Assembly (NCBI GenBank): GCA_015063395.1
Contig: SVUF01000009.1
Span: forward strand, 1 to 32,308
Source: Oscillospiraceae bacterium
Lineage (GTDB): Bacteria; Bacillota; Clostridia; Oscillospirales; CAG-272
Direction: 5' to 3'
Length of the DNA: 32,308 nt
Shown here: positions 1 to 32,308 of the stretch, piece by piece
Layout of the letters: the number at the start of each line of letters is the position of its first letter
How positions within the stretch are numbered: position 1 is the stretch's first letter
Made by a program: the position numbers and the translations under genes
Notes under the pieces: generated by a model
The model's database searches: none
Seen by the model: the letters and a program-made list of their open reading frames with translations, nothing else
What the model was told of the DNA's origin: nothing

Positions 1-1123
1 TTACAAACTCGTGCATACAGATCACGTCATATGGCATTGTATAAAGATCCTTCAGACGAGCCATCATATAGTTTGCATTGAGAACTGCATTTGTAGAAGC
101 CTCTGTGATGCCCTCGCGTCCGAGAGTCATAATATACGTGAGTGCCTTGAGCACTACAAGGAAGTTACCGCCAAATGCCTTAACCTCACCGATTGACTGC
201 TCAGCTTTTGCAGATACATAGCCGTTTTCTGTAAGAGTGGGACAGATTCCGGGAAGGAAAGGACGGAGAAATTCCTTACATCCAACAGGTCCTGATCCGG
301 GACCGCCGCCGCCGTGGGGAGTTGAAAATGTCTTGTGGAGATTGATGTGGATGACGTCAAATCCCATATCGCCGGGACGTACAACACCCATAACTGCATT
401 GAGGTTTGCTCCGTCATAGTAGCAAAGACCGCCTGCATCGTGTACAGTTTTTGTAATTTCAAGAATATTCTTATCAAACACACCAACGGTATTGGGGTTT
501 GTAAGCATAAGTCCCGCTGTATCCTCGCCAACCGCATTGCGAAGCGCCTCAAGATCTACGCATCCATCGGAGTTTGATGGGATATTTACAATTGTAAATC
601 CGCACATTACAGCGGAAGCAGGGTTTGTTCCGTGAGCAGAGTCGGGAACAATGATCTTCGTTCTCTTGGTTTCACCCTTTGCCTCAAGATAAGCCTTGAT
701 GAGAAGAAGTCCTGTGAACTCACCGTGTGCTCCTGCCGCTCCTTGGAGAGTAACAGCATCCATACCGGAAATTGCCGCAAGATATTCCTCTGTCTTTGCA
801 AGAACCTCAAGACAACCCTGTACTGCATAATCGGGAGCCTTGGGGTGAACCTTTGTAAAGCCCTTAAGGGAAGCCATTTCTTCGTTAATCTTGGGATTGT
901 ACTTCATTGTACAAGAGCCAAGGGGATAAAATCCATCATTTACGCCATGCACTCTCTTGGCGATCTCTGTATAATGACGAGAAAGCTCGTTTTCAGAAAC
1001 GTGAGGAAGGTTGAGCTTTGTCTGTCGCTTCTGATCCTCGGGCATTTCATAAACGGGAACATCACAGGAGGGAACTATTCCAAGATACTGACCTTCGTGG
1101 CCGCGTTCAAATATAAGCTTCAT
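1..1123 (-). CDS. gcvPB: Glycine dehydrogenase (decarboxylating) subunit 2, C-terminally truncated by the window edge
   Basis: This is the second half of the split P-protein of the glycine cleavage system. With subunit 1 it decarboxylates glycine with PLP and passes the aminomethyl group to the lipoyl arm of GcvH. The reading frame is open from the ATG at 1123 to the left edge. It gives 374 codons of the usual 480 or so, so roughly the last 110 residues lie outside the window. The PLP lysine is visible as Lys264 in NLHKTFSTPHGGGGPGSGP, followed by the glycine-rich loop typical of the family. SAHGTNPASA (Ser/His/Thr of the active site) is also present. The start overlaps the gcvPA stop as TAATG, so the two subunits are probably translationally coupled. 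No frameshift was seen. Confidence 0.96.
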   Translation of the reverse strand, partial: MKLIFERGHEGQYLGIVPSCDVPVYEMPEDQKRQTKLNLPHVSENELSRHYTEIAKRVHGVNDGFYPLGSCTMKYNPKINEEMASLKGFTKVHPKAPDYAVQGCLEVLAKTEEYLAAISGMDAVTLQGAAGAHGEFTGLLLIKAYLEAKGETKRTKIIVPDSAHGTNPASAVMCGFTIVNIPSNSDGCVDLEALRNAVGEDTAGLMLTNPNTVGVFDKNILEITKTVHDAGGLCYYDGANLNAVMGVVRPGDMGFDVIHINLHKTFSTPHGGGGPGSGPVGCKEFLRPFLPGICPTLTENGYVSAKAEQSIGEVKAFGGNFLVVLKALTYIMTLGREGITEASTNAVLNANYMMARLKDLYTMPYDVICMHEFV

Positions 1124-2433
1124 TATGCAATTACCTCCTTGATTATTTCAACGGTTTTATCGATTTCTGCCTTTGTTACTACCTCGGTAGCACAGAAAAT
1201 TACACCCTTGTCTGTGGGATATCCGCCGAGAATTCCGTTTTCCTCAAGCTTTGCAAGAACCTTATCGGCATCGGGAAGCTTTACTGTAAATTCATGGAAA
1301 AACTCACCGTTAAACACGGGAGCAACACCGATCTTTGCAAGCTCGGAAGCAAAATAGTGAGCCTTGCTCATTGAGTTTTCTGCAACTGACTTCATTCCGA
1401 TTTCGCCCATTGCAGACATATAAACTGCCGCTGTAAGCGCACAAAGAGCCTGGTTTGAGCAGATATTTGATGACGCCTTTTCACGTCTGATGTGCTGTTC
1501 TCTTGCCTGAAGTGTAAGAACAAATCCGCGCTGACCGTTCTTGTCAACTGTTTCGCCGACAATTCTTCCGGGAAGCTTTCTTGCCATTGCGGATCTTGCC
1601 GCCATGAAGCCAAGGTAAGGTCCTCCGAACGCTATGGGCATACCAAGAGGCTGTCCTTCGCCAACTGCGATATCCGCTCCGCACTCTGCAGGGGTCTTCA
1701 TCACTGCAAGAGCGATGGGATTGCAGTTCATAATATATTTTGCACCCTTTGCATGTACGATCTCTCCGATCTCTGTTGCATCCTCAAAAATACCGTAGTA
1801 ATTAGGTGTCTGGAGAATGAAGCATGCAGCAGTATCCGTAAGTGCCTCTGCAAGTGCTTCTTTGTCTGTCTTTCCCTCTTTTTCGGGAATTACAACAACC
1901 TCTGCTCCGCTTCCGTAACAATATGTTTTGAGAACCTTGATGTATTCAGGGTTTACAGTTTCGGAAACATACACTGTGCTTCTCTTTCTTTCACGGCACA
2001 TAGCTGCAGCCTCTGCTGTAGCGGTTGCTCCGTCATATACAGATGCATTGGACACATCCATGCCTGTGATTGAGCAGATCATTGTCTGATATTCAAAAAT
2101 TGATTGAAGGATACCCTGGCTGATCTCCGCCTGATAGGGTGTATATGCAGTTACAAGCTGCTCCTTGTTTACAACACTCTTAACGATTGCGGGAATATAG
2201 TGATTATATGCTCCCACACCTCTGAGTATTGTTTTGAATATTACGTTTTTATCTGCAATTTCGTTGATTTTCTCCGAAACCTCAATTTCGGAAAGACCCG
2301 CAGGAATCGGTGCGCCGTCTTTAAGGAGCATTTCCTCGGGTACGTCTGAAAACAACTCGGCTACACTTGATACTCCGATGACTTTAAGCATCGCTTCTCT
2401 TTCAGCCTTGCTGTTTGGTACATAACTTCCCAT
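1123..2433 (-). CDS. gcvPA: Glycine dehydrogenase (decarboxylating) subunit 1
   Basis: This is the N-terminal half of the two-subunit P-protein of glycine cleavage, 436 aa, the normal size. It has the fold-type I PLP enzyme layout but, as expected for this half, no PLP lysine; that residue is on GcvPB. Recognisable blocks are YTPYQAEISQGILQSIFEYQ, a conserved signature near the N-terminus, and VGEGQPLGMPIAFGGPYLG in the middle. The ATG at 2433 is preceded by AAAGG about 11 bases upstream, a slightly long spacing. It is followed immediately by gcvPB (TAATG overlap). It is separated from gcvH by a terminator and a block of palindromic repeats, so it may need its own promoter. I could not identify a convincing one. 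Confidence 0.96.
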   Translation of the reverse strand: MGSYVPNSKAEREAMLKVIGVSSVAELFSDVPEEMLLKDGAPIPAGLSEIEVSEKINEIADKNVIFKTILRGVGAYNHYIPAIVKSVVNKEQLVTAYTPYQAEISQGILQSIFEYQTMICSITGMDVSNASVYDGATATAEAAAMCRERKRSTVYVSETVNPEYIKVLKTYCYGSGAEVVVIPEKEGKTDKEALAEALTDTAACFILQTPNYYGIFEDATEIGEIVHAKGAKYIMNCNPIALAVMKTPAECGADIAVGEGQPLGMPIAFGGPYLGFMAARSAMARKLPGRIVGETVDKNGQRGFVLTLQAREQHIRREKASSNICSNQALCALTAAVYMSAMGEIGMKSVAENSMSKAHYFASELAKIGVAPVFNGEFFHEFTVKLPDADKVLAKLEENGILGGYPTDKGVIFCATEVVTKAEIDKTVEIIKEVIA

Positions 2434-2871
2434 ATTGTCTTCTACCTTTCTTTTTATTATTATTTCAGGGCTTCGCCCCGAACCCGCTTGGTTCTTTTTG
2501 TTTTTTCAGGGCTTCGCCCCGAACCCCACCAAACTTTTTTGTAAAAAAGTTTGGATCAAAAAACTTTAATAATTGGGGATTATTTTTATTTTTAGTTTGT
2601 GCATCTTGGGTTATTAGTGTGTTTTTGGGAACAATGATTAATTCTTTCTTCGTAGGGGCGAACTGTGTTCGCCCGTTATAAAATACGTAAAACAAGCATT
2701 TTCGGACGACCGCAGGTCGTCCCTACGAGGTAAATACGATTTAATTATTGTTTTTTCGGGAGGAGCAAGCCCCTCCCCTACAGGGTTTTGCTAACCACGA
2801 TGCCTTGCTCAACTCGGCTTTCGCTTGTTTTTGGTAAGTGACTAACAAACCAAACATTCCTCGCACCAACT
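2434..2871. repeat. Block of palindromic intergenic repeats between gcvPA and gcvH
   Basis: No gene is present here. Two near-identical copies of CAGGGCTTCGCCCCGAACCC lie at about 2466-2485 and 2507-2526. The second runs into a perfect 12-bp hairpin with arms 2529-2540 and 2543-2554 (CCAAACTTTTTT). Next are three short palindromes sharing a GTAGGG-type edge. GGGCGAAC/GTTCGCCC is at 2656-2674. GGACGACC/GGTCGTCC at 2704-2722 is in the opposite orientation. GGGAGG/CCTCCC at 2758-2777 is also inverted. The elements look like REP/MITE-type dispersed repeats that have accumulated in one gap. Related hairpins occur at about 5810-5842 and 28928-28955. Confidence 0.8.
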
Positions 2872-2907
2872 AAAAAATGGGAAAACCTATTTTAAAAGGT
2901 TTTCCCA
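2872..2907 (-). terminator. Rho-independent terminator downstream of gcvH
   Basis: An 11-bp perfect stem TGGGAAAACCT/AGGTTTTCCCA (2878-2888 with 2897-2907) has an 8-nt loop. It is followed on the minus strand by six T residues (2877-2872). It lies 57 bases beyond the gcvH stop and would end the gcvT-gcvH transcript before gcvPA. Confidence 0.85.
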
Positions 2908-2963
2908 TAAAAACCCTTAATATTTTGCTAAAAAGGATTCAAGTATTTTGCTTTAATGAATGA

Positions 2964-3338
2964 TTACTGAGCGATAAGTGCCTCGTACTCTTCAGCTGTA
3001 AGGAATTCAGCCTCTGCTGTGATTGCAGAAACCTTAACAAACCATGCTTCATAAGGTGTTTCGTTAATAAGCTGGGGAGCATCAAGAAGCTCTTCATTTA
3101 CTGCTTCAACTGTTCCGGAAACAGGAGAATATACATCGGAAACTGCTTTTACAGACTCAACGTCTGCAAATGTTTCTTCAACTGTAACGATATCGCCTTC
3201 CTGAGGAAGATTTACATATACAAGGTCGCCAAGCTCGCTCTGAGCAAAGTCTGTAAGTCCAACGTATGCTGTTCCGTCCTCATTTTTCTTAACCCACTCG
3301 TGTGATTTTGTGTAAAGTAATTCCTTTGGAATGTTCAT
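2964..3338 (-). CDS. gcvH: Glycine cleavage system H protein
   Basis: This is the lipoyl carrier of the glycine cleavage system, shuttling the aminomethyl group from P-protein to T-protein and then electrons to L-protein. Its 124 aa is the standard length. The lipoylation lysine is Lys64 in [18 protein letters not shown], and the N-terminal SHEWV motif is present at residues 12-16. A good SD, GGAGG, sits 7 bases before the ATG at 3338. It lies 58 bp downstream of gcvT without an obvious terminator and is probably co-transcribed with it. The dihydrolipoamide dehydrogenase (L-protein) and lipoate-attachment genes are not in the window. Confidence 0.97.
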
Positions 3339-3396
3339 AATTAACCTCCGATAAAAATTATATTATTTTTAATTATTTCAAGCCGCTTAACAAGGC

Positions 3397-4500
3397 TTAT
3401 TTGTCCTTTTTAATGAAGGGAAGCTTTACGACCTTTCCCTCAACCTTTCTGCCGCGCACATCGATTTCAAGTGTTGTATCAACAACAGCATATTCCTTCT
3501 CAACGTATCCCATAGCAACAGCATGTCCAATGAATGGGCAGTGTGTTCCGGAGCTTACCCAACCGATCTCCTGTCCGTCCTTGAAGATCTTGCACTGCTC
3601 TCTTGCAATTCCTCTGCCTGTAATCTCAATTCCGACTCTCTTGATCTTGGGCTCTCCTCTTGCGATGATTGCCTCCTTACCAATAAAGTCCTCCTTGTCC
3701 ATTTTTACGAAAAATCCAAGAGATGCTTCCTTGGGAGAGATCTCGTCATTCATTTCGTGACCGTAAAGGGGCATGGATGCCTCAAGACGAAGTGTATCAC
3801 GTGCGCCAAGTCCGCAGGGAATCAGCCCATCTTCCTTACCAACCTCAAGAAGTGTCATAAACAGAGCCTCTGCATCCTCTGCCTTGCAATACAGTTCGTA
3901 GCCCGCTTCTCCTGTATAGCCCGTTCTGGAAACGATAACCTCTGTAATATCTCCCTTATTTGTCTTGAGAGTTACACCGGGGATAAATGTATAGTATTTT
4001 GTGGGTATATCTGCCTCGTTGCAGATTTTTTTAAGGATAACTTCTGAAACAGGTCCCTGAAGAGCGATCTGTGCAACGCCCTCTGAAATATCTGTGAGAG
4101 TTACATCTCCCGAAATATGCGCCTTGATCCATTCGTAGTCCTTTTCATGATTCGCAGCATTTACAACAAGAAGGTACTTTTCAGGTCCCATACGATAAAC
4201 CATAAGGTCATCAACGATACCGCCGTTTTCGTTACACATGGGAGAATACTTTACCTGTCCGTCAACCATTTCCTCAATATGTACTGTTGTGAGCATATTT
4301 ACGTTTTTCAGTGCATCGGGGCCCTCGAGAACCAACTCCGCCATGTGAGAAACATCAAAAAGTCCTGCCTTGGTACGAACCGCCATGTGTTCTGTAATAA
4401 CGCCTGTTGCATACTGTACGGGAAGAAGATATCCTGCAAAAGGAACGATCTTTCCGCCAAGGGCAACGTGGCAATCATAAAGTGGTGTTTTCTTTTCCAT
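3397..4500 (-). CDS. gcvT: Glycine cleavage system T protein (aminomethyltransferase)
   Basis: This enzyme transfers the methylene group from aminomethyl-lipoyl-GcvH to tetrahydrofolate and releases ammonia. The chosen start is the ATG at 4500 (protein [11 protein letters not shown], 367 aa). GGAG lies about 7 bases upstream, and T-protein homologues begin with this sequence. An in-frame ATG at 4563 would add 21 basic residues, lies upstream of the SD and is unlikely. Family blocks are [16 protein letters not shown] near residue 50, [14 protein letters not shown] around residue 190 and [22 protein letters not shown] around residue 230. It is the first gene of the gcv cluster, behind a sigma-A-type promoter at 4588-4616. 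Confidence 0.97.
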
Positions 4501-4581
4501 TTTTAAACTCCATCTCCGACGGTAAAAATAAATTTTATCTGACAGTGTCCGTCGGTCTGTCAAGGGTAAAATATACTTATC
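4501..4581 (-). promoter_or_regulatory. gcvT leader with two mutually exclusive pairings
   Basis: This is the roughly 80-nt predicted 5' leader of gcvT. In the minus-strand RNA, TGACAG (4562-4557) can pair with CTGTCA (4545-4540), placing CCGACGG in the loop. Alternatively CCGACGG can pair with CCGTCGG (4522-4516), which touches the ribosome-binding region. The two pairings cannot form together. A third inverted repeat, ATATACTT/AAGTATAT (4571-4578 with 4587-4594), overlaps the -10 box and probable start site and could be an operator. No glycine-riboswitch core is recognisable. Confidence 0.35.
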
Positions 4582-4587
4582 ACATAA

Positions 4588-4616
4588 AGTATATCTTATT
4601 TTTTTTCATATTGCAA
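4588..4616 (-). promoter_or_regulatory. Sigma-A-type promoter of gcvT
   Basis: On the minus strand, -35 TTGCAA (4616-4611), a 17-nt spacer and -10 TATACT (4593-4588) stand about 88 bases upstream of the gcvT ATG. They lie just beyond the stop codon of the upstream methyltransferase gene. Confidence 0.7.
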
Positions 4617-4632
4617 GTGGTTTTTAGAAATT

Positions 4633-5793
4633 TTAATTAATTTTACAATTAAATCCGCTGTTTTTTGCCCCGCTCTTTATATTGCCTTTAAAATACTGAT
4701 AGTATGAGCAGCGTATCATTCCATTATAAAGCTTACGTACCTTGTCCGCTCTTCTTCCGTAAAGTGCTTCAAAATTATCCGCAGATGAAATTATATATAT
4801 CTGCCATGAATCAAGAGTCTTGAAATGCCTTCCCATATCACGGTACAGTCGGAAGGTCTCCTCCTCCGTCATCAGTCTTTCTCCGTATGGCGGATTGCAC
4901 ACCACCGTTCCCCTTCTGCCCCCCGTGACAATGGAAAGAGCATCTCTTTGGAACGCCTTTATATACCTGCCCATTCCCGCTCTTGCAATATTATCCCTTG
5001 TAATCCTTACGCAATCCTCGGAAATGTCAGATGCATATGCCTCAAAGCAGCAATCTGTTTTTATATTATCGTGCGCCTCCTCAAATGCTTCCCTCCACCA
5101 ATCTGCATCAATCTGCGGAAAGCTTTCTGCCGCAAAATGACGGTTGATTCCCGGAGCCGTATTTGACATAAGCAGAGCCGCCTCAATCGGTATGGTTCCG
5201 CTTCCGCACATTGGATCCCAGAACAGCACGTCCTCTCTTGGACGCGCAATGGTTGCAAGAGCCGCCGCAAGTGTTTCTCTGATCGGCGCCGCATTCGACT
5301 CTGTGCGGTATCCCCTCTTATGCAGAGGAGCTCCGCTTGTATCGATCATTAACCATGTTCTGTCCTTTAACATGAAAAACTCTACCTTATATAATATTCC
5401 GATTTCCTCAAACCAACTCACACGGTAAACAGACGTAAGTCTCTTTACAATCGCCTTTTTTATAATGGATTGGCAATCGGGTATACTTGTTAAAGTGGAT
5501 TTTATAGAATGTCCTGTTACAGGGAACACATCCTTTTCTCCTATAAAATCCTCCCACGGAAGCTTTGCTGTTTCGTCAAAAAGCTCTGTAAAGCTTGAAG
5601 CATTGAATTCTCCCATGATAATGTATACTCTTTCCGCATACCTGAGATTGATGTTAAGTCTCGGTATATCCTCAACATCCGCTTCAAATATTACCCTTCC
5701 GTCAATGGTCTCCATTCTGTTGTAACCAAGCTCCGTGATCTCCTCACCAAGTAATTTTTCAAGTCCAAAAAGACATGTTGCCGCAAATTTCAT
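4633..5793 (-). CDS. THUMP-domain class I SAM-dependent RNA methyltransferase (RlmL/YpsC/Trm14 family)
   Basis: This is a probable N2-methylguanine methyltransferase acting on rRNA or tRNA. The start is the ATG at 5793 (MKFAATCLFG, 386 aa), with AGGAG six bases upstream. The longer frame to 5856 reads through a hairpin repeat and is not used. Residues 1-160 correspond to the ferredoxin-like plus THUMP RNA-binding region. The rest is the UPF0020 methyltransferase domain, with SAM motif I DPMCGSGT at 193-200 and the catalytic NPPYGERL at 300-307. That NPPY motif is typical of enzymes methylating exocyclic amino groups of guanine. Length and layout match YpsC-type enzymes rather than the fused E. 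coli RlmKL. The exact target base cannot be read from sequence. No terminator separates it from gcvT. Confidence 0.9.
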   Translation of the reverse strand: MKFAATCLFGLEKLLGEEITELGYNRMETIDGRVIFEADVEDIPRLNINLRYAERVYIIMGEFNASSFTELFDETAKLPWEDFIGEKDVFPVTGHSIKSTLTSIPDCQSIIKKAIVKRLTSVYRVSWFEEIGILYKVEFFMLKDRTWLMIDTSGAPLHKRGYRTESNAAPIRETLAAALATIARPREDVLFWDPMCGSGTIPIEAALLMSNTAPGINRHFAAESFPQIDADWWREAFEEAHDNIKTDCCFEAYASDISEDCVRITRDNIARAGMGRYIKAFQRDALSIVTGGRRGTVVCNPPYGERLMTEEETFRLYRDMGRHFKTLDSWQIYIISSADNFEALYGRRADKVRKLYNGMIRCSYYQYFKGNIKSGAKNSGFNCKIN

Positions 5794-5809
5794 TTTTTCT
5801 CCTTTTTTC

Positions 5810-6023
5810 GGGGAGAAACTTTTTGAAAAAAGGTTTCTCCCCATACCCCTCTTCAAAAACTTTTGAAAAAAGGTACTAAATATTTATTTTAGTTGTTCTT
5901 TGCTTTTTGTTTATTTAATTTTAGCGCCGTGCTGTTTTTGAAAAAAACTTTCCCCATACCCTTCTTCAAAAACTTTTAAAAAAAGGTACTAAATATTTAT
6001 TTTAGTTGTTCTTTACTATTTAT
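5810..6023. repeat. Hairpin plus two direct copies of an ~85-bp repeat, offset 113 bp
   Basis: The 320-bp gap upstream of the methyltransferase has no gene. A hairpin with perfect 10-bp arms GGGGAGAAAC/GTTTCTCCCC (5810-5819 with 5833-5842) begins just before its SD. A segment from about 5822 to 5906 recurs at about 5936-6019 with few changes. Matching marks are CTTCAAAAACTTTT and GGTACTAAATATTTATTTTA (5872 and 5985, offset 113). The first copy carries the full hairpin and the second a degenerate one. It belongs to the same hairpin family as the elements near 2529 and 28928. Confidence 0.8.
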
Positions 6024-6113
6024 TCTTGTGTTTTCTGCTGTTAACAGCCCACACTTCCCATTATATATTTTTATTGTATCAAAAATAAACAGGGTTGTCA
6101 ACGGGAAATTTTA

Positions 6114-6590
6114 CTATTCTCCCGAAAAACCGTAAACAAAGCCATCGGGAGCGGCAGAGCATATATCCCCTCCTATAACTCGGCTTCGGTACACTATGAC
6201 GTTTGCATAAACAGTTCCCTCATATCCCTCAAAATTTGTAACCTCAAATGTATACCTTGTCACAGTTTTGCGCTTATATTTTGAAAGATCAAGTCCCTGC
6301 TTTTTTTGAATTTCATTATAATTTACAAACACCTTGTCAAATTCATCAGGAATTGTGACCTCCTCGCTGACAGGCTCCCCCTCCTTAAGTTCCCATCCGA
6401 ATGACGAGAGAAAATCCTTTATATCGGATATTCCCCCAATTCCGTCATAATTGACATTTCCTGCCGCAAGACTGTTGTCGCCCTGATCCGCAAGGGGTAT
6501 CACTGCGATCAGCGTACCGAGAACGGTAACGCAAAGAAAACACGCAAGAATGAATTTTAAGCTTGATGCTCGTACTGACCAAATAAACAT
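6114..6590 (-). CDS. DUF4830 domain-containing membrane or secreted protein
   Basis: This 158-aa protein has one hydrophobic N-terminal segment (about residues 10-32) that acts as a TM anchor or uncleaved signal. An extracytoplasmic domain follows. The stretch GWELKEGEP...VTIPDEFDKVFVNYNEIQKKQGLDLSKYKRK matches my recollection of DUF4830, a small Bacillota family of unknown function. Such proteins end in a YANVIVYRSRVIGGD-like strand and a short C-terminal GFVYGF block, as here. The ATG at 6590 has GGAG six bases upstream. It is divergent from yqeG. No catalytic residues are evident, and no function can be assigned. Confidence 0.75.
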   Translation of the reverse strand: MFIWSVRASSLKFILACFLCVTVLGTLIAVIPLADQGDNSLAAGNVNYDGIGGISDIKDFLSSFGWELKEGEPVSEEVTIPDEFDKVFVNYNEIQKKQGLDLSKYKRKTVTRYTFEVTNFEGYEGTVYANVIVYRSRVIGGDICSAAPDGFVYGFSGE

Positions 6591-6669
6591 ATAGCTCCTC
6601 CAAATTAATTTTTATGGTATAATTTATATTTACGCCACAGAAAAACTATGTATTTATTCAAAATAATTG

Positions 6670-6698
6670 TTGTAATATTTACATTTATCTGCTATAAT
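6670..6698 (+). promoter_or_regulatory. Promoter of yqeG
   Basis: -35 TTGTAA (6670-6675), 17-nt spacer, -10 TATAAT (6693-6698), 42 bases upstream of the yqeG start. Confidence 0.65.
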
Positions 6699-6740
6699 TA
6701 TATATGGCGTTAAATAACTACGGATCAAAGGAGGCAGGAA

Positions 6741-7259
6741 TTGAAAAAGTTTTTTACACCCGATCATTATTTTGATGATCTTGACAGTATAAACGGCGAG
6801 TTTTTCAAAAAAAATAACATAAAAATTATTTTTTGCGACATAGACAATACTCTTGTGAGATATTCCGAAAGATCTGTTACAGATTATTCCGCGAGATTTT
6901 TAAAAAGAGCAGCCTCAGAGGGTATAAAGGTCGTGCTTCTTTCCAACAACACCGATGAAAGCAGAGGCAAGATGTTTCACCAAAAGGACAGAGTCATTTC
7001 CTTCCCGAACGCTAAAAAGCCCATGTTCTCCAAGAAACTTATTACAAATATGCTCAAGAAATTCGGAATTGAAAAAAAGAACGCCTTGGTTGTGGGAGAT
7101 CAGATATTCACCGATGTTTTAGCAGGCAGATTTTGCAATGTCAAGACCCTGCTCGTTGACCCTCTCGGTCCTTCAATGCTTCCTTTTTTTGAGGTCAAAA
7201 GGTTTTTTGAAAAACCTATAAAACGCAACTTTATAAAAAAATACGGAAAAAATGTCTAA
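6741..7259 (+). CDS. yqeG: YqeG family HAD-type phosphatase
   Basis: This is a HAD-superfamily IIIA phosphatase, 172 aa, the normal family length. The family role is uncertain; some relatives act on phosphatidylglycerophosphate. HAD motifs are visible in order: I, FCDIDNTLV (Asp33 nucleophile and Asp35); II, VVLLSNN (Asn69/70 region); III, Lys93 in NAKKP; IV, VVGDQIFTD (Asp120, Asp125). The start is a TTG at 6741 with a very strong SD (AAAGGAGG) 6-7 bases upstream. No alternative ATG fits the conserved N-terminus. It is followed 24 bp later by the dehydroquinase-like gene and probably forms an operon with it. Confidence 0.92.
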   Translation: MKKFFTPDHYFDDLDSINGEFFKKNNIKIIFCDIDNTLVRYSERSVTDYSARFLKRAASEGIKVVLLSNNTDESRGKMFHQKDRVISFPNAKKPMFSKKLITNMLKKFGIEKKNALVVGDQIFTDVLAGRFCNVKTLLVDPLGPSMLPFFEVKRFFEKPIKRNFIKKYGKNV

Positions 7260-7283
7260 TTATTAAATTAAGGCGGTGGAATT

Positions 7284-7703
7284 ATGCGGATTATGGTTAT
7301 AAACGGTCCCGGTGCTTGGATTCTCGGCAGAGAAGAAATTGAAAACAGCGGCAACGACAGCTTGTTTGATATTATTCAAAGAGTCAACGAAATCGCAGAG
7401 GACTATGACGCCGAGGTTGAATTTGTCAAAACCAATTTTGAGGGTGAGATCATTGAATCCCTTTACCTTGCCCACGAGGAATTTGACGGCGTGATCCTTG
7501 ACGCAGGCGGATATGCTCTTTCTTCCTATGCAATTGCCGAGGCGATCAATGCAATTAATGTTCCCGTAATTGAGGTTTGCCCAAGAAAAAACACGTTTTT
7601 TGCAGATAAACCTTCAATCATCAAGCCCTTTTGCCAAGGCAGCATCAGCGGTCTTGGATCATCCGTATATACCCTTGCACTTGAAGCGCTTCTTGCGCCC
7701 TGA
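7284..7703 (+). CDS. Type II 3-dehydroquinate dehydratase-like protein with replaced catalytic residues
   Basis: This 139-aa protein is collinear with AroQ (type II dehydroquinase, shikimate pathway). Shared marks are the N-terminal MVINGP, the NFEGEIIE block (SNHEGELID in AroQ) and the C-terminal GLGSSVYTLALEAL. By my alignment to the M. tuberculosis enzyme, every residue of the known active site differs: Asn12 to Gly10, Arg19 to Glu17, Tyr24 to Ser22, Asn75 to Asp73, His81 to Leu79 and His101 to Cys99. The HxSNxHxRE segment has become CPRKNTFFAD and is about two residues shorter. It is therefore unlikely to be a dehydroquinase and is better seen as a pseudoenzyme or repurposed paralogue. 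The ATG at 7284 has a moderate SD (AAGGCGG). The frame is intact and well conserved elsewhere, which argues against a decaying pseudogene. Confidence 0.8.
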   Translation: MRIMVINGPGAWILGREEIENSGNDSLFDIIQRVNEIAEDYDAEVEFVKTNFEGEIIESLYLAHEEFDGVILDAGGYALSSYAIAEAINAINVPVIEVCPRKNTFFADKPSIIKPFCQGSISGLGSSVYTLALEALLAP

Positions 7704-7949
7704 CAAAAAGCAGCCCTCGGCTGCAGGAGAAAGCAGCACCCTACACCGGTGCGCCTTTTGAATTTATTTTACTCAAAAACAGAGTAGTTCCCTTTAAAGC
7801 AAAAAAGCCGCTGTTTTTTAGGCGGCTTTGGTTTTGCCTTGCATTGTTTTTTCCATTTATTCAATGTAAAGCGGCAAATACAACGAAATATTGACGGATA
7901 TCGCCGTAATTTTAAAATAAAGGTTGTCAAAATTGACGGAGTCCTTTAC
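7704..7949. other. Intergenic spacer with hairpins
   Basis: This is the first part of a 348-bp gap without a gene. It has a compact hairpin GCAGCC/GGCTGC (7710-7715 with 7719-7724) right after the dehydroquinase-like stop. A second weak stem, GCACC/GGTGC (7736-7752), is followed by TTTT and might end the yqeG transcript. No small ORF with an SD was found. Confidence 0.5.
7804..7829. terminator. Probable terminator hairpin
   Basis: The stem AAAGCCGC/GCGGCTTT (7804-7811 with 7822-7829) has a T-rich loop. The better T-run (six) follows on the minus strand. On the plus strand only GGTTTT follows, so plus-strand efficiency is doubtful. Confidence 0.5.
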
Positions 7950-7978
7950 TTGACAAAAAAACGACTGTGTGATATAAT
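7950..7978 (+). promoter_or_regulatory. Perfect-consensus sigma-A promoter of the phosphotransferase/YidC-TagF operon
   Basis: -35 TTGACA (7950-7955), exactly 17 nt, -10 TATAAT (7973-7978). The leader is about 66 nt. It contains an 8-bp A/T hairpin AAAAATGA/TCATTTTT (7988-8010) followed by T residues, which could act as a weak attenuator. Confidence 0.85.
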
Positions 7979-8051
7979 CAAGTGTTGAAAAATGAAATAT
8001 CATCATTTTTTTAATGTATAATTAATCTGATAACTAATAAGGTAATAATTT

Positions 8052-9848
8052 ATGGATAATAATATGGACAAAAAAAGCCGACGCAATGATCAGCGGAAAT
8101 CTCCAAAGATCAAGCTTATTGAGCTGTGGCAGGACAAAAGAAGCTTCAAGAAAAGATTGCTGATTTCAGTCTTCCCCATTTTCTTCTTCTATTTTACTTT
8201 TGTATTTTTCGGACCCTTTGAGATCGCAATGTCAAATGCGGAGTCGATAATTTTCAGCCCTGCAAGAGTGGCAAGCACCATGGGAATTCTTACAATAGTG
8301 CTTTTCAGTGCAACCACCTTTCTTGTTTCGCTTCTCCGAGGAAAGATCTTTAACTTTCTCTCAACCGCCTTTTTTGCCGCAGGCGTTGCAGGATATCTCC
8401 AGGGAAATGTTTTCAACGGAGATCTTATGGAAGCCCTTACAGGCGATGCCATTGCTTGGCAGACAATGGCAGGCAAAATGGTCGGTAACCTTATCGTATG
8501 GGCTCTCATCATTATTGCCGCATATATGCTTTTGTACTTCAGCAGAAAATATTGGCGCATCACACTGAAATATGTATCGATTTTCCTTGTTCTTATACAG
8601 GTCATTGGAATCATCAGCATATTTATAATGCCTAAAACAGGAGAAACCTACGAAAGCGTCACAATCGACTCCGACGTTTATTTTTCCAACGACGACCAAT
8701 ATCTCTTCTCATCAGGTCACAATATTCTTGTGGTTGTTCTTGACAGATTTGACTATGATTATGTTGAAGATGTGCTTGAAAAGGACCCCGAATTCTTCAA
8801 AAAGCTCGACGGTTTTACTTCATACACCAACGCCACAACAGAATTTGCAAGAACCGAGCCCGGTATAAACAACATTCTCACTGCTCTTGGCGGAAAGGAT
8901 GCCTACAAGCTTTCCAAGGCAGAATATTTCAACACCTCATGGACAAAGCTTACAGGTACAAGCTCCATTGAAAAGCTTTCAAAGGCAGGCTACAATGTGG
9001 GCATCTACGGAGATATCTCCACATGGTTTGGAGATGACGGCTCACAGCTTCAGTATATAAACAATATTTCTTATGAGCAGGAAAAGATCAATTATTCAGC
9101 ACTTATCGAAAATATGCTCAAGATCTCCGCATACAGATATACTCCCATTGCCCTGAAGCCATTCTATTGGTGCTACTCCGATGATGTAAGCTCGGGAGTT
9201 TACACAGAAAGCGAAAGATATGTAATTGATGAAGCTCAATACTATGAGGATCTTGCAGAGGAGTTTTTTGCAGATTCCGACACAAAGCAGTTCAAGCTTC
9301 TTCATTTCAACGGCCCCCATGCTCCCTATACACTTGATGCAAACGGCAAGAGAGTTCCTCTCGGAACGGATGTTGTTGAGCAGACAATGGGTTCATTCCA
9401 CATACTTTACGAGCTTTTCGCAAAGATGAAGGAAGCAGAAATTTATGACAACACGGAAATCTTCATTCTCGGTGACCACGGATCAGCCGTATCCGACACC
9501 AAGCCCCTTCAGAAAGCTACAAGGATCGGTCTTTTCCACAAGGAAGCAACTGCCATTGGCACTGAGCTTGAATATTCAGACATGCCCGTATCACAGATCA
9601 ACGTACTGCCCACAATTCTCAGAGCCGCAGGCGTTGAAAATTACAAGGATTACGGCACTCCTCTTGACGAAGTCGATGAGGACAATGTAAGATATTATTA
9701 TAAGAGCGTTGTAAAAAGAGTTACCGAGGGCGGTAACAATCACGAGGCAGAGGTCCACGTTTATAAGATCACAGGGGACGCCTCCAACTTCAAAAATTGG
9801 GAAAAGATCGATGTTTACGAAATTCCCGACAATTGTTGGTTCTATTAA
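8052..9848 (+). CDS. LtaS-like membrane phosphotransferase (alkaline phosphatase/sulfatase superfamily)
   Basis: This 598-aa protein has the architecture of lipoteichoic acid synthase. There are five predicted TM segments (about 38-60, 73-95, 99-118, 142-163, 172-193) and then an extracellular metal-dependent domain. Visible motifs are VVVLDRFD (metal ligand Asp231), ARTEPG (Thr268, aligning with the Thr nucleophile of LtaS), HFNGPHAPY (418-426) and GDHG (474-477, metal site). A Thr nucleophile and the lack of a CxPxR sulfatase motif point to phosphoglycerol or similar group transfer rather than sulfate hydrolysis. LtaS is typically about 650 aa. The ATG at 8052 has only a weak SD (AAGG), with a second Met five codons in. 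It is the first gene of a four-gene operon ending in a CDP-glycerol-type transferase, which supports a role in a glycerophosphate polymer. Substrate and product are inferred. Confidence 0.82.
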   Translation: MDNNMDKKSRRNDQRKSPKIKLIELWQDKRSFKKRLLISVFPIFFFYFTFVFFGPFEIAMSNAESIIFSPARVASTMGILTIVLFSATTFLVSLLRGKIFNFLSTAFFAAGVAGYLQGNVFNGDLMEALTGDAIAWQTMAGKMVGNLIVWALIIIAAYMLLYFSRKYWRITLKYVSIFLVLIQVIGIISIFIMPKTGETYESVTIDSDVYFSNDDQYLFSSGHNILVVVLDRFDYDYVEDVLEKDPEFFKKLDGFTSYTNATTEFARTEPGINNILTALGGKDAYKLSKAEYFNTSWTKLTGTSSIEKLSKAGYNVGIYGDISTWFGDDGSQLQYINNISYEQEKINYSALIENMLKISAYRYTPIALKPFYWCYSDDVSSGVYTESERYVIDEAQYYEDLAEEFFADSDTKQFKLLHFNGPHAPYTLDANGKRVPLGTDVVEQTMGSFHILYELFAKMKEAEIYDNTEIFILGDHGSAVSDTKPLQKATRIGLFHKEATAIGTELEYSDMPVSQINVLPTILRAAGVENYKDYGTPLDEVDEDNVRYYYKSVVKRVTEGGNNHEAEVHVYKITGDASNFKNWEKIDVYEIPDNCWFY

Positions 9849-9877
9849 GCAAAGCAAAAATATAAATTAATTTTAAA

Positions 9878-9912
9878 GTCTTTCAAGGTTCATATATACC
9901 GTTTTGAAAGAC
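9878..9912 (+). other. Hairpin in the operon between the phosphotransferase and the 93-aa gene
   Basis: Arms GTCTTTCAA (9878-9886) and TTGAAAGAC (9904-9912) match perfectly, with a further GGT/ACC inside. There is no T-run, so it is probably an mRNA processing or stability element rather than a terminator. The SD AAAGGAG of the next gene begins nine bases beyond it. Confidence 0.45.
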
Positions 9913-9934
9913 ACAACAAGAAAGGAGATCGGAC

Positions 9935-10216
9935 ATGAAAAAGAAGCTTGTTGCAGTTTTCGCAGTATTTTTTGTACTTGGAATGTTGATGTTCTCAACA
10001 GTATCAAGCGCATACCTTGATCCGTCGACAGCCACATTTATTGTACAGATCGTTGCAGGTGTTGCAGTTGCTTGCGGAGCGGCATTTACCTTTTATTTCA
10101 GAAAGATAAAGAGAAAGCTCAAGGGAAACAATGACGAAAACGCAGATAACGTACAGTCTCTTGACAACTCCAAGGACGGCTTTGACGATTCAGAATTTGA
10201 CGAAGATGACGAATAA
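9935..10216 (+). CDS. Small membrane protein with YLDPST motif
   Basis: This 93-aa protein of unknown function has three parts. First is a signal-peptide-like segment (residues 1-26: MKKK, a hydrophobic core, then SSA). Second is YLDPSTATFIVQ, running into a second hydrophobic helix (about 33-55) with a basic stop FRKIKRKLK. Third is a highly acidic C-terminal tail. Small proteins with a (Y/F)(I/L)DP(G/S)T motif before a TM helix are, from memory, often encoded beside sulfatase- or phosphotransferase-like genes, so a partner role is plausible. Cleavage after SSA would leave YLDPST as the new N-terminus. The SD AAAGGAG lies eight bases before the ATG. Its last 11 bases overlap the signal peptidase gene. 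Confidence 0.75.
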   Translation: MKKKLVAVFAVFFVLGMLMFSTVSSAYLDPSTATFIVQIVAGVAVACGAAFTFYFRKIKRKLKGNNDENADNVQSLDNSKDGFDDSEFDEDDE

Positions 10217-10730
10217 GTCTGAAACGAGATCAAAAATAAAACAAAATAAAGAAACGCTGATAACATTTGCCATATTGATAGCGGCGCTTGTTGCAGCGTT
10301 TCTTGTTTCCGGCTTTGTTGTTTCTCTTGGATTTATACACGGTCCCTCCATGGAAAACGCCCTGTATGACGGGGACATCGTTGTAATTTGGAAGCTTTTT
10401 GACAGTATACAAGCAGGTGATATAGTTGTTTGCAGACTGCCCGAGCTGACTGCGGGAACAATTGTAAAAAGAGTGGCAGCTGCTCCCGGAGATCATGTCC
10501 TCATCACAAAAACAGGGGAGCTTTATGTCAATTCGGAATATATCACCGTGTTTGGCAAGGAAACCTATACCCCAACAGAGCTTCAGCTTCAGGACGGGGA
10601 ATATTTTCTTCTCGGTGATAATCTCGAATTCTCCACCGATTCAAGAGATCAAAAATTCGGAATTATAAAGGACAAGTGCATCGAGGGAAAGGTCATCTAC
10701 AGGCTTTTTCCGAAAATGACTAAATATTAA
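10206..10730 (+). CDS. Type I signal peptidase (S26 family)
   Basis: This membrane serine protease removes signal peptides. The protein is 174 aa from the ATG at 10206. The frame is open further upstream to 10131, but that part lies inside the preceding gene and is not conserved-looking. A TM segment occupies about residues 17-43. The catalytic serine is Ser48 in GPSMENAL and the general-base lysine is Lys88 in GTIVKRVAAAPGD. Box E is LLGDNLEFSTDSRDQKFG (136-152). All catalytic parts are intact. The start overlaps the previous gene by 11 bp with no clear SD, implying translational coupling. Its place inside a polymer operon suggests a dedicated substrate, for example the 93-aa protein just upstream; this is inference. 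Confidence 0.92.
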   Translation: MTNKSETRSKIKQNKETLITFAILIAALVAAFLVSGFVVSLGFIHGPSMENALYDGDIVVIWKLFDSIQAGDIVVCRLPELTAGTIVKRVAAAPGDHVLITKTGELYVNSEYITVFGKETYTPTELQLQDGEYFLLGDNLEFSTDSRDQKFGIIKDKCIEGKVIYRLFPKMTKY

Positions 10731-10750
10731 CATAAAACGGAGAAAAAATT

Positions 10751-12865
10751 ATGGATATCATAGGCGAAATACTCGGAACTCCACTGGGCTATGTGTTGAA
10801 GCTTTGCTATGACATATTCAAGGATTACGGATTGGCAATTATCATATTTACTCTTTTGACAAAGGTGATACTTTTCCCTGTATCTCTTCTTGTTCAGAAA
10901 AACTCGGTAAAAATGATCAAAATGAAGCCCCAGCTCGACCAGCTAAAATACCAGTACGTTGATGACAAGGACGCGCTTCTTGACGCGCAAAGCGAGCTTT
11001 ATAAAAAGGAAAAATACAGCCCCTTTGCAGGAATGAGCCCTCTTTTTATACAGCTTCCCCTTATCTTCGGTCTTATTGATGTTGTTTACAGACCCTTAAA
11101 GCACATTCTGCACATTCCCGCAGAGGTTATAAACGCATTTGTCGAAAAAGCAAAGGAGCTTTCGGGACTTGCAGATCTTGGTTCCGCCCCTGAGCTTAAG
11201 GTAATGCAGCTTGTGTCTGACGGTAAAAACTACGATGCCTTTATGTCTCTTGAGCAAGGCGCACTTTCAGGATATGATGTTGGCGGATTTATTGAAAAAA
11301 TGCAGTCCATCAACATGAGCTTCCTGGGTATTGACCTTTCAAGCGTACCCACCCTCGCCTTAAATCTTTTGTTCCTCATACCTCTGTTTGCAGGAATTTC
11401 CGCGCTTTTGATGTGTATTGTACAGAACAAGATCAATGTACTCCAGATCGAGCAGGGATTTTTCGGTCGCTGGGGAATGACCATATTCATGATCGCATTC
11501 TCAACATATTTCGCGTTCCTTGTTCCCGGCGGTGTTGGTCTTTATTGGATCTTCGGAAACCTGTTTTCAATTCCTGTAATGTATTTGGTCAATATGATCT
11601 ACAATCCCAACAAATACATTGACTACAAGACCCTGAATAATCTTAAGGAAAAAGCAAAGGAAGAAGCAAAGATCAACCGGGAAAACAAAGCCCTTTCAAA
11701 AAAATATTACAAAGAGATCTGCCGCGGAGACAACCTTCAGAACATGGATCTTGTGTTCTATTCCGAAGGCAGCGGATTTTATAAGTATTTTGAAAACATC
11801 ATTGAATCAATACTGAAAAACTCCGACATTACCATAACTTACATTACAAATGACCCTAAGGACGCAATTTTCAAGAAGAACAATCCCCGCATCAAGCCCT
11901 ATTATATCAGCGGTAATCAGCTTATTACACTGATGATGAAGCTTGAATGTAAGATCGTTGTTATGACCACCCCGGACCTTGAAAAATATCATATCAAGCG
12001 TTCTAAAATGAAGAAGAACATTGAATACATCTATGTGGACCACGGCTGTACCTCTCTGAACCTTACCTACAGAACGGGCGCCCTTGACTATTTTGACACA
12101 GTATTTGTTGTCAGCCGCAGTCAAGGACTTGAAATCAGAGCCATGGAAAACCTGAGAAACACCCACAAAAAGAGAATTGTAAAATGCGGCTATGGCCTTA
12201 TGGACAATATGCTTGAGGCTTACAGCAAGAAGGAAAAGAAGGAAAACGAGAAGCCCGTTATCCTCATAGCTCCCTCGTGGCAGTATGACAATATCCTCGA
12301 CAGCTGTATCGATGACATCGTAAACGATCTTGTTTGCGACAAATACAAGGTAATAATCAGACCTCACCCCCAGTATATCAAGCGTTTCCCTGTAAGAATG
12401 GAGGAAATGTTTGAAAGATACAAGGATAAGCTTTCCGAGGACTTCATCATTCAGACGGATTTCTCATCAACCGACACGGTATATAATTCCGATATAATGA
12501 TCACCGACTGGTCGGGAATCGCCTTTGAATACAGCTTTACAACCAACAGACCCACACTTTTTGTAAACACACAAATGAAGGTTGTAAACAAGGACTACAA
12601 AAAGATCTCCATTGAACCCTTCGATATTACAGGCAGAAATAAGGTTGGACGTTCAATCGAAAAATCAGAGTGCTGCAACATTTCAAAAACCGTAGAAGAC
12701 TTCCTTGTTCATAAGGACGACTACGCAGAACAGATCAGTAATCTTCGAAACGAGTATTTCTACAATCTCGGATCAAGCGGAGAGGCAGGAGCTGACTATA
12801 TTATCCGCAGAATTAAAGGTCTTCCTCTCGGTAACACAAACAAAGATACAAACAAAGATAACTAA
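10751..12865 (+). CDS. Fusion of YidC/Oxa1 insertase domain and CDP-glycerol glycerophosphotransferase (TagB/TagF) domain
   Basis: This is a 704-aa two-domain protein. Residues 1-290 are a complete YidC/Oxa1 domain. They include DYGLAIIIFTLLTKVILFP with Lys38 at the groove-charge position, a cytoplasmic K-rich hairpin (50-90), MSPLFIQLPLIFGLIDVVY (95-113) and three further TM helices ending VGLYWIFGNLFSIPVMYLVN. A charged linker (295-320) leads to a glycerophosphotransferase domain (about 330-690). It carries VDHGCTSLN (429-437), IIRPHPQY (535-542) and MITDWSGIAFEYSF (583-596), the three marks of TagB/TagF enzymes that move glycerol phosphate from CDP-glycerol. The frame is continuous and the linker hydrophilic, so I see a true fusion and not an error. 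SD CGGAG. It lies 20 bp after the signal peptidase gene and is closed by a terminator. Confidence 0.9.
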   Translation: MDIIGEILGTPLGYVLKLCYDIFKDYGLAIIIFTLLTKVILFPVSLLVQKNSVKMIKMKPQLDQLKYQYVDDKDALLDAQSELYKKEKYSPFAGMSPLFIQLPLIFGLIDVVYRPLKHILHIPAEVINAFVEKAKELSGLADLGSAPELKVMQLVSDGKNYDAFMSLEQGALSGYDVGGFIEKMQSINMSFLGIDLSSVPTLALNLLFLIPLFAGISALLMCIVQNKINVLQIEQGFFGRWGMTIFMIAFSTYFAFLVPGGVGLYWIFGNLFSIPVMYLVNMIYNPNKYIDYKTLNNLKEKAKEEAKINRENKALSKKYYKEICRGDNLQNMDLVFYSEGSGFYKYFENIIESILKNSDITITYITNDPKDAIFKKNNPRIKPYYISGNQLITLMMKLECKIVVMTTPDLEKYHIKRSKMKKNIEYIYVDHGCTSLNLTYRTGALDYFDTVFVVSRSQGLEIRAMENLRNTHKKRIVKCGYGLMDNMLEAYSKKEKKENEKPVILIAPSWQYDNILDSCIDDIVNDLVCDKYKVIIRPHPQYIKRFPVRMEEMFERYKDKLSEDFIIQTDFSSTDTVYNSDIMITDWSGIAFEYSFTTNRPTLFVNTQMKVVNKDYKKISIEPFDITGRNKVGRSIEKSECCNISKTVEDFLVHKDDYAEQISNLRNEYFYNLGSSGEAGADYIIRRIKGLPLGNTNKDTNKDN

Positions 12866-12871
12866 AAAAAT

Positions 12872-12909
12872 GACTGTAAAACTCCCACGAGCTTTTACAG
12901 TCTTTTTTT
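12872..12909 (+). terminator. Terminator of the phosphotransferase/YidC-TagF operon
   Basis: A perfect 10-bp stem GACTGTAAAA/TTTTACAGTC (12872-12881 with 12893-12902) is followed by seven T residues. Confidence 0.92.
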
Positions 12910-12967
12910 CATTCCGGAAATTATACAATAAATTATCGAAAAAAATTTAAAAATATCTGTAAACCCC

Positions 12968-12996
12968 TTGAAAAATTATCAGAAATAGTATATAAT
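12968..12996 (+). promoter_or_regulatory. Promoter of efp
   Basis: -35 TTGAAA (12968-12973), 17-nt spacer, -10 TATAAT (12991-12996), 61 bases before the efp ATG. Confidence 0.75.
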
Positions 12997-13057
12997 TAGG
13001 TGAGATGTCATTTACACTCATAACAAATTAAATTAATTTTACGGAGGATATAAAATT

Positions 13058-13615
13058 ATGGTAGTAGCCGGCGATTTCAAAAACGGTGTTACATTTGAAA
13101 TGGAGGGTAACGTTCTTCAGGTAATCGAATTCCAGCACGTTAAGCCCGGAAAGGGTGCAGCTTTTGTTCGTACAAAGCTCAGAAACGTAATTACAGGAGC
13201 AGTTATCGAAAAGACATTCAGCCCTACAGATAAGTTCGAAAATGCTTATGTTGAAAGAAAAGAAATGCAGTATTCATATGATGACGGAGCTCTTTATCAC
13301 TTCCTTGACACAGAAACATGGGACGAAACTCTTGTTTCTCACGACACTGTAGGTGATGACTTCAGATTCGTTAAGGAAGAAATGATGTGCAAGATCGTTT
13401 CCTACAAGGGTAATGTTTTTGCAGTTGAACCCCCAACATTCGTTGAACTTGCTGTTACTGATACTGACCCCGGTTTTGCAGGCAATACAGCAACCAACAC
13501 TCTCAAACCCGCTACTGTTGAAACAGGAGCAGAGGTTAAGGTTCCCCTCTTCATTGAGGTTGGCGAAGTTATTAAGATCGATACAAGAAGCGGCGAATAT
13601 CTCTCCCGTGCATAA
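13058..13615 (+). CDS. efp: Elongation factor P
   Basis: This translation factor binds between the P and E sites of the ribosome and rescues stalling at polyproline. At 185 aa it is the standard three-domain length. Domain I carries the modifiable loop VKPGKGAAF with Lys32 at its tip. Middle and C-terminal OB domains follow, ending in the family signature [18 protein letters not shown]. The ATG at 13058 has ACGGAGG upstream. The SGNH surface protein at 21816 has long Thr-Pro runs and would be one client in this window. Its neighbour downstream is the CD1247-type gene, the order known from Clostridia. Confidence 0.98.
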
Positions 13616-13714
13616 CGTATAATACTGATAACTTGACTTTTTTATTGACAGATCAATAAAAATTACGAAAGATTAGCAAAAACTATTAAATAGTAGTAAA
13701 AAGGAGATAAAACT

Positions 13715-14260
13715 ATGACAATTTCCGAAAAAGTTGCATACCTTAAGGGTATGATGGAAGGCATGGATCTCGACACAGAAAAGGGCAACGGCAAGCTTCT
13801 TGCAAAGATCGTTGAAATTCTTGATGACATGGCTCTTGAAATTGAGGATCTTTCCGATGAAGCAGTTCAGCTCCGCGACTACTGCGACGAGCTTGATTCA
13901 GATCTTGGAGACGTTGAAGAATATCTTCTTGAAGAGGCTGAAAGTGACGATTGCTCATGCGAAGGCTGTGAAGGCTGCGACGGTTACGACGCAGATGACG
14001 AAGACTTCGATTGGGATGACGAAGACGACGAAGACTATGATGAGGACGATTTTGACGAAGATGAAGAAGATGACGACATCATAGAAGCTATGTGTCCCGA
14101 ATGCGGTGAGGAGATCTTTTTTGATCTTGACATTGATCCCGCAGACATCATCTGTCCCAGTTGCGGAAAGCACGTTTCATTTGTTTGCGACGGTGATTGC
14201 GAAGGCTGCAGCGGTTGCGACAGCGAATGTGACGAGGATCTTGACGAGGACGACGAATAA
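13715..14260 (+). CDS. CD1247 N-terminal domain protein with zinc ribbon and acidic, Cys-rich tail
   Basis: This 181-aa protein resembles the CD1247 family encoded next to efp in Clostridia; its function is unknown. Residues 1-72 form the helical conserved N-terminal domain (MTISEKVAYLKGMMEGM...). A highly acidic low-complexity region (about 76-122) contains a CSCEGCEGC cluster (80-88). A zinc ribbon follows with CPEC (127-130) and CPSC (147-150). The end has a second Cys cluster, CDGDCEGCSGCDSEC (158-172), before an all-acidic tail. The extra Cys clusters sharing the CEGC.GCD pattern look like an internal duplication and could bind more metal. SD AAAAGGAG before the ATG at 13715. Confidence 0.85.
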   Translation: MTISEKVAYLKGMMEGMDLDTEKGNGKLLAKIVEILDDMALEIEDLSDEAVQLRDYCDELDSDLGDVEEYLLEEAESDDCSCEGCEGCDGYDADDEDFDWDDEDDEDYDEDDFDEDEEDDDIIEAMCPECGEEIFFDLDIDPADIICPSCGKHVSFVCDGDCEGCSGCDSECDEDLDEDDE

Positions 14261-14273
14261 TTGTTGAAAAAAT

Positions 14274-14323
14274 GGAACTTTTAGCGGAATTACACTATAA
14301 ATCCGTCAAAAAAGTTCCTTTTT
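14274..14323 (+). terminator. Terminator after the CD1247-type gene
   Basis: Arms GGAACTTTT (14274-14282) and AAAAGTTCC (14310-14318) enclose a long loop, followed by five T residues. Confidence 0.8.
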
Positions 14324-14357
14324 CATAATATTTACTTTATAAGGAGAATAACGTACA

Positions 14358-15785
14358 ATGAAATTTACAAAGATTACAGCATTTGTTCTTGTAATTTGCA
14401 TGATGATACCCCTTTTGGCTTCATGTAAAAAGGAACCGACTCCCGCTGAAGTTTGGAGCTCTGCAGCAGAGCTTCTTGCAGCGGCAACAGATCTTACACT
14501 CAGCGCAAAGGTAACCCTGGGTGAATACACAGTCAGTGTGGATTACGCAGGAAACCGTACAAGCGGCGCAAAATCATACGATATAAAGATCGATGAAACA
14601 ACTTACCCGATCTACAGTGACGGAACAAAAAATTATTATTCCGCAGAAGATATCAAATTTAGTGTAAAGTCCTCGGAAGACAGCGACATTATGCGCGAGT
14701 TTATGAGCTTTAACCTTACAAACGCTGCAAGACTTGCTCTTGAAGACGAACAGATTACAGATGCCCTTATTGAAAAGAGCGAAACTGCTCAAAAGCTTAC
14801 CTTCAAGGCGGACGGTTCAACCTTCAAAGCAATGTTTGCTCCCGATGAAAATATTTCGTTTGAAACAGTTACAGTTGCTGCAGAATTGGACCTTGAAAAC
14901 AATCTTAAAATAATTAAGATCACATCAAAGGCAAAGGGAACAGAGTTTTACGGAATTCCTCTTCTTGGCGCCGATAAAGAATTCAAGGATCTTTCCGTTA
15001 CTATAGAAAATATAGACTTTAGTGCTTCCAAAGCACCCAAAGCACCTGAAAAGACCTCAGAATACCCCGAGCTTGTTGCTCTTGCGAAAACATATCCCAC
15101 GGGCCTTTTCTCATCTATGAAGGATTCCTCCAAGGTTGAAACCACCGTAGAAATGGATATGGACGTAATGATCGTTTCTATGAAGGTTAAGGCTGTTTCC
15201 ACACTTACAACACAGTATATAGAAGGTATCAAATACACAAGAAATATTACAAAGACAACAACTGATGCAATGGGGCAAAACCAAACAACCACCGAGGACG
15301 AATACTATAACGGTAAGGACGGATATACATACATTACAGATTCCGAGGGTGCAAATTATAAAATCAAGCTTGAGGAAGAAGAAAACTCCGAAACCGATGA
15401 TATTCTTTCAATTTTCACAAAGGACAGCAATCTTGAAGACGTTTTCAAGGATGCAACTGTTGCAGGATCAACAATTACAGTAAACATTTCCGGAGAAACC
15501 CTTCAAAAGCTTTTGTCGGACACCTCCGATTCTGATCTTGGTATGGATCTTGGTGAGACCGAAGCAACATTCAAGGATACAACTCTTACAATTAAGCTTA
15601 AAAACGGACTTATTGAAACAGTTTCCATGGATCTTGAAATTGAGGCAGAGGGAGACCTTATGGGAACAGGAACTTCAACTACAGTATCCGTAAAGGCTTC
15701 AATCTCCATGAAGTATTATACAATCATGGACGACTATGTTGCAGAAGCTCCCGAAGGCTACGAAAATTATGAGGATTGGACCTGA
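14358..15785 (+). CDS. Large lipoprotein of unknown function
   Basis: This 475-aa protein has a lipoprotein signal peptide: MKFTKITAFVLV, a hydrophobic core, then LLASC with the acylated Cys23. It is thus anchored to the outer face of the membrane. The mature part seems to hold two beta-rich repeats (about residues 35-230 and 245-465) separated by a Lys/Pro/Ala linker (SKAPKAPEKTSEYPELV). Both show alternating Thr/Val strands and a YYN/YYS turn, which resembles LolA/LppX-like sheet folds in general layout; I cannot assign a family. No catalytic motif is visible. The SD AAGGAG lies 11 bases before the ATG. It is flanked by terminators on both sides, so it is monocistronic or reached by readthrough. 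Confidence 0.8.
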   Translation: MKFTKITAFVLVICMMIPLLASCKKEPTPAEVWSSAAELLAAATDLTLSAKVTLGEYTVSVDYAGNRTSGAKSYDIKIDETTYPIYSDGTKNYYSAEDIKFSVKSSEDSDIMREFMSFNLTNAARLALEDEQITDALIEKSETAQKLTFKADGSTFKAMFAPDENISFETVTVAAELDLENNLKIIKITSKAKGTEFYGIPLLGADKEFKDLSVTIENIDFSASKAPKAPEKTSEYPELVALAKTYPTGLFSSMKDSSKVETTVEMDMDVMIVSMKVKAVSTLTTQYIEGIKYTRNITKTTTDAMGQNQTTTEDEYYNGKDGYTYITDSEGANYKIKLEEEENSETDDILSIFTKDSNLEDVFKDATVAGSTITVNISGETLQKLLSDTSDSDLGMDLGETEATFKDTTLTIKLKNGLIETVSMDLEIEAEGDLMGTGTSTTVSVKASISMKYYTIMDDYVAEAPEGYENYEDWT

Positions 15786-15812
15786 TTATAAATAAATAAA
15801 TAAATAAAAAAA

Positions 15813-15845
15813 GGCTGAAGATACAAAAATTTCTTCAGTCTTTTT
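15813..15845 (+). terminator. Terminator of the lipoprotein gene
   Basis: The 9-bp stem GGCTGAAGA/TCTTCAGTC (15813-15821 with 15832-15840, one G-U pair) is followed by TTTTT. An (AAAT)n microsatellite of about five units lies just upstream, at 15789-15807. Confidence 0.85.
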
Positions 15846-15846
15846 A

Positions 15847-16225
15847 TTTTGAACAGTTTTAAACAATATATTTGTGGAAATATTGTTTTTGCACAGTAAT
15901 CCACAAGTTTTGCACATTTTTATATTTATATGTGCAAAACTTGTTAAAAGTTGTTCAAAGTCTTTAAAAATGTTATTTTATTAACTTGATGCAAACTCAG
16001 TTTTTTTGGGACGTTTTTATATTATTTTATATGCTTTTACGCGATTTTTTAAATTATATTCAATTTTGCTTTCTTACTTTAAAGTCATAAAACAAACAAA
16101 ATGTTTTGAACAATTATGTTTTTTTACGTGTGTAAAAATAAAAGAGAAGTACACCGTTGAGAATAGTTTTGAACATTTTGCACACATCATTGTGCAAAAC
16201 GTTTATTCTCAGTGTACTTCCTTTT
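15847..16225. other. DnaA-box-rich, AT-rich spacer beside parA
   Basis: No gene is present. Exact matches to the DnaA-box consensus TTWTNCACA lie at 15887-15895, 15908-15916 and 16176-16184 on the plus strand. On the minus strand they lie at 15931-15939, 16129-16137 and 16191-16199. One-mismatch sites are at 15873-15881 and 15897-15905. Two inverted pairs are formed; the first sits in perfect 15-bp arms ACAAGTTTTGCACAT (15903-15917 with 15930-15944). A sister 9-mer, TTTTGAACA, occurs at 15847, 16104 and 16167. The middle (about 15945-16120) is very AT-rich. It may be an auxiliary origin or a DnaA-binding control site. Confidence 0.6.
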
Positions 16226-16227
16226 TT
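16146..16227. terminator. Large stem-loop with DnaA-box palindrome at its tip
   Basis: The lower stem GAAGTACAC/GTGTACTTC (16146-16154 with 16212-16220) stacks, after a 3-nt bulge, on TGAGAATA/TATTCTCA (16158-16165 with 16204-16211). An upper stem TTTTGCAC/GTGCAAAA closes the tip. Six T residues follow on the plus strand (16222-16227), overlapping the parA stop. The minus strand downstream is only moderately T-rich. It can end plus-strand transcripts running toward parA and perhaps parA mRNA itself. Confidence 0.65.
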
Positions 16228-16987
16228 ATATTCTTGTTATAAGTTCTTTTGCAATTGCTCTATATGCCTCTGCACCCTTTGACATTCTGTCATAATATTC
16301 AATTGGCATTCCGTAGCTTGGAGCCTCCGAAAGTCTTACGCTTCTCGGAATAGGTTCTTTGAATATTTTATCTGCATAATATTTTTTAAGCTCTCCAAGA
16401 ACCTGCATGGAAAGATTTAGTCTGCCATTAAACATTGTAATTATTATTCCAACTATCTGGAGATCAGAATTATAGAGTCCTTTAATCTTTCTAATCGTAA
16501 CCATAAGCTGTGATAAGCCTTCAAGAGCAAAATATTCACACTGCATTGGAATTATAACGCCATCTGCGGCTGTAAGACAGTCTATTGTAAGAATGCCCAA
16601 AGAAGGAGGACAGTCAATAAAAATATAATCATATTGATCTTTAACAGTATCAAGTGCATTTTTAAGTCTAAATGCACGATCATCAAGGGTTACAAGCTCA
16701 AATTCTGCACCTGCAAGATCGATATTAGTAGGCAATATGTGTAAATTCTTAAATTCAGTGTTTCTGATTGCAGAATTGACATCACAATTGCCGATCATTA
16801 CATCATATGTAGAATTTATTAAACCCTTTTTATTGATTCCTACTCCGCTTGTAGTGTTTCCCTGTGGGTCACAGTCAACCAAAAGAACCTTATATCCCAA
16901 AGCGGCTACTGCAGCCGCAGTATTTATTGCTGAAGTTGTTTTGCCAATTCCGCCTTTTTGATTAGCAAATGCAATTATTCTTCCCAT
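16226..16987 (-). CDS. parA: Chromosome partitioning ATPase ParA (Soj)
   Basis: This 253-aa deviant Walker ATPase works with ParB bound at parS. In Bacillus the homologue Soj also regulates DnaA. The deviant Walker A is KGGIGKTT (11-18) with the signature lysine Lys11; Ile replaces the more common Val. VDCDPQGNTT (Walker A', 38-47) and FIDCPPSLG (Walker B) are present. The ATG at 16987 has SD AGAGG. Its promoter is a perfect consensus. A parS palindrome sits 12 bp upstream of the -35, so ParB binding could control it. Gene order is parB then parA, the reverse of soj-spo0J in Bacillus. The stop lies within the T-run of a large stem-loop beside a cluster of DnaA boxes. Confidence 0.96.
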   Translation of the reverse strand: MGRIIAFANQKGGIGKTTSAINTAAAVAALGYKVLLVDCDPQGNTTSGVGINKKGLINSTYDVMIGNCDVNSAIRNTEFKNLHILPTNIDLAGAEFELVTLDDRAFRLKNALDTVKDQYDYIFIDCPPSLGILTIDCLTAADGVIIPMQCEYFALEGLSQLMVTIRKIKGLYNSDLQIVGIIITMFNGRLNLSMQVLGELKKYYADKIFKEPIPRSVRLSEAPSYGMPIEYYDRMSKGAEAYRAIAKELITRI

Positions 16988-17016
16988 TTTTATACCTCTT
17001 TTTAAATGATACTAAA

Positions 17017-17045
17017 ATTATATCAAATATAAAGGTAAATGTCAA
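17017..17045 (-). promoter_or_regulatory. Perfect-consensus promoter of parA
   Basis: On the minus strand, -35 TTGACA (17045-17040), 17-nt spacer, -10 TATAAT (17022-17017), 30 bases from the parA ATG. A parS site lies immediately upstream. Confidence 0.85.
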
Positions 17046-17055
17046 CAGTTTTATA

Positions 17056-17075
17056 AATGTTCCACGTGGAACATT
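17056..17075. other. parS: parS site 1
   Basis: The 16-bp palindrome TGTTCCACGTGGAACA (17058-17073) extends to a perfect 20-bp palindrome with AA/TT flanks. It is the ParB/Spo0J binding consensus in its fully symmetric form. It lies 12 bp upstream of the parA -35 box. Confidence 0.95.
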
Positions 17076-17095
17076 TTGTTTTTCTTTGTGGAATT

Positions 17096-17115
17096 ATTGT
17101 TCCACGTGGAACAAT
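17096..17115. other. parS: parS site 2
   Basis: A second copy of TGTTCCACGTGGAACA (17098-17113), again with 20 bp of perfect symmetry, starts exactly 40 bp after the first. It lies six bases from the end of parB. Confidence 0.95.
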
Positions 17116-17120
17116 AAATT

Positions 17121-18059
17121 CTATGATGAAATTGAAGAAATAGGGGAAATGTTTTGATTCGATGTGCGTTTCTTTATATTAATTATGATTTTAAATCCCT
17201 CTTGGTGCTCTTCTTTTATACATTCAATAGGGAGGCCGCTTTCTTCAAAGGAGTCTATTGTTCTATCGATGGTATTATAAAAAAGTCTTATATCTTTTAA
17301 GATCATTTTTTTCTTACTTGGTTCAATGATTTCAGCCAAAGATTCCATTCCGATAAGATCATATAAATATTCCTCTGTTTGACGTCGGCTTAACCCCTTA
17401 CTGCCAATATGTCTGATTGCAATTTTTCTCGAACTATGATCATCTATTTTGGAAATGCAAAGTATTTGATAATTTGAAAGCTTATAGCAACGGCACATTT
17501 CACGTTCATCATCATCAATTTTTTCAAGATCCAAAATGTTTTTAAGCATTTTCTTACCAATACATAGGGAATCGGCAGTTCCTTGAAAATCATTTTGAGA
17601 ACTGGAATAAATTCCTTTAATTATTTCATAGGTTTCAAAGATATCATAGTATTGTCGATGATAGTTTTCAATAAAAGTTAGTTTTGAAAGATTTTCTACA
17701 TCATTGGGTAAAATTATCGATTTAATACGTTTTTCACCGAGAAGCTTCAATGCCTTTACACGTCTTGACCCTGAAACAAGGGTGAAAAGACCCGTTTCAT
17801 CGGACATATCAATAGAAATTCTTTTTAGAAGTATAGGTTGAATCAATCCGTGTATTCGTATACTCTCCATAAGATGAATAAACTCATCATCGGCATCTTC
17901 CTCGTCTGCTCGCACACTGTCAAGGCAAATACGATCAATGGGTATCATGTGTATACTATCATATTCTTCTTTTTGTTTTTGAAGCGATAAAATTCTCCTT
18001 AATCTTTGAATTTCTGCTTTTAATTCTTCTTTTTCTTTATCTTTGAACAACCCTTTCAT
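17121..18059 (-). CDS. parB: ParB/Noc-family partition protein, divergent
   Basis: This 312-aa protein is expected to be a CTP-dependent DNA clamp that loads at parS. The first 35 residues form a charged, probably coiled-coil extension (KEELKAEIQRLRRILSLQKQ). The N-terminal ParB domain has GLIQPILLK (71-79), VSGSRR (95-100, GERR in most ParBs) and ENYHR (131-135, usually ENIQR). A helix-turn-helix region with TADSLCIGKKMLKNILDL and SRRQTEEYL follows, then a dimerisation region ending in a Ser-rich tail. The substitutions lie in the CTP-binding motifs but keep the key Arg pair. SD GAGAGG before the ATG at 18059. Two parS sites directly downstream support the identity. Noc is a possible alternative, but the parS-type palindromes and the neighbouring parA favour ParB. 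Confidence 0.88.
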   Translation of the reverse strand: MKGLFKDKEKEELKAEIQRLRRILSLQKQKEEYDSIHMIPIDRICLDSVRADEEDADDEFIHLMESIRIHGLIQPILLKRISIDMSDETGLFTLVSGSRRVKALKLLGEKRIKSIILPNDVENLSKLTFIENYHRQYYDIFETYEIIKGIYSSSQNDFQGTADSLCIGKKMLKNILDLEKIDDDEREMCRCYKLSNYQILCISKIDDHSSRKIAIRHIGSKGLSRRQTEEYLYDLIGMESLAEIIEPSKKKMILKDIRLFYNTIDRTIDSFEESGLPIECIKEEHQEGFKIIINIKKRTSNQNISPISSISS

Positions 18060-18166
18060 AAATATACCTCTCTTTATTTATATCTTCGTGTTTGATTATA
18101 AAATATACCAATTATAAGAATGAAAACAATCAAAAGCTGTCGAAGGAAAAAATATATAGAAAAGTA

Positions 18167-18195
18167 TTGAAAAAAATAGGGAAGTGTGATAGAAT
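18167..18195 (+). promoter_or_regulatory. Promoter of the ATP-grasp/aminotransferase operon
   Basis: -35 TTGAAA (18167-18172), 17-nt spacer, -10 TAGAAT (18190-18195), 85 bases before the ATG at 18281. It is divergent from parB. Confidence 0.65.
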
Positions 18196-18280
18196 TAAAT
18201 TATTAATTAGAAAATGTGTCAATTTTTAAACACAAAATATAACAAAGTAAACAGTATTTATATATTATAAAGGTGATAAA

Positions 18281-19510
18281 ATGAAAAAAGCTCTTGTTCT
18301 TGCCGCCGGAGTTCCGCAAGCAGTTCTTGCCGAAAAGCTTCGCAACAGAGGATATTATATAATTATGGCAGATTATACCGAAAATCCTGTAGGTAAAGAC
18401 GCTGCTGATAAATTTTACAGAATAAGTACTCTTGATGTCGAGGCAATTCGTAACCTTGCAATTGAAGAAAATGTTGATCTCATCATGACTGTATGCACTG
18501 ATCAAGCAATGCTGACTGTTTCTTTGCTATCAGAGGAACTTGGTCTGCCTTGTTATATCAGCCATAAAACAGGTCTTGAAATGACAAATAAAAAATATAT
18601 GAAGAATATCTTCCGTGAAAATGGTATTCCAAGCGCAAAATATACCATTGTAACTGATGACAAATTGTCCGAAATTAAGGGATTTTCATTTCCTATGGTA
18701 GTAAAGCCCGTTGATTGCAATTCATCAAAGGGAGTATGTAAAGTTACAAATCAAGAGGATCTTAAGGCAGCGATCCGACAGGCAATTGAATTTTCAAGGA
18801 CAAACAATGCAATCGTCGAAGAGTTTTTTGAAGGCGAAGAATTCTCCTGTGATTTTTTTGTGGACGGAACTGAAGCAAAAATGCTGGGTATATCACTTAG
18901 CGAAAAGATAAAGAGCGATTCAAAATTTGTAATATACCGCTCCATCTATCCTGTACCCTATGATTCCCCCGAAATACGTGAAAAAATTACAAAAACCGTA
19001 CAAAAAATTGTTGATGCATACGGTCTTTCAAACTGTCCCATGCTTGTTCAGTTGCTTTACCGCGACGGTGAGATCTCGGTTATCGAATTTTCTGCAAGAA
19101 CAGGAGGCGCACTGAAATATAAGCTAATCGAGCTAACAAGCGGAGTTGACATAATTGAAGCAACAATTGATGTAACACTGAATAAAAAAGCCGATGTTAA
19201 GCCAATTCCATCAAAAAAACATATCAGAAATGAATTTATTTATCTAAAAGACGGAATTTTCGATCACCTTGAGGGATTTGAAGAGCTTAAACAAGAGGGA
19301 ATTATTGATAATTATTACCTTTTCCATACAAAAGGCTGCGAATTCAACGGTGCAAACAGCAGCGGTGACAGAATTGGCGGATATACTCTTGTTGCGGACA
19401 GTATTGATGAAATGAAAAAGCTTCATAATATTGCAATTTCTCGAATGAAGGTTATTTCAAATTGTGGGGAAGATATGTTCAGACGTGATATTTTAAAGGA
19501 GGAATTCTAA
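18281..19510 (+). CDS. ATP-grasp domain ligase
   Basis: This 409-aa enzyme activates a carboxylate with ATP and joins it to an amine or similar nucleophile. Its substrate is unknown. Residues 1-95 form the Rossmann-like pre-ATP-grasp domain. The ATP-grasp fold follows, with FPMVVKPVDCNSSKGV (137-152), IVEEFFEGEEFS (178-189, hinge/ATP contacts) and VIEFSARTGGALKY (267-280, metal and phosphate ligands Glu269 and Arg273). It resembles the PurK/CarB/biotin-carboxylase-like group used for many amino-acid or sugar ligations. The ATG follows AAAGGTG. Its stop overlaps the start of the aminotransferase gene (TAATG), so the two are co-translated and probably act in one pathway, perhaps making an amino sugar bearing an acyl or aminoacyl group. 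Confidence 0.88.
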   Translation: MKKALVLAAGVPQAVLAEKLRNRGYYIIMADYTENPVGKDAADKFYRISTLDVEAIRNLAIEENVDLIMTVCTDQAMLTVSLLSEELGLPCYISHKTGLEMTNKKYMKNIFRENGIPSAKYTIVTDDKLSEIKGFSFPMVVKPVDCNSSKGVCKVTNQEDLKAAIRQAIEFSRTNNAIVEEFFEGEEFSCDFFVDGTEAKMLGISLSEKIKSDSKFVIYRSIYPVPYDSPEIREKITKTVQKIVDAYGLSNCPMLVQLLYRDGEISVIEFSARTGGALKYKLIELTSGVDIIEATIDVTLNKKADVKPIPSKKHIRNEFIYLKDGIFDHLEGFEELKQEGIIDNYYLFHTKGCEFNGANSSGDRIGGYTLVADSIDEMKKLHNIAISRMKVISNCGEDMFRRDILKEEF

Positions 19511-20598
19511 TGAAAATTAACGTAACAAGATCATCAATGCCTCCTTTTGAGGATTATATCGAAGAAATCAGAGATATATGGGACTCAAGATATCTCACAA
19601 ACAATGGTCCAAAGCACCAAAAATTAGAGGAAAAGCTTGAAGAATATTTTGGGGTTGACCATGTTGTTCTTTTTACAAACGGCCATCTCGCCCTTGAATT
19701 TATGATCGAGGGTCTTGACCTTAAGGGTGAAGTAATTACAACACCTTTTACCTTCGCTTCAACCACAAACTCCCTTTTTCGCAAGGGAATTACACCGGTT
19801 TTCTGTGATATAAACCCTATAGATTATACAATTGATGTTGATAAAATTGAAGCTCTTATCACTGAAAAAACAACGGCGATCATGCCCGTTCATGTTTACG
19901 GAAAGCTCTGTGACACCGAAAAGATCCAAGAAATTGCAGACAAATACAATCTCCGTGTAATTTATGACGCTGCACATGCTTTTGGTGTTTTTAAGAAAGG
20001 CGTAAGCTCTGCCGCATTTGGAGATGCCTCAATGTTCAGTTTTCATGCGACAAAGGTCTTCAACACAATCGAAGGCGGCTGTGTTGCCACAAACAACAGC
20101 GATCTTGCAAAAAAGCTGAATACACTGAAAAATTTTGGTCTTGACGCCAATGCAAACTGTGTATATTCAGGCGGAAACGGTAAAATGAGTGAATTTCAAG
20201 CTGCTATGGGGCTTTGCAATCTCAAATATCTTGATAGAGAGATCGCCCTTCGCAGGGAAGCAGCTGAGGGATATGTTTCAAGATTAAATGGCATAAAAGG
20301 CATTAAATTACCCCCTGTTCAAAGTGAAGTTTTAGACAATTATTCATACTTCCCCGTAATTTTTGACGGCTATAAATACAGTCGCGATGAGGTTGCGCAA
20401 CGCCTTTCCATAAATGACATCGGCGCTCGAAAATATTTTTATCCCACAGTAAATTCCTTTACATGTTATGCACACCTTCAACAACAAAACACAACACCAA
20501 TAAGCACAAGTATTGCCGAAAAGGTGTTGACTCTTCCCCTTTACGCAGGATTATCAAGAGAAGAAACAGATATGATCTGTGACATCATTCTCTCTTAA
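19510..20598 (+). CDS. DegT/DnrJ/EryC1/StrS family PLP aminotransferase
   Basis: This 362-aa protein belongs to a fold-type I family that usually transaminates nucleotide-linked keto-sugars. The PLP lysine is Lys182 in MFSFHATKVFNTIEGG, and Asp153 in IYDAAHAFGV contacts the pyridine nitrogen. The N-terminal SRYLTNNGPKHQKLEEKLEE is the usual start of the family, and the length is normal. No sugar dehydratase, epimerase or nucleotidyltransferase is adjacent, so the keto substrate must be made elsewhere. It is translated from an ATG that overlaps the preceding stop and closed by a terminator. The amino acceptor could also be a non-sugar, as family members are diverse. Confidence 0.92.
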   Translation: MKINVTRSSMPPFEDYIEEIRDIWDSRYLTNNGPKHQKLEEKLEEYFGVDHVVLFTNGHLALEFMIEGLDLKGEVITTPFTFASTTNSLFRKGITPVFCDINPIDYTIDVDKIEALITEKTTAIMPVHVYGKLCDTEKIQEIADKYNLRVIYDAAHAFGVFKKGVSSAAFGDASMFSFHATKVFNTIEGGCVATNNSDLAKKLNTLKNFGLDANANCVYSGGNGKMSEFQAAMGLCNLKYLDREIALRREAAEGYVSRLNGIKGIKLPPVQSEVLDNYSYFPVIFDGYKYSRDEVAQRLSINDIGARKYFYPTVNSFTCYAHLQQQNTTPISTSIAEKVLTLPLYAGLSREETDMICDIILS

Positions 20599-20608
20599 AA
20601 AATAAAGT

Positions 20609-20651
20609 AACCCTATAAACTCAATAAAATTACTGAGTTTATAGGGTTTTT
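20609..20651. terminator. Bidirectional terminator between the aminotransferase gene and ddh
   Basis: The 15-bp stem AACCCTATAAACTCA / TGAGTTTATAGGGTT (20609-20623 with 20634-20648) is followed by T residues on the plus strand. It lies between convergent genes. The T-run is stronger for the plus strand. Confidence 0.9.
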
Positions 20652-20671
20652 ATATATAAGTTCCTATTTTA

Positions 20672-21655
20672 TTATAAAAGTGTTGCCATAAGCTCATTAC
20701 GGTCAAGAGGTGAAAGATATACGGGAGGTATATCAAAAACAGTTTTACAACCGCTGACACCCTCTTTACCAAGACGGTAAGCCGCTCTTGCATAGCAAAC
20801 AAGCACAGATGAAGTAAACTCCGGATTTGAATCAAGCTTAAGGCTGAATTCAATTGTATGGTTGTTCATTTGACCCATTCCTGTTTTGCCGTTTCTGATT
20901 ACAACTCCTCCATGGGGAATTCCACCGTGATCTCTTATAAGCTCTTCCTCGCTTATAAAATGCACTGTAGTGTCATAGTCTGCAAAATAATTGGGCATTG
21001 TCTTGATCTCTTTTTCTATGCGTTCCTTGTCTGCACCGTCATAAGCAACAACATAGCATTCCCTTGTGTGCTTTTCCCTTGTTGTGAGTGTGGGATTTTC
21101 ACCCTTTCTCACCCTTTCAAGAGTTGATGGAACGGGAACTGTATATTGCTTTGCATTTTTAACCCCTTCAATTCTGCGAATAGCATCTGAATGTCCTTGG
21201 CTGACACCGCGTCCCCAGAATGTATAGTCAGAGCCATTGGGAAGAACCGCCCCTGCATATATACGGGCAAGAGAGAAAAGACCGGGATCCCACCCTACAG
21301 AAACTATGGTTATTTTACCCGATTCTTTGCATACTTTATCTACATTTTCCACATGAACAGGGATTTTTGCATGTGTATCAAAGCTATCAATAACATTAAA
21401 ATATTGAGAAAGCTCAGGAGTCTGATGGGGCAGATCTGTTGCGCTTCCGCCGCAAAGTATCATTACATCTATGTCATTTTTCATTTTGATGGCATCATCA
21501 ACATGATAAACGGGCGCACCTGTCAAAGTTTTTACTGAAGAAGGATCCCTTCTTGTAAACACTCCCACAAGGGTCATATCACTGTTTTGTCCAATGGCAA
21601 GCTCAACACCCTTTCCAAGATTTCCATAACCGTATATTCCAATTCTGATGCTCAT
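20672..21655 (-). CDS. ddh: meso-Diaminopimelate D-dehydrogenase
   Basis: This NADPH-dependent enzyme makes meso-diaminopimelate directly from tetrahydrodipicolinate, a one-step route to the peptidoglycan and lysine precursor. At 327 aa it is the standard length. Visible are the Rossmann GIYGYGNLGKGVE at the N-terminus, LCGGSATDLPHQTP (cofactor and substrate loop), IDSFDTHAKIP, SVGWDPGLFS and GRGVSQGHSDAIRRI, all characteristic of Ddh. The ATG at 21655 has AAGGAG upstream. It has its own promoter and is convergent with the aminotransferase gene. It implies a meso-DAP type cell wall and the dehydrogenase variant of lysine synthesis. Confidence 0.97.
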   Translation of the reverse strand: MSIRIGIYGYGNLGKGVELAIGQNSDMTLVGVFTRRDPSSVKTLTGAPVYHVDDAIKMKNDIDVMILCGGSATDLPHQTPELSQYFNVIDSFDTHAKIPVHVENVDKVCKESGKITIVSVGWDPGLFSLARIYAGAVLPNGSDYTFWGRGVSQGHSDAIRRIEGVKNAKQYTVPVPSTLERVRKGENPTLTTREKHTRECYVVAYDGADKERIEKEIKTMPNYFADYDTTVHFISEEELIRDHGGIPHGGVVIRNGKTGMGQMNNHTIEFSLKLDSNPEFTSSVLVCYARAAYRLGKEGVSGCKTVFDIPPVYLSPLDRNELMATLL

Positions 21656-21686
21656 AAATTGCTCTCCTTAATTTAAATTCACGGAG

Positions 21687-21715
21687 ATTATATCACAAAA
21701 AAAAGGGAATTTCAA
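21687..21715 (-). promoter_or_regulatory. Promoter of ddh
   Basis: On the minus strand, -35 TTGAAA (21715-21710), 17-nt spacer, -10 TATAAT (21692-21687), 31 bases before the ddh ATG. Confidence 0.75.
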
Positions 21716-21754
21716 TATAAATTTCGCAACAGCACAAAAAAAAATCAAAACTGA

Positions 21755-21783
21755 TTGACTTTAAAAGAGCAATGTGTTATAAT
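21755..21783 (+). promoter_or_regulatory. Promoter of the SGNH surface protein
   Basis: -35 TTGACT (21755-21760), 17-nt spacer, -10 TATAAT (21778-21783), 32 bases before the ATG. It is divergent from the ddh promoter. Confidence 0.8.
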
Positions 21784-21815
21784 TAAGCATAATATACTTT
21801 AAAAGGAGAAAAACC

Positions 21816-23243
21816 ATGAAAAAATTAGCACTTTTTCTTGCGATAGTAACTGTTGTTGTTACATGTTGCGTAAGTTTTGTTGGACTTGGTTCAAATGCAG
21901 AGCTTGTAAACGTATTTGACAAGACAAACATAACAAAATCAAGAGTTTCTCACACAGGTATCCTTAAGGATAAATCCCATTCTTCCCTTTACGAAAAATA
22001 TTCGGTTTCCGATTTTATCGCAGTTAAGGGCGGAGATAAGGTTTATTATGCAAACGCTGATGCAACTCAGCAGCAGGGCGTTCCCGTTGTAGAATTTTTC
22101 ACTGCTGACAAGAAATACAAGCAGTTCTACTCCGTTAAAAACGTTAAGTTTGCTGAAGTAAGCACAAAGCACAAGGGTCTTGCAGTTGGTAGCTTTACCG
22201 CTCCGGAGGGTGTTGCATTTATGAGATTCAACTTCCTTTCAGGCGGCGAAAAGGCTTTTGCTGTTACGATCAATCAGGAAATGACTTATGCAGAATACTG
22301 CGCTCTTGTTGGCAGAAAAATGCCCGAGATCCGTACAGAAAGCCCTCTTTACGGCAAATCCGTGCTTTTTGTCGGTGACTCCATTACCGAGGCTGCTGCT
22401 GACTGGAATACATACCTTTACAAGCATTCAATCGGTTGGGCAGGAAGAATCGGATACTACAATGCAATGAGCTATCAGAACAAGGGCGTTTCCGGTGCCT
22501 CCATTTCTAACTGCCGCGGTCAGAACCTTGTTGTAAATCAGCTTATGAACAATCTCGGATTCGGTAAGACAGCGGATTTCATCATCATTCACGGCGGTGT
22601 AAACGATGCATGGGATTCAGTTGCTGTTGGTGAAATGATCGAAAGCACAAACCCCAACGATTTTAACCGTGATACATTTGCAGGCGGTCTTGAATATACA
22701 TTTGCATACGCTAAAAAGAACTTCCCCAATGCTCAGCTCGGATACATTATAAACTTCAGAATGACCTCAGGTGTTGGTAAGCTCAATGCCATGGGACCTT
22801 ATTTCGAGGTTGCAAAGAAGATCTGTGACAAGTGGGAGATCCCCTACATCGACCTTTTCAGCGATGATGACCTTAACCTTAAGGAGCTGAAGGTTCAGAC
22901 AAATGTAAATCTTCCCGATAAGATCCACCCCAACGGCGCAGGATATGATATCATTACTCCCTATATCCAGAGCTGGATGGAATCTCTTATAGAGGCAGAT
23001 GTACCCGCAACACCCACACCTACTCCTACACCTACACCCACTCCCACTCCCGCGCCTACTCCCGATGCTACAACACCTGCTGATACCACTGTAGCACCCA
23101 CACCCACACCTGCTCCGGAAACAACTCCCGCTCCCACAGAAGAGCCTGTAGGAACACCCATCGTACCCATTGTAATCGGTATCGTTGCTGTTGTTGCCGT
23201 TGCTGCTGTTGTTGTAGTTGTAGTTCTTAAGAAAAAGAAATAA
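21816..23243 (+). CDS. Cell-surface SGNH/GDSL-family hydrolase with Thr-Pro linker and C-terminal TM anchor
   Basis: This 475-aa protein is probably an esterase or deacylase acting on a polymer outside the cell. In order it has a signal peptide (1-28), a beta-rich region (29-165, carbohydrate-binding-like by position), and an SGNH hydrolase domain. Block I is LFVGDSITE with Ser189, block III is HGGVNDAW with Asn263, and block V is PDKIHPNG with Asp368 and His371. So the catalytic set is complete. A Thr/Pro-repeat stalk (about 398-445) follows, then a hydrophobic helix rich in Val and Ala ending in KKKK. There is no LPXTG, so the protein is held by the terminal helix. The stalk DNA is a run of CCTACA/CCCACT-like hexamers prone to slippage. 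SD AAAGGAG. Confidence 0.88.
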   Translation: MKKLALFLAIVTVVVTCCVSFVGLGSNAELVNVFDKTNITKSRVSHTGILKDKSHSSLYEKYSVSDFIAVKGGDKVYYANADATQQQGVPVVEFFTADKKYKQFYSVKNVKFAEVSTKHKGLAVGSFTAPEGVAFMRFNFLSGGEKAFAVTINQEMTYAEYCALVGRKMPEIRTESPLYGKSVLFVGDSITEAAADWNTYLYKHSIGWAGRIGYYNAMSYQNKGVSGASISNCRGQNLVVNQLMNNLGFGKTADFIIIHGGVNDAWDSVAVGEMIESTNPNDFNRDTFAGGLEYTFAYAKKNFPNAQLGYIINFRMTSGVGKLNAMGPYFEVAKKICDKWEIPYIDLFSDDDLNLKELKVQTNVNLPDKIHPNGAGYDIITPYIQSWMESLIEADVPATPTPTPTPTPTPTPAPTPDATTPADTTVAPTPTPAPETTPAPTEEPVGTPIVPIVIGIVAVVAVAAVVVVVVLKKKK

Positions 23244-23264
23244 TCAAATAAATTGCAAATAGCA

Positions 23265-23304
23265 AAAAAATCCCCTGTTCTACGTGGAACAGGGGATTTT
23301 TTTT
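23265..23304. terminator. Bidirectional terminator containing a parS-like palindrome
   Basis: The hairpin ATCCCCTGTTC/GAACAGGGGAT (23270-23280 with 23287-23297) is flanked by an A-run and eight T residues. It can end both the SGNH gene and khpB. Its centre, TGTTCTACGTGGAACA (23276-23291), differs from the two parS sites near parA by one base. Confidence 0.9.
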
Positions 23305-23357
23305 GACTTGCACTCTATAATCAAAAAGTTGATTATTAGCACAGAGCTTAATATTTC

Positions 23358-23996
23358 TTATTTTTCAAGGAATATAACAACACGGCGGTTATTATCGTTT
23401 CCAATTGAATTTGTGCTTACACCGGGAATATTCTGCACTGCAGAGTGGATTATACGGCGTTCATAGGGTGACATGGGTTCAAGAGTTATGCTCTTTTTGT
23501 ACTTAAGCACCTTTTCAGACATTCTTCTTGCAAGTGTTTCAAGAGTTTCCTGACGCTTTTCGCGGTAGTTTTCGATATCAAGGGAGATCTTTGTGTAGTT
23601 TCTGTCCTCGTTTTCGTCCTCTTTTTTGTTTGCAACAAGATTTACAAGATACTGCAGGGCATCAAGTGTATCTCCGTGATGACCAATAAGCACTCCTGCT
23701 TCGCTTCCGTTAATGCTGATATGCTTTTCGTTACCCTTACCGCTTGTCATTGTGATTTCGGCATCAAGCTCCATATCACTTATAAGTGTCTTAAGAAAAT
23801 CAACCGCAAGCTTGTCGGGTGTTTTCTCATAAACTACCTTTACCTCTGCCTTAACCTCACCTATACCGAAAAAGCCTTTTTTGGGCTCTGTAATTACTTC
23901 ATAGGTAACCTCGTCCGCATTTACGCCAAGCTTTGCGGCTCCTTCAGAAACAGCGGCATCTATTGTTTTTGCTGATACAATTACTTCGTGTTTCAA
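23358..23996 (-). CDS. khpB: RNA-binding protein KhpB (Jag)
   Basis: This 212-aa RNA chaperone of Gram-positive bacteria partners with KhpA and is linked to cell elongation and division. The Jag_N domain has KKGFFGIG (39-46), followed by a KH domain with GHHGDTLDALQ (105-115). GHHG replaces the usual GKRG loop, which may weaken RNA contact by loss of its basic residues. The R3H domain has EPMSPYERRIIH (173-184). The start codon is TTG at 23996, with AAAGGAG seven bases upstream. No ATG fits the conserved MKHEVIVSAKT start. It lies 12 bp after yidC in the classic rnpA-yidC-jag order. Confidence 0.95.
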   Translation of the reverse strand: MKHEVIVSAKTIDAAVSEGAAKLGVNADEVTYEVITEPKKGFFGIGEVKAEVKVVYEKTPDKLAVDFLKTLISDMELDAEITMTSGKGNEKHISINGSEAGVLIGHHGDTLDALQYLVNLVANKKEDENEDRNYTKISLDIENYREKRQETLETLARRMSEKVLKYKKSITLEPMSPYERRIIHSAVQNIPGVSTNSIGNDNNRRVVIFLEK

Positions 23997-24008
23997 AATC
24001 GTTCTCCT

Positions 24009-25889
24009 TTAATTCTTCTTGTCTTCATCGTCCATTTCAGACTTTTCAATAAGACCTGTTTTTGCGTTTCCTGTCTTATTTTTTCCTGACTTGCTGTTTT
24101 TTTCATCGATCTTTTCCCTTTCGCTTTTGGGAAGATCATAGTATGACACCTTATCCTCGAGAACGGCATATTCGTCGTCATCGTCATCATACTTTGTCAC
24201 TTTCTTCTTTGATGACTGTATTATTTCCTTTTCTTGCTTCTTTTTTTCCTTTGGCTGCTTGCCCTTATATTCTCTTTCAGCAGCCTTATAATCCTCTTCT
24301 GTGTACACAGGGAAAGGATACATCTTTTTCAGTATAAACTGCTGAATAATTCCGAGAAGGCTCTGGAATATCCAATAGATACCAAGCATTGCGGGAACTG
24401 AGAAGCAGATAAATGTTGAAAGAGCAGGCATTGTAATATCCATGATCTTCATTGAAGCCATGGCATCGGGAGCCCCTTCCATTTTAGGAGGCTGATATGA
24501 CATTTTTCTTGTGATCTTCATACTGAAATAGTATGAAAGGAATACAAGAACGGGAACTAAAAGAAGAAGGTTGAATGTCTTTATATCGGGAGTATCCGCC
24601 ATATTAAAGCCATTAAAAAGTACAAAGTTTGGCATTGCAGATGCACTTTCTATATGACTTGTGAAATCATATGAGAAATTCAGATGCATGAATTCAACAA
24701 CTTCTTCAAAATGGTCGGAAATAAGCCCAATTACGTTGATATCATTGAGAGTTGTTGTAATTCCCTTGATATCTGTGAAATACTGTCTGATTATTGCCAT
24801 TGCATCAAGAGAAATTCCCGACATGAATGTAAGGGGCTCTCTGATCACACCGTAAAGGCAAATGAGGATCAGCATCTGGAGTATCATGGAAAGACAGCCG
24901 CCGCCCATCATACTGATGCCTTCCTTTTCCTGAGCCTGCTGGATCTCAGTCTGGCACTTCATCTGTGTTTCTCTGTCATTTCTTCCTTTATACTTGTTCA
25001 TAATGGCTCTTTGTGTAGGCGCGAACTTCGCCTGCTTCACCATGTTCTTCTGCTGCTTGATTCCTGTGGGGAAAAGCACCACCTTTATAACAATTGCAAA
25101 AAGGAATATGGCAAGAAGATAGTTTGACGTAATATCATAGAAAAACTTCATGACGATTCCCATGGGGCCCTTGACAAAATCAAGAATTCCATTGTAAATG
25201 CCGTCATTGATCTTTCCCTCTTCACTGAGTTCAACATCAGCTCTCTCTGCAAAGAAAACCCTCCATGAGTCCTTCATTTCAGTGGTGTATTCCACCTCCA
25301 TGATCTCTGTTGAGCAAACCTGACGTCTTGTTGTTGTTTCTGTTTTTTCGTAAAATTCAAGGATTATTTCGTATTTATTACCGGGAACAAGCTCTCTCAT
25401 TCCTCCGTCATAGGTATCAAGCACGAAATATATATATTCCTTGCCGCTGGCTTCATCAGTTTTTTTGGTTGTAGAGATGATGTCACTGCTTCCTGCGATC
25501 CAACCGTCTTTCTCAGCTTGATTATCTTTCTTTTCACGGTACAAAAATTCTACTACCGCAACAGTATCAAATGATGAATACTTTTCGTAAAGCTCTGCAA
25601 TTCTATCTTCTTCAACTCTTACATAAAAACCGTATTCAGCTTTTTTTCCTTCACCGTATTTACCAAAATACAATCCCGTCTTGGTCTGGTTATATGGCTC
25701 AGATCCAACCTTTTCGCCGCTGAGGCTTTCATATTTGATCTGTGTCTTGATTTCCTGATTTTCCGTTGTGACGGGTGCTTCTGTTGATTCTTCACCGTAT
25801 ACAGTAAAAATTGAAGATACGGCCATTATAATGACCATAATTACTGTTAAATATCCGAGAAGCTTTCTTTCTCTGTTTTTTCCGTTCAT
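24009..25889 (-). CDS. yidC: Membrane protein insertase YidC (canonical locus), with large extracytoplasmic domain
   Basis: This protein inserts and folds membrane proteins, alone or with SecYEG. The start is the ATG at 25889 (MNGKNRERKLLG, 626 aa) with GAGGT upstream. The longer frame to 25940 has no SD. It is far longer than Bacillus SpoIIIJ (about 260 aa). After the first TM (about 10-30) comes a soluble region of some 190 residues. The Oxa1 core follows with LLAIFLFAIVIKVVLFP (groove-charge Lys), GCLSMILQMLILICLYGVIREP, an inserted region and AMLGIYWIFQSLLGIIQQF. A long Lys/Asp-rich cytoplasmic tail (about 520-626) may bind ribosomes or RNA. A second YidC domain occurs in the fusion protein at 10751. 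Confidence 0.95.
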   Translation of the reverse strand: MNGKNRERKLLGYLTVIMVIIMAVSSIFTVYGEESTEAPVTTENQEIKTQIKYESLSGEKVGSEPYNQTKTGLYFGKYGEGKKAEYGFYVRVEEDRIAELYEKYSSFDTVAVVEFLYREKKDNQAEKDGWIAGSSDIISTTKKTDEASGKEYIYFVLDTYDGGMRELVPGNKYEIILEFYEKTETTTRRQVCSTEIMEVEYTTEMKDSWRVFFAERADVELSEEGKINDGIYNGILDFVKGPMGIVMKFFYDITSNYLLAIFLFAIVIKVVLFPTGIKQQKNMVKQAKFAPTQRAIMNKYKGRNDRETQMKCQTEIQQAQEKEGISMMGGGCLSMILQMLILICLYGVIREPLTFMSGISLDAMAIIRQYFTDIKGITTTLNDINVIGLISDHFEEVVEFMHLNFSYDFTSHIESASAMPNFVLFNGFNMADTPDIKTFNLLLLVPVLVFLSYYFSMKITRKMSYQPPKMEGAPDAMASMKIMDITMPALSTFICFSVPAMLGIYWIFQSLLGIIQQFILKKMYPFPVYTEEDYKAAEREYKGKQPKEKKKQEKEIIQSSKKKVTKYDDDDDEYAVLEDKVSYYDLPKSEREKIDEKNSKSGKNKTGNAKTGLIEKSEMDDEDKKN

Positions 25890-26122
25890 TATTACCTCTT
25901 TTTTGGTTACACCGAAAATAAAAAAGGTCAACGGAGCCAATTGTTTCGATTATATAATTATATATATTTTTTCTCCGCTTCCTCGCGGCTTTGTTTTCGG
26001 CTCATTCTTTTTCAAAACCGCTTTTCTCTCAACGAACGCAATTTTTGTTTTTTATGCCGTAATTCATTATCCACTAAAACCTGCTTTAAGGTATAGTTTA
26101 AATTATAAATTACAGTAAATAA

Positions 26123-26383
26123 TTATTTTTTCTTTCTTTTTGGTACAGGATCATACCCTCCCTTTGAAAAGGGATTGCATCGGAGCAAGCGCCACACAGT
26201 CAAGAGTGTTCCAACAATGATCCCCCATTCCCGTATTGCTTCTATACAATATTGGGAGCATGTCGGTCTGAATCTGCAGCTTCCGTAGATCTTCATGGGG
26301 CTCAAAAACCTTCTGTATACCTTTACAGGCAAAAGGAATATTTCAATTATAAAATTCCTTATATTACTGATGGTCTTTTTCAC
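26123..26383 (-). CDS. yidD: Membrane protein insertion efficiency factor YidD
   Basis: This 86-aa small amphipathic protein associates with YidC and aids insertion. Family signatures are clear: [24 protein letters not shown] (36-50) and [14 protein letters not shown] near the C-terminus, with the conserved cysteines. The start is a GTG at 26383 that overlaps the end of rnpA by 20 bp. No good SD is visible, so translation is probably coupled to rnpA. A 233-bp gap without a gene separates it from yidC; I see no terminator there. Confidence 0.95.
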
Positions 26384-26756
26384 TTTTAATTATACCCAAA
26401 TTATTCATGGCATACAAAAGATCGCTTCTGACATCTGCCATTTTCTTTCCTTTGATCTTCTGGGACGGGGCAATTACAACAAGCTTTCCCTGCTCAATTT
26501 CGTAGTCTCGGTCAATACTCCTGTATGCCTCTCTTATTATTCTCTTTGCTCTGTTTCTTTCAACAGCAGATCCGAATTTTCCCGAAACAGAAATTCCTAC
26601 TCTGTTGAGCTTTTTCTTTTCAGGATTATCCTTTGCAATTTTCCATGCCTTTCGATCCTTCAATATATACAAAGAGACCGTTTTCGTGTGTTTTTTTGTT
26701 CCGCCTGAAAAGGTCTTTTGGTATAAATGATTTTCACAAAGTGTTAAATATCTCAT
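26364..26756 (-). CDS. rnpA: Ribonuclease P protein component
   Basis: This is the protein subunit of RNase P, which trims tRNA 5' leaders together with the catalytic RNA. It is 130 aa, slightly longer than average. The family RNR motif appears as [19 protein letters not shown] (about residues 61-79), and the N-terminus [16 protein letters not shown] is typical. The ATG at 26756 is preceded by only a weak SD (GGTG). It lies downstream of rpmH beyond an attenuator hairpin and overlaps yidD. The RNase P RNA itself is not in the window. Confidence 0.96.
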
Positions 26757-26798
26757 ATTTCACCAAATTACCTAATAAAAAGATTTTTTTAAAACATT

Positions 26799-26830
26799 AA
26801 AAAACCCGCATTTTGATACCTGCGGGTTTT
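26799..26830 (-). terminator. Attenuator/terminator between rpmH and rnpA
   Basis: A perfect 10-bp stem AAAACCCGCA/TGCGGGTTTT (26801-26810 with 26821-26830) is followed on the minus strand by a six-T run (26804-26799). It lies 15 bases after the rpmH stop and would lower rnpA-yidD-yidC expression relative to rpmH. Confidence 0.85.
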
Positions 26831-26845
26831 AACTTGGAATCGAAA

Positions 26846-26980
26846 TCAGTATGAAAGTCTCTCTCTGCCCTTCTGGCGTCTTCTCTTGAGTACTTTTCTT
26901 CCGTTGGCTGTTGCCATTCTCTTTCTGAAACCGTGTTCCTTCTGTCTCTGTCTCTTTTTAGGCTGATAGGTTCTCTTCAT
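26846..26980 (-). CDS. rpmH: Ribosomal protein L34
   Basis: This 44-aa protein of the large ribosomal subunit starts [20 protein letters not shown] and ends [10 protein letters not shown], a complete and canonical L34. The ATG is at 26980, preceded by GAGGTG about 11 bases upstream. It is divergent from dnaA, the conserved arrangement at Bacillota origins. It is driven by a strong promoter at 27031-27060 and followed by an attenuator. Confidence 0.98.
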
Positions 26981-27030
26981 TTGCTTATGCACCTCTCTTC
27001 CATTGCATTATTTTCATCGAGATCCGTTTT

Positions 27031-27060
27031 ATTATATAACAAAAATGACTTTTTTGTCAA
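27031..27060 (-). promoter_or_regulatory. Promoter of rpmH
   Basis: On the minus strand, -35 TTGACA (27060-27055), 18-nt spacer, -10 TATAAT (27036-27031), about 50 bases before the rpmH ATG. Confidence 0.8.
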
Positions 27061-27165
27061 GTAGTTTTTTTAATTTTTTTCAATTTTCTGTAAAAATAAT
27101 GAATTACAAATTGTAAATTTTTTTTTAATTTCAATTTTTGTACCTGCTTTTTTCAATTTTTTATG
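27061..27165. other. Very AT-rich spacer between the rpmH and dnaA promoters
   Basis: This stretch has long T and A runs and no gene. No exact DnaA-box consensus match was found in it. It may serve as an UP-element source or an easily melted segment. Confidence 0.4.
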
Positions 27166-27194
27166 TTGAAAAAACTCTATATCTATGTTATAAT
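27166..27194 (+). promoter_or_regulatory. Promoter of dnaA
   Basis: -35 TTGAAA (27166-27171), 17-nt spacer, -10 TATAAT (27189-27194). The ATG is about 250 bases downstream, which gives a long leader. Confidence 0.75.
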
Positions 27195-27200
27195 AATTAT

Positions 27201-27446
27201 ATATATAATATTATAAGGGCAGGTGCCGTATTTTTTAATTTTTAATTTTGCCGATATGGCGGCTCTTTCCCTTTTGGCATATTTTTCATATTTCCCACAG
27301 CCTCATGCTCTTTAAATTAATACAGACTGGGGCAAGTTGTTTTTGTCCTTATTATTTTGTATGATATGCTTCCTGTATTTTACTTCTCTTTTTGAGAATG
27401 AAAGAAGGACAAAACAAAATTCAGTGAAAAAGATAGGAGATACAAA
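27201..27446 (+). promoter_or_regulatory. Long structured leader of dnaA
   Basis: This untranslated stretch of about 245 nt has no ORF with an SD. A long-range stem TTTTGTCCTT/AAGGACAAAA (27341-27350 with 27405-27414) encloses a small hairpin TTCTC/GAGAA (27384-27388 with 27394-27398). Upstream, around 27219-27290, are GCCG/CGGC-type short inverted repeats and a CCCTTTTGGCA segment. The dnaA SD (AGGAG) follows the long-range stem. The structure may modulate dnaA translation. I match it to no known riboswitch or sRNA. Confidence 0.45.
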
Positions 27447-28877
27447 ATGAATTCGTATTCAATCATTTGGCAGTCTGTTCTTGCACATATCAAGGATACA
27501 TTACCGGAAGCTGCCTATAAGCTTTGGTTTCCCGAAACCGAGCTTTTCTTACTTGATGACAAAAGAGCAGTCATCAAGATACCAAGCGATCTTAAAAAGA
27601 ACATACTCACAACAAAGTTCAGCGATACCATAAAAGATGCACTTGCAACAGTTATTGGATTTAATCTTCCCATTATAATTGTATCATCTGAAGAAAAAGA
27701 GCCGGATCCTGCAGATTTTGATGATCAAATTGAAAACAATTTTTCAAAAGGCGAGATCATTGATGAGCTTGAAAGAGAAGCAAATTCACCTTCCCACGAG
27801 GAATATGAAAGAAAGCACCCGTCAACTCTTTATTCAGACATGAAAAATCCTGAATATCAGTTTGATAATTTTATCGTTGGTAGCTCAAATAAAATGGCAT
27901 ACGCCGCTTCCCTTGCAGTTGCAAATAATCCCAGCCTTTTTGAACAAAGCAACAAGGAAAATTATAATCCGCTTTTTATTTTTGGTAACTCAGGTCTTGG
28001 AAAAACCCACCTTCTTTATGCCATTATGAACCGCATTTCCGAAAGATTTCCGGAGCTTGTTATAATATACGTAAAGGGTGAAGAATTTACAACAGAGCTT
28101 ATCAACTGTATTTCACAGAAAACAACAAGTCAGTTTAAGAATAAATACCGTAAAGCAGACGTTCTTCTCATTGATGACATTCAGTTTATTGCAGGTAAGG
28201 ACAGTATCCAAGAGGAATTCTTCCACACCTTTAATGCTCTTTATGAAGCAAAAAAACAGATAATTCTTGCAGCTGACCGACCCCCAAGAGATATGAACCG
28301 TCTTGAAGACAGACTTAAGTCAAGGTTTGAATGGGGCCTTATGGCTGATATCCAGGTTCCCGACTACGAGCTTCGTACCGCAATTATAAAGGATAAGGCT
28401 AAAAAAATGGGAGTGAATATTCCTGCAGATTGCCTTGTACTTATTGCAGAAAAGCTTAAATCAAATATACGTCAGCTTGAAGGTGTTGTACGTAAGATCG
28501 CCGCTCAGAATTTTCTCACAGGCACTCCCATTACAAAGGAGGTCGTCCTCAACTGTATCCATGATATATATGAAAATCCGGCAATTACAGAAATAACAAC
28601 CGATAAGATCATTAAGGTCGTTTCTAAAAAATACGGTATTCTTGATGAGGATATCAAGGGACGTAAGCGTCAAAATGAAATTGCCAATGCCCGTCATATC
28701 GCCATATACCTTATGAGTCAGATCAAGGGAATGACATCTACGCAGATCGGTAAGTATTTTGACAGAAATCATACAACAGTCCTTGCATCTATTAAAATCG
28801 TGGAAGAAAGAATGAAGGACAATCCTCTTTTCAAAATTGAAATTGATGATATCATTAAGGATATTAAAGATGTATGA
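27447..28877 (+). CDS. dnaA: Chromosomal replication initiator DnaA
   Basis: This AAA+ initiator binds DnaA boxes and melts oriC. It is 476 aa with the four classic domains. Domain I is the N-terminal helical part (1-80). Domain II is an acidic linker (about 82-130). Domain III is the ATPase with Walker A FGNSGLGKTH (179-188), Walker B LLIDDIQF (240-247) and RLKSRFEWGL. Domain IV binds DNA with the signature DRNHTTVLAS (439-448). DRNHTTV is the standard box-contacting loop, so the box consensus is expected to be close to TTATCCACA. SD AGGAG before the ATG at 27447. It lies next to rpmH and dnaN. Confidence 0.99.
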   Translation: MNSYSIIWQSVLAHIKDTLPEAAYKLWFPETELFLLDDKRAVIKIPSDLKKNILTTKFSDTIKDALATVIGFNLPIIIVSSEEKEPDPADFDDQIENNFSKGEIIDELEREANSPSHEEYERKHPSTLYSDMKNPEYQFDNFIVGSSNKMAYAASLAVANNPSLFEQSNKENYNPLFIFGNSGLGKTHLLYAIMNRISERFPELVIIYVKGEEFTTELINCISQKTTSQFKNKYRKADVLLIDDIQFIAGKDSIQEEFFHTFNALYEAKKQIILAADRPPRDMNRLEDRLKSRFEWGLMADIQVPDYELRTAIIKDKAKKMGVNIPADCLVLIAEKLKSNIRQLEGVVRKIAAQNFLTGTPITKEVVLNCIHDIYENPAITEITTDKIIKVVSKKYGILDEDIKGRKRQNEIANARHIAIYLMSQIKGMTSTQIGKYFDRNHTTVLASIKIVEERMKDNPLFKIEIDDIIKDIKDV

Positions 28878-29321
28878 TCTTTTGAGAATTTAATTTTCAA
28901 TTTTAAGAAGTTTTTGAAGGGGTCACAGGGGAAACCTTTTTCAAAAAGTTTCCCCTTAAAATCCAAAAGTTTTGCAGAATGAATCAACACAAATCCACAG
29001 GTAGTTTTACACATCCAAACAAATTTTGGTGCAAAACCTTATTTTAGATTTGTATTTTAACTCCGCAAAAAAATACAAAATTTCTACAAAAACTGACTTT
29101 TAAACACAAATCAACATAGATGAAACATCTTTATAACAGATTTTTAACAAAAGAAAAAACCTGTATATAGGCAAAAAAGTGACTTTTCAACACTTTTGAC
29201 ACCCACAACAACAACTACAACAACCTATATAAAATAAAAAAATAAATTATATATTTTATTTTGATTTTTCACGGTGCTAAAACACAAAAAGAAAAGTAAA
29301 ACAAAAATTAAGGAGAAATAT
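28878..29321. other. oriC: dnaA-dnaN spacer, probable oriC
   Basis: No gene lies in this 444 bp. A dispersed-family hairpin GGGGAAAC/GTTTCCCC is at 28928-28955. An exact DnaA-box match, TTTTACACA, is at 29005-29013. One-mismatch candidates include TTTTGCAGA near 28969, GGTGCAAAA near 29030 and TTAAACACA near 29101. A triplet-periodic run (ACA/ACT units, about 29205-29224) is followed directly by an almost pure A/T stretch (29225-29270), as expected for an unwinding element beside dnaN. The position is that of Bacillota oriC. The number of exact boxes is low. Confidence 0.65.
28928..28955. repeat. Dispersed hairpin repeat downstream of dnaA
   Basis: Perfect arms GGGGAAAC/GTTTCCCC enclose a T5/A5 inner part. 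The surrounding GTTTTTGAAGGGGT and AAAAGTTTT edges match the elements near 5810 and 2529. There is no T-run, so it is unlikely to be a strong terminator. Confidence 0.7.
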
Positions 29322-30461
29322 ATGAACATTATCTTTGACAAAGAAGAGTTATTAAAAAGCCTTACACCTGCAATGAATACGGTATCAACAAAAAATACCA
29401 TGCCTGCAACAATGGGAATTTTGTTCAGTGCGGATGTAAACGAAGGTTGTACAATTTCCTCATATGATCTTGAAAAAGGAATGATGATCAAAACCAATCC
29501 CGAAATTATTGAGGGAGGAAGCTACATTATACCTGCGGCAAGGCTTTATAGAATTGTAAGGATAATGCCCGGGGATAAGATCAGTATTGAGGTTACTGAA
29601 AAGAACCTTGCAAGGATAAGCAGCGGAAAAAGTGAATTCAAGCTTTCAGTAACACCGGGAGAGGAGTTTCCTTCATTGCCTGAGCTTTCTTGCAACAAAG
29701 GATTTGATATCAGCGGAGAGGTACTTAAAAAGACAGTGTCACAGGTACAGCATGCAATATCCACAAACGAAAATCAGCGTCCTGTTCTTCTCGGAGCATA
29801 TTTTATGCTTGAGGAGGATGGTGTAAGAGTTGTTGCATGTGATTCCAATGTACTTGCTCTCAGAAAAAGAAAGTGTGAGCTTGAAAATGTAAATATTGAA
29901 GATGATTTTAAATTCATTATACCCGGAAAAACTCTTACAGAGCTTATGAAGCTTGTTCCGGATTCAGATGATAAGGTAAGAATCAATTTTGGAAGAAAGC
30001 ACGTTATTTTTGTAATTGATAATATAGTATTTTTCTCAAGACTTATTGAAGGAGAATACATAAATTATGATAGGATCATCCCAAAGGAATCAAAAATTTC
30101 TGCAAGAATAAACCGCGGAGAGCTTCTTTCAGGACTTGAAAGAGTGGCACTTGTATCCGAAGATAAATCTACGGGACAGACAAGAAGCTATGTGAGATGT
30201 GAATTTGAAGACAGCTTGCTGAAGATCAGTGCAAAGGCGGCAACTTATTCCGTAAATGATGAATTGATTTGCAATAAAACGGGAGAAGATATATTGATTG
30301 GTCTTAAATGTTATTATTTCATGAATGTGATTAAATCCATTGAAGAAGACGAAATTGATGTTCTCATGAATTCTCCTCTTATGTCAGTGGTGATAAAAAA
30401 TGAAAATTGTGAGGACGGAGAATATCTTTATATGATATCACCCGTAAAAATGGTTGACTGA
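29322..30461 (+). CDS. dnaN: DNA polymerase III subunit beta (sliding clamp)
   Basis: This ring-shaped clamp tethers the replicative polymerase to DNA. The start is the ATG at 29322 (MNIIFDKEELLKS, 379 aa) with AAGGAG six bases upstream. An in-frame GTG at 29274 would add 16 lysine-rich residues and lacks an SD. Three repeated clamp domains are evident from the length and from blocks such as MPATMGILFSAD, FIIPGKTLTELMKL and the C-terminal YMISPVKMVD, equivalent to the usual MPVR end. recF follows after 12 bp; the S4-domain gene yaaA that often lies between them is absent. Confidence 0.98.
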   Translation: MNIIFDKEELLKSLTPAMNTVSTKNTMPATMGILFSADVNEGCTISSYDLEKGMMIKTNPEIIEGGSYIIPAARLYRIVRIMPGDKISIEVTEKNLARISSGKSEFKLSVTPGEEFPSLPELSCNKGFDISGEVLKKTVSQVQHAISTNENQRPVLLGAYFMLEEDGVRVVACDSNVLALRKRKCELENVNIEDDFKFIIPGKTLTELMKLVPDSDDKVRINFGRKHVIFVIDNIVFFSRLIEGEYINYDRIIPKESKISARINRGELLSGLERVALVSEDKSTGQTRSYVRCEFEDSLLKISAKAATYSVNDELICNKTGEDILIGLKCYYFMNVIKSIEEDEIDVLMNSPLMSVVIKNENCEDGEYLYMISPVKMVD

Positions 30462-30473
30462 TCGGGAGAGATT

Positions 30474-31565
30474 ATGTATGTCAATTTGGCAAAATACCGT
30501 AATTTCAGAAATATAGAAGAAAGCGAAATTGAGTTTTCAAAGGGAGTAAATATACTTTGCGGAGGAAATGCAGAGGGAAAGACATCAGCTGTTGAGGGAA
30601 TATACCTTTGCTCTGCAGGAAGAAGCCACAGAACAGTTCATGAGCTTGAGCTTATAAAAAAGGGATGTGACTTTGGACAGGTAAAGCTTTGCTTCACAGA
30701 TTCAAGACGCCAAAGAGAGCTGGAAATGTTTTTTTTAAAAAACGGAAGAAAAAGCTGTAATGTAGGCGGAATGTCGGTGAGGAAAATGTCAGAGTTTGTG
30801 GGCATTTTCAAAGCGGTAATATTTTGTCCCGAGCATCTTTCAATAATAAAGGACGGACCTTCTGCAAGAAGAAGCTTTCTTGACAGGTCAATATCTAAGG
30901 ATGACCGAGAATATATGGAGGCTTTACAAAAATACAGCGGAGTTCTTGTGAGAAGAAATAAGCTTCTTAGTGATATGATGCTTGGCAATATGTCAGCGGC
31001 AGATACTCTTGATGCATGGGATATTCAGCTTGCATCATACGGTGAAATCATATCAAAAAAGAGAGTAGAGTATATTAAAAAGCTTGAGGAATATGTTTTT
31101 GATATATTCAAGGATATGACGGGAGGAACTGAAAATCCGTCAATCACTTACCAAGGGGGATATTCTGCAGAGGAGCTTTTGAAAAAGCTTAAAAATCAAA
31201 GAAACAGAGAAATAAGAAACGGAATAACCCTTTTTGGAGTTCATAAGGACGACATTGATATCTCGATTGGAGGAATGTCCTCAAGAATATATGGCTCGCA
31301 AGGTCAGCAGAGAAGCCTCGCAATTGCTATGAAGCTTTCAGAAGGATATATAAGTAAAGAAAAATCGGGGGAATATCCTGTATATCTGCTTGATGATATT
31401 CTAAGTGAGCTTGACGACAGACGAAGAGATTATCTGATTTCCGGCTTCTCCACTCTTGAAAATGAGCGTCAAGTTATTATAACATGCTGTGACAGTTCCC
31501 TTCTCGGCAATTCGGTGAGAGCAAATAAAATCCTTGTAAAAGAAGGCAAATATTATAAATCTTAG
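30474..31565 (+). CDS. recF: DNA replication and repair protein RecF
   Basis: This SMC-like ATPase acts with RecO and RecR to load RecA at single-strand gaps. It is 363 aa, the standard length. It begins MYVNLAKYRNFRN, followed by Walker A CGGNAEGKTS (29-38). The ABC signature is GSQGQQRSLAIAMKL (274-288) and Walker B/D-loop is YLLDDILSELDDRRRDYL (304-321). SD GGGAG. It lies in a tight operon with dnaN upstream and remB downstream. Confidence 0.98.
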   Translation: MYVNLAKYRNFRNIEESEIEFSKGVNILCGGNAEGKTSAVEGIYLCSAGRSHRTVHELELIKKGCDFGQVKLCFTDSRRQRELEMFFLKNGRKSCNVGGMSVRKMSEFVGIFKAVIFCPEHLSIIKDGPSARRSFLDRSISKDDREYMEALQKYSGVLVRRNKLLSDMMLGNMSAADTLDAWDIQLASYGEIISKKRVEYIKKLEEYVFDIFKDMTGGTENPSITYQGGYSAEELLKKLKNQRNREIRNGITLFGVHKDDIDISIGGMSSRIYGSQGQQRSLAIAMKLSEGYISKEKSGEYPVYLLDDILSELDDRRRDYLISGFSTLENERQVIITCCDSSLLGNSVRANKILVKEGKYYKS

Positions 31566-31605
31566 TATGAAAAATATATAAAAACAATAAATTTCCGAGG
31601 TAAAC

Positions 31606-31890
31606 ATGAAAAAGCCCGTGGTATATAACATAAAATCAGGTAGAAGATATCTGAATGTGGGAAACAACAGAAGTATTCCTGTGTCGGGTATTGTGGGAAT
31701 TTTTGATATGGATTCCACAACTGTTTCGCGTTATATGAGAGATTGGCTCCGCCAATGTCAAAATGAAGGAACGATCATCAGCGTTGCAACAACGATCCCA
31801 AAGACTGTTATCCTTTATGATGACGGTGTTGGTAGAAGCGTTTGGTTTTCTTCCTTCAGCTCCTCGGTTTTAAGATCAAGATTAAAGTAA
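31606..31890 (+). CDS. remB: Extracellular matrix regulator RemB (DUF370, YaaB)
   Basis: This 94-aa protein belongs to the DUF370/RemA-RemB family. The Bacillus homologue YaaB/RemB lies, as here, between recF and gyrB and affects matrix gene expression. The signature IPVSGIVGIFDMDSTTVS (about residues 23-40) is clear. The N-terminus carries a basic SGRRYLNVGNNRSIP, and the C-terminal part VILYDDGVGRSVWFSSFSSS is slightly longer than in compact family members. SD CGAGG. It probably binds DNA as an oligomeric ring like RemA; that is a family inference. Confidence 0.9.
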   Translation: MKKPVVYNIKSGRRYLNVGNNRSIPVSGIVGIFDMDSTTVSRYMRDWLRQCQNEGTIISVATTIPKTVILYDDGVGRSVWFSSFSSSVLRSRLK

Positions 31891-31984
31891 AATATAATAT
31901 TAATTGTTATGGGTTAATACCTCATTTACGATATAAATAATAAATAAGCATGAGAAAAAGAAGAAATCAAGAGAGGAAAAACAC

Positions 31985-32308
31985 ATGGATCAGAATTTGA
32001 AGCATTATGATGAAAGTCAGATACAGGTACTTGAGGGGCTTGAAGCTGTAAGAAAGCGTCCCGGAATGTACATAGGCACAACATCAATCAGAGGACTTCA
32101 TCATCTTGTATATGAGATCGTAGACAACTCCATAGACGAAGCGCTTGCGGGATTTTGTGATCTTATAACGGTAGTAATCAATCCTGACAATAGTATTACT
32201 GTAATTGATAACGGACGAGGAATACCTTCCGGAATACACCCAAAGCAAGGAATACCCACTCTTGAAGTAGTATATACAATACTTCATGCAGGAGGAAAAT
32301 TCGGCGGC
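31985..32308 (+). CDS. gyrB: DNA gyrase subunit B, N-terminal part (cut by window end)
   Basis: This is the ATPase subunit of DNA gyrase, which introduces negative supercoils. Only the first 108 codons are present. GHKL ATPase motifs are visible: [10 protein letters not shown] (about 22-31), [14 protein letters not shown] (42-55, with the Mg-binding Asn) and [11 protein letters not shown] (76-86). The frame continues through LHAGGKFGG, the usual GyrB sequence, to the edge. The ATG at 31985 follows AGAGAGG. It belongs to the dnaA-gyrB leading-strand block. Confidence 0.98.

Follow-up and report, generated by a model that had tools for sequence, protein, structure and literature searches.

Gene content and expression signals of the locus

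The window, that is, the whole 32,308-nucleotide stretch of DNA analyzed here, is an entire contig (SVUF01000009.1) of the Oscillospiraceae bacterium assembly GCA_015063395.1, which comprises 1.96 Mb in 143 contigs and is 91% complete. It carries a unit of four genes that encode an LtaS-like enzyme, a 93-aa protein with a YLDPST motif (hereafter YLDP), a type I signal peptidase, and a fusion of a YidC-fold domain with a TagF-fold domain, preceded by a promoter and followed by a terminator (Table 1). The genes are separated by a gap of 86 bp, an 11-bp overlap (10206-10216), and a gap of 20 bp. The signal peptidase was read from the ATG at 10206, as the longer open frame (from 10131) only reads further upstream. 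Thus, the original prediction of a promoter-to-terminator operon of these four genes was confirmed as an observation.

Table 1. Features of the four-gene unit and related elements in the window
Feature	Position	Strand	Description	Evidence
Promoter	7950..7978	+	TTGACA-17-TATAAT with extended -10 (TG)	12/12 consensus positions
LtaS-like enzyme	8052..9848	+	598 aa; sulfatase fold; five predicted N-terminal TM helices and an extracellular catalytic domain	Sulfatase PF00884, 51 bits (cut-off 25); model pLDDT 88.5, helices 32-61, 70-94, 97-121, 136-163, 165-192; N224, D231, T268, H423, D475, H476, K497 in 40 of 40 relatives
YLDPST microprotein	9935..10216	+	93 aa; signal peptide, predicted cut before Y27, one TM helix, basic then acidic cytoplasmic tail	Over no Pfam cut-off; Y27 and D29 in 56 of 56
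Type I signal peptidase	10206..10730	+	174 aa; Ser48-Lys88	TIGR02227, 104.5 bits (cut-off 47); SPase PF10502, 94 bits (22.9); S48 and K88 in 3 of 3 aligned
YidC-TagF fusion	10751..12865	+	704 aa	PF02096 and PF04464 in one ORF
YidC-fold domain	10751..11680	+	Residues 1-310 of the fusion	60KD_IMP PF02096, 114 bits (35); TIGR03592, 100.6 bits (84.3); K38 is K/R in 52 of 52
TagF-fold CMP-dependent transferase domain	11711..12865	+	From residue 321 of the fusion	Glyphos_transf PF04464, 47.2 bits (22.1); H431, R537, H539, D586, W587, S588, E593 in 52 of 52
Intrinsic terminator	12872..12909	+	10-bp perfect stem and T run	Hairpin at about 12872-12902, -14.6 kcal/mol, z -6.6
Second perfect promoter copy	17017..17045	-	TTGACA-17-TATAAT
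Ordinary yidC	24009..25940	-		Matched in the search with the fusion

The perfect promoter is not unique here, since with at most one mismatch the pattern occurs 9 times in the window against 0.41 expected. The terminator hairpin was identified by folding, whereas a previous scan of the sequence did not list it. Because the window also encodes an ordinary YidC, the fusion is a second YidC of this genome.

To examine whether the encoded proteins retain the features of the enzymes they resemble, we compared their sequences and predicted structures with known proteins. The models were confident (pLDDT 91.0, and 88.5 for the LtaS-like enzyme). For the fusion, Foldseek ranked TagF (PDB 3l7k) first (E 2.5e-10) and also found Bacillus halodurans YidC. 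VIA alignment gave Z 20.5 to 3l7k (rmsd 4.8, 328 aligned), a value tied with many epimerase and glycosyltransferase chains, and Z 19.0 to B. halodurans YidC2 (3wo6; rmsd 2.4, 193 aligned). The latter was also the closest PDB sequence to the YidC part, whereas the TagF half found no PDB chain by sequence. Residue K38, which is K in 50 and R in 2 of 52 sequences, aligned with an Arg of B. halodurans YidC2 that is the positive groove residue of the insertase. As in the wall teichoic acid polymerases TagF/TarL (3l7k, 8va1), two His residues of the TagF domain are invariant, but here the domain is fused to YidC or YLDP.

For the LtaS-like enzyme, the profile of its family matched Staphylococcus aureus LtaS (2w5q), the LTA synthase, first among PDB sequences, and the five TM helices ahead of a sulfatase fold agree with that enzyme. 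The invariant T268, H423, D475, and H476 correspond to the nucleophile Thr and metal-binding Asp/His of LtaS. However, no curated NCBIfam LtaS model matched the protein up to E 1; its first Foldseek match was PbgA/YejM, and both Foldseek and VIA ranked sulfatases and PbgA/YejM beside LtaS, so the LtaS label rests on the sequence profile and on topology. A pseudo-enzyme was also considered, given the PbgA/YejM match, but was not adopted because all catalytic residues are present.

Conservation and permuted fusion of the modules

To examine whether the unit is conserved, as had been set beforehand as a test, we first searched 391 genomes of the class with the fusion and found it in five genomes of four families, the window's included. 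This is a lower bound, since at most two candidates per genome were scored. The neighborhoods of these genes hold the same partners in other orders. We then scanned 84,980 species genomes with the TagF half, which gave 459 confirmed relatives, and the best 80 loci were kept, mainly from Clostridia but also from MAGs labeled Treponema, Victivallales, and Planctomycetia; cultured gut bacteria (Roseburia inulinivorans, Ruminococcus flavefaciens, and Clostridium aminobutyricum) were among the carriers. Local profiles built from five seed loci (the window and loci L032-L035; loci are hereafter given as L numbers and genomes as G numbers) determined the YidC-TagF fusion in 79 of 80 loci, a YLDP protein in 66, an LtaS-like protein in 44, and a signal peptidase in 13. 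The single locus counted as not fused, L063, is cut by a contig end. With the seeds, which match by construction, the figures were 84, 71, 48, and 16 of 85. As the 80 loci were chosen by the TagF half, they favor close relatives, and some are near-identical (L105/L108 and L101/L103/L104). All 71 YLDP genes lie on the strand of the fusion, 45 of them within 100 bp.

Furthermore, in a class sample of 382 genomes, which like the 391 above contained all five fusion genomes, the YLDP profile hit seven: all five fusion genomes and only 2 of the 377 others, G158 and G081 (Fisher 3e-10, uncorrected for kinship). In G158, the YLDP helix is the N terminus of a TagF-like protein. By contrast, none of 17 ordinary YidC loci, about 4 kb each, hit the YLDP, LtaS, or nucleotidyltransferase models. 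A chance or merely local gene order was therefore rejected. A dedicated signal peptidase, to which the original prediction gave weight, is optional, being absent from 69 of 85 loci, whereas the small protein is more central than had been thought. LtaS-like genes were missing from 37 of 85 loci, although eight loci hold a divergent protein that we read as sulfatase-like; the one example scanned was unmatched in Pfam and NCBIfam.

The modules are also shuffled by fusion. In L080, LtaS (16-554), YidC (569-828), and TagF (823-1199) lie in one 1200-aa ORF, and YLDP is fused to LtaS in L033, L106, L113, and L116. In L036 (two pairs), L037, L039, and L140, YLDP-TagF stands next to a second ORF with an N-terminal YidC-like part and an LtaS domain; this YidC part was matched by profile in one L036 protein, L039, and L140, but was read from sequence only in L037 and the other L036 protein. 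Of eight TagF-only loci, seven carry a YIDPGTG motif fused to TagF and six an LtaS-like neighbor. These orders suit the expected topology, with the N terminus of YidC outside and its C terminus inside, TagF inside, and the LtaS domain outside. Taken together, linkage and permutation indicated that the four modules form one machine.

CTP-activating enzymes and the probable donor

The original prediction took TagF-type enzymes to use CDP-glycerol inside the cell and LtaS-type enzymes to transfer glycerol phosphate outside, and suggested an envelope-polymer machine distinct from the described LTA and wall teichoic acid systems, with a YidC-based route worth considering. To verify this assumption, the window's own genome was searched for the enzymes of the standard pathways. 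This 91% complete assembly has one PF00884 gene and one PF04464 gene, both those of the unit, no TagD (TIGR01518) at E<=1e-3, no WecG/TagA (PF03808), and one ABC-2 permease gene. Among 50 fusion genomes searched, which we had chosen from the 85 loci, only 4 had a TagD over cut-off, including two close relatives (G393 and G394). This interpretation was therefore partly supported: the unit differs from standard LTA and wall teichoic acid systems and a YidC-based step is still worth considering, but the CDP-glycerol donor was not supported. A teichoic-acid-like machine, in which TagF would use CDP-glycerol, LtaS phosphatidylglycerol, and YidC would serve export, still has in its favor the intact TagF and LtaS folds and catalytic residues, the sequence match to S. 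aureus LtaS, and the four TagD-bearing genomes. Given the undetected TagD and TagA and the activators described next, however, we consider it unlikely.

Clustering of neighboring proteins and family scans found that the system travels with LicC/PntC-type CTP nucleotidyltransferases, PEP mutase (TIGR02320), phosphonopyruvate decarboxylase (TIGR03297), PhnW (TIGR03301), and a nucleotidyltransferase fused to a CobD/HisC-like PLP enzyme. By local search, a nucleotidyltransferase was present in 51 of 85 loci, PEP mutase and decarboxylase in 14, PhnW in 8, and the PLP-fused nucleotidyltransferase in 14. The remaining 34 loci, several of which are short contigs and one of which is the window, showed no nucleotidyltransferase. 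PEP mutase over cut-off occurred in 17 of the 50 fusion genomes against 29 of 382 class genomes (p 1e-6, uncorrected for kinship), but not in the window's genome, so any phosphonate there would have to be imported.

Supportively, in L040-L044, which share the gene order of the window, the operon continues with a three-gene PhnS2-T2-U2-like importer and an HTH-nucleotidyltransferase. The best NCBIfam matches of the importer are "putative 2-AEP ABC transporter" models, though below their equivalog cut-offs. The same four genes stand together on another contig of the window's own genome, with 54-68% identity, and the nucleotidyltransferase there best matched pneumococcal LicC in the PDB (90 bits over the whole domain), above PntC (41 bits). 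Hence, CDP-glycerol is unlikely as the donor and a CMP-activated amino- or choline-type head group is likely, whichever it may be.

TagF-like enzymes with non-glycerol donors have been proposed before. The LicC-like CD0242/PA1090 and the TagF-like CD0244/PA1091 are proposed to make and use CDP-threonine or its methylated forms (PMC10714395; PMC11833859). In Clostridioides difficile type A flagellin modification, CD0242 plus CD0244 are proposed to move phosphothreonine from CDP-threonine (PMC10714395); no outer enzyme and no YidC, YLDP, or LtaS module appears in that route as described. 2-AEP has been reported on C. difficile flagellin glycan (PMC8861647). This precedent leaves a second alternative, in which the unit would hold two separate activities: the TagF domain would decorate lipid-linked glycan in the cytoplasm, the LtaS-like enzyme would add glycerol phosphate outside, and YidC would be only an anchor or a private insertase for YLDP and LtaS. 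The conserved groove residue is expected of an insertase, and YLDP is a small one-helix protein of the kind that YidC inserts. Nevertheless, YidC is fused to either enzyme, and to both in L080, and YLDP to either enzyme, which is hard to explain for a mere anchor or for independent steps; we thus regard this alternative as possible but less probable.

The YLDP microprotein and the proposed trans-membrane relay

To characterize YLDP, for which NCBIfam and Pfam scans and a search of papers for the motif gave nothing, we aligned its homologs. Y27 and D29 are the only residues found in 56 of 56. Of 64 proteins with a Y-x-D-P motif, 49 have a signal-peptide-like N terminus, all 49 with A, G, S, or C just before the Tyr, whereas seven more proteins read Y-I-D-A or Y-I-D-V and have short N termini. 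All 16 loci with a signal peptidase have the signal-peptide form, against 33 of 55 without (p 0.001, uncorrected for kinship), suggesting that YLDP is the substrate of this peptidase.

In other Bacillota classes, YLDP-type proteins sit without TagF or YidC beside Pfam Sulfatase proteins and a 453-474 aa methyltransferase-like protein (L151-L154) or beside the sulfatase alone (L155), and one (L156) has neither. In L139, one lies near MBOAT and AlgX-type genes, but this stays a single case on a 5.5-kb contig, since a search for the AYLDPGAGS protein found 1 of 22 genomes of the G081 family, only G081 itself, and none in plasmids. YLDP thus looks like a general partner of outer transferases, with the inner partner varying. 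It also might be chiefly a subunit or regulator of sulfatase-fold envelope enzymes, with the TagF/YidC link as one of several partnerships. This seems doubtful, as YLDP stays in fusion loci where no LtaS-like gene was found nearby (e.g., L074, L084, and L101) and is fused to TagF in seven of eight TagF-only proteins.

Based on these data, the reading that we favor, with a probability of about 0.5, is a trans-membrane machine of four modules plus a helper. A phospho- or phosphono-alcohol of the 2-aminoethylphosphonate, phosphocholine, or phosphoethanolamine class would be activated with CTP by a LicC/PntC-like nucleotidyltransferase and taken from CMP by the TagF domain in the cytoplasm. It would then cross the membrane with help from the YidC-fold domain and YLDP, and the LtaS-like enzyme would put it on a surface glycan; in this view, the donor of the LtaS-like enzyme is probably not only phosphatidylglycerol, and the signal peptidase matures YLDP so that its invariant Tyr becomes the new extracellular N terminus. 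The analysis itself establishes the gene content, the linkage, the permutation by fusion, the intact catalytic residues, the association with CTP activation and phosphonate genes, the presence of the importer plus nucleotidyltransferase set in the own genome, and the absence there of a detectable TagD, TagA, or second TagF or LtaS. The identity of the donor, the direction of transfer, the acceptor, and the roles of YLDP and the YidC fold are inferred, and no direct evidence exists for donor, acceptor, or translocation.

A bolder and improbable, though not excluded, hypothesis is that YLDP is a covalent phosphoryl shuttle. The TagF domain would move the CMP-activated group onto the invariant Tyr, reached through the YidC-fold groove, and the loaded Tyr would be presented outside to the LtaS-fold enzyme for transfer to a glycan. 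This is by analogy only with the Dlt and PatAB acyl relays, in which an invariant outer Tyr of a small one-helix protein or peptide, such as DltX, carries the acyl group from a cytoplasmic donor and membrane enzyme to an outer transferase (PMC12148441). No homology is claimed: those relays move acyl and not phosphoryl groups, employ MBOAT/SGNH instead of YidC/TagF/LtaS, and the DltX Tyr is near the C terminus, whereas that of YLDP, whose topology and extracellular Tyr are predicted only, is near the mature N terminus. If true, this would be a phosphate counterpart of these relays, a new catalytic use of the YidC fold, and a candidate for the missing last steps of bacterial phosphonate tailoring.

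CTP activation of AEP or phosphocholine is a feature of known phosphonyl tailoring by PntC/LicC and LicD-like transferases, but how CTP-activated phosphonates and related head groups reach the outer surface is an open step. The 2019 PntC paper, the one relevant paper returned by a search for the transferase acting after PntC, calls the later steps enigmatic and names LicD-like enzymes, and its text mentions no YidC, sulfatase, or glycerophosphotransferase (PMC6697681). No paper describing a YidC-TagF fusion was found in a search restricted to open-licence literature, which leaves out most subscription journals. Gut-type Clostridia carry a conserved, apparently undescribed four-module membrane machine, which probably takes a phosphate or phosphonate head group activated with CTP inside the cell and attaches it to sugars on the cell surface. 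On this reading, the module set gives that open step named genes, in cultured gut bacteria too, and it would also be the first case known to us in which a YidC-fold domain is built into an envelope-modifying enzyme.

Additional features of the window and its own genome

The own genome (G000) carries a locus that was treated here as the partner locus, in which the genes stand in the same order as in the operon tail of loci L041-L044.

Coordinates of the partner locus and of single features
Location	Position	Strand	Feature
G000 contig C16, locus L122	8833-13225	-	PhnS2-T2-U2-like importer plus HTH-LicC-like nucleotidyltransferase
Window	13715-14260	+	Unidentified, very acidic 181-aa protein with CxxC motifs, beside the efp-like gene
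Window	17017-17045	-	Second perfect TTGACA-17-TATAAT in the window
Locus L139	4971-5321	-	AYLDPGAGS protein

YLDP-type proteins in other settings

In loci L151-L154, from other Bacillota classes, a YLDPGTGS protein lies beside a 453-474 aa 'SSFRDP...YPYEWS' methyltransferase-like protein, for which no Pfam match over cut-off was found in the two scanned, and a Pfam Sulfatase protein, forming an unnamed three-gene set without TagF or YidC. The L139 protein occurs in the same contig as MBOAT and AlgX-like genes, although this is a single case on a short contig.

Recurrent neighbors of the fusion

A recurrent pair was found upstream of the fusion in loci L035, L053, L064, L071, L078, L086, L100, and L111, comprising a 471-527 aa protein that reads as a divergent sulfatase and a 176-475 aa protein (neighbor clusters 13 and 12, respectively); one example of each was scanned, and neither matched Pfam or NCBIfam. 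Furthermore, loci L045, L053, L059, L062, L072, L075, L087, L089, L092, L098, L105, L108, L114, and L118 carry a nucleotidyltransferase fused to a CobD/HisC-like PLP enzyme, which could make CDP-ethanolamine or CDP-aminopropanol from a phospho-amino acid.

Follow-up and report, generated by a model that had tools for sequence, protein, structure and literature searches.

We identified a gene that joins a YidC-type membrane domain to a TagF-like transferase domain in the stretch of DNA analysed here (the window; 32,308 nucleotides of an Oscillospiraceae contig), and found the same join in about 30 loci of Clostridia. The fusion is genuine and conserved. We propose that it would be a membrane-anchored, CMP-dependent head-group transferase, in which the groove of the YidC half passes on the product and an LtaS-like enzyme of the same cluster acts outside, a reading to which we give a little less than even odds (about 0.45). 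The proposal builds on domains, motifs, gene co-occurrence and re-fusions that were all observed directly.

A conserved fusion of YidC with a TagF-like domain

The gene and its parts have the following positions in the window.

10751-12865, + strand: YidC-TagF-like fusion, 704 aa (ORF, Pfam, relatives)
10751-11599, + strand: YidC half, residues 1-283 (PF02096; AF2; Foldseek)
10862-10864, + strand: codon of Lys38, within TM1 of the YidC half
11600-11749, + strand: linker, residues 284-333, mainly one long helix (AF2 helix 292-324)
11750-12820, + strand: TagF-like GT-B half, residues 334-690 (PF04464; Foldseek; invariant residues)
12041-12043, + strand: codon of H431, invariant
12359-12370, + strand: codons of RPHP, invariant
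12503-12514, + strand: codons of TDWS, invariant

The initial annotation had described one unbroken frame of 704 codons with YidC and TagF-type domains, and both the open reading frame and the Pfam matches agree with it. The frame is uninterrupted from its ATG start, and the product matches PF02096 (YidC) at residues 26-281 (114 bits, cut-off 35) and PF04464 (Glyphos_transf) at residues 334-608 (47.2 bits, cut-off 22.1). The DHG, RPHP and TDWSG motifs that had been pointed out are present at residues 430-432, 537-540 and 585-589, and H431, R537-P540 and T585-S588 are invariant among 24 aligned relatives. The AF2 model of the fusion, which took an alignment of 16 relatives as input, has a mean pLDDT of 82.9 and a pTM of 0.69, with the long linker helix at residues 292-324. 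Its best PDB match by Foldseek is Staphylococcus epidermidis TagF with CDP-glycerol (3l7k, E 3e-10). Sequence searches of the PDB with a profile of the whole fusion retrieved YidC only; TagF was matched through the domain profile or the fold.

No stop or frameshift occurs at the junction, where the initial annotation had suggested looking for one, and both halves lie in one frame across the relatives. The same join recurs in about 30 loci of genomes that were assembled independently, which rules out a frameshift, an assembly error, a chimera, a readthrough artefact or chance. Our literature search on YidC with PF04464-type or with teichoic acid and phosphocholine enzymes found no report of a YidC-PF04464 fusion.

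We detected the full-length fusion in 11 of the 59 genomes of a sample of relatives, the window's own included: 10 of the 36 genomes of the same family and one genome of a second family of the same order. These relatives are 39-69% identical. A scan of named genomes added 16 loci in MAGs, some of which may repeat genomes of the 59-genome sample; they are labelled Clostridia, Oscillospiraceae, Ruminococcaceae or similar, and one carries the label Marvinbryantia formatexigens. At the level of the class, the fusion is encoded by four additional genomes that belong to three further families, which brings the total to about 30 Clostridia loci in at least five families, so the occurrence in other genomes that had been asked about is confirmed. 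A phylum-wide sample of 398 genomes added no fusion; its single new find was a stand-alone TagF-like relative in G807. In the tree, all TagF-fused YidC halves fall into a single clade (100/100) that excludes the canonical YidCs encoded by these genomes. Families are mixed within this clade, which suggests transfer among gut Clostridia.

The gene cluster around the fusion

The fusion is the last gene of an apparent operon of four, in the order LtaS-like, YIDPS, signal peptidase I, YidC-TagF.

7804-7829: terminator-like stem, just upstream of the promoter-like site
7950-7978, + strand: promoter-like TTGACA-17-TATAAT, 12/12 with an extended -10 (consensus scan), preceding the cluster
8052-9848, + strand: LtaS-like transferase of the alkaline-phosphatase/sulfatase superfamily, 598 aa (PF00884, 51 bits)
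9935-10216, + strand: YIDPS small membrane protein, 93 aa, unannotated (read from the sequence)
10206-10730, + strand: signal peptidase I, 174 aa (PF10502, 94 bits; TIGR02227, 104.5 bits, cut-off 47)

The ATG of the signal peptidase gene (10206) overlaps the end of the YIDPS gene (stop 10214-10216), and the fusion starts 20 bases after the signal peptidase gene. Of the 30 fusion loci, 29 have the LtaS-like gene next to the fusion. Five membrane helices are predicted in its product, whose catalytic domain is extracytoplasmic (AF2 pLDDT 84.6) and whose best sequence match in the PDB is eLtaS (2w5r/2w5q). The segment arTkps aligns with QGKTSDS of Staphylococcus aureus LtaS, with Thr268 at the position of the LtaS nucleophile. 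This profile alignment and the invariance of Thr268, Asp475 and His476 indicate a putative threonine-nucleophile transferase, not a Cys/Ser sulfatase. The five-helix and extracytoplasmic layout and the position of the threonine are shared with LtaS, PptA and EptA of the alkaline-phosphatase superfamily, a family whose members take phospholipid head groups as donors, but identity between the 598-aa protein and the solved members is low throughout (11-18%).

The YIDPS gene is below the 100-aa threshold of the list of open reading frames and is therefore absent from it. In the window, its product consists of a signal peptide ending in A-Y-L-D-P-S, one TM helix, a basic patch and an acidic tail. 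Proteins of this type share a Y(I/L)DPS motif, mostly right behind a signal-peptide-like segment; after it come a TM helix and a basic patch, and in many of them an acidic tail. The gene stands beside the fusion or is fused in 29 of 30 loci (28 by pattern, plus L036), and only L042 lacks it. No named family of Pfam or NCBIfam matched it above cut-off. This small unannotated protein would be assigned to a putative decoration pathway.

The activated donor

The C-terminal half had initially been annotated as a CDP-glycerol glycerophosphotransferase. It resembles TagF, TagB and TarL (PF04464; 3l7k) in its GT-B fold, the DHG histidine, the RPHP and TD(W)S motifs, and the predicted use of a CDP-activated donor at the membrane. 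It differs from them in having YidC instead of amphipathic helices, in that no supply of CDP-glycerol was found, and in its linkage to LicC-like and phosphonate genes. An enzyme that primes or polymerises poly(glycerol phosphate) on a YidC platform would agree with the PF04464 match above cut-off, the TagF fold, the adjoining LtaS-like gene and the TagD-like domains that a few fusion genomes have at scores under the cut-off. However, the genome of the window, which is 91% complete, gave no glycerol-3-phosphate cytidylyltransferase TagD with the TIGR01518 profile, and none of 15 fusion genomes has one above the curated cut-off, nine of them being without any match; the controls of this search, B. 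subtilis and others, were positive. LicC-like genes, not TagD, are strongly associated with the fusion, and genes for choline kinase, PepM and PhnW neighbour related loci. The only PF04464 domain of this genome is the fusion itself. We regard this alternative as very improbable: CDP-glycerol is disfavoured as the default donor by the lack of TagD and the linkage to LicC, and the annotated activity is not supported. The TagD-like domains below cut-off are in G036 and G256 (109 and 117 bits), and no close LicC-like gene was found in G036, G192, G383 and G289; other CDP-alcohols may therefore serve as donors for some members.

In 16 of the 30 loci, a gene no more than 9 kb from the fusion encodes a LicC-like cytidylyltransferase, mostly with a winged helix at its N-terminus. 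It is often accompanied by an ABC importer; the components of the importer have as their best matches, at scores under the NCBIfam equivalog cut-offs, PhnS2, PhnT2 and PhnU2 of a putative import system for 2-aminoethylphosphonate (AEP). In the same family, all ten fusion genomes encode the LicC-like enzyme, against one (two with a weak match) of 25 genomes without the fusion (Fisher p 6e-8 to 4e-7, with the relatedness of the genomes uncorrected). The genome of the window encodes it beside a PhnS2-type importer on contig C16, apart from the contig of the fusion cluster. This enzyme is 63% identical to a fusion-linked gene of another locus (L022), and its best PDB match is pneumococcal LicC (1jyk, 1.5e-24), with PntC weaker; by its sequence, it qualifies as a putative LicC-type cytidylyltransferase of the Lic-1 pathway. 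The join of a winged-helix HTH segment to the LicC-like enzyme, next to the PhnS2/T2/U2-like importer (L089:7832-12224, on G000:C16), also suggests self-regulation by the substrate.

LicD is the classical transferase for CMP-activated donors of the lic type. LicD (PF04991) was not found in the genome of the window and is absent from nine of the ten family fusion genomes; the fusion would therefore be the obvious user of the activated group. Choline kinase LicA matched there only at 19.8 bits (cut-off 29), and nine of the ten family fusion genomes have no choline kinase above cut-off; matches above it occur in G009, G010, G012, G256 and G807. PEP mutase (PepM) was not found in the window's genome and is present in the fusion genomes G034, G256, G289 and G383, and also in G807. 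In a genome that is 91% complete, failing to find TagD, LicD, PepM or choline kinase does not prove that they are lacking. The combination of no choline kinase above cut-off and no PEP mutase fits the import of a ready phosphorylated or phosphonylated compound such as AEP. We do not claim choline as a certain substrate, given that this genome has no choline kinase above cut-off, and we discard de novo synthesis of phosphonates in it, given that no PEP mutase was found.

Two genomes of other families place phosphonate genes directly next to parts of the system. In G289, the fusion has as neighbours PEP mutase, phosphonopyruvate decarboxylase and a nucleotidyltransferase, and the stand-alone TagF-like domain of G807 is next to PEP mutase, phosphonopyruvate decarboxylase and the AEP transaminase PhnW, all these PEP mutase, decarboxylase and PhnW models being above their curated cut-offs. 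Overall, the linkage would suggest choline- or aminophosphonate-type groups over glycerol phosphate. We also observed in G807 (L066:4693-6330) a PEP mutase fused to a LicC/PntC-like nucleotidyltransferase, beside the phosphonopyruvate decarboxylase and PhnW.

A second system and re-fusions of the parts

Four genomes (G009, G010, G012 and G022) encode a second type of locus, where a TagF-like protein with an N-terminal YIDPGTGS TM segment is followed by a YidC-LtaS-like protein.

L062 (4147-8159), L063 (4046-12355), L064 (4358-8460) and L065 (6779-10816): second-system loci with YidC-LtaS-like, YIDP-TagF-like and LicC-like genes

The YidC-LtaS-like protein, of about 920 aa, has an N-terminal YidC domain (77-78 bits in the two proteins tested, cut-off 35) and a C-terminal sulfatase/LtaS-like domain, whose sulfatase score is below the cut-off in L064. 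A LicC-like gene is nearby in all four loci, and those of G009, G010 and G012 (L062, L063 and L065) also carry genes for a choline kinase and an EamA-type transporter. Judged by gene content, a locus with the latter two is a putative lic locus with the TagF-like protein in the place of LicD. Matches to YidC-LtaS were found in 8 of 291 genomes of the class, several with multiple copies. A third re-arrangement is found in G192 (L054:5780-8050), where a YIDPS segment is fused to the LtaS-like protein. Hence, at least three ways of joining the four parts (YidC, TagF-like, LtaS-like and YIDP) are found in these loci. TagF-fused and LtaS-fused YidCs form two separate clades in the tree, each with a support of 100/100, the branch of the latter being very long. 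Independent recruitment of YidC to the two fusions is likely from this topology.

The role of the YidC half

The YidC half consists of TM1, the C1 hairpin, TM2, an extracytoplasmic insert (residues 116-204) and TM3-TM5, and it matches TIGR03592 with 100.6 bits (cut-off 84.3). The structure prediction that had been recommended recovers a YidC fold: the modelled half (pLDDT around 80) matches YidC2 of Bacillus halodurans in Foldseek (3wo7, E 4.6e-6, TM 0.66 on the target). In the alignment, Lys38 is the counterpart of the arginine in TM1 of that protein, and the position is Lys or Arg in all 24 aligned relatives. The half thus shares with YidC/Oxa1 proteins (B. halodurans YidC2 3wo7, E. coli YidC) the five-TM core, the C1 hairpin and the basic residue in TM1, but it is a second, divergent copy, with a transferase in place of the C-terminal tail. 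The housekeeping copy is also in the window.

24009-25940, - strand: canonical YidC of the same genome (PF02096, 117.6 bits; separate clade)

This canonical yidC sits between rnpA and jag, near dnaA and outside the fusion system. Its presence in the window, and in the other fusion genomes checked, rules out the fusion as a replacement of the housekeeping YidC.

YidC/Oxa1 proteins are protein insertases, which require the TM1 basic residue and the C1 hairpin. The initial annotation had considered an insertase for a co-encoded membrane protein, and the cluster does encode one, YIDPS, together with a signal peptidase, which leaves that option standing. It is the main rival of our reading: the YidC half would be dedicated to inserting YIDPS, and perhaps also the LtaS-like protein, so as to localise the assembly of the complex, with the TagF-like half as an independent, tethered enzyme. 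In its favour, the cluster includes a signal peptidase, small N-out single-TM proteins such as YIDPS are a typical class of YidC substrates, YIDPS is present in nearly all the loci, and the residues required by insertases are conserved in the fusion. Yet a canonical YidC is already encoded in the same window, and the C-terminal tail with which other YidCs bind ribosomes is replaced here by an enzyme. The re-fusions also argue against it: the second system has YIDP in the TagF-like protein and YidC on the LtaS-like protein, which a relation of insertase to substrate would not predict. We consider this explanation unlikely, if the most serious of the rivals.

The YidC half could also be a plain membrane anchor without a role in transport, like the amphipathic helices that dock TagB and TagF on the membrane. 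TagF-type enzymes act at the membrane face, where a five-TM domain would localise the enzyme. But an anchor would not account for TM1, C1, TM2, TM3, C2, TM4 and TM5 being conserved (0.71-0.82) like the catalytic halves (0.68-0.72), while the extracytoplasmic insert (0.50), the N-terminal segment (0.57) and the linker (0.56) are looser. Nor would it account for the Lys or Arg retained in TM1, or for YidC, and no other anchor, having joined the pathway in two separate clades and with two different enzymes. We find a plain anchor improbable.

The remaining reading of the YidC half involves lipids. We know of no dedicated biological use for lipid scrambling by YidC/Oxa1 proteins. Such scrambling by E. 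coli YidC and further Oxa1 proteins has been observed both in vitro and in simulations (PMC10491306), and a 2025 review mentions a possible scramblase role (PMC7618853). We tentatively suggest that YidC was recruited twice, in the fusions to TagF-like and LtaS-like proteins, as a dedicated groove or scramblase for a lipid-linked phospho- or phosphono-aminoalcohol, i.e., as an "insertase" that would move a lipid intermediate and not a protein. Such a role would rest on the general activity of insertases, and sequence cannot tell a scramblase from an insertase or an anchor.

Proposed mechanism and comparison with known systems

In the head-group transferase that we favour, the LicC-like enzyme, encoded elsewhere in the genome beside the PhnS2-type importer, would make a CMP-activated phospho- or phosphono-aminoalcohol, e.g., CMP-2-aminoethylphosphonate, CDP-choline or a close relative. 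The cytosolic TagF-like half would then take the aminoalcohol, with its phosphoryl or phosphonyl group, off CMP and attach it to a lipid or lipid-linked glycan embedded in the membrane. The TagF fold and the catalytic residues are observed for this step; we infer its substrate, its acceptor, its direction and the role of the groove. The YidC half, connected by the helical linker, might act as a local scramblase, letting the product enter its hydrophilic groove, which is open to lipid, and leading it on to the outer leaflet. Finally, by homology with LtaS, EptA and PptA, the LtaS-like enzyme might shift the head group from the lipid to a surface acceptor through its conserved threonine. Some surface phosphocholine is thought to derive from phosphatidylcholine, with PptA as the transferase (PMC10434233). 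YIDPS would be a regular small subunit of the complex, here probably matured by the co-encoded signal peptidase. The earlier suggestion of YidC as a platform or groove coupled to a cytosolic transferase fits the predicted topology. Hence, in the initial interpretation the idea of coupling stands and the CDP-glycerol activity is unsupported.

Both halves are known domains, and the overall pathway resembles the lic/pnt decoration systems. As in Lic-1 (LicABCD) and Pnt (PepM, Ppd, PhnW, PntC; PMC6697681), LicC/PntC-like activation of phosphocholine or AEP would serve surface decoration, and lic- and pnt-type genes adjoin relatives of the fusion system. In contrast to these systems, the transferase is TagF-like and membrane-fused, not LicD, and there are additional LtaS-like, YIDPS and YidC parts. 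Another TagF-like protein paired with a LicC-like one is known from the type A flagellin glycan of Clostridium difficile (CD0244/CD0242), for which transfer of phosphothreonine from CDP-threonine, not CDP-glycerol, has been proposed (PMC10714395). That pair differs from the fusion in its flagellin target, and the excerpts of that report describe no YidC, LtaS-like or YIDPS component.

If the groove moves lipid intermediates, this would be a categorically new job for YidC. The fusion of YidC to a transferase, repeated in another arrangement with the partner enzyme from this pathway, would offer a direct genetic and biochemical test of lipid handling. The results would also suggest a decoration pathway of the lic/pnt type in uncultured gut Clostridia, where current annotation would say "CDP-glycerol glycerophosphotransferase".

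Two other regions of the window deserve mention. Positions 13715-14260 encode a very acidic protein of 181 aa with Cys-rich, zinc-finger-like motifs, downstream of an elongation factor P-like gene (13058-13615). Positions 18281-20598 carry an overlapping gene pair for an ATP-grasp ligase and a DegT/DnrJ aminotransferase, which may belong to a pathway that ligates sugars or amino acids.

Follow-up and report, generated by a model that had tools for sequence, protein, structure and literature searches.

A lineage-restricted cluster of candidate DnaA boxes between convergent genes near the replication origin of an Oscillospiraceae bacterium, a possible DnaA sink

In an uncultured Oscillospiraceae bacterium, the non-coding gap that separates the 3′ end of parA from that of its convergent neighbour carries six strong candidate DnaA boxes, exact matches to TTWTNCACA, and up to seven weaker sites. 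This cluster lies ~11 kb to the left of dnaA and overlaps the probable terminator that follows parA. We give a probability of about 0.6 to the reading that it is a Bacillus-type cluster of DnaA boxes, close to the origin and specific to this lineage, which would act as an early-replicating sink for DnaA. How to initiate only once per cycle without datA, DARS, Hda and SeqA is a problem for which clusters outside oriC have been proposed as one solution, and this genome offers a case in which one lineage has such clusters and its relatives lack them at the matching place.

Gene neighbourhood of the cluster

The window, by which we mean the whole analysed stretch of 32,308 nucleotides, is one entire contig (G000:C68) of a 1.96-Mb genome in 143 contigs. 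Its parA/soj gene (16226..16987, minus strand; 253 aa, Pfam AAA_31 and CbiA) has its nearest named matches in MAGs of Clostridia and Oscillospiraceae, most of which come from animal guts, and 37 of 38 relatives have a ParA match. Upstream of it lies a ParB/Noc-like gene (17121..18059, minus strand) with a Pfam ParB_N match and a TIGR04285 score of 96.9 bits, which does not reach the cut-off of 315. On the other side, a plus-strand gene (14358..15785) encodes a 475-residue protein with a lipoprotein-like signal, recognized by eye, and no family match. The two ORFs end at 16226 and 15785 and enclose a convergent intergenic region of 440 bp (15786..16225) with a GC content of 0.24, in which the cluster is found. 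Searches of the analysed DNA returned no match to RNA families and no tRNA genes.

An earlier note on this DNA placed the cluster beside parA, which is correct as to adjacency: the cluster sits at the 3′ end of the gene, not at its 5′ end. The parA promoter region is located at 17017..17113 (minus strand), where TTGACA and TATAAT hexamers separated by 17 nt (17045-17017) agree with the consensus at 12 of 12 positions. It adjoins two TGTTCCACGTGGAACA sites (17058 and 17098) in the noc-parA spacer, which, from the consensus, we take to be parS. No DnaA box, even with one mismatch allowed, occurs in the promoter region (16988-17120). The cluster was therefore rejected as a parA promoter element, since it lies between two 3′ ends while the promoter is elsewhere and free of boxes, and the suggestion in the earlier note of a DnaA-controlled parA element is left weak.

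Sites and layout of the cluster

The exact sites, three on each strand, extend over 313 bp in all, and the positions given in the earlier note were confirmed. TTTTGCACA occupies 15887..15895 and 15908..15916 on the plus strand, 15931..15939 on the minus strand, and 16176..16184 (plus) and 16191..16199 (minus), while the minus-strand site at 16129..16137 reads TTTTACACA. Position 5 is G or A in every one of them. Two inverted pairs are formed, as had also been reported: the sites at 15908 and 15931 are separated by 14 nt and lie within 15-bp perfect arms (15903-15917 and 15930-15944), and those at 16176 and 16191 are separated by 6 nt and form the tip of a long hairpin. The related 9-mer that the note had counted three times is TTTTGAACA, with plus-strand copies at 15847, 16104 (16104..16112) and 16167, the last directly abutting the box at 16176 (16167..16184). 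The first copy is followed, 10 nt on, by the near-box TTTTAAACA at 15857 (15847..15865, plus strand), and a further near-box with one mismatch, TAATCCACA (15897..15905, plus strand), lies 10 nt past the box at 15887. Boxes and near-boxes on one strand thus follow an approximately helical spacing, with gaps of 10, 30, 10 and 11 nt, and of 9 nt in the other half of the cluster. The DNA between the two halves is AT-rich, in agreement with the stretch noted earlier.

The hairpin (16140..16226, minus strand) stands directly 3′ of parA, and both of its strands carry runs of T. Its predicted RNA fold has an energy of -38.8 kcal/mol (z = -9.1), and it is probably a two-way terminator.

The number of sites is well above random expectation. 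In 2,000 dinucleotide-preserving shuffles of the 440-bp region (GC 0.24), the mean number of exact sites was 0.267 and no shuffle had more than 3. Allowing one mismatch raised the count to 13 sites, against 3.9 in shuffles, and the pattern TTTTRMACA gave 10 against 0.4. An inverted pair inside a hairpin counts as one event, and both pairs sit in hairpin-like repeats, so the cluster is better read as about four independent events than as six, which still exceeds the largest shuffle value. Genome-wide there are 304 exact TTWTNCACA sites in 1.96 Mb, and complete lists give 46 copies of TTTTGCACA and 65 of TTTTCCACA. A search for mixed-box clusters elsewhere covered 100 of the 304 sites; at least three further places in the genome have two or three exact boxes (contigs C3, C19 and C77).

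Sister clusters and conservation among relatives

Across the whole genome, only four places have two TTTTRMACA sites in direct orientation no more than 30 nt apart: the parA cluster, the gyrB-gyrA spacer (C36), the region preceding a DnaD-like gene and dnaI (C51), and the region upstream of queA-mnmG (C75). This search returned 10 matches, as opposed to 1 for a reversed-pattern control. The name dnaI is based on the place of the gene after the DnaD-like gene and on a match to DnaC/IstB-type ATPases. When reversed, C36 shares 44 nt with the right end of the window, at one mismatch, and this overlap falls inside gyrB, so that dnaA-dnaN-recF-gyrB-gyrA would be contiguous; C36 probably continues the window, which would place the gyrB-gyrA cluster ~5 kb to the right of dnaA, on the side opposite to the parA cluster. 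Between a PemK/MazF-like gene and queA-mnmG, five exact boxes were observed within 94 bp, all on one strand (L070:6069-6162).

We examined the corresponding places in relatives, using 30 loci per gene including that of the genome itself (29 relatives), from pools of 37 (parA), 33 (dnaD), 38 (queA) and 38 (gyrA) relatives with a match. Upstream of the dnaD-like gene (400 bp each, 11,600 bp), where the upstream border is partly extrapolated as several matches begin inside the gene, 21 exact boxes were found against 1.3 expected, and most of them are TTTTCCACA. At least one exact box is present in 9 of the 29 relatives (loci L272-L300) and two or more in 6; exact matches also lie in the dnaD-dnaI upstream region at L039:5200-5632. 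Upstream of gyrA there were 4 boxes, in 3 of 29 relatives (1.1 expected). Among four further relatives, G077 and G165 have inverted TTTTCCACA pairs upstream of gyrA, and G127 and G080 have no such pairs. At gyrA and dnaD-dnaI, box position 5 is C in some relatives and G in the genome studied here. As the boxes that relatives have at dnaD-dnaI, and in some cases at gyrA, are mostly of the TTTTCCACA form, TTTTGCACA is very probably the DnaA box of this lineage. The recurrence of boxes upstream of dnaD-dnaI suggests that in this family DnaA may control the proteins that work with it in loading the helicase; a limited literature search found no paper linking DnaA boxes to dnaD-dnaI or gyrA/parA in Clostridia.

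The parA and queA clusters lack such counterparts. The 29 queA upstream regions held no box (1.35 expected), and the DNA 3′ of parA in 29 relatives, which belong to other genera, held 1 box in 13,050 bp (0.7 expected) and no cluster. In another 80 parA loci, no cluster of three boxes begins in the first 450 bp beyond the 3′ end of the gene. Among the lineages examined, this is the only one with the cluster; as no relative examined has it beside parA, the conservation check proposed in the earlier note came out negative, and conservation does not support a function at this place.

Box sequence and the DnaA residue at the D433 place

DnaA of this genome (27447..28877, plus strand; TIGR00362) has the helix-turn-helix sequence DRNHTTV, in which N occupies the position of D433 in E. 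coli. We compared 99 genomes with D and 13 with N at this place, the present one included, setting apart one K and one S; 22 of 136 dnaA loci were dropped as no helix-turn-helix residue was obtained. In dnaA-dnaN spacers, TTTTGCACA makes up 8 of 36 exact boxes in N genomes and 7 of 263 in D genomes (Fisher p = 7e-5, kinship ignored), and the N genomes that have it number six, from three genera. D433 is described as highly conserved and, together with L438, as important for contact with position 7 of the box (PMC8235120). As these residues are tied there to position 7, a link between N and the use of TTTTGCACA, which differs at position 5, is suggestive only. We also considered whether N shifts position 6 from C to A, as seen in three genomes, and rejected this, since the 13 N genomes have 36 C and 15 A. 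In one relative (G010, L069), the corresponding DnaA sequence is QRKHSTV, with K in the position of D433, and the dnaA-dnaN spacer holds four copies of TTTTCTACA and no exact TTWTNCACA, so that a changed box specificity is possible.

Location of oriC and alternative explanations

The dnaA-dnaN spacer (28878..29321, plus strand) is the probable oriC. It contains a single exact box (29005), no exact TTTTGCACA, and, counting the exact one, nine boxes with up to one mismatch against 3.4 expected, a value reached by 3 of 300 shuffles. Boxes, CACCC, the trio-like tract CAACAACAACTACAACAA and an AT-rich run follow one another in that order, an arrangement resembling that of the trio-containing unwinding region of C. 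difficile (PMC7561715). The tract (29206-29223) consists mostly of CAA triplets, with the usual CTA form in 1 of 6; five or more such triplets, under a strict pattern, occur in only 6 of 114 spacers, and so we regard the tract as supporting, not decisive. The curve of cumulative GC skew declines up to ~28 kb, where it has its minimum, and climbs thereafter. Skew at four-fold sites shows no clear switch at 16 kb, and codon preference dominates that signal. The skew minimum and the trio-like tract point to an ordinary oriC in this spacer.

That an auxiliary or true origin has moved from the spacer to the parA side, one of the readings offered in the earlier note, appears very improbable. Exact boxes are denser at the cluster (6 vs 1), its halves are separated by AT-rich DNA, and the skew is nearly flat from 7 to 23 kb; against this, the minimum of the cumulative skew lies at ~28 kb and not at 16 kb, which, in the comparison of 16 with 29 kb that the note had called for, favours the latter, and trio-like tracts are present in the spacer and, in shorter form, upstream of queA, but not in the parA region (15786-16225). 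Nor is the place conserved 3′ of parA in the 29 relatives. The contrast with the single exact match in the spacer, pointed out in the earlier note, is real but ordinary for the group, in which 21 of 114 spacers have no exact box and 19 have one (together 40 of 114). An origin at 16 kb was thus rejected on skew, trio and conservation.

DnaA might instead act on parA or the convergent gene, for instance by blocking or opening the terminator hairpin, with read-through set by the level of DnaA. A box pair at the very tip of the hairpin directly 3′ of parA would fit this, as would the control of DnaA oligomers by ParA/Soj reported for Bacillus (PMC13220808), but the cluster lies past the 3′ ends of both genes, the fully consensus parA promoter with its two putative parS sites is box-free, and we consider such an action rather unlikely. 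It is also unlikely, though a degree less so, that DnaA has no part here, the 9-mer being either the site of some other DNA-binding protein or a side effect of hairpins and AT-rich repeats. The G or A at position 5 of all exact cluster sites, unlike the TTTTCCACA common in relatives, the lack of an exact TTTTGCACA in the genome's own dnaA-dnaN spacer and the queA cluster without counterpart would agree with that explanation. It fits poorly with the sister clusters at gyrA and dnaD-dnaI, where relatives carry canonical boxes, with the agreement of TTTTGCACA with TTWTNCACA and its occurrence in relatives' origin spacers, and with the matching sites outside the inverted pairs (15887 and 16129).

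Comparison with known clusters and proposed function

The features of the parA cluster resemble those of the oriC-proximal clusters of B. subtilis (Okumura 2012; IDAP-seq regions, PMC4447404), which have multiple boxes outside oriC, near the origin and in intergenic DNA: here several boxes lie within a few hundred base pairs, above chance (6 vs 0.27 expected), outside oriC but on the contig that carries dnaA, ~11 kb away from that gene. One known Bacillus cluster is also described as lying between convergent genes. The flanking genes differ from those of B. subtilis, and the TTTTRMACA boxes are known here from sequence alone. Deletion of six clusters outside oriC is reported to cause early initiation in B. 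subtilis (Okumura 2012 as cited in PMC13220808). In E. coli, an excess of boxes near oriC has likewise been argued to titrate DnaA (PMC12371093), as do the datA/DARS titration sites; datA works with IHF, whereas B. subtilis, in the account given in PMC13220808, is without IHF, datA and DARS. The bipartite oriC of C. difficile as described in PMC7561715 has boxes, a trio and an AT-rich stretch in the dnaA-dnaN spacer, as does the spacer in our window, but its halves flank dnaA directly, unlike the parA cluster, which is 11 kb away and without a trio. A lineage-specific base fixed at position 5 is also described for the boxes of Epsilonproteobacteria, where it is T by footprint (PMC5043019), in contrast to the G/A read here from the DNA.

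Titration is the best supported of the three readings in the earlier note, the sites being DnaA-box-like, close to the origin and arranged as a Bacillus-type cluster in a convergent setting. From the sites and their statistics, their setting, the sister clusters and the TTTTCCACA boxes that relatives have at corresponding genes, we infer DnaA binding, titration and an effect on timing. DnaA would oligomerize cooperatively on the boxes, which are phased, tandem and inverted. As the cluster would be copied soon after initiation, it would double early and draw down free DnaA, and the lower level of free DnaA would damp re-initiation. The clusters at gyrA, dnaD-dnaI and queA may add to this drawdown, and may also let DnaA tune the expression of gyrase and the helicase loader. 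A bolder version, which we hold to be improbable, is that DnaA of this lineage, with its N where D433 is usually conserved, drifted to the TTTTRMACA box, with new sites arising at parA and queA and inherited ones kept at dnaD-dnaI and gyrA; in the resulting DnaA network, particular to this lineage, the parA cluster, not oriC, would be the strongest DnaA site and set initiation timing.

Other features of the window

A 704-aa frame (10751-12865, plus strand) combines Pfam YidC/60KD_IMP insertase and CDP-glycerol glycerophosphotransferase domains, an unusual fusion, perhaps with a role in making a surface polymer. A sulfatase-fold membrane protein is encoded nearby (8052-9848).
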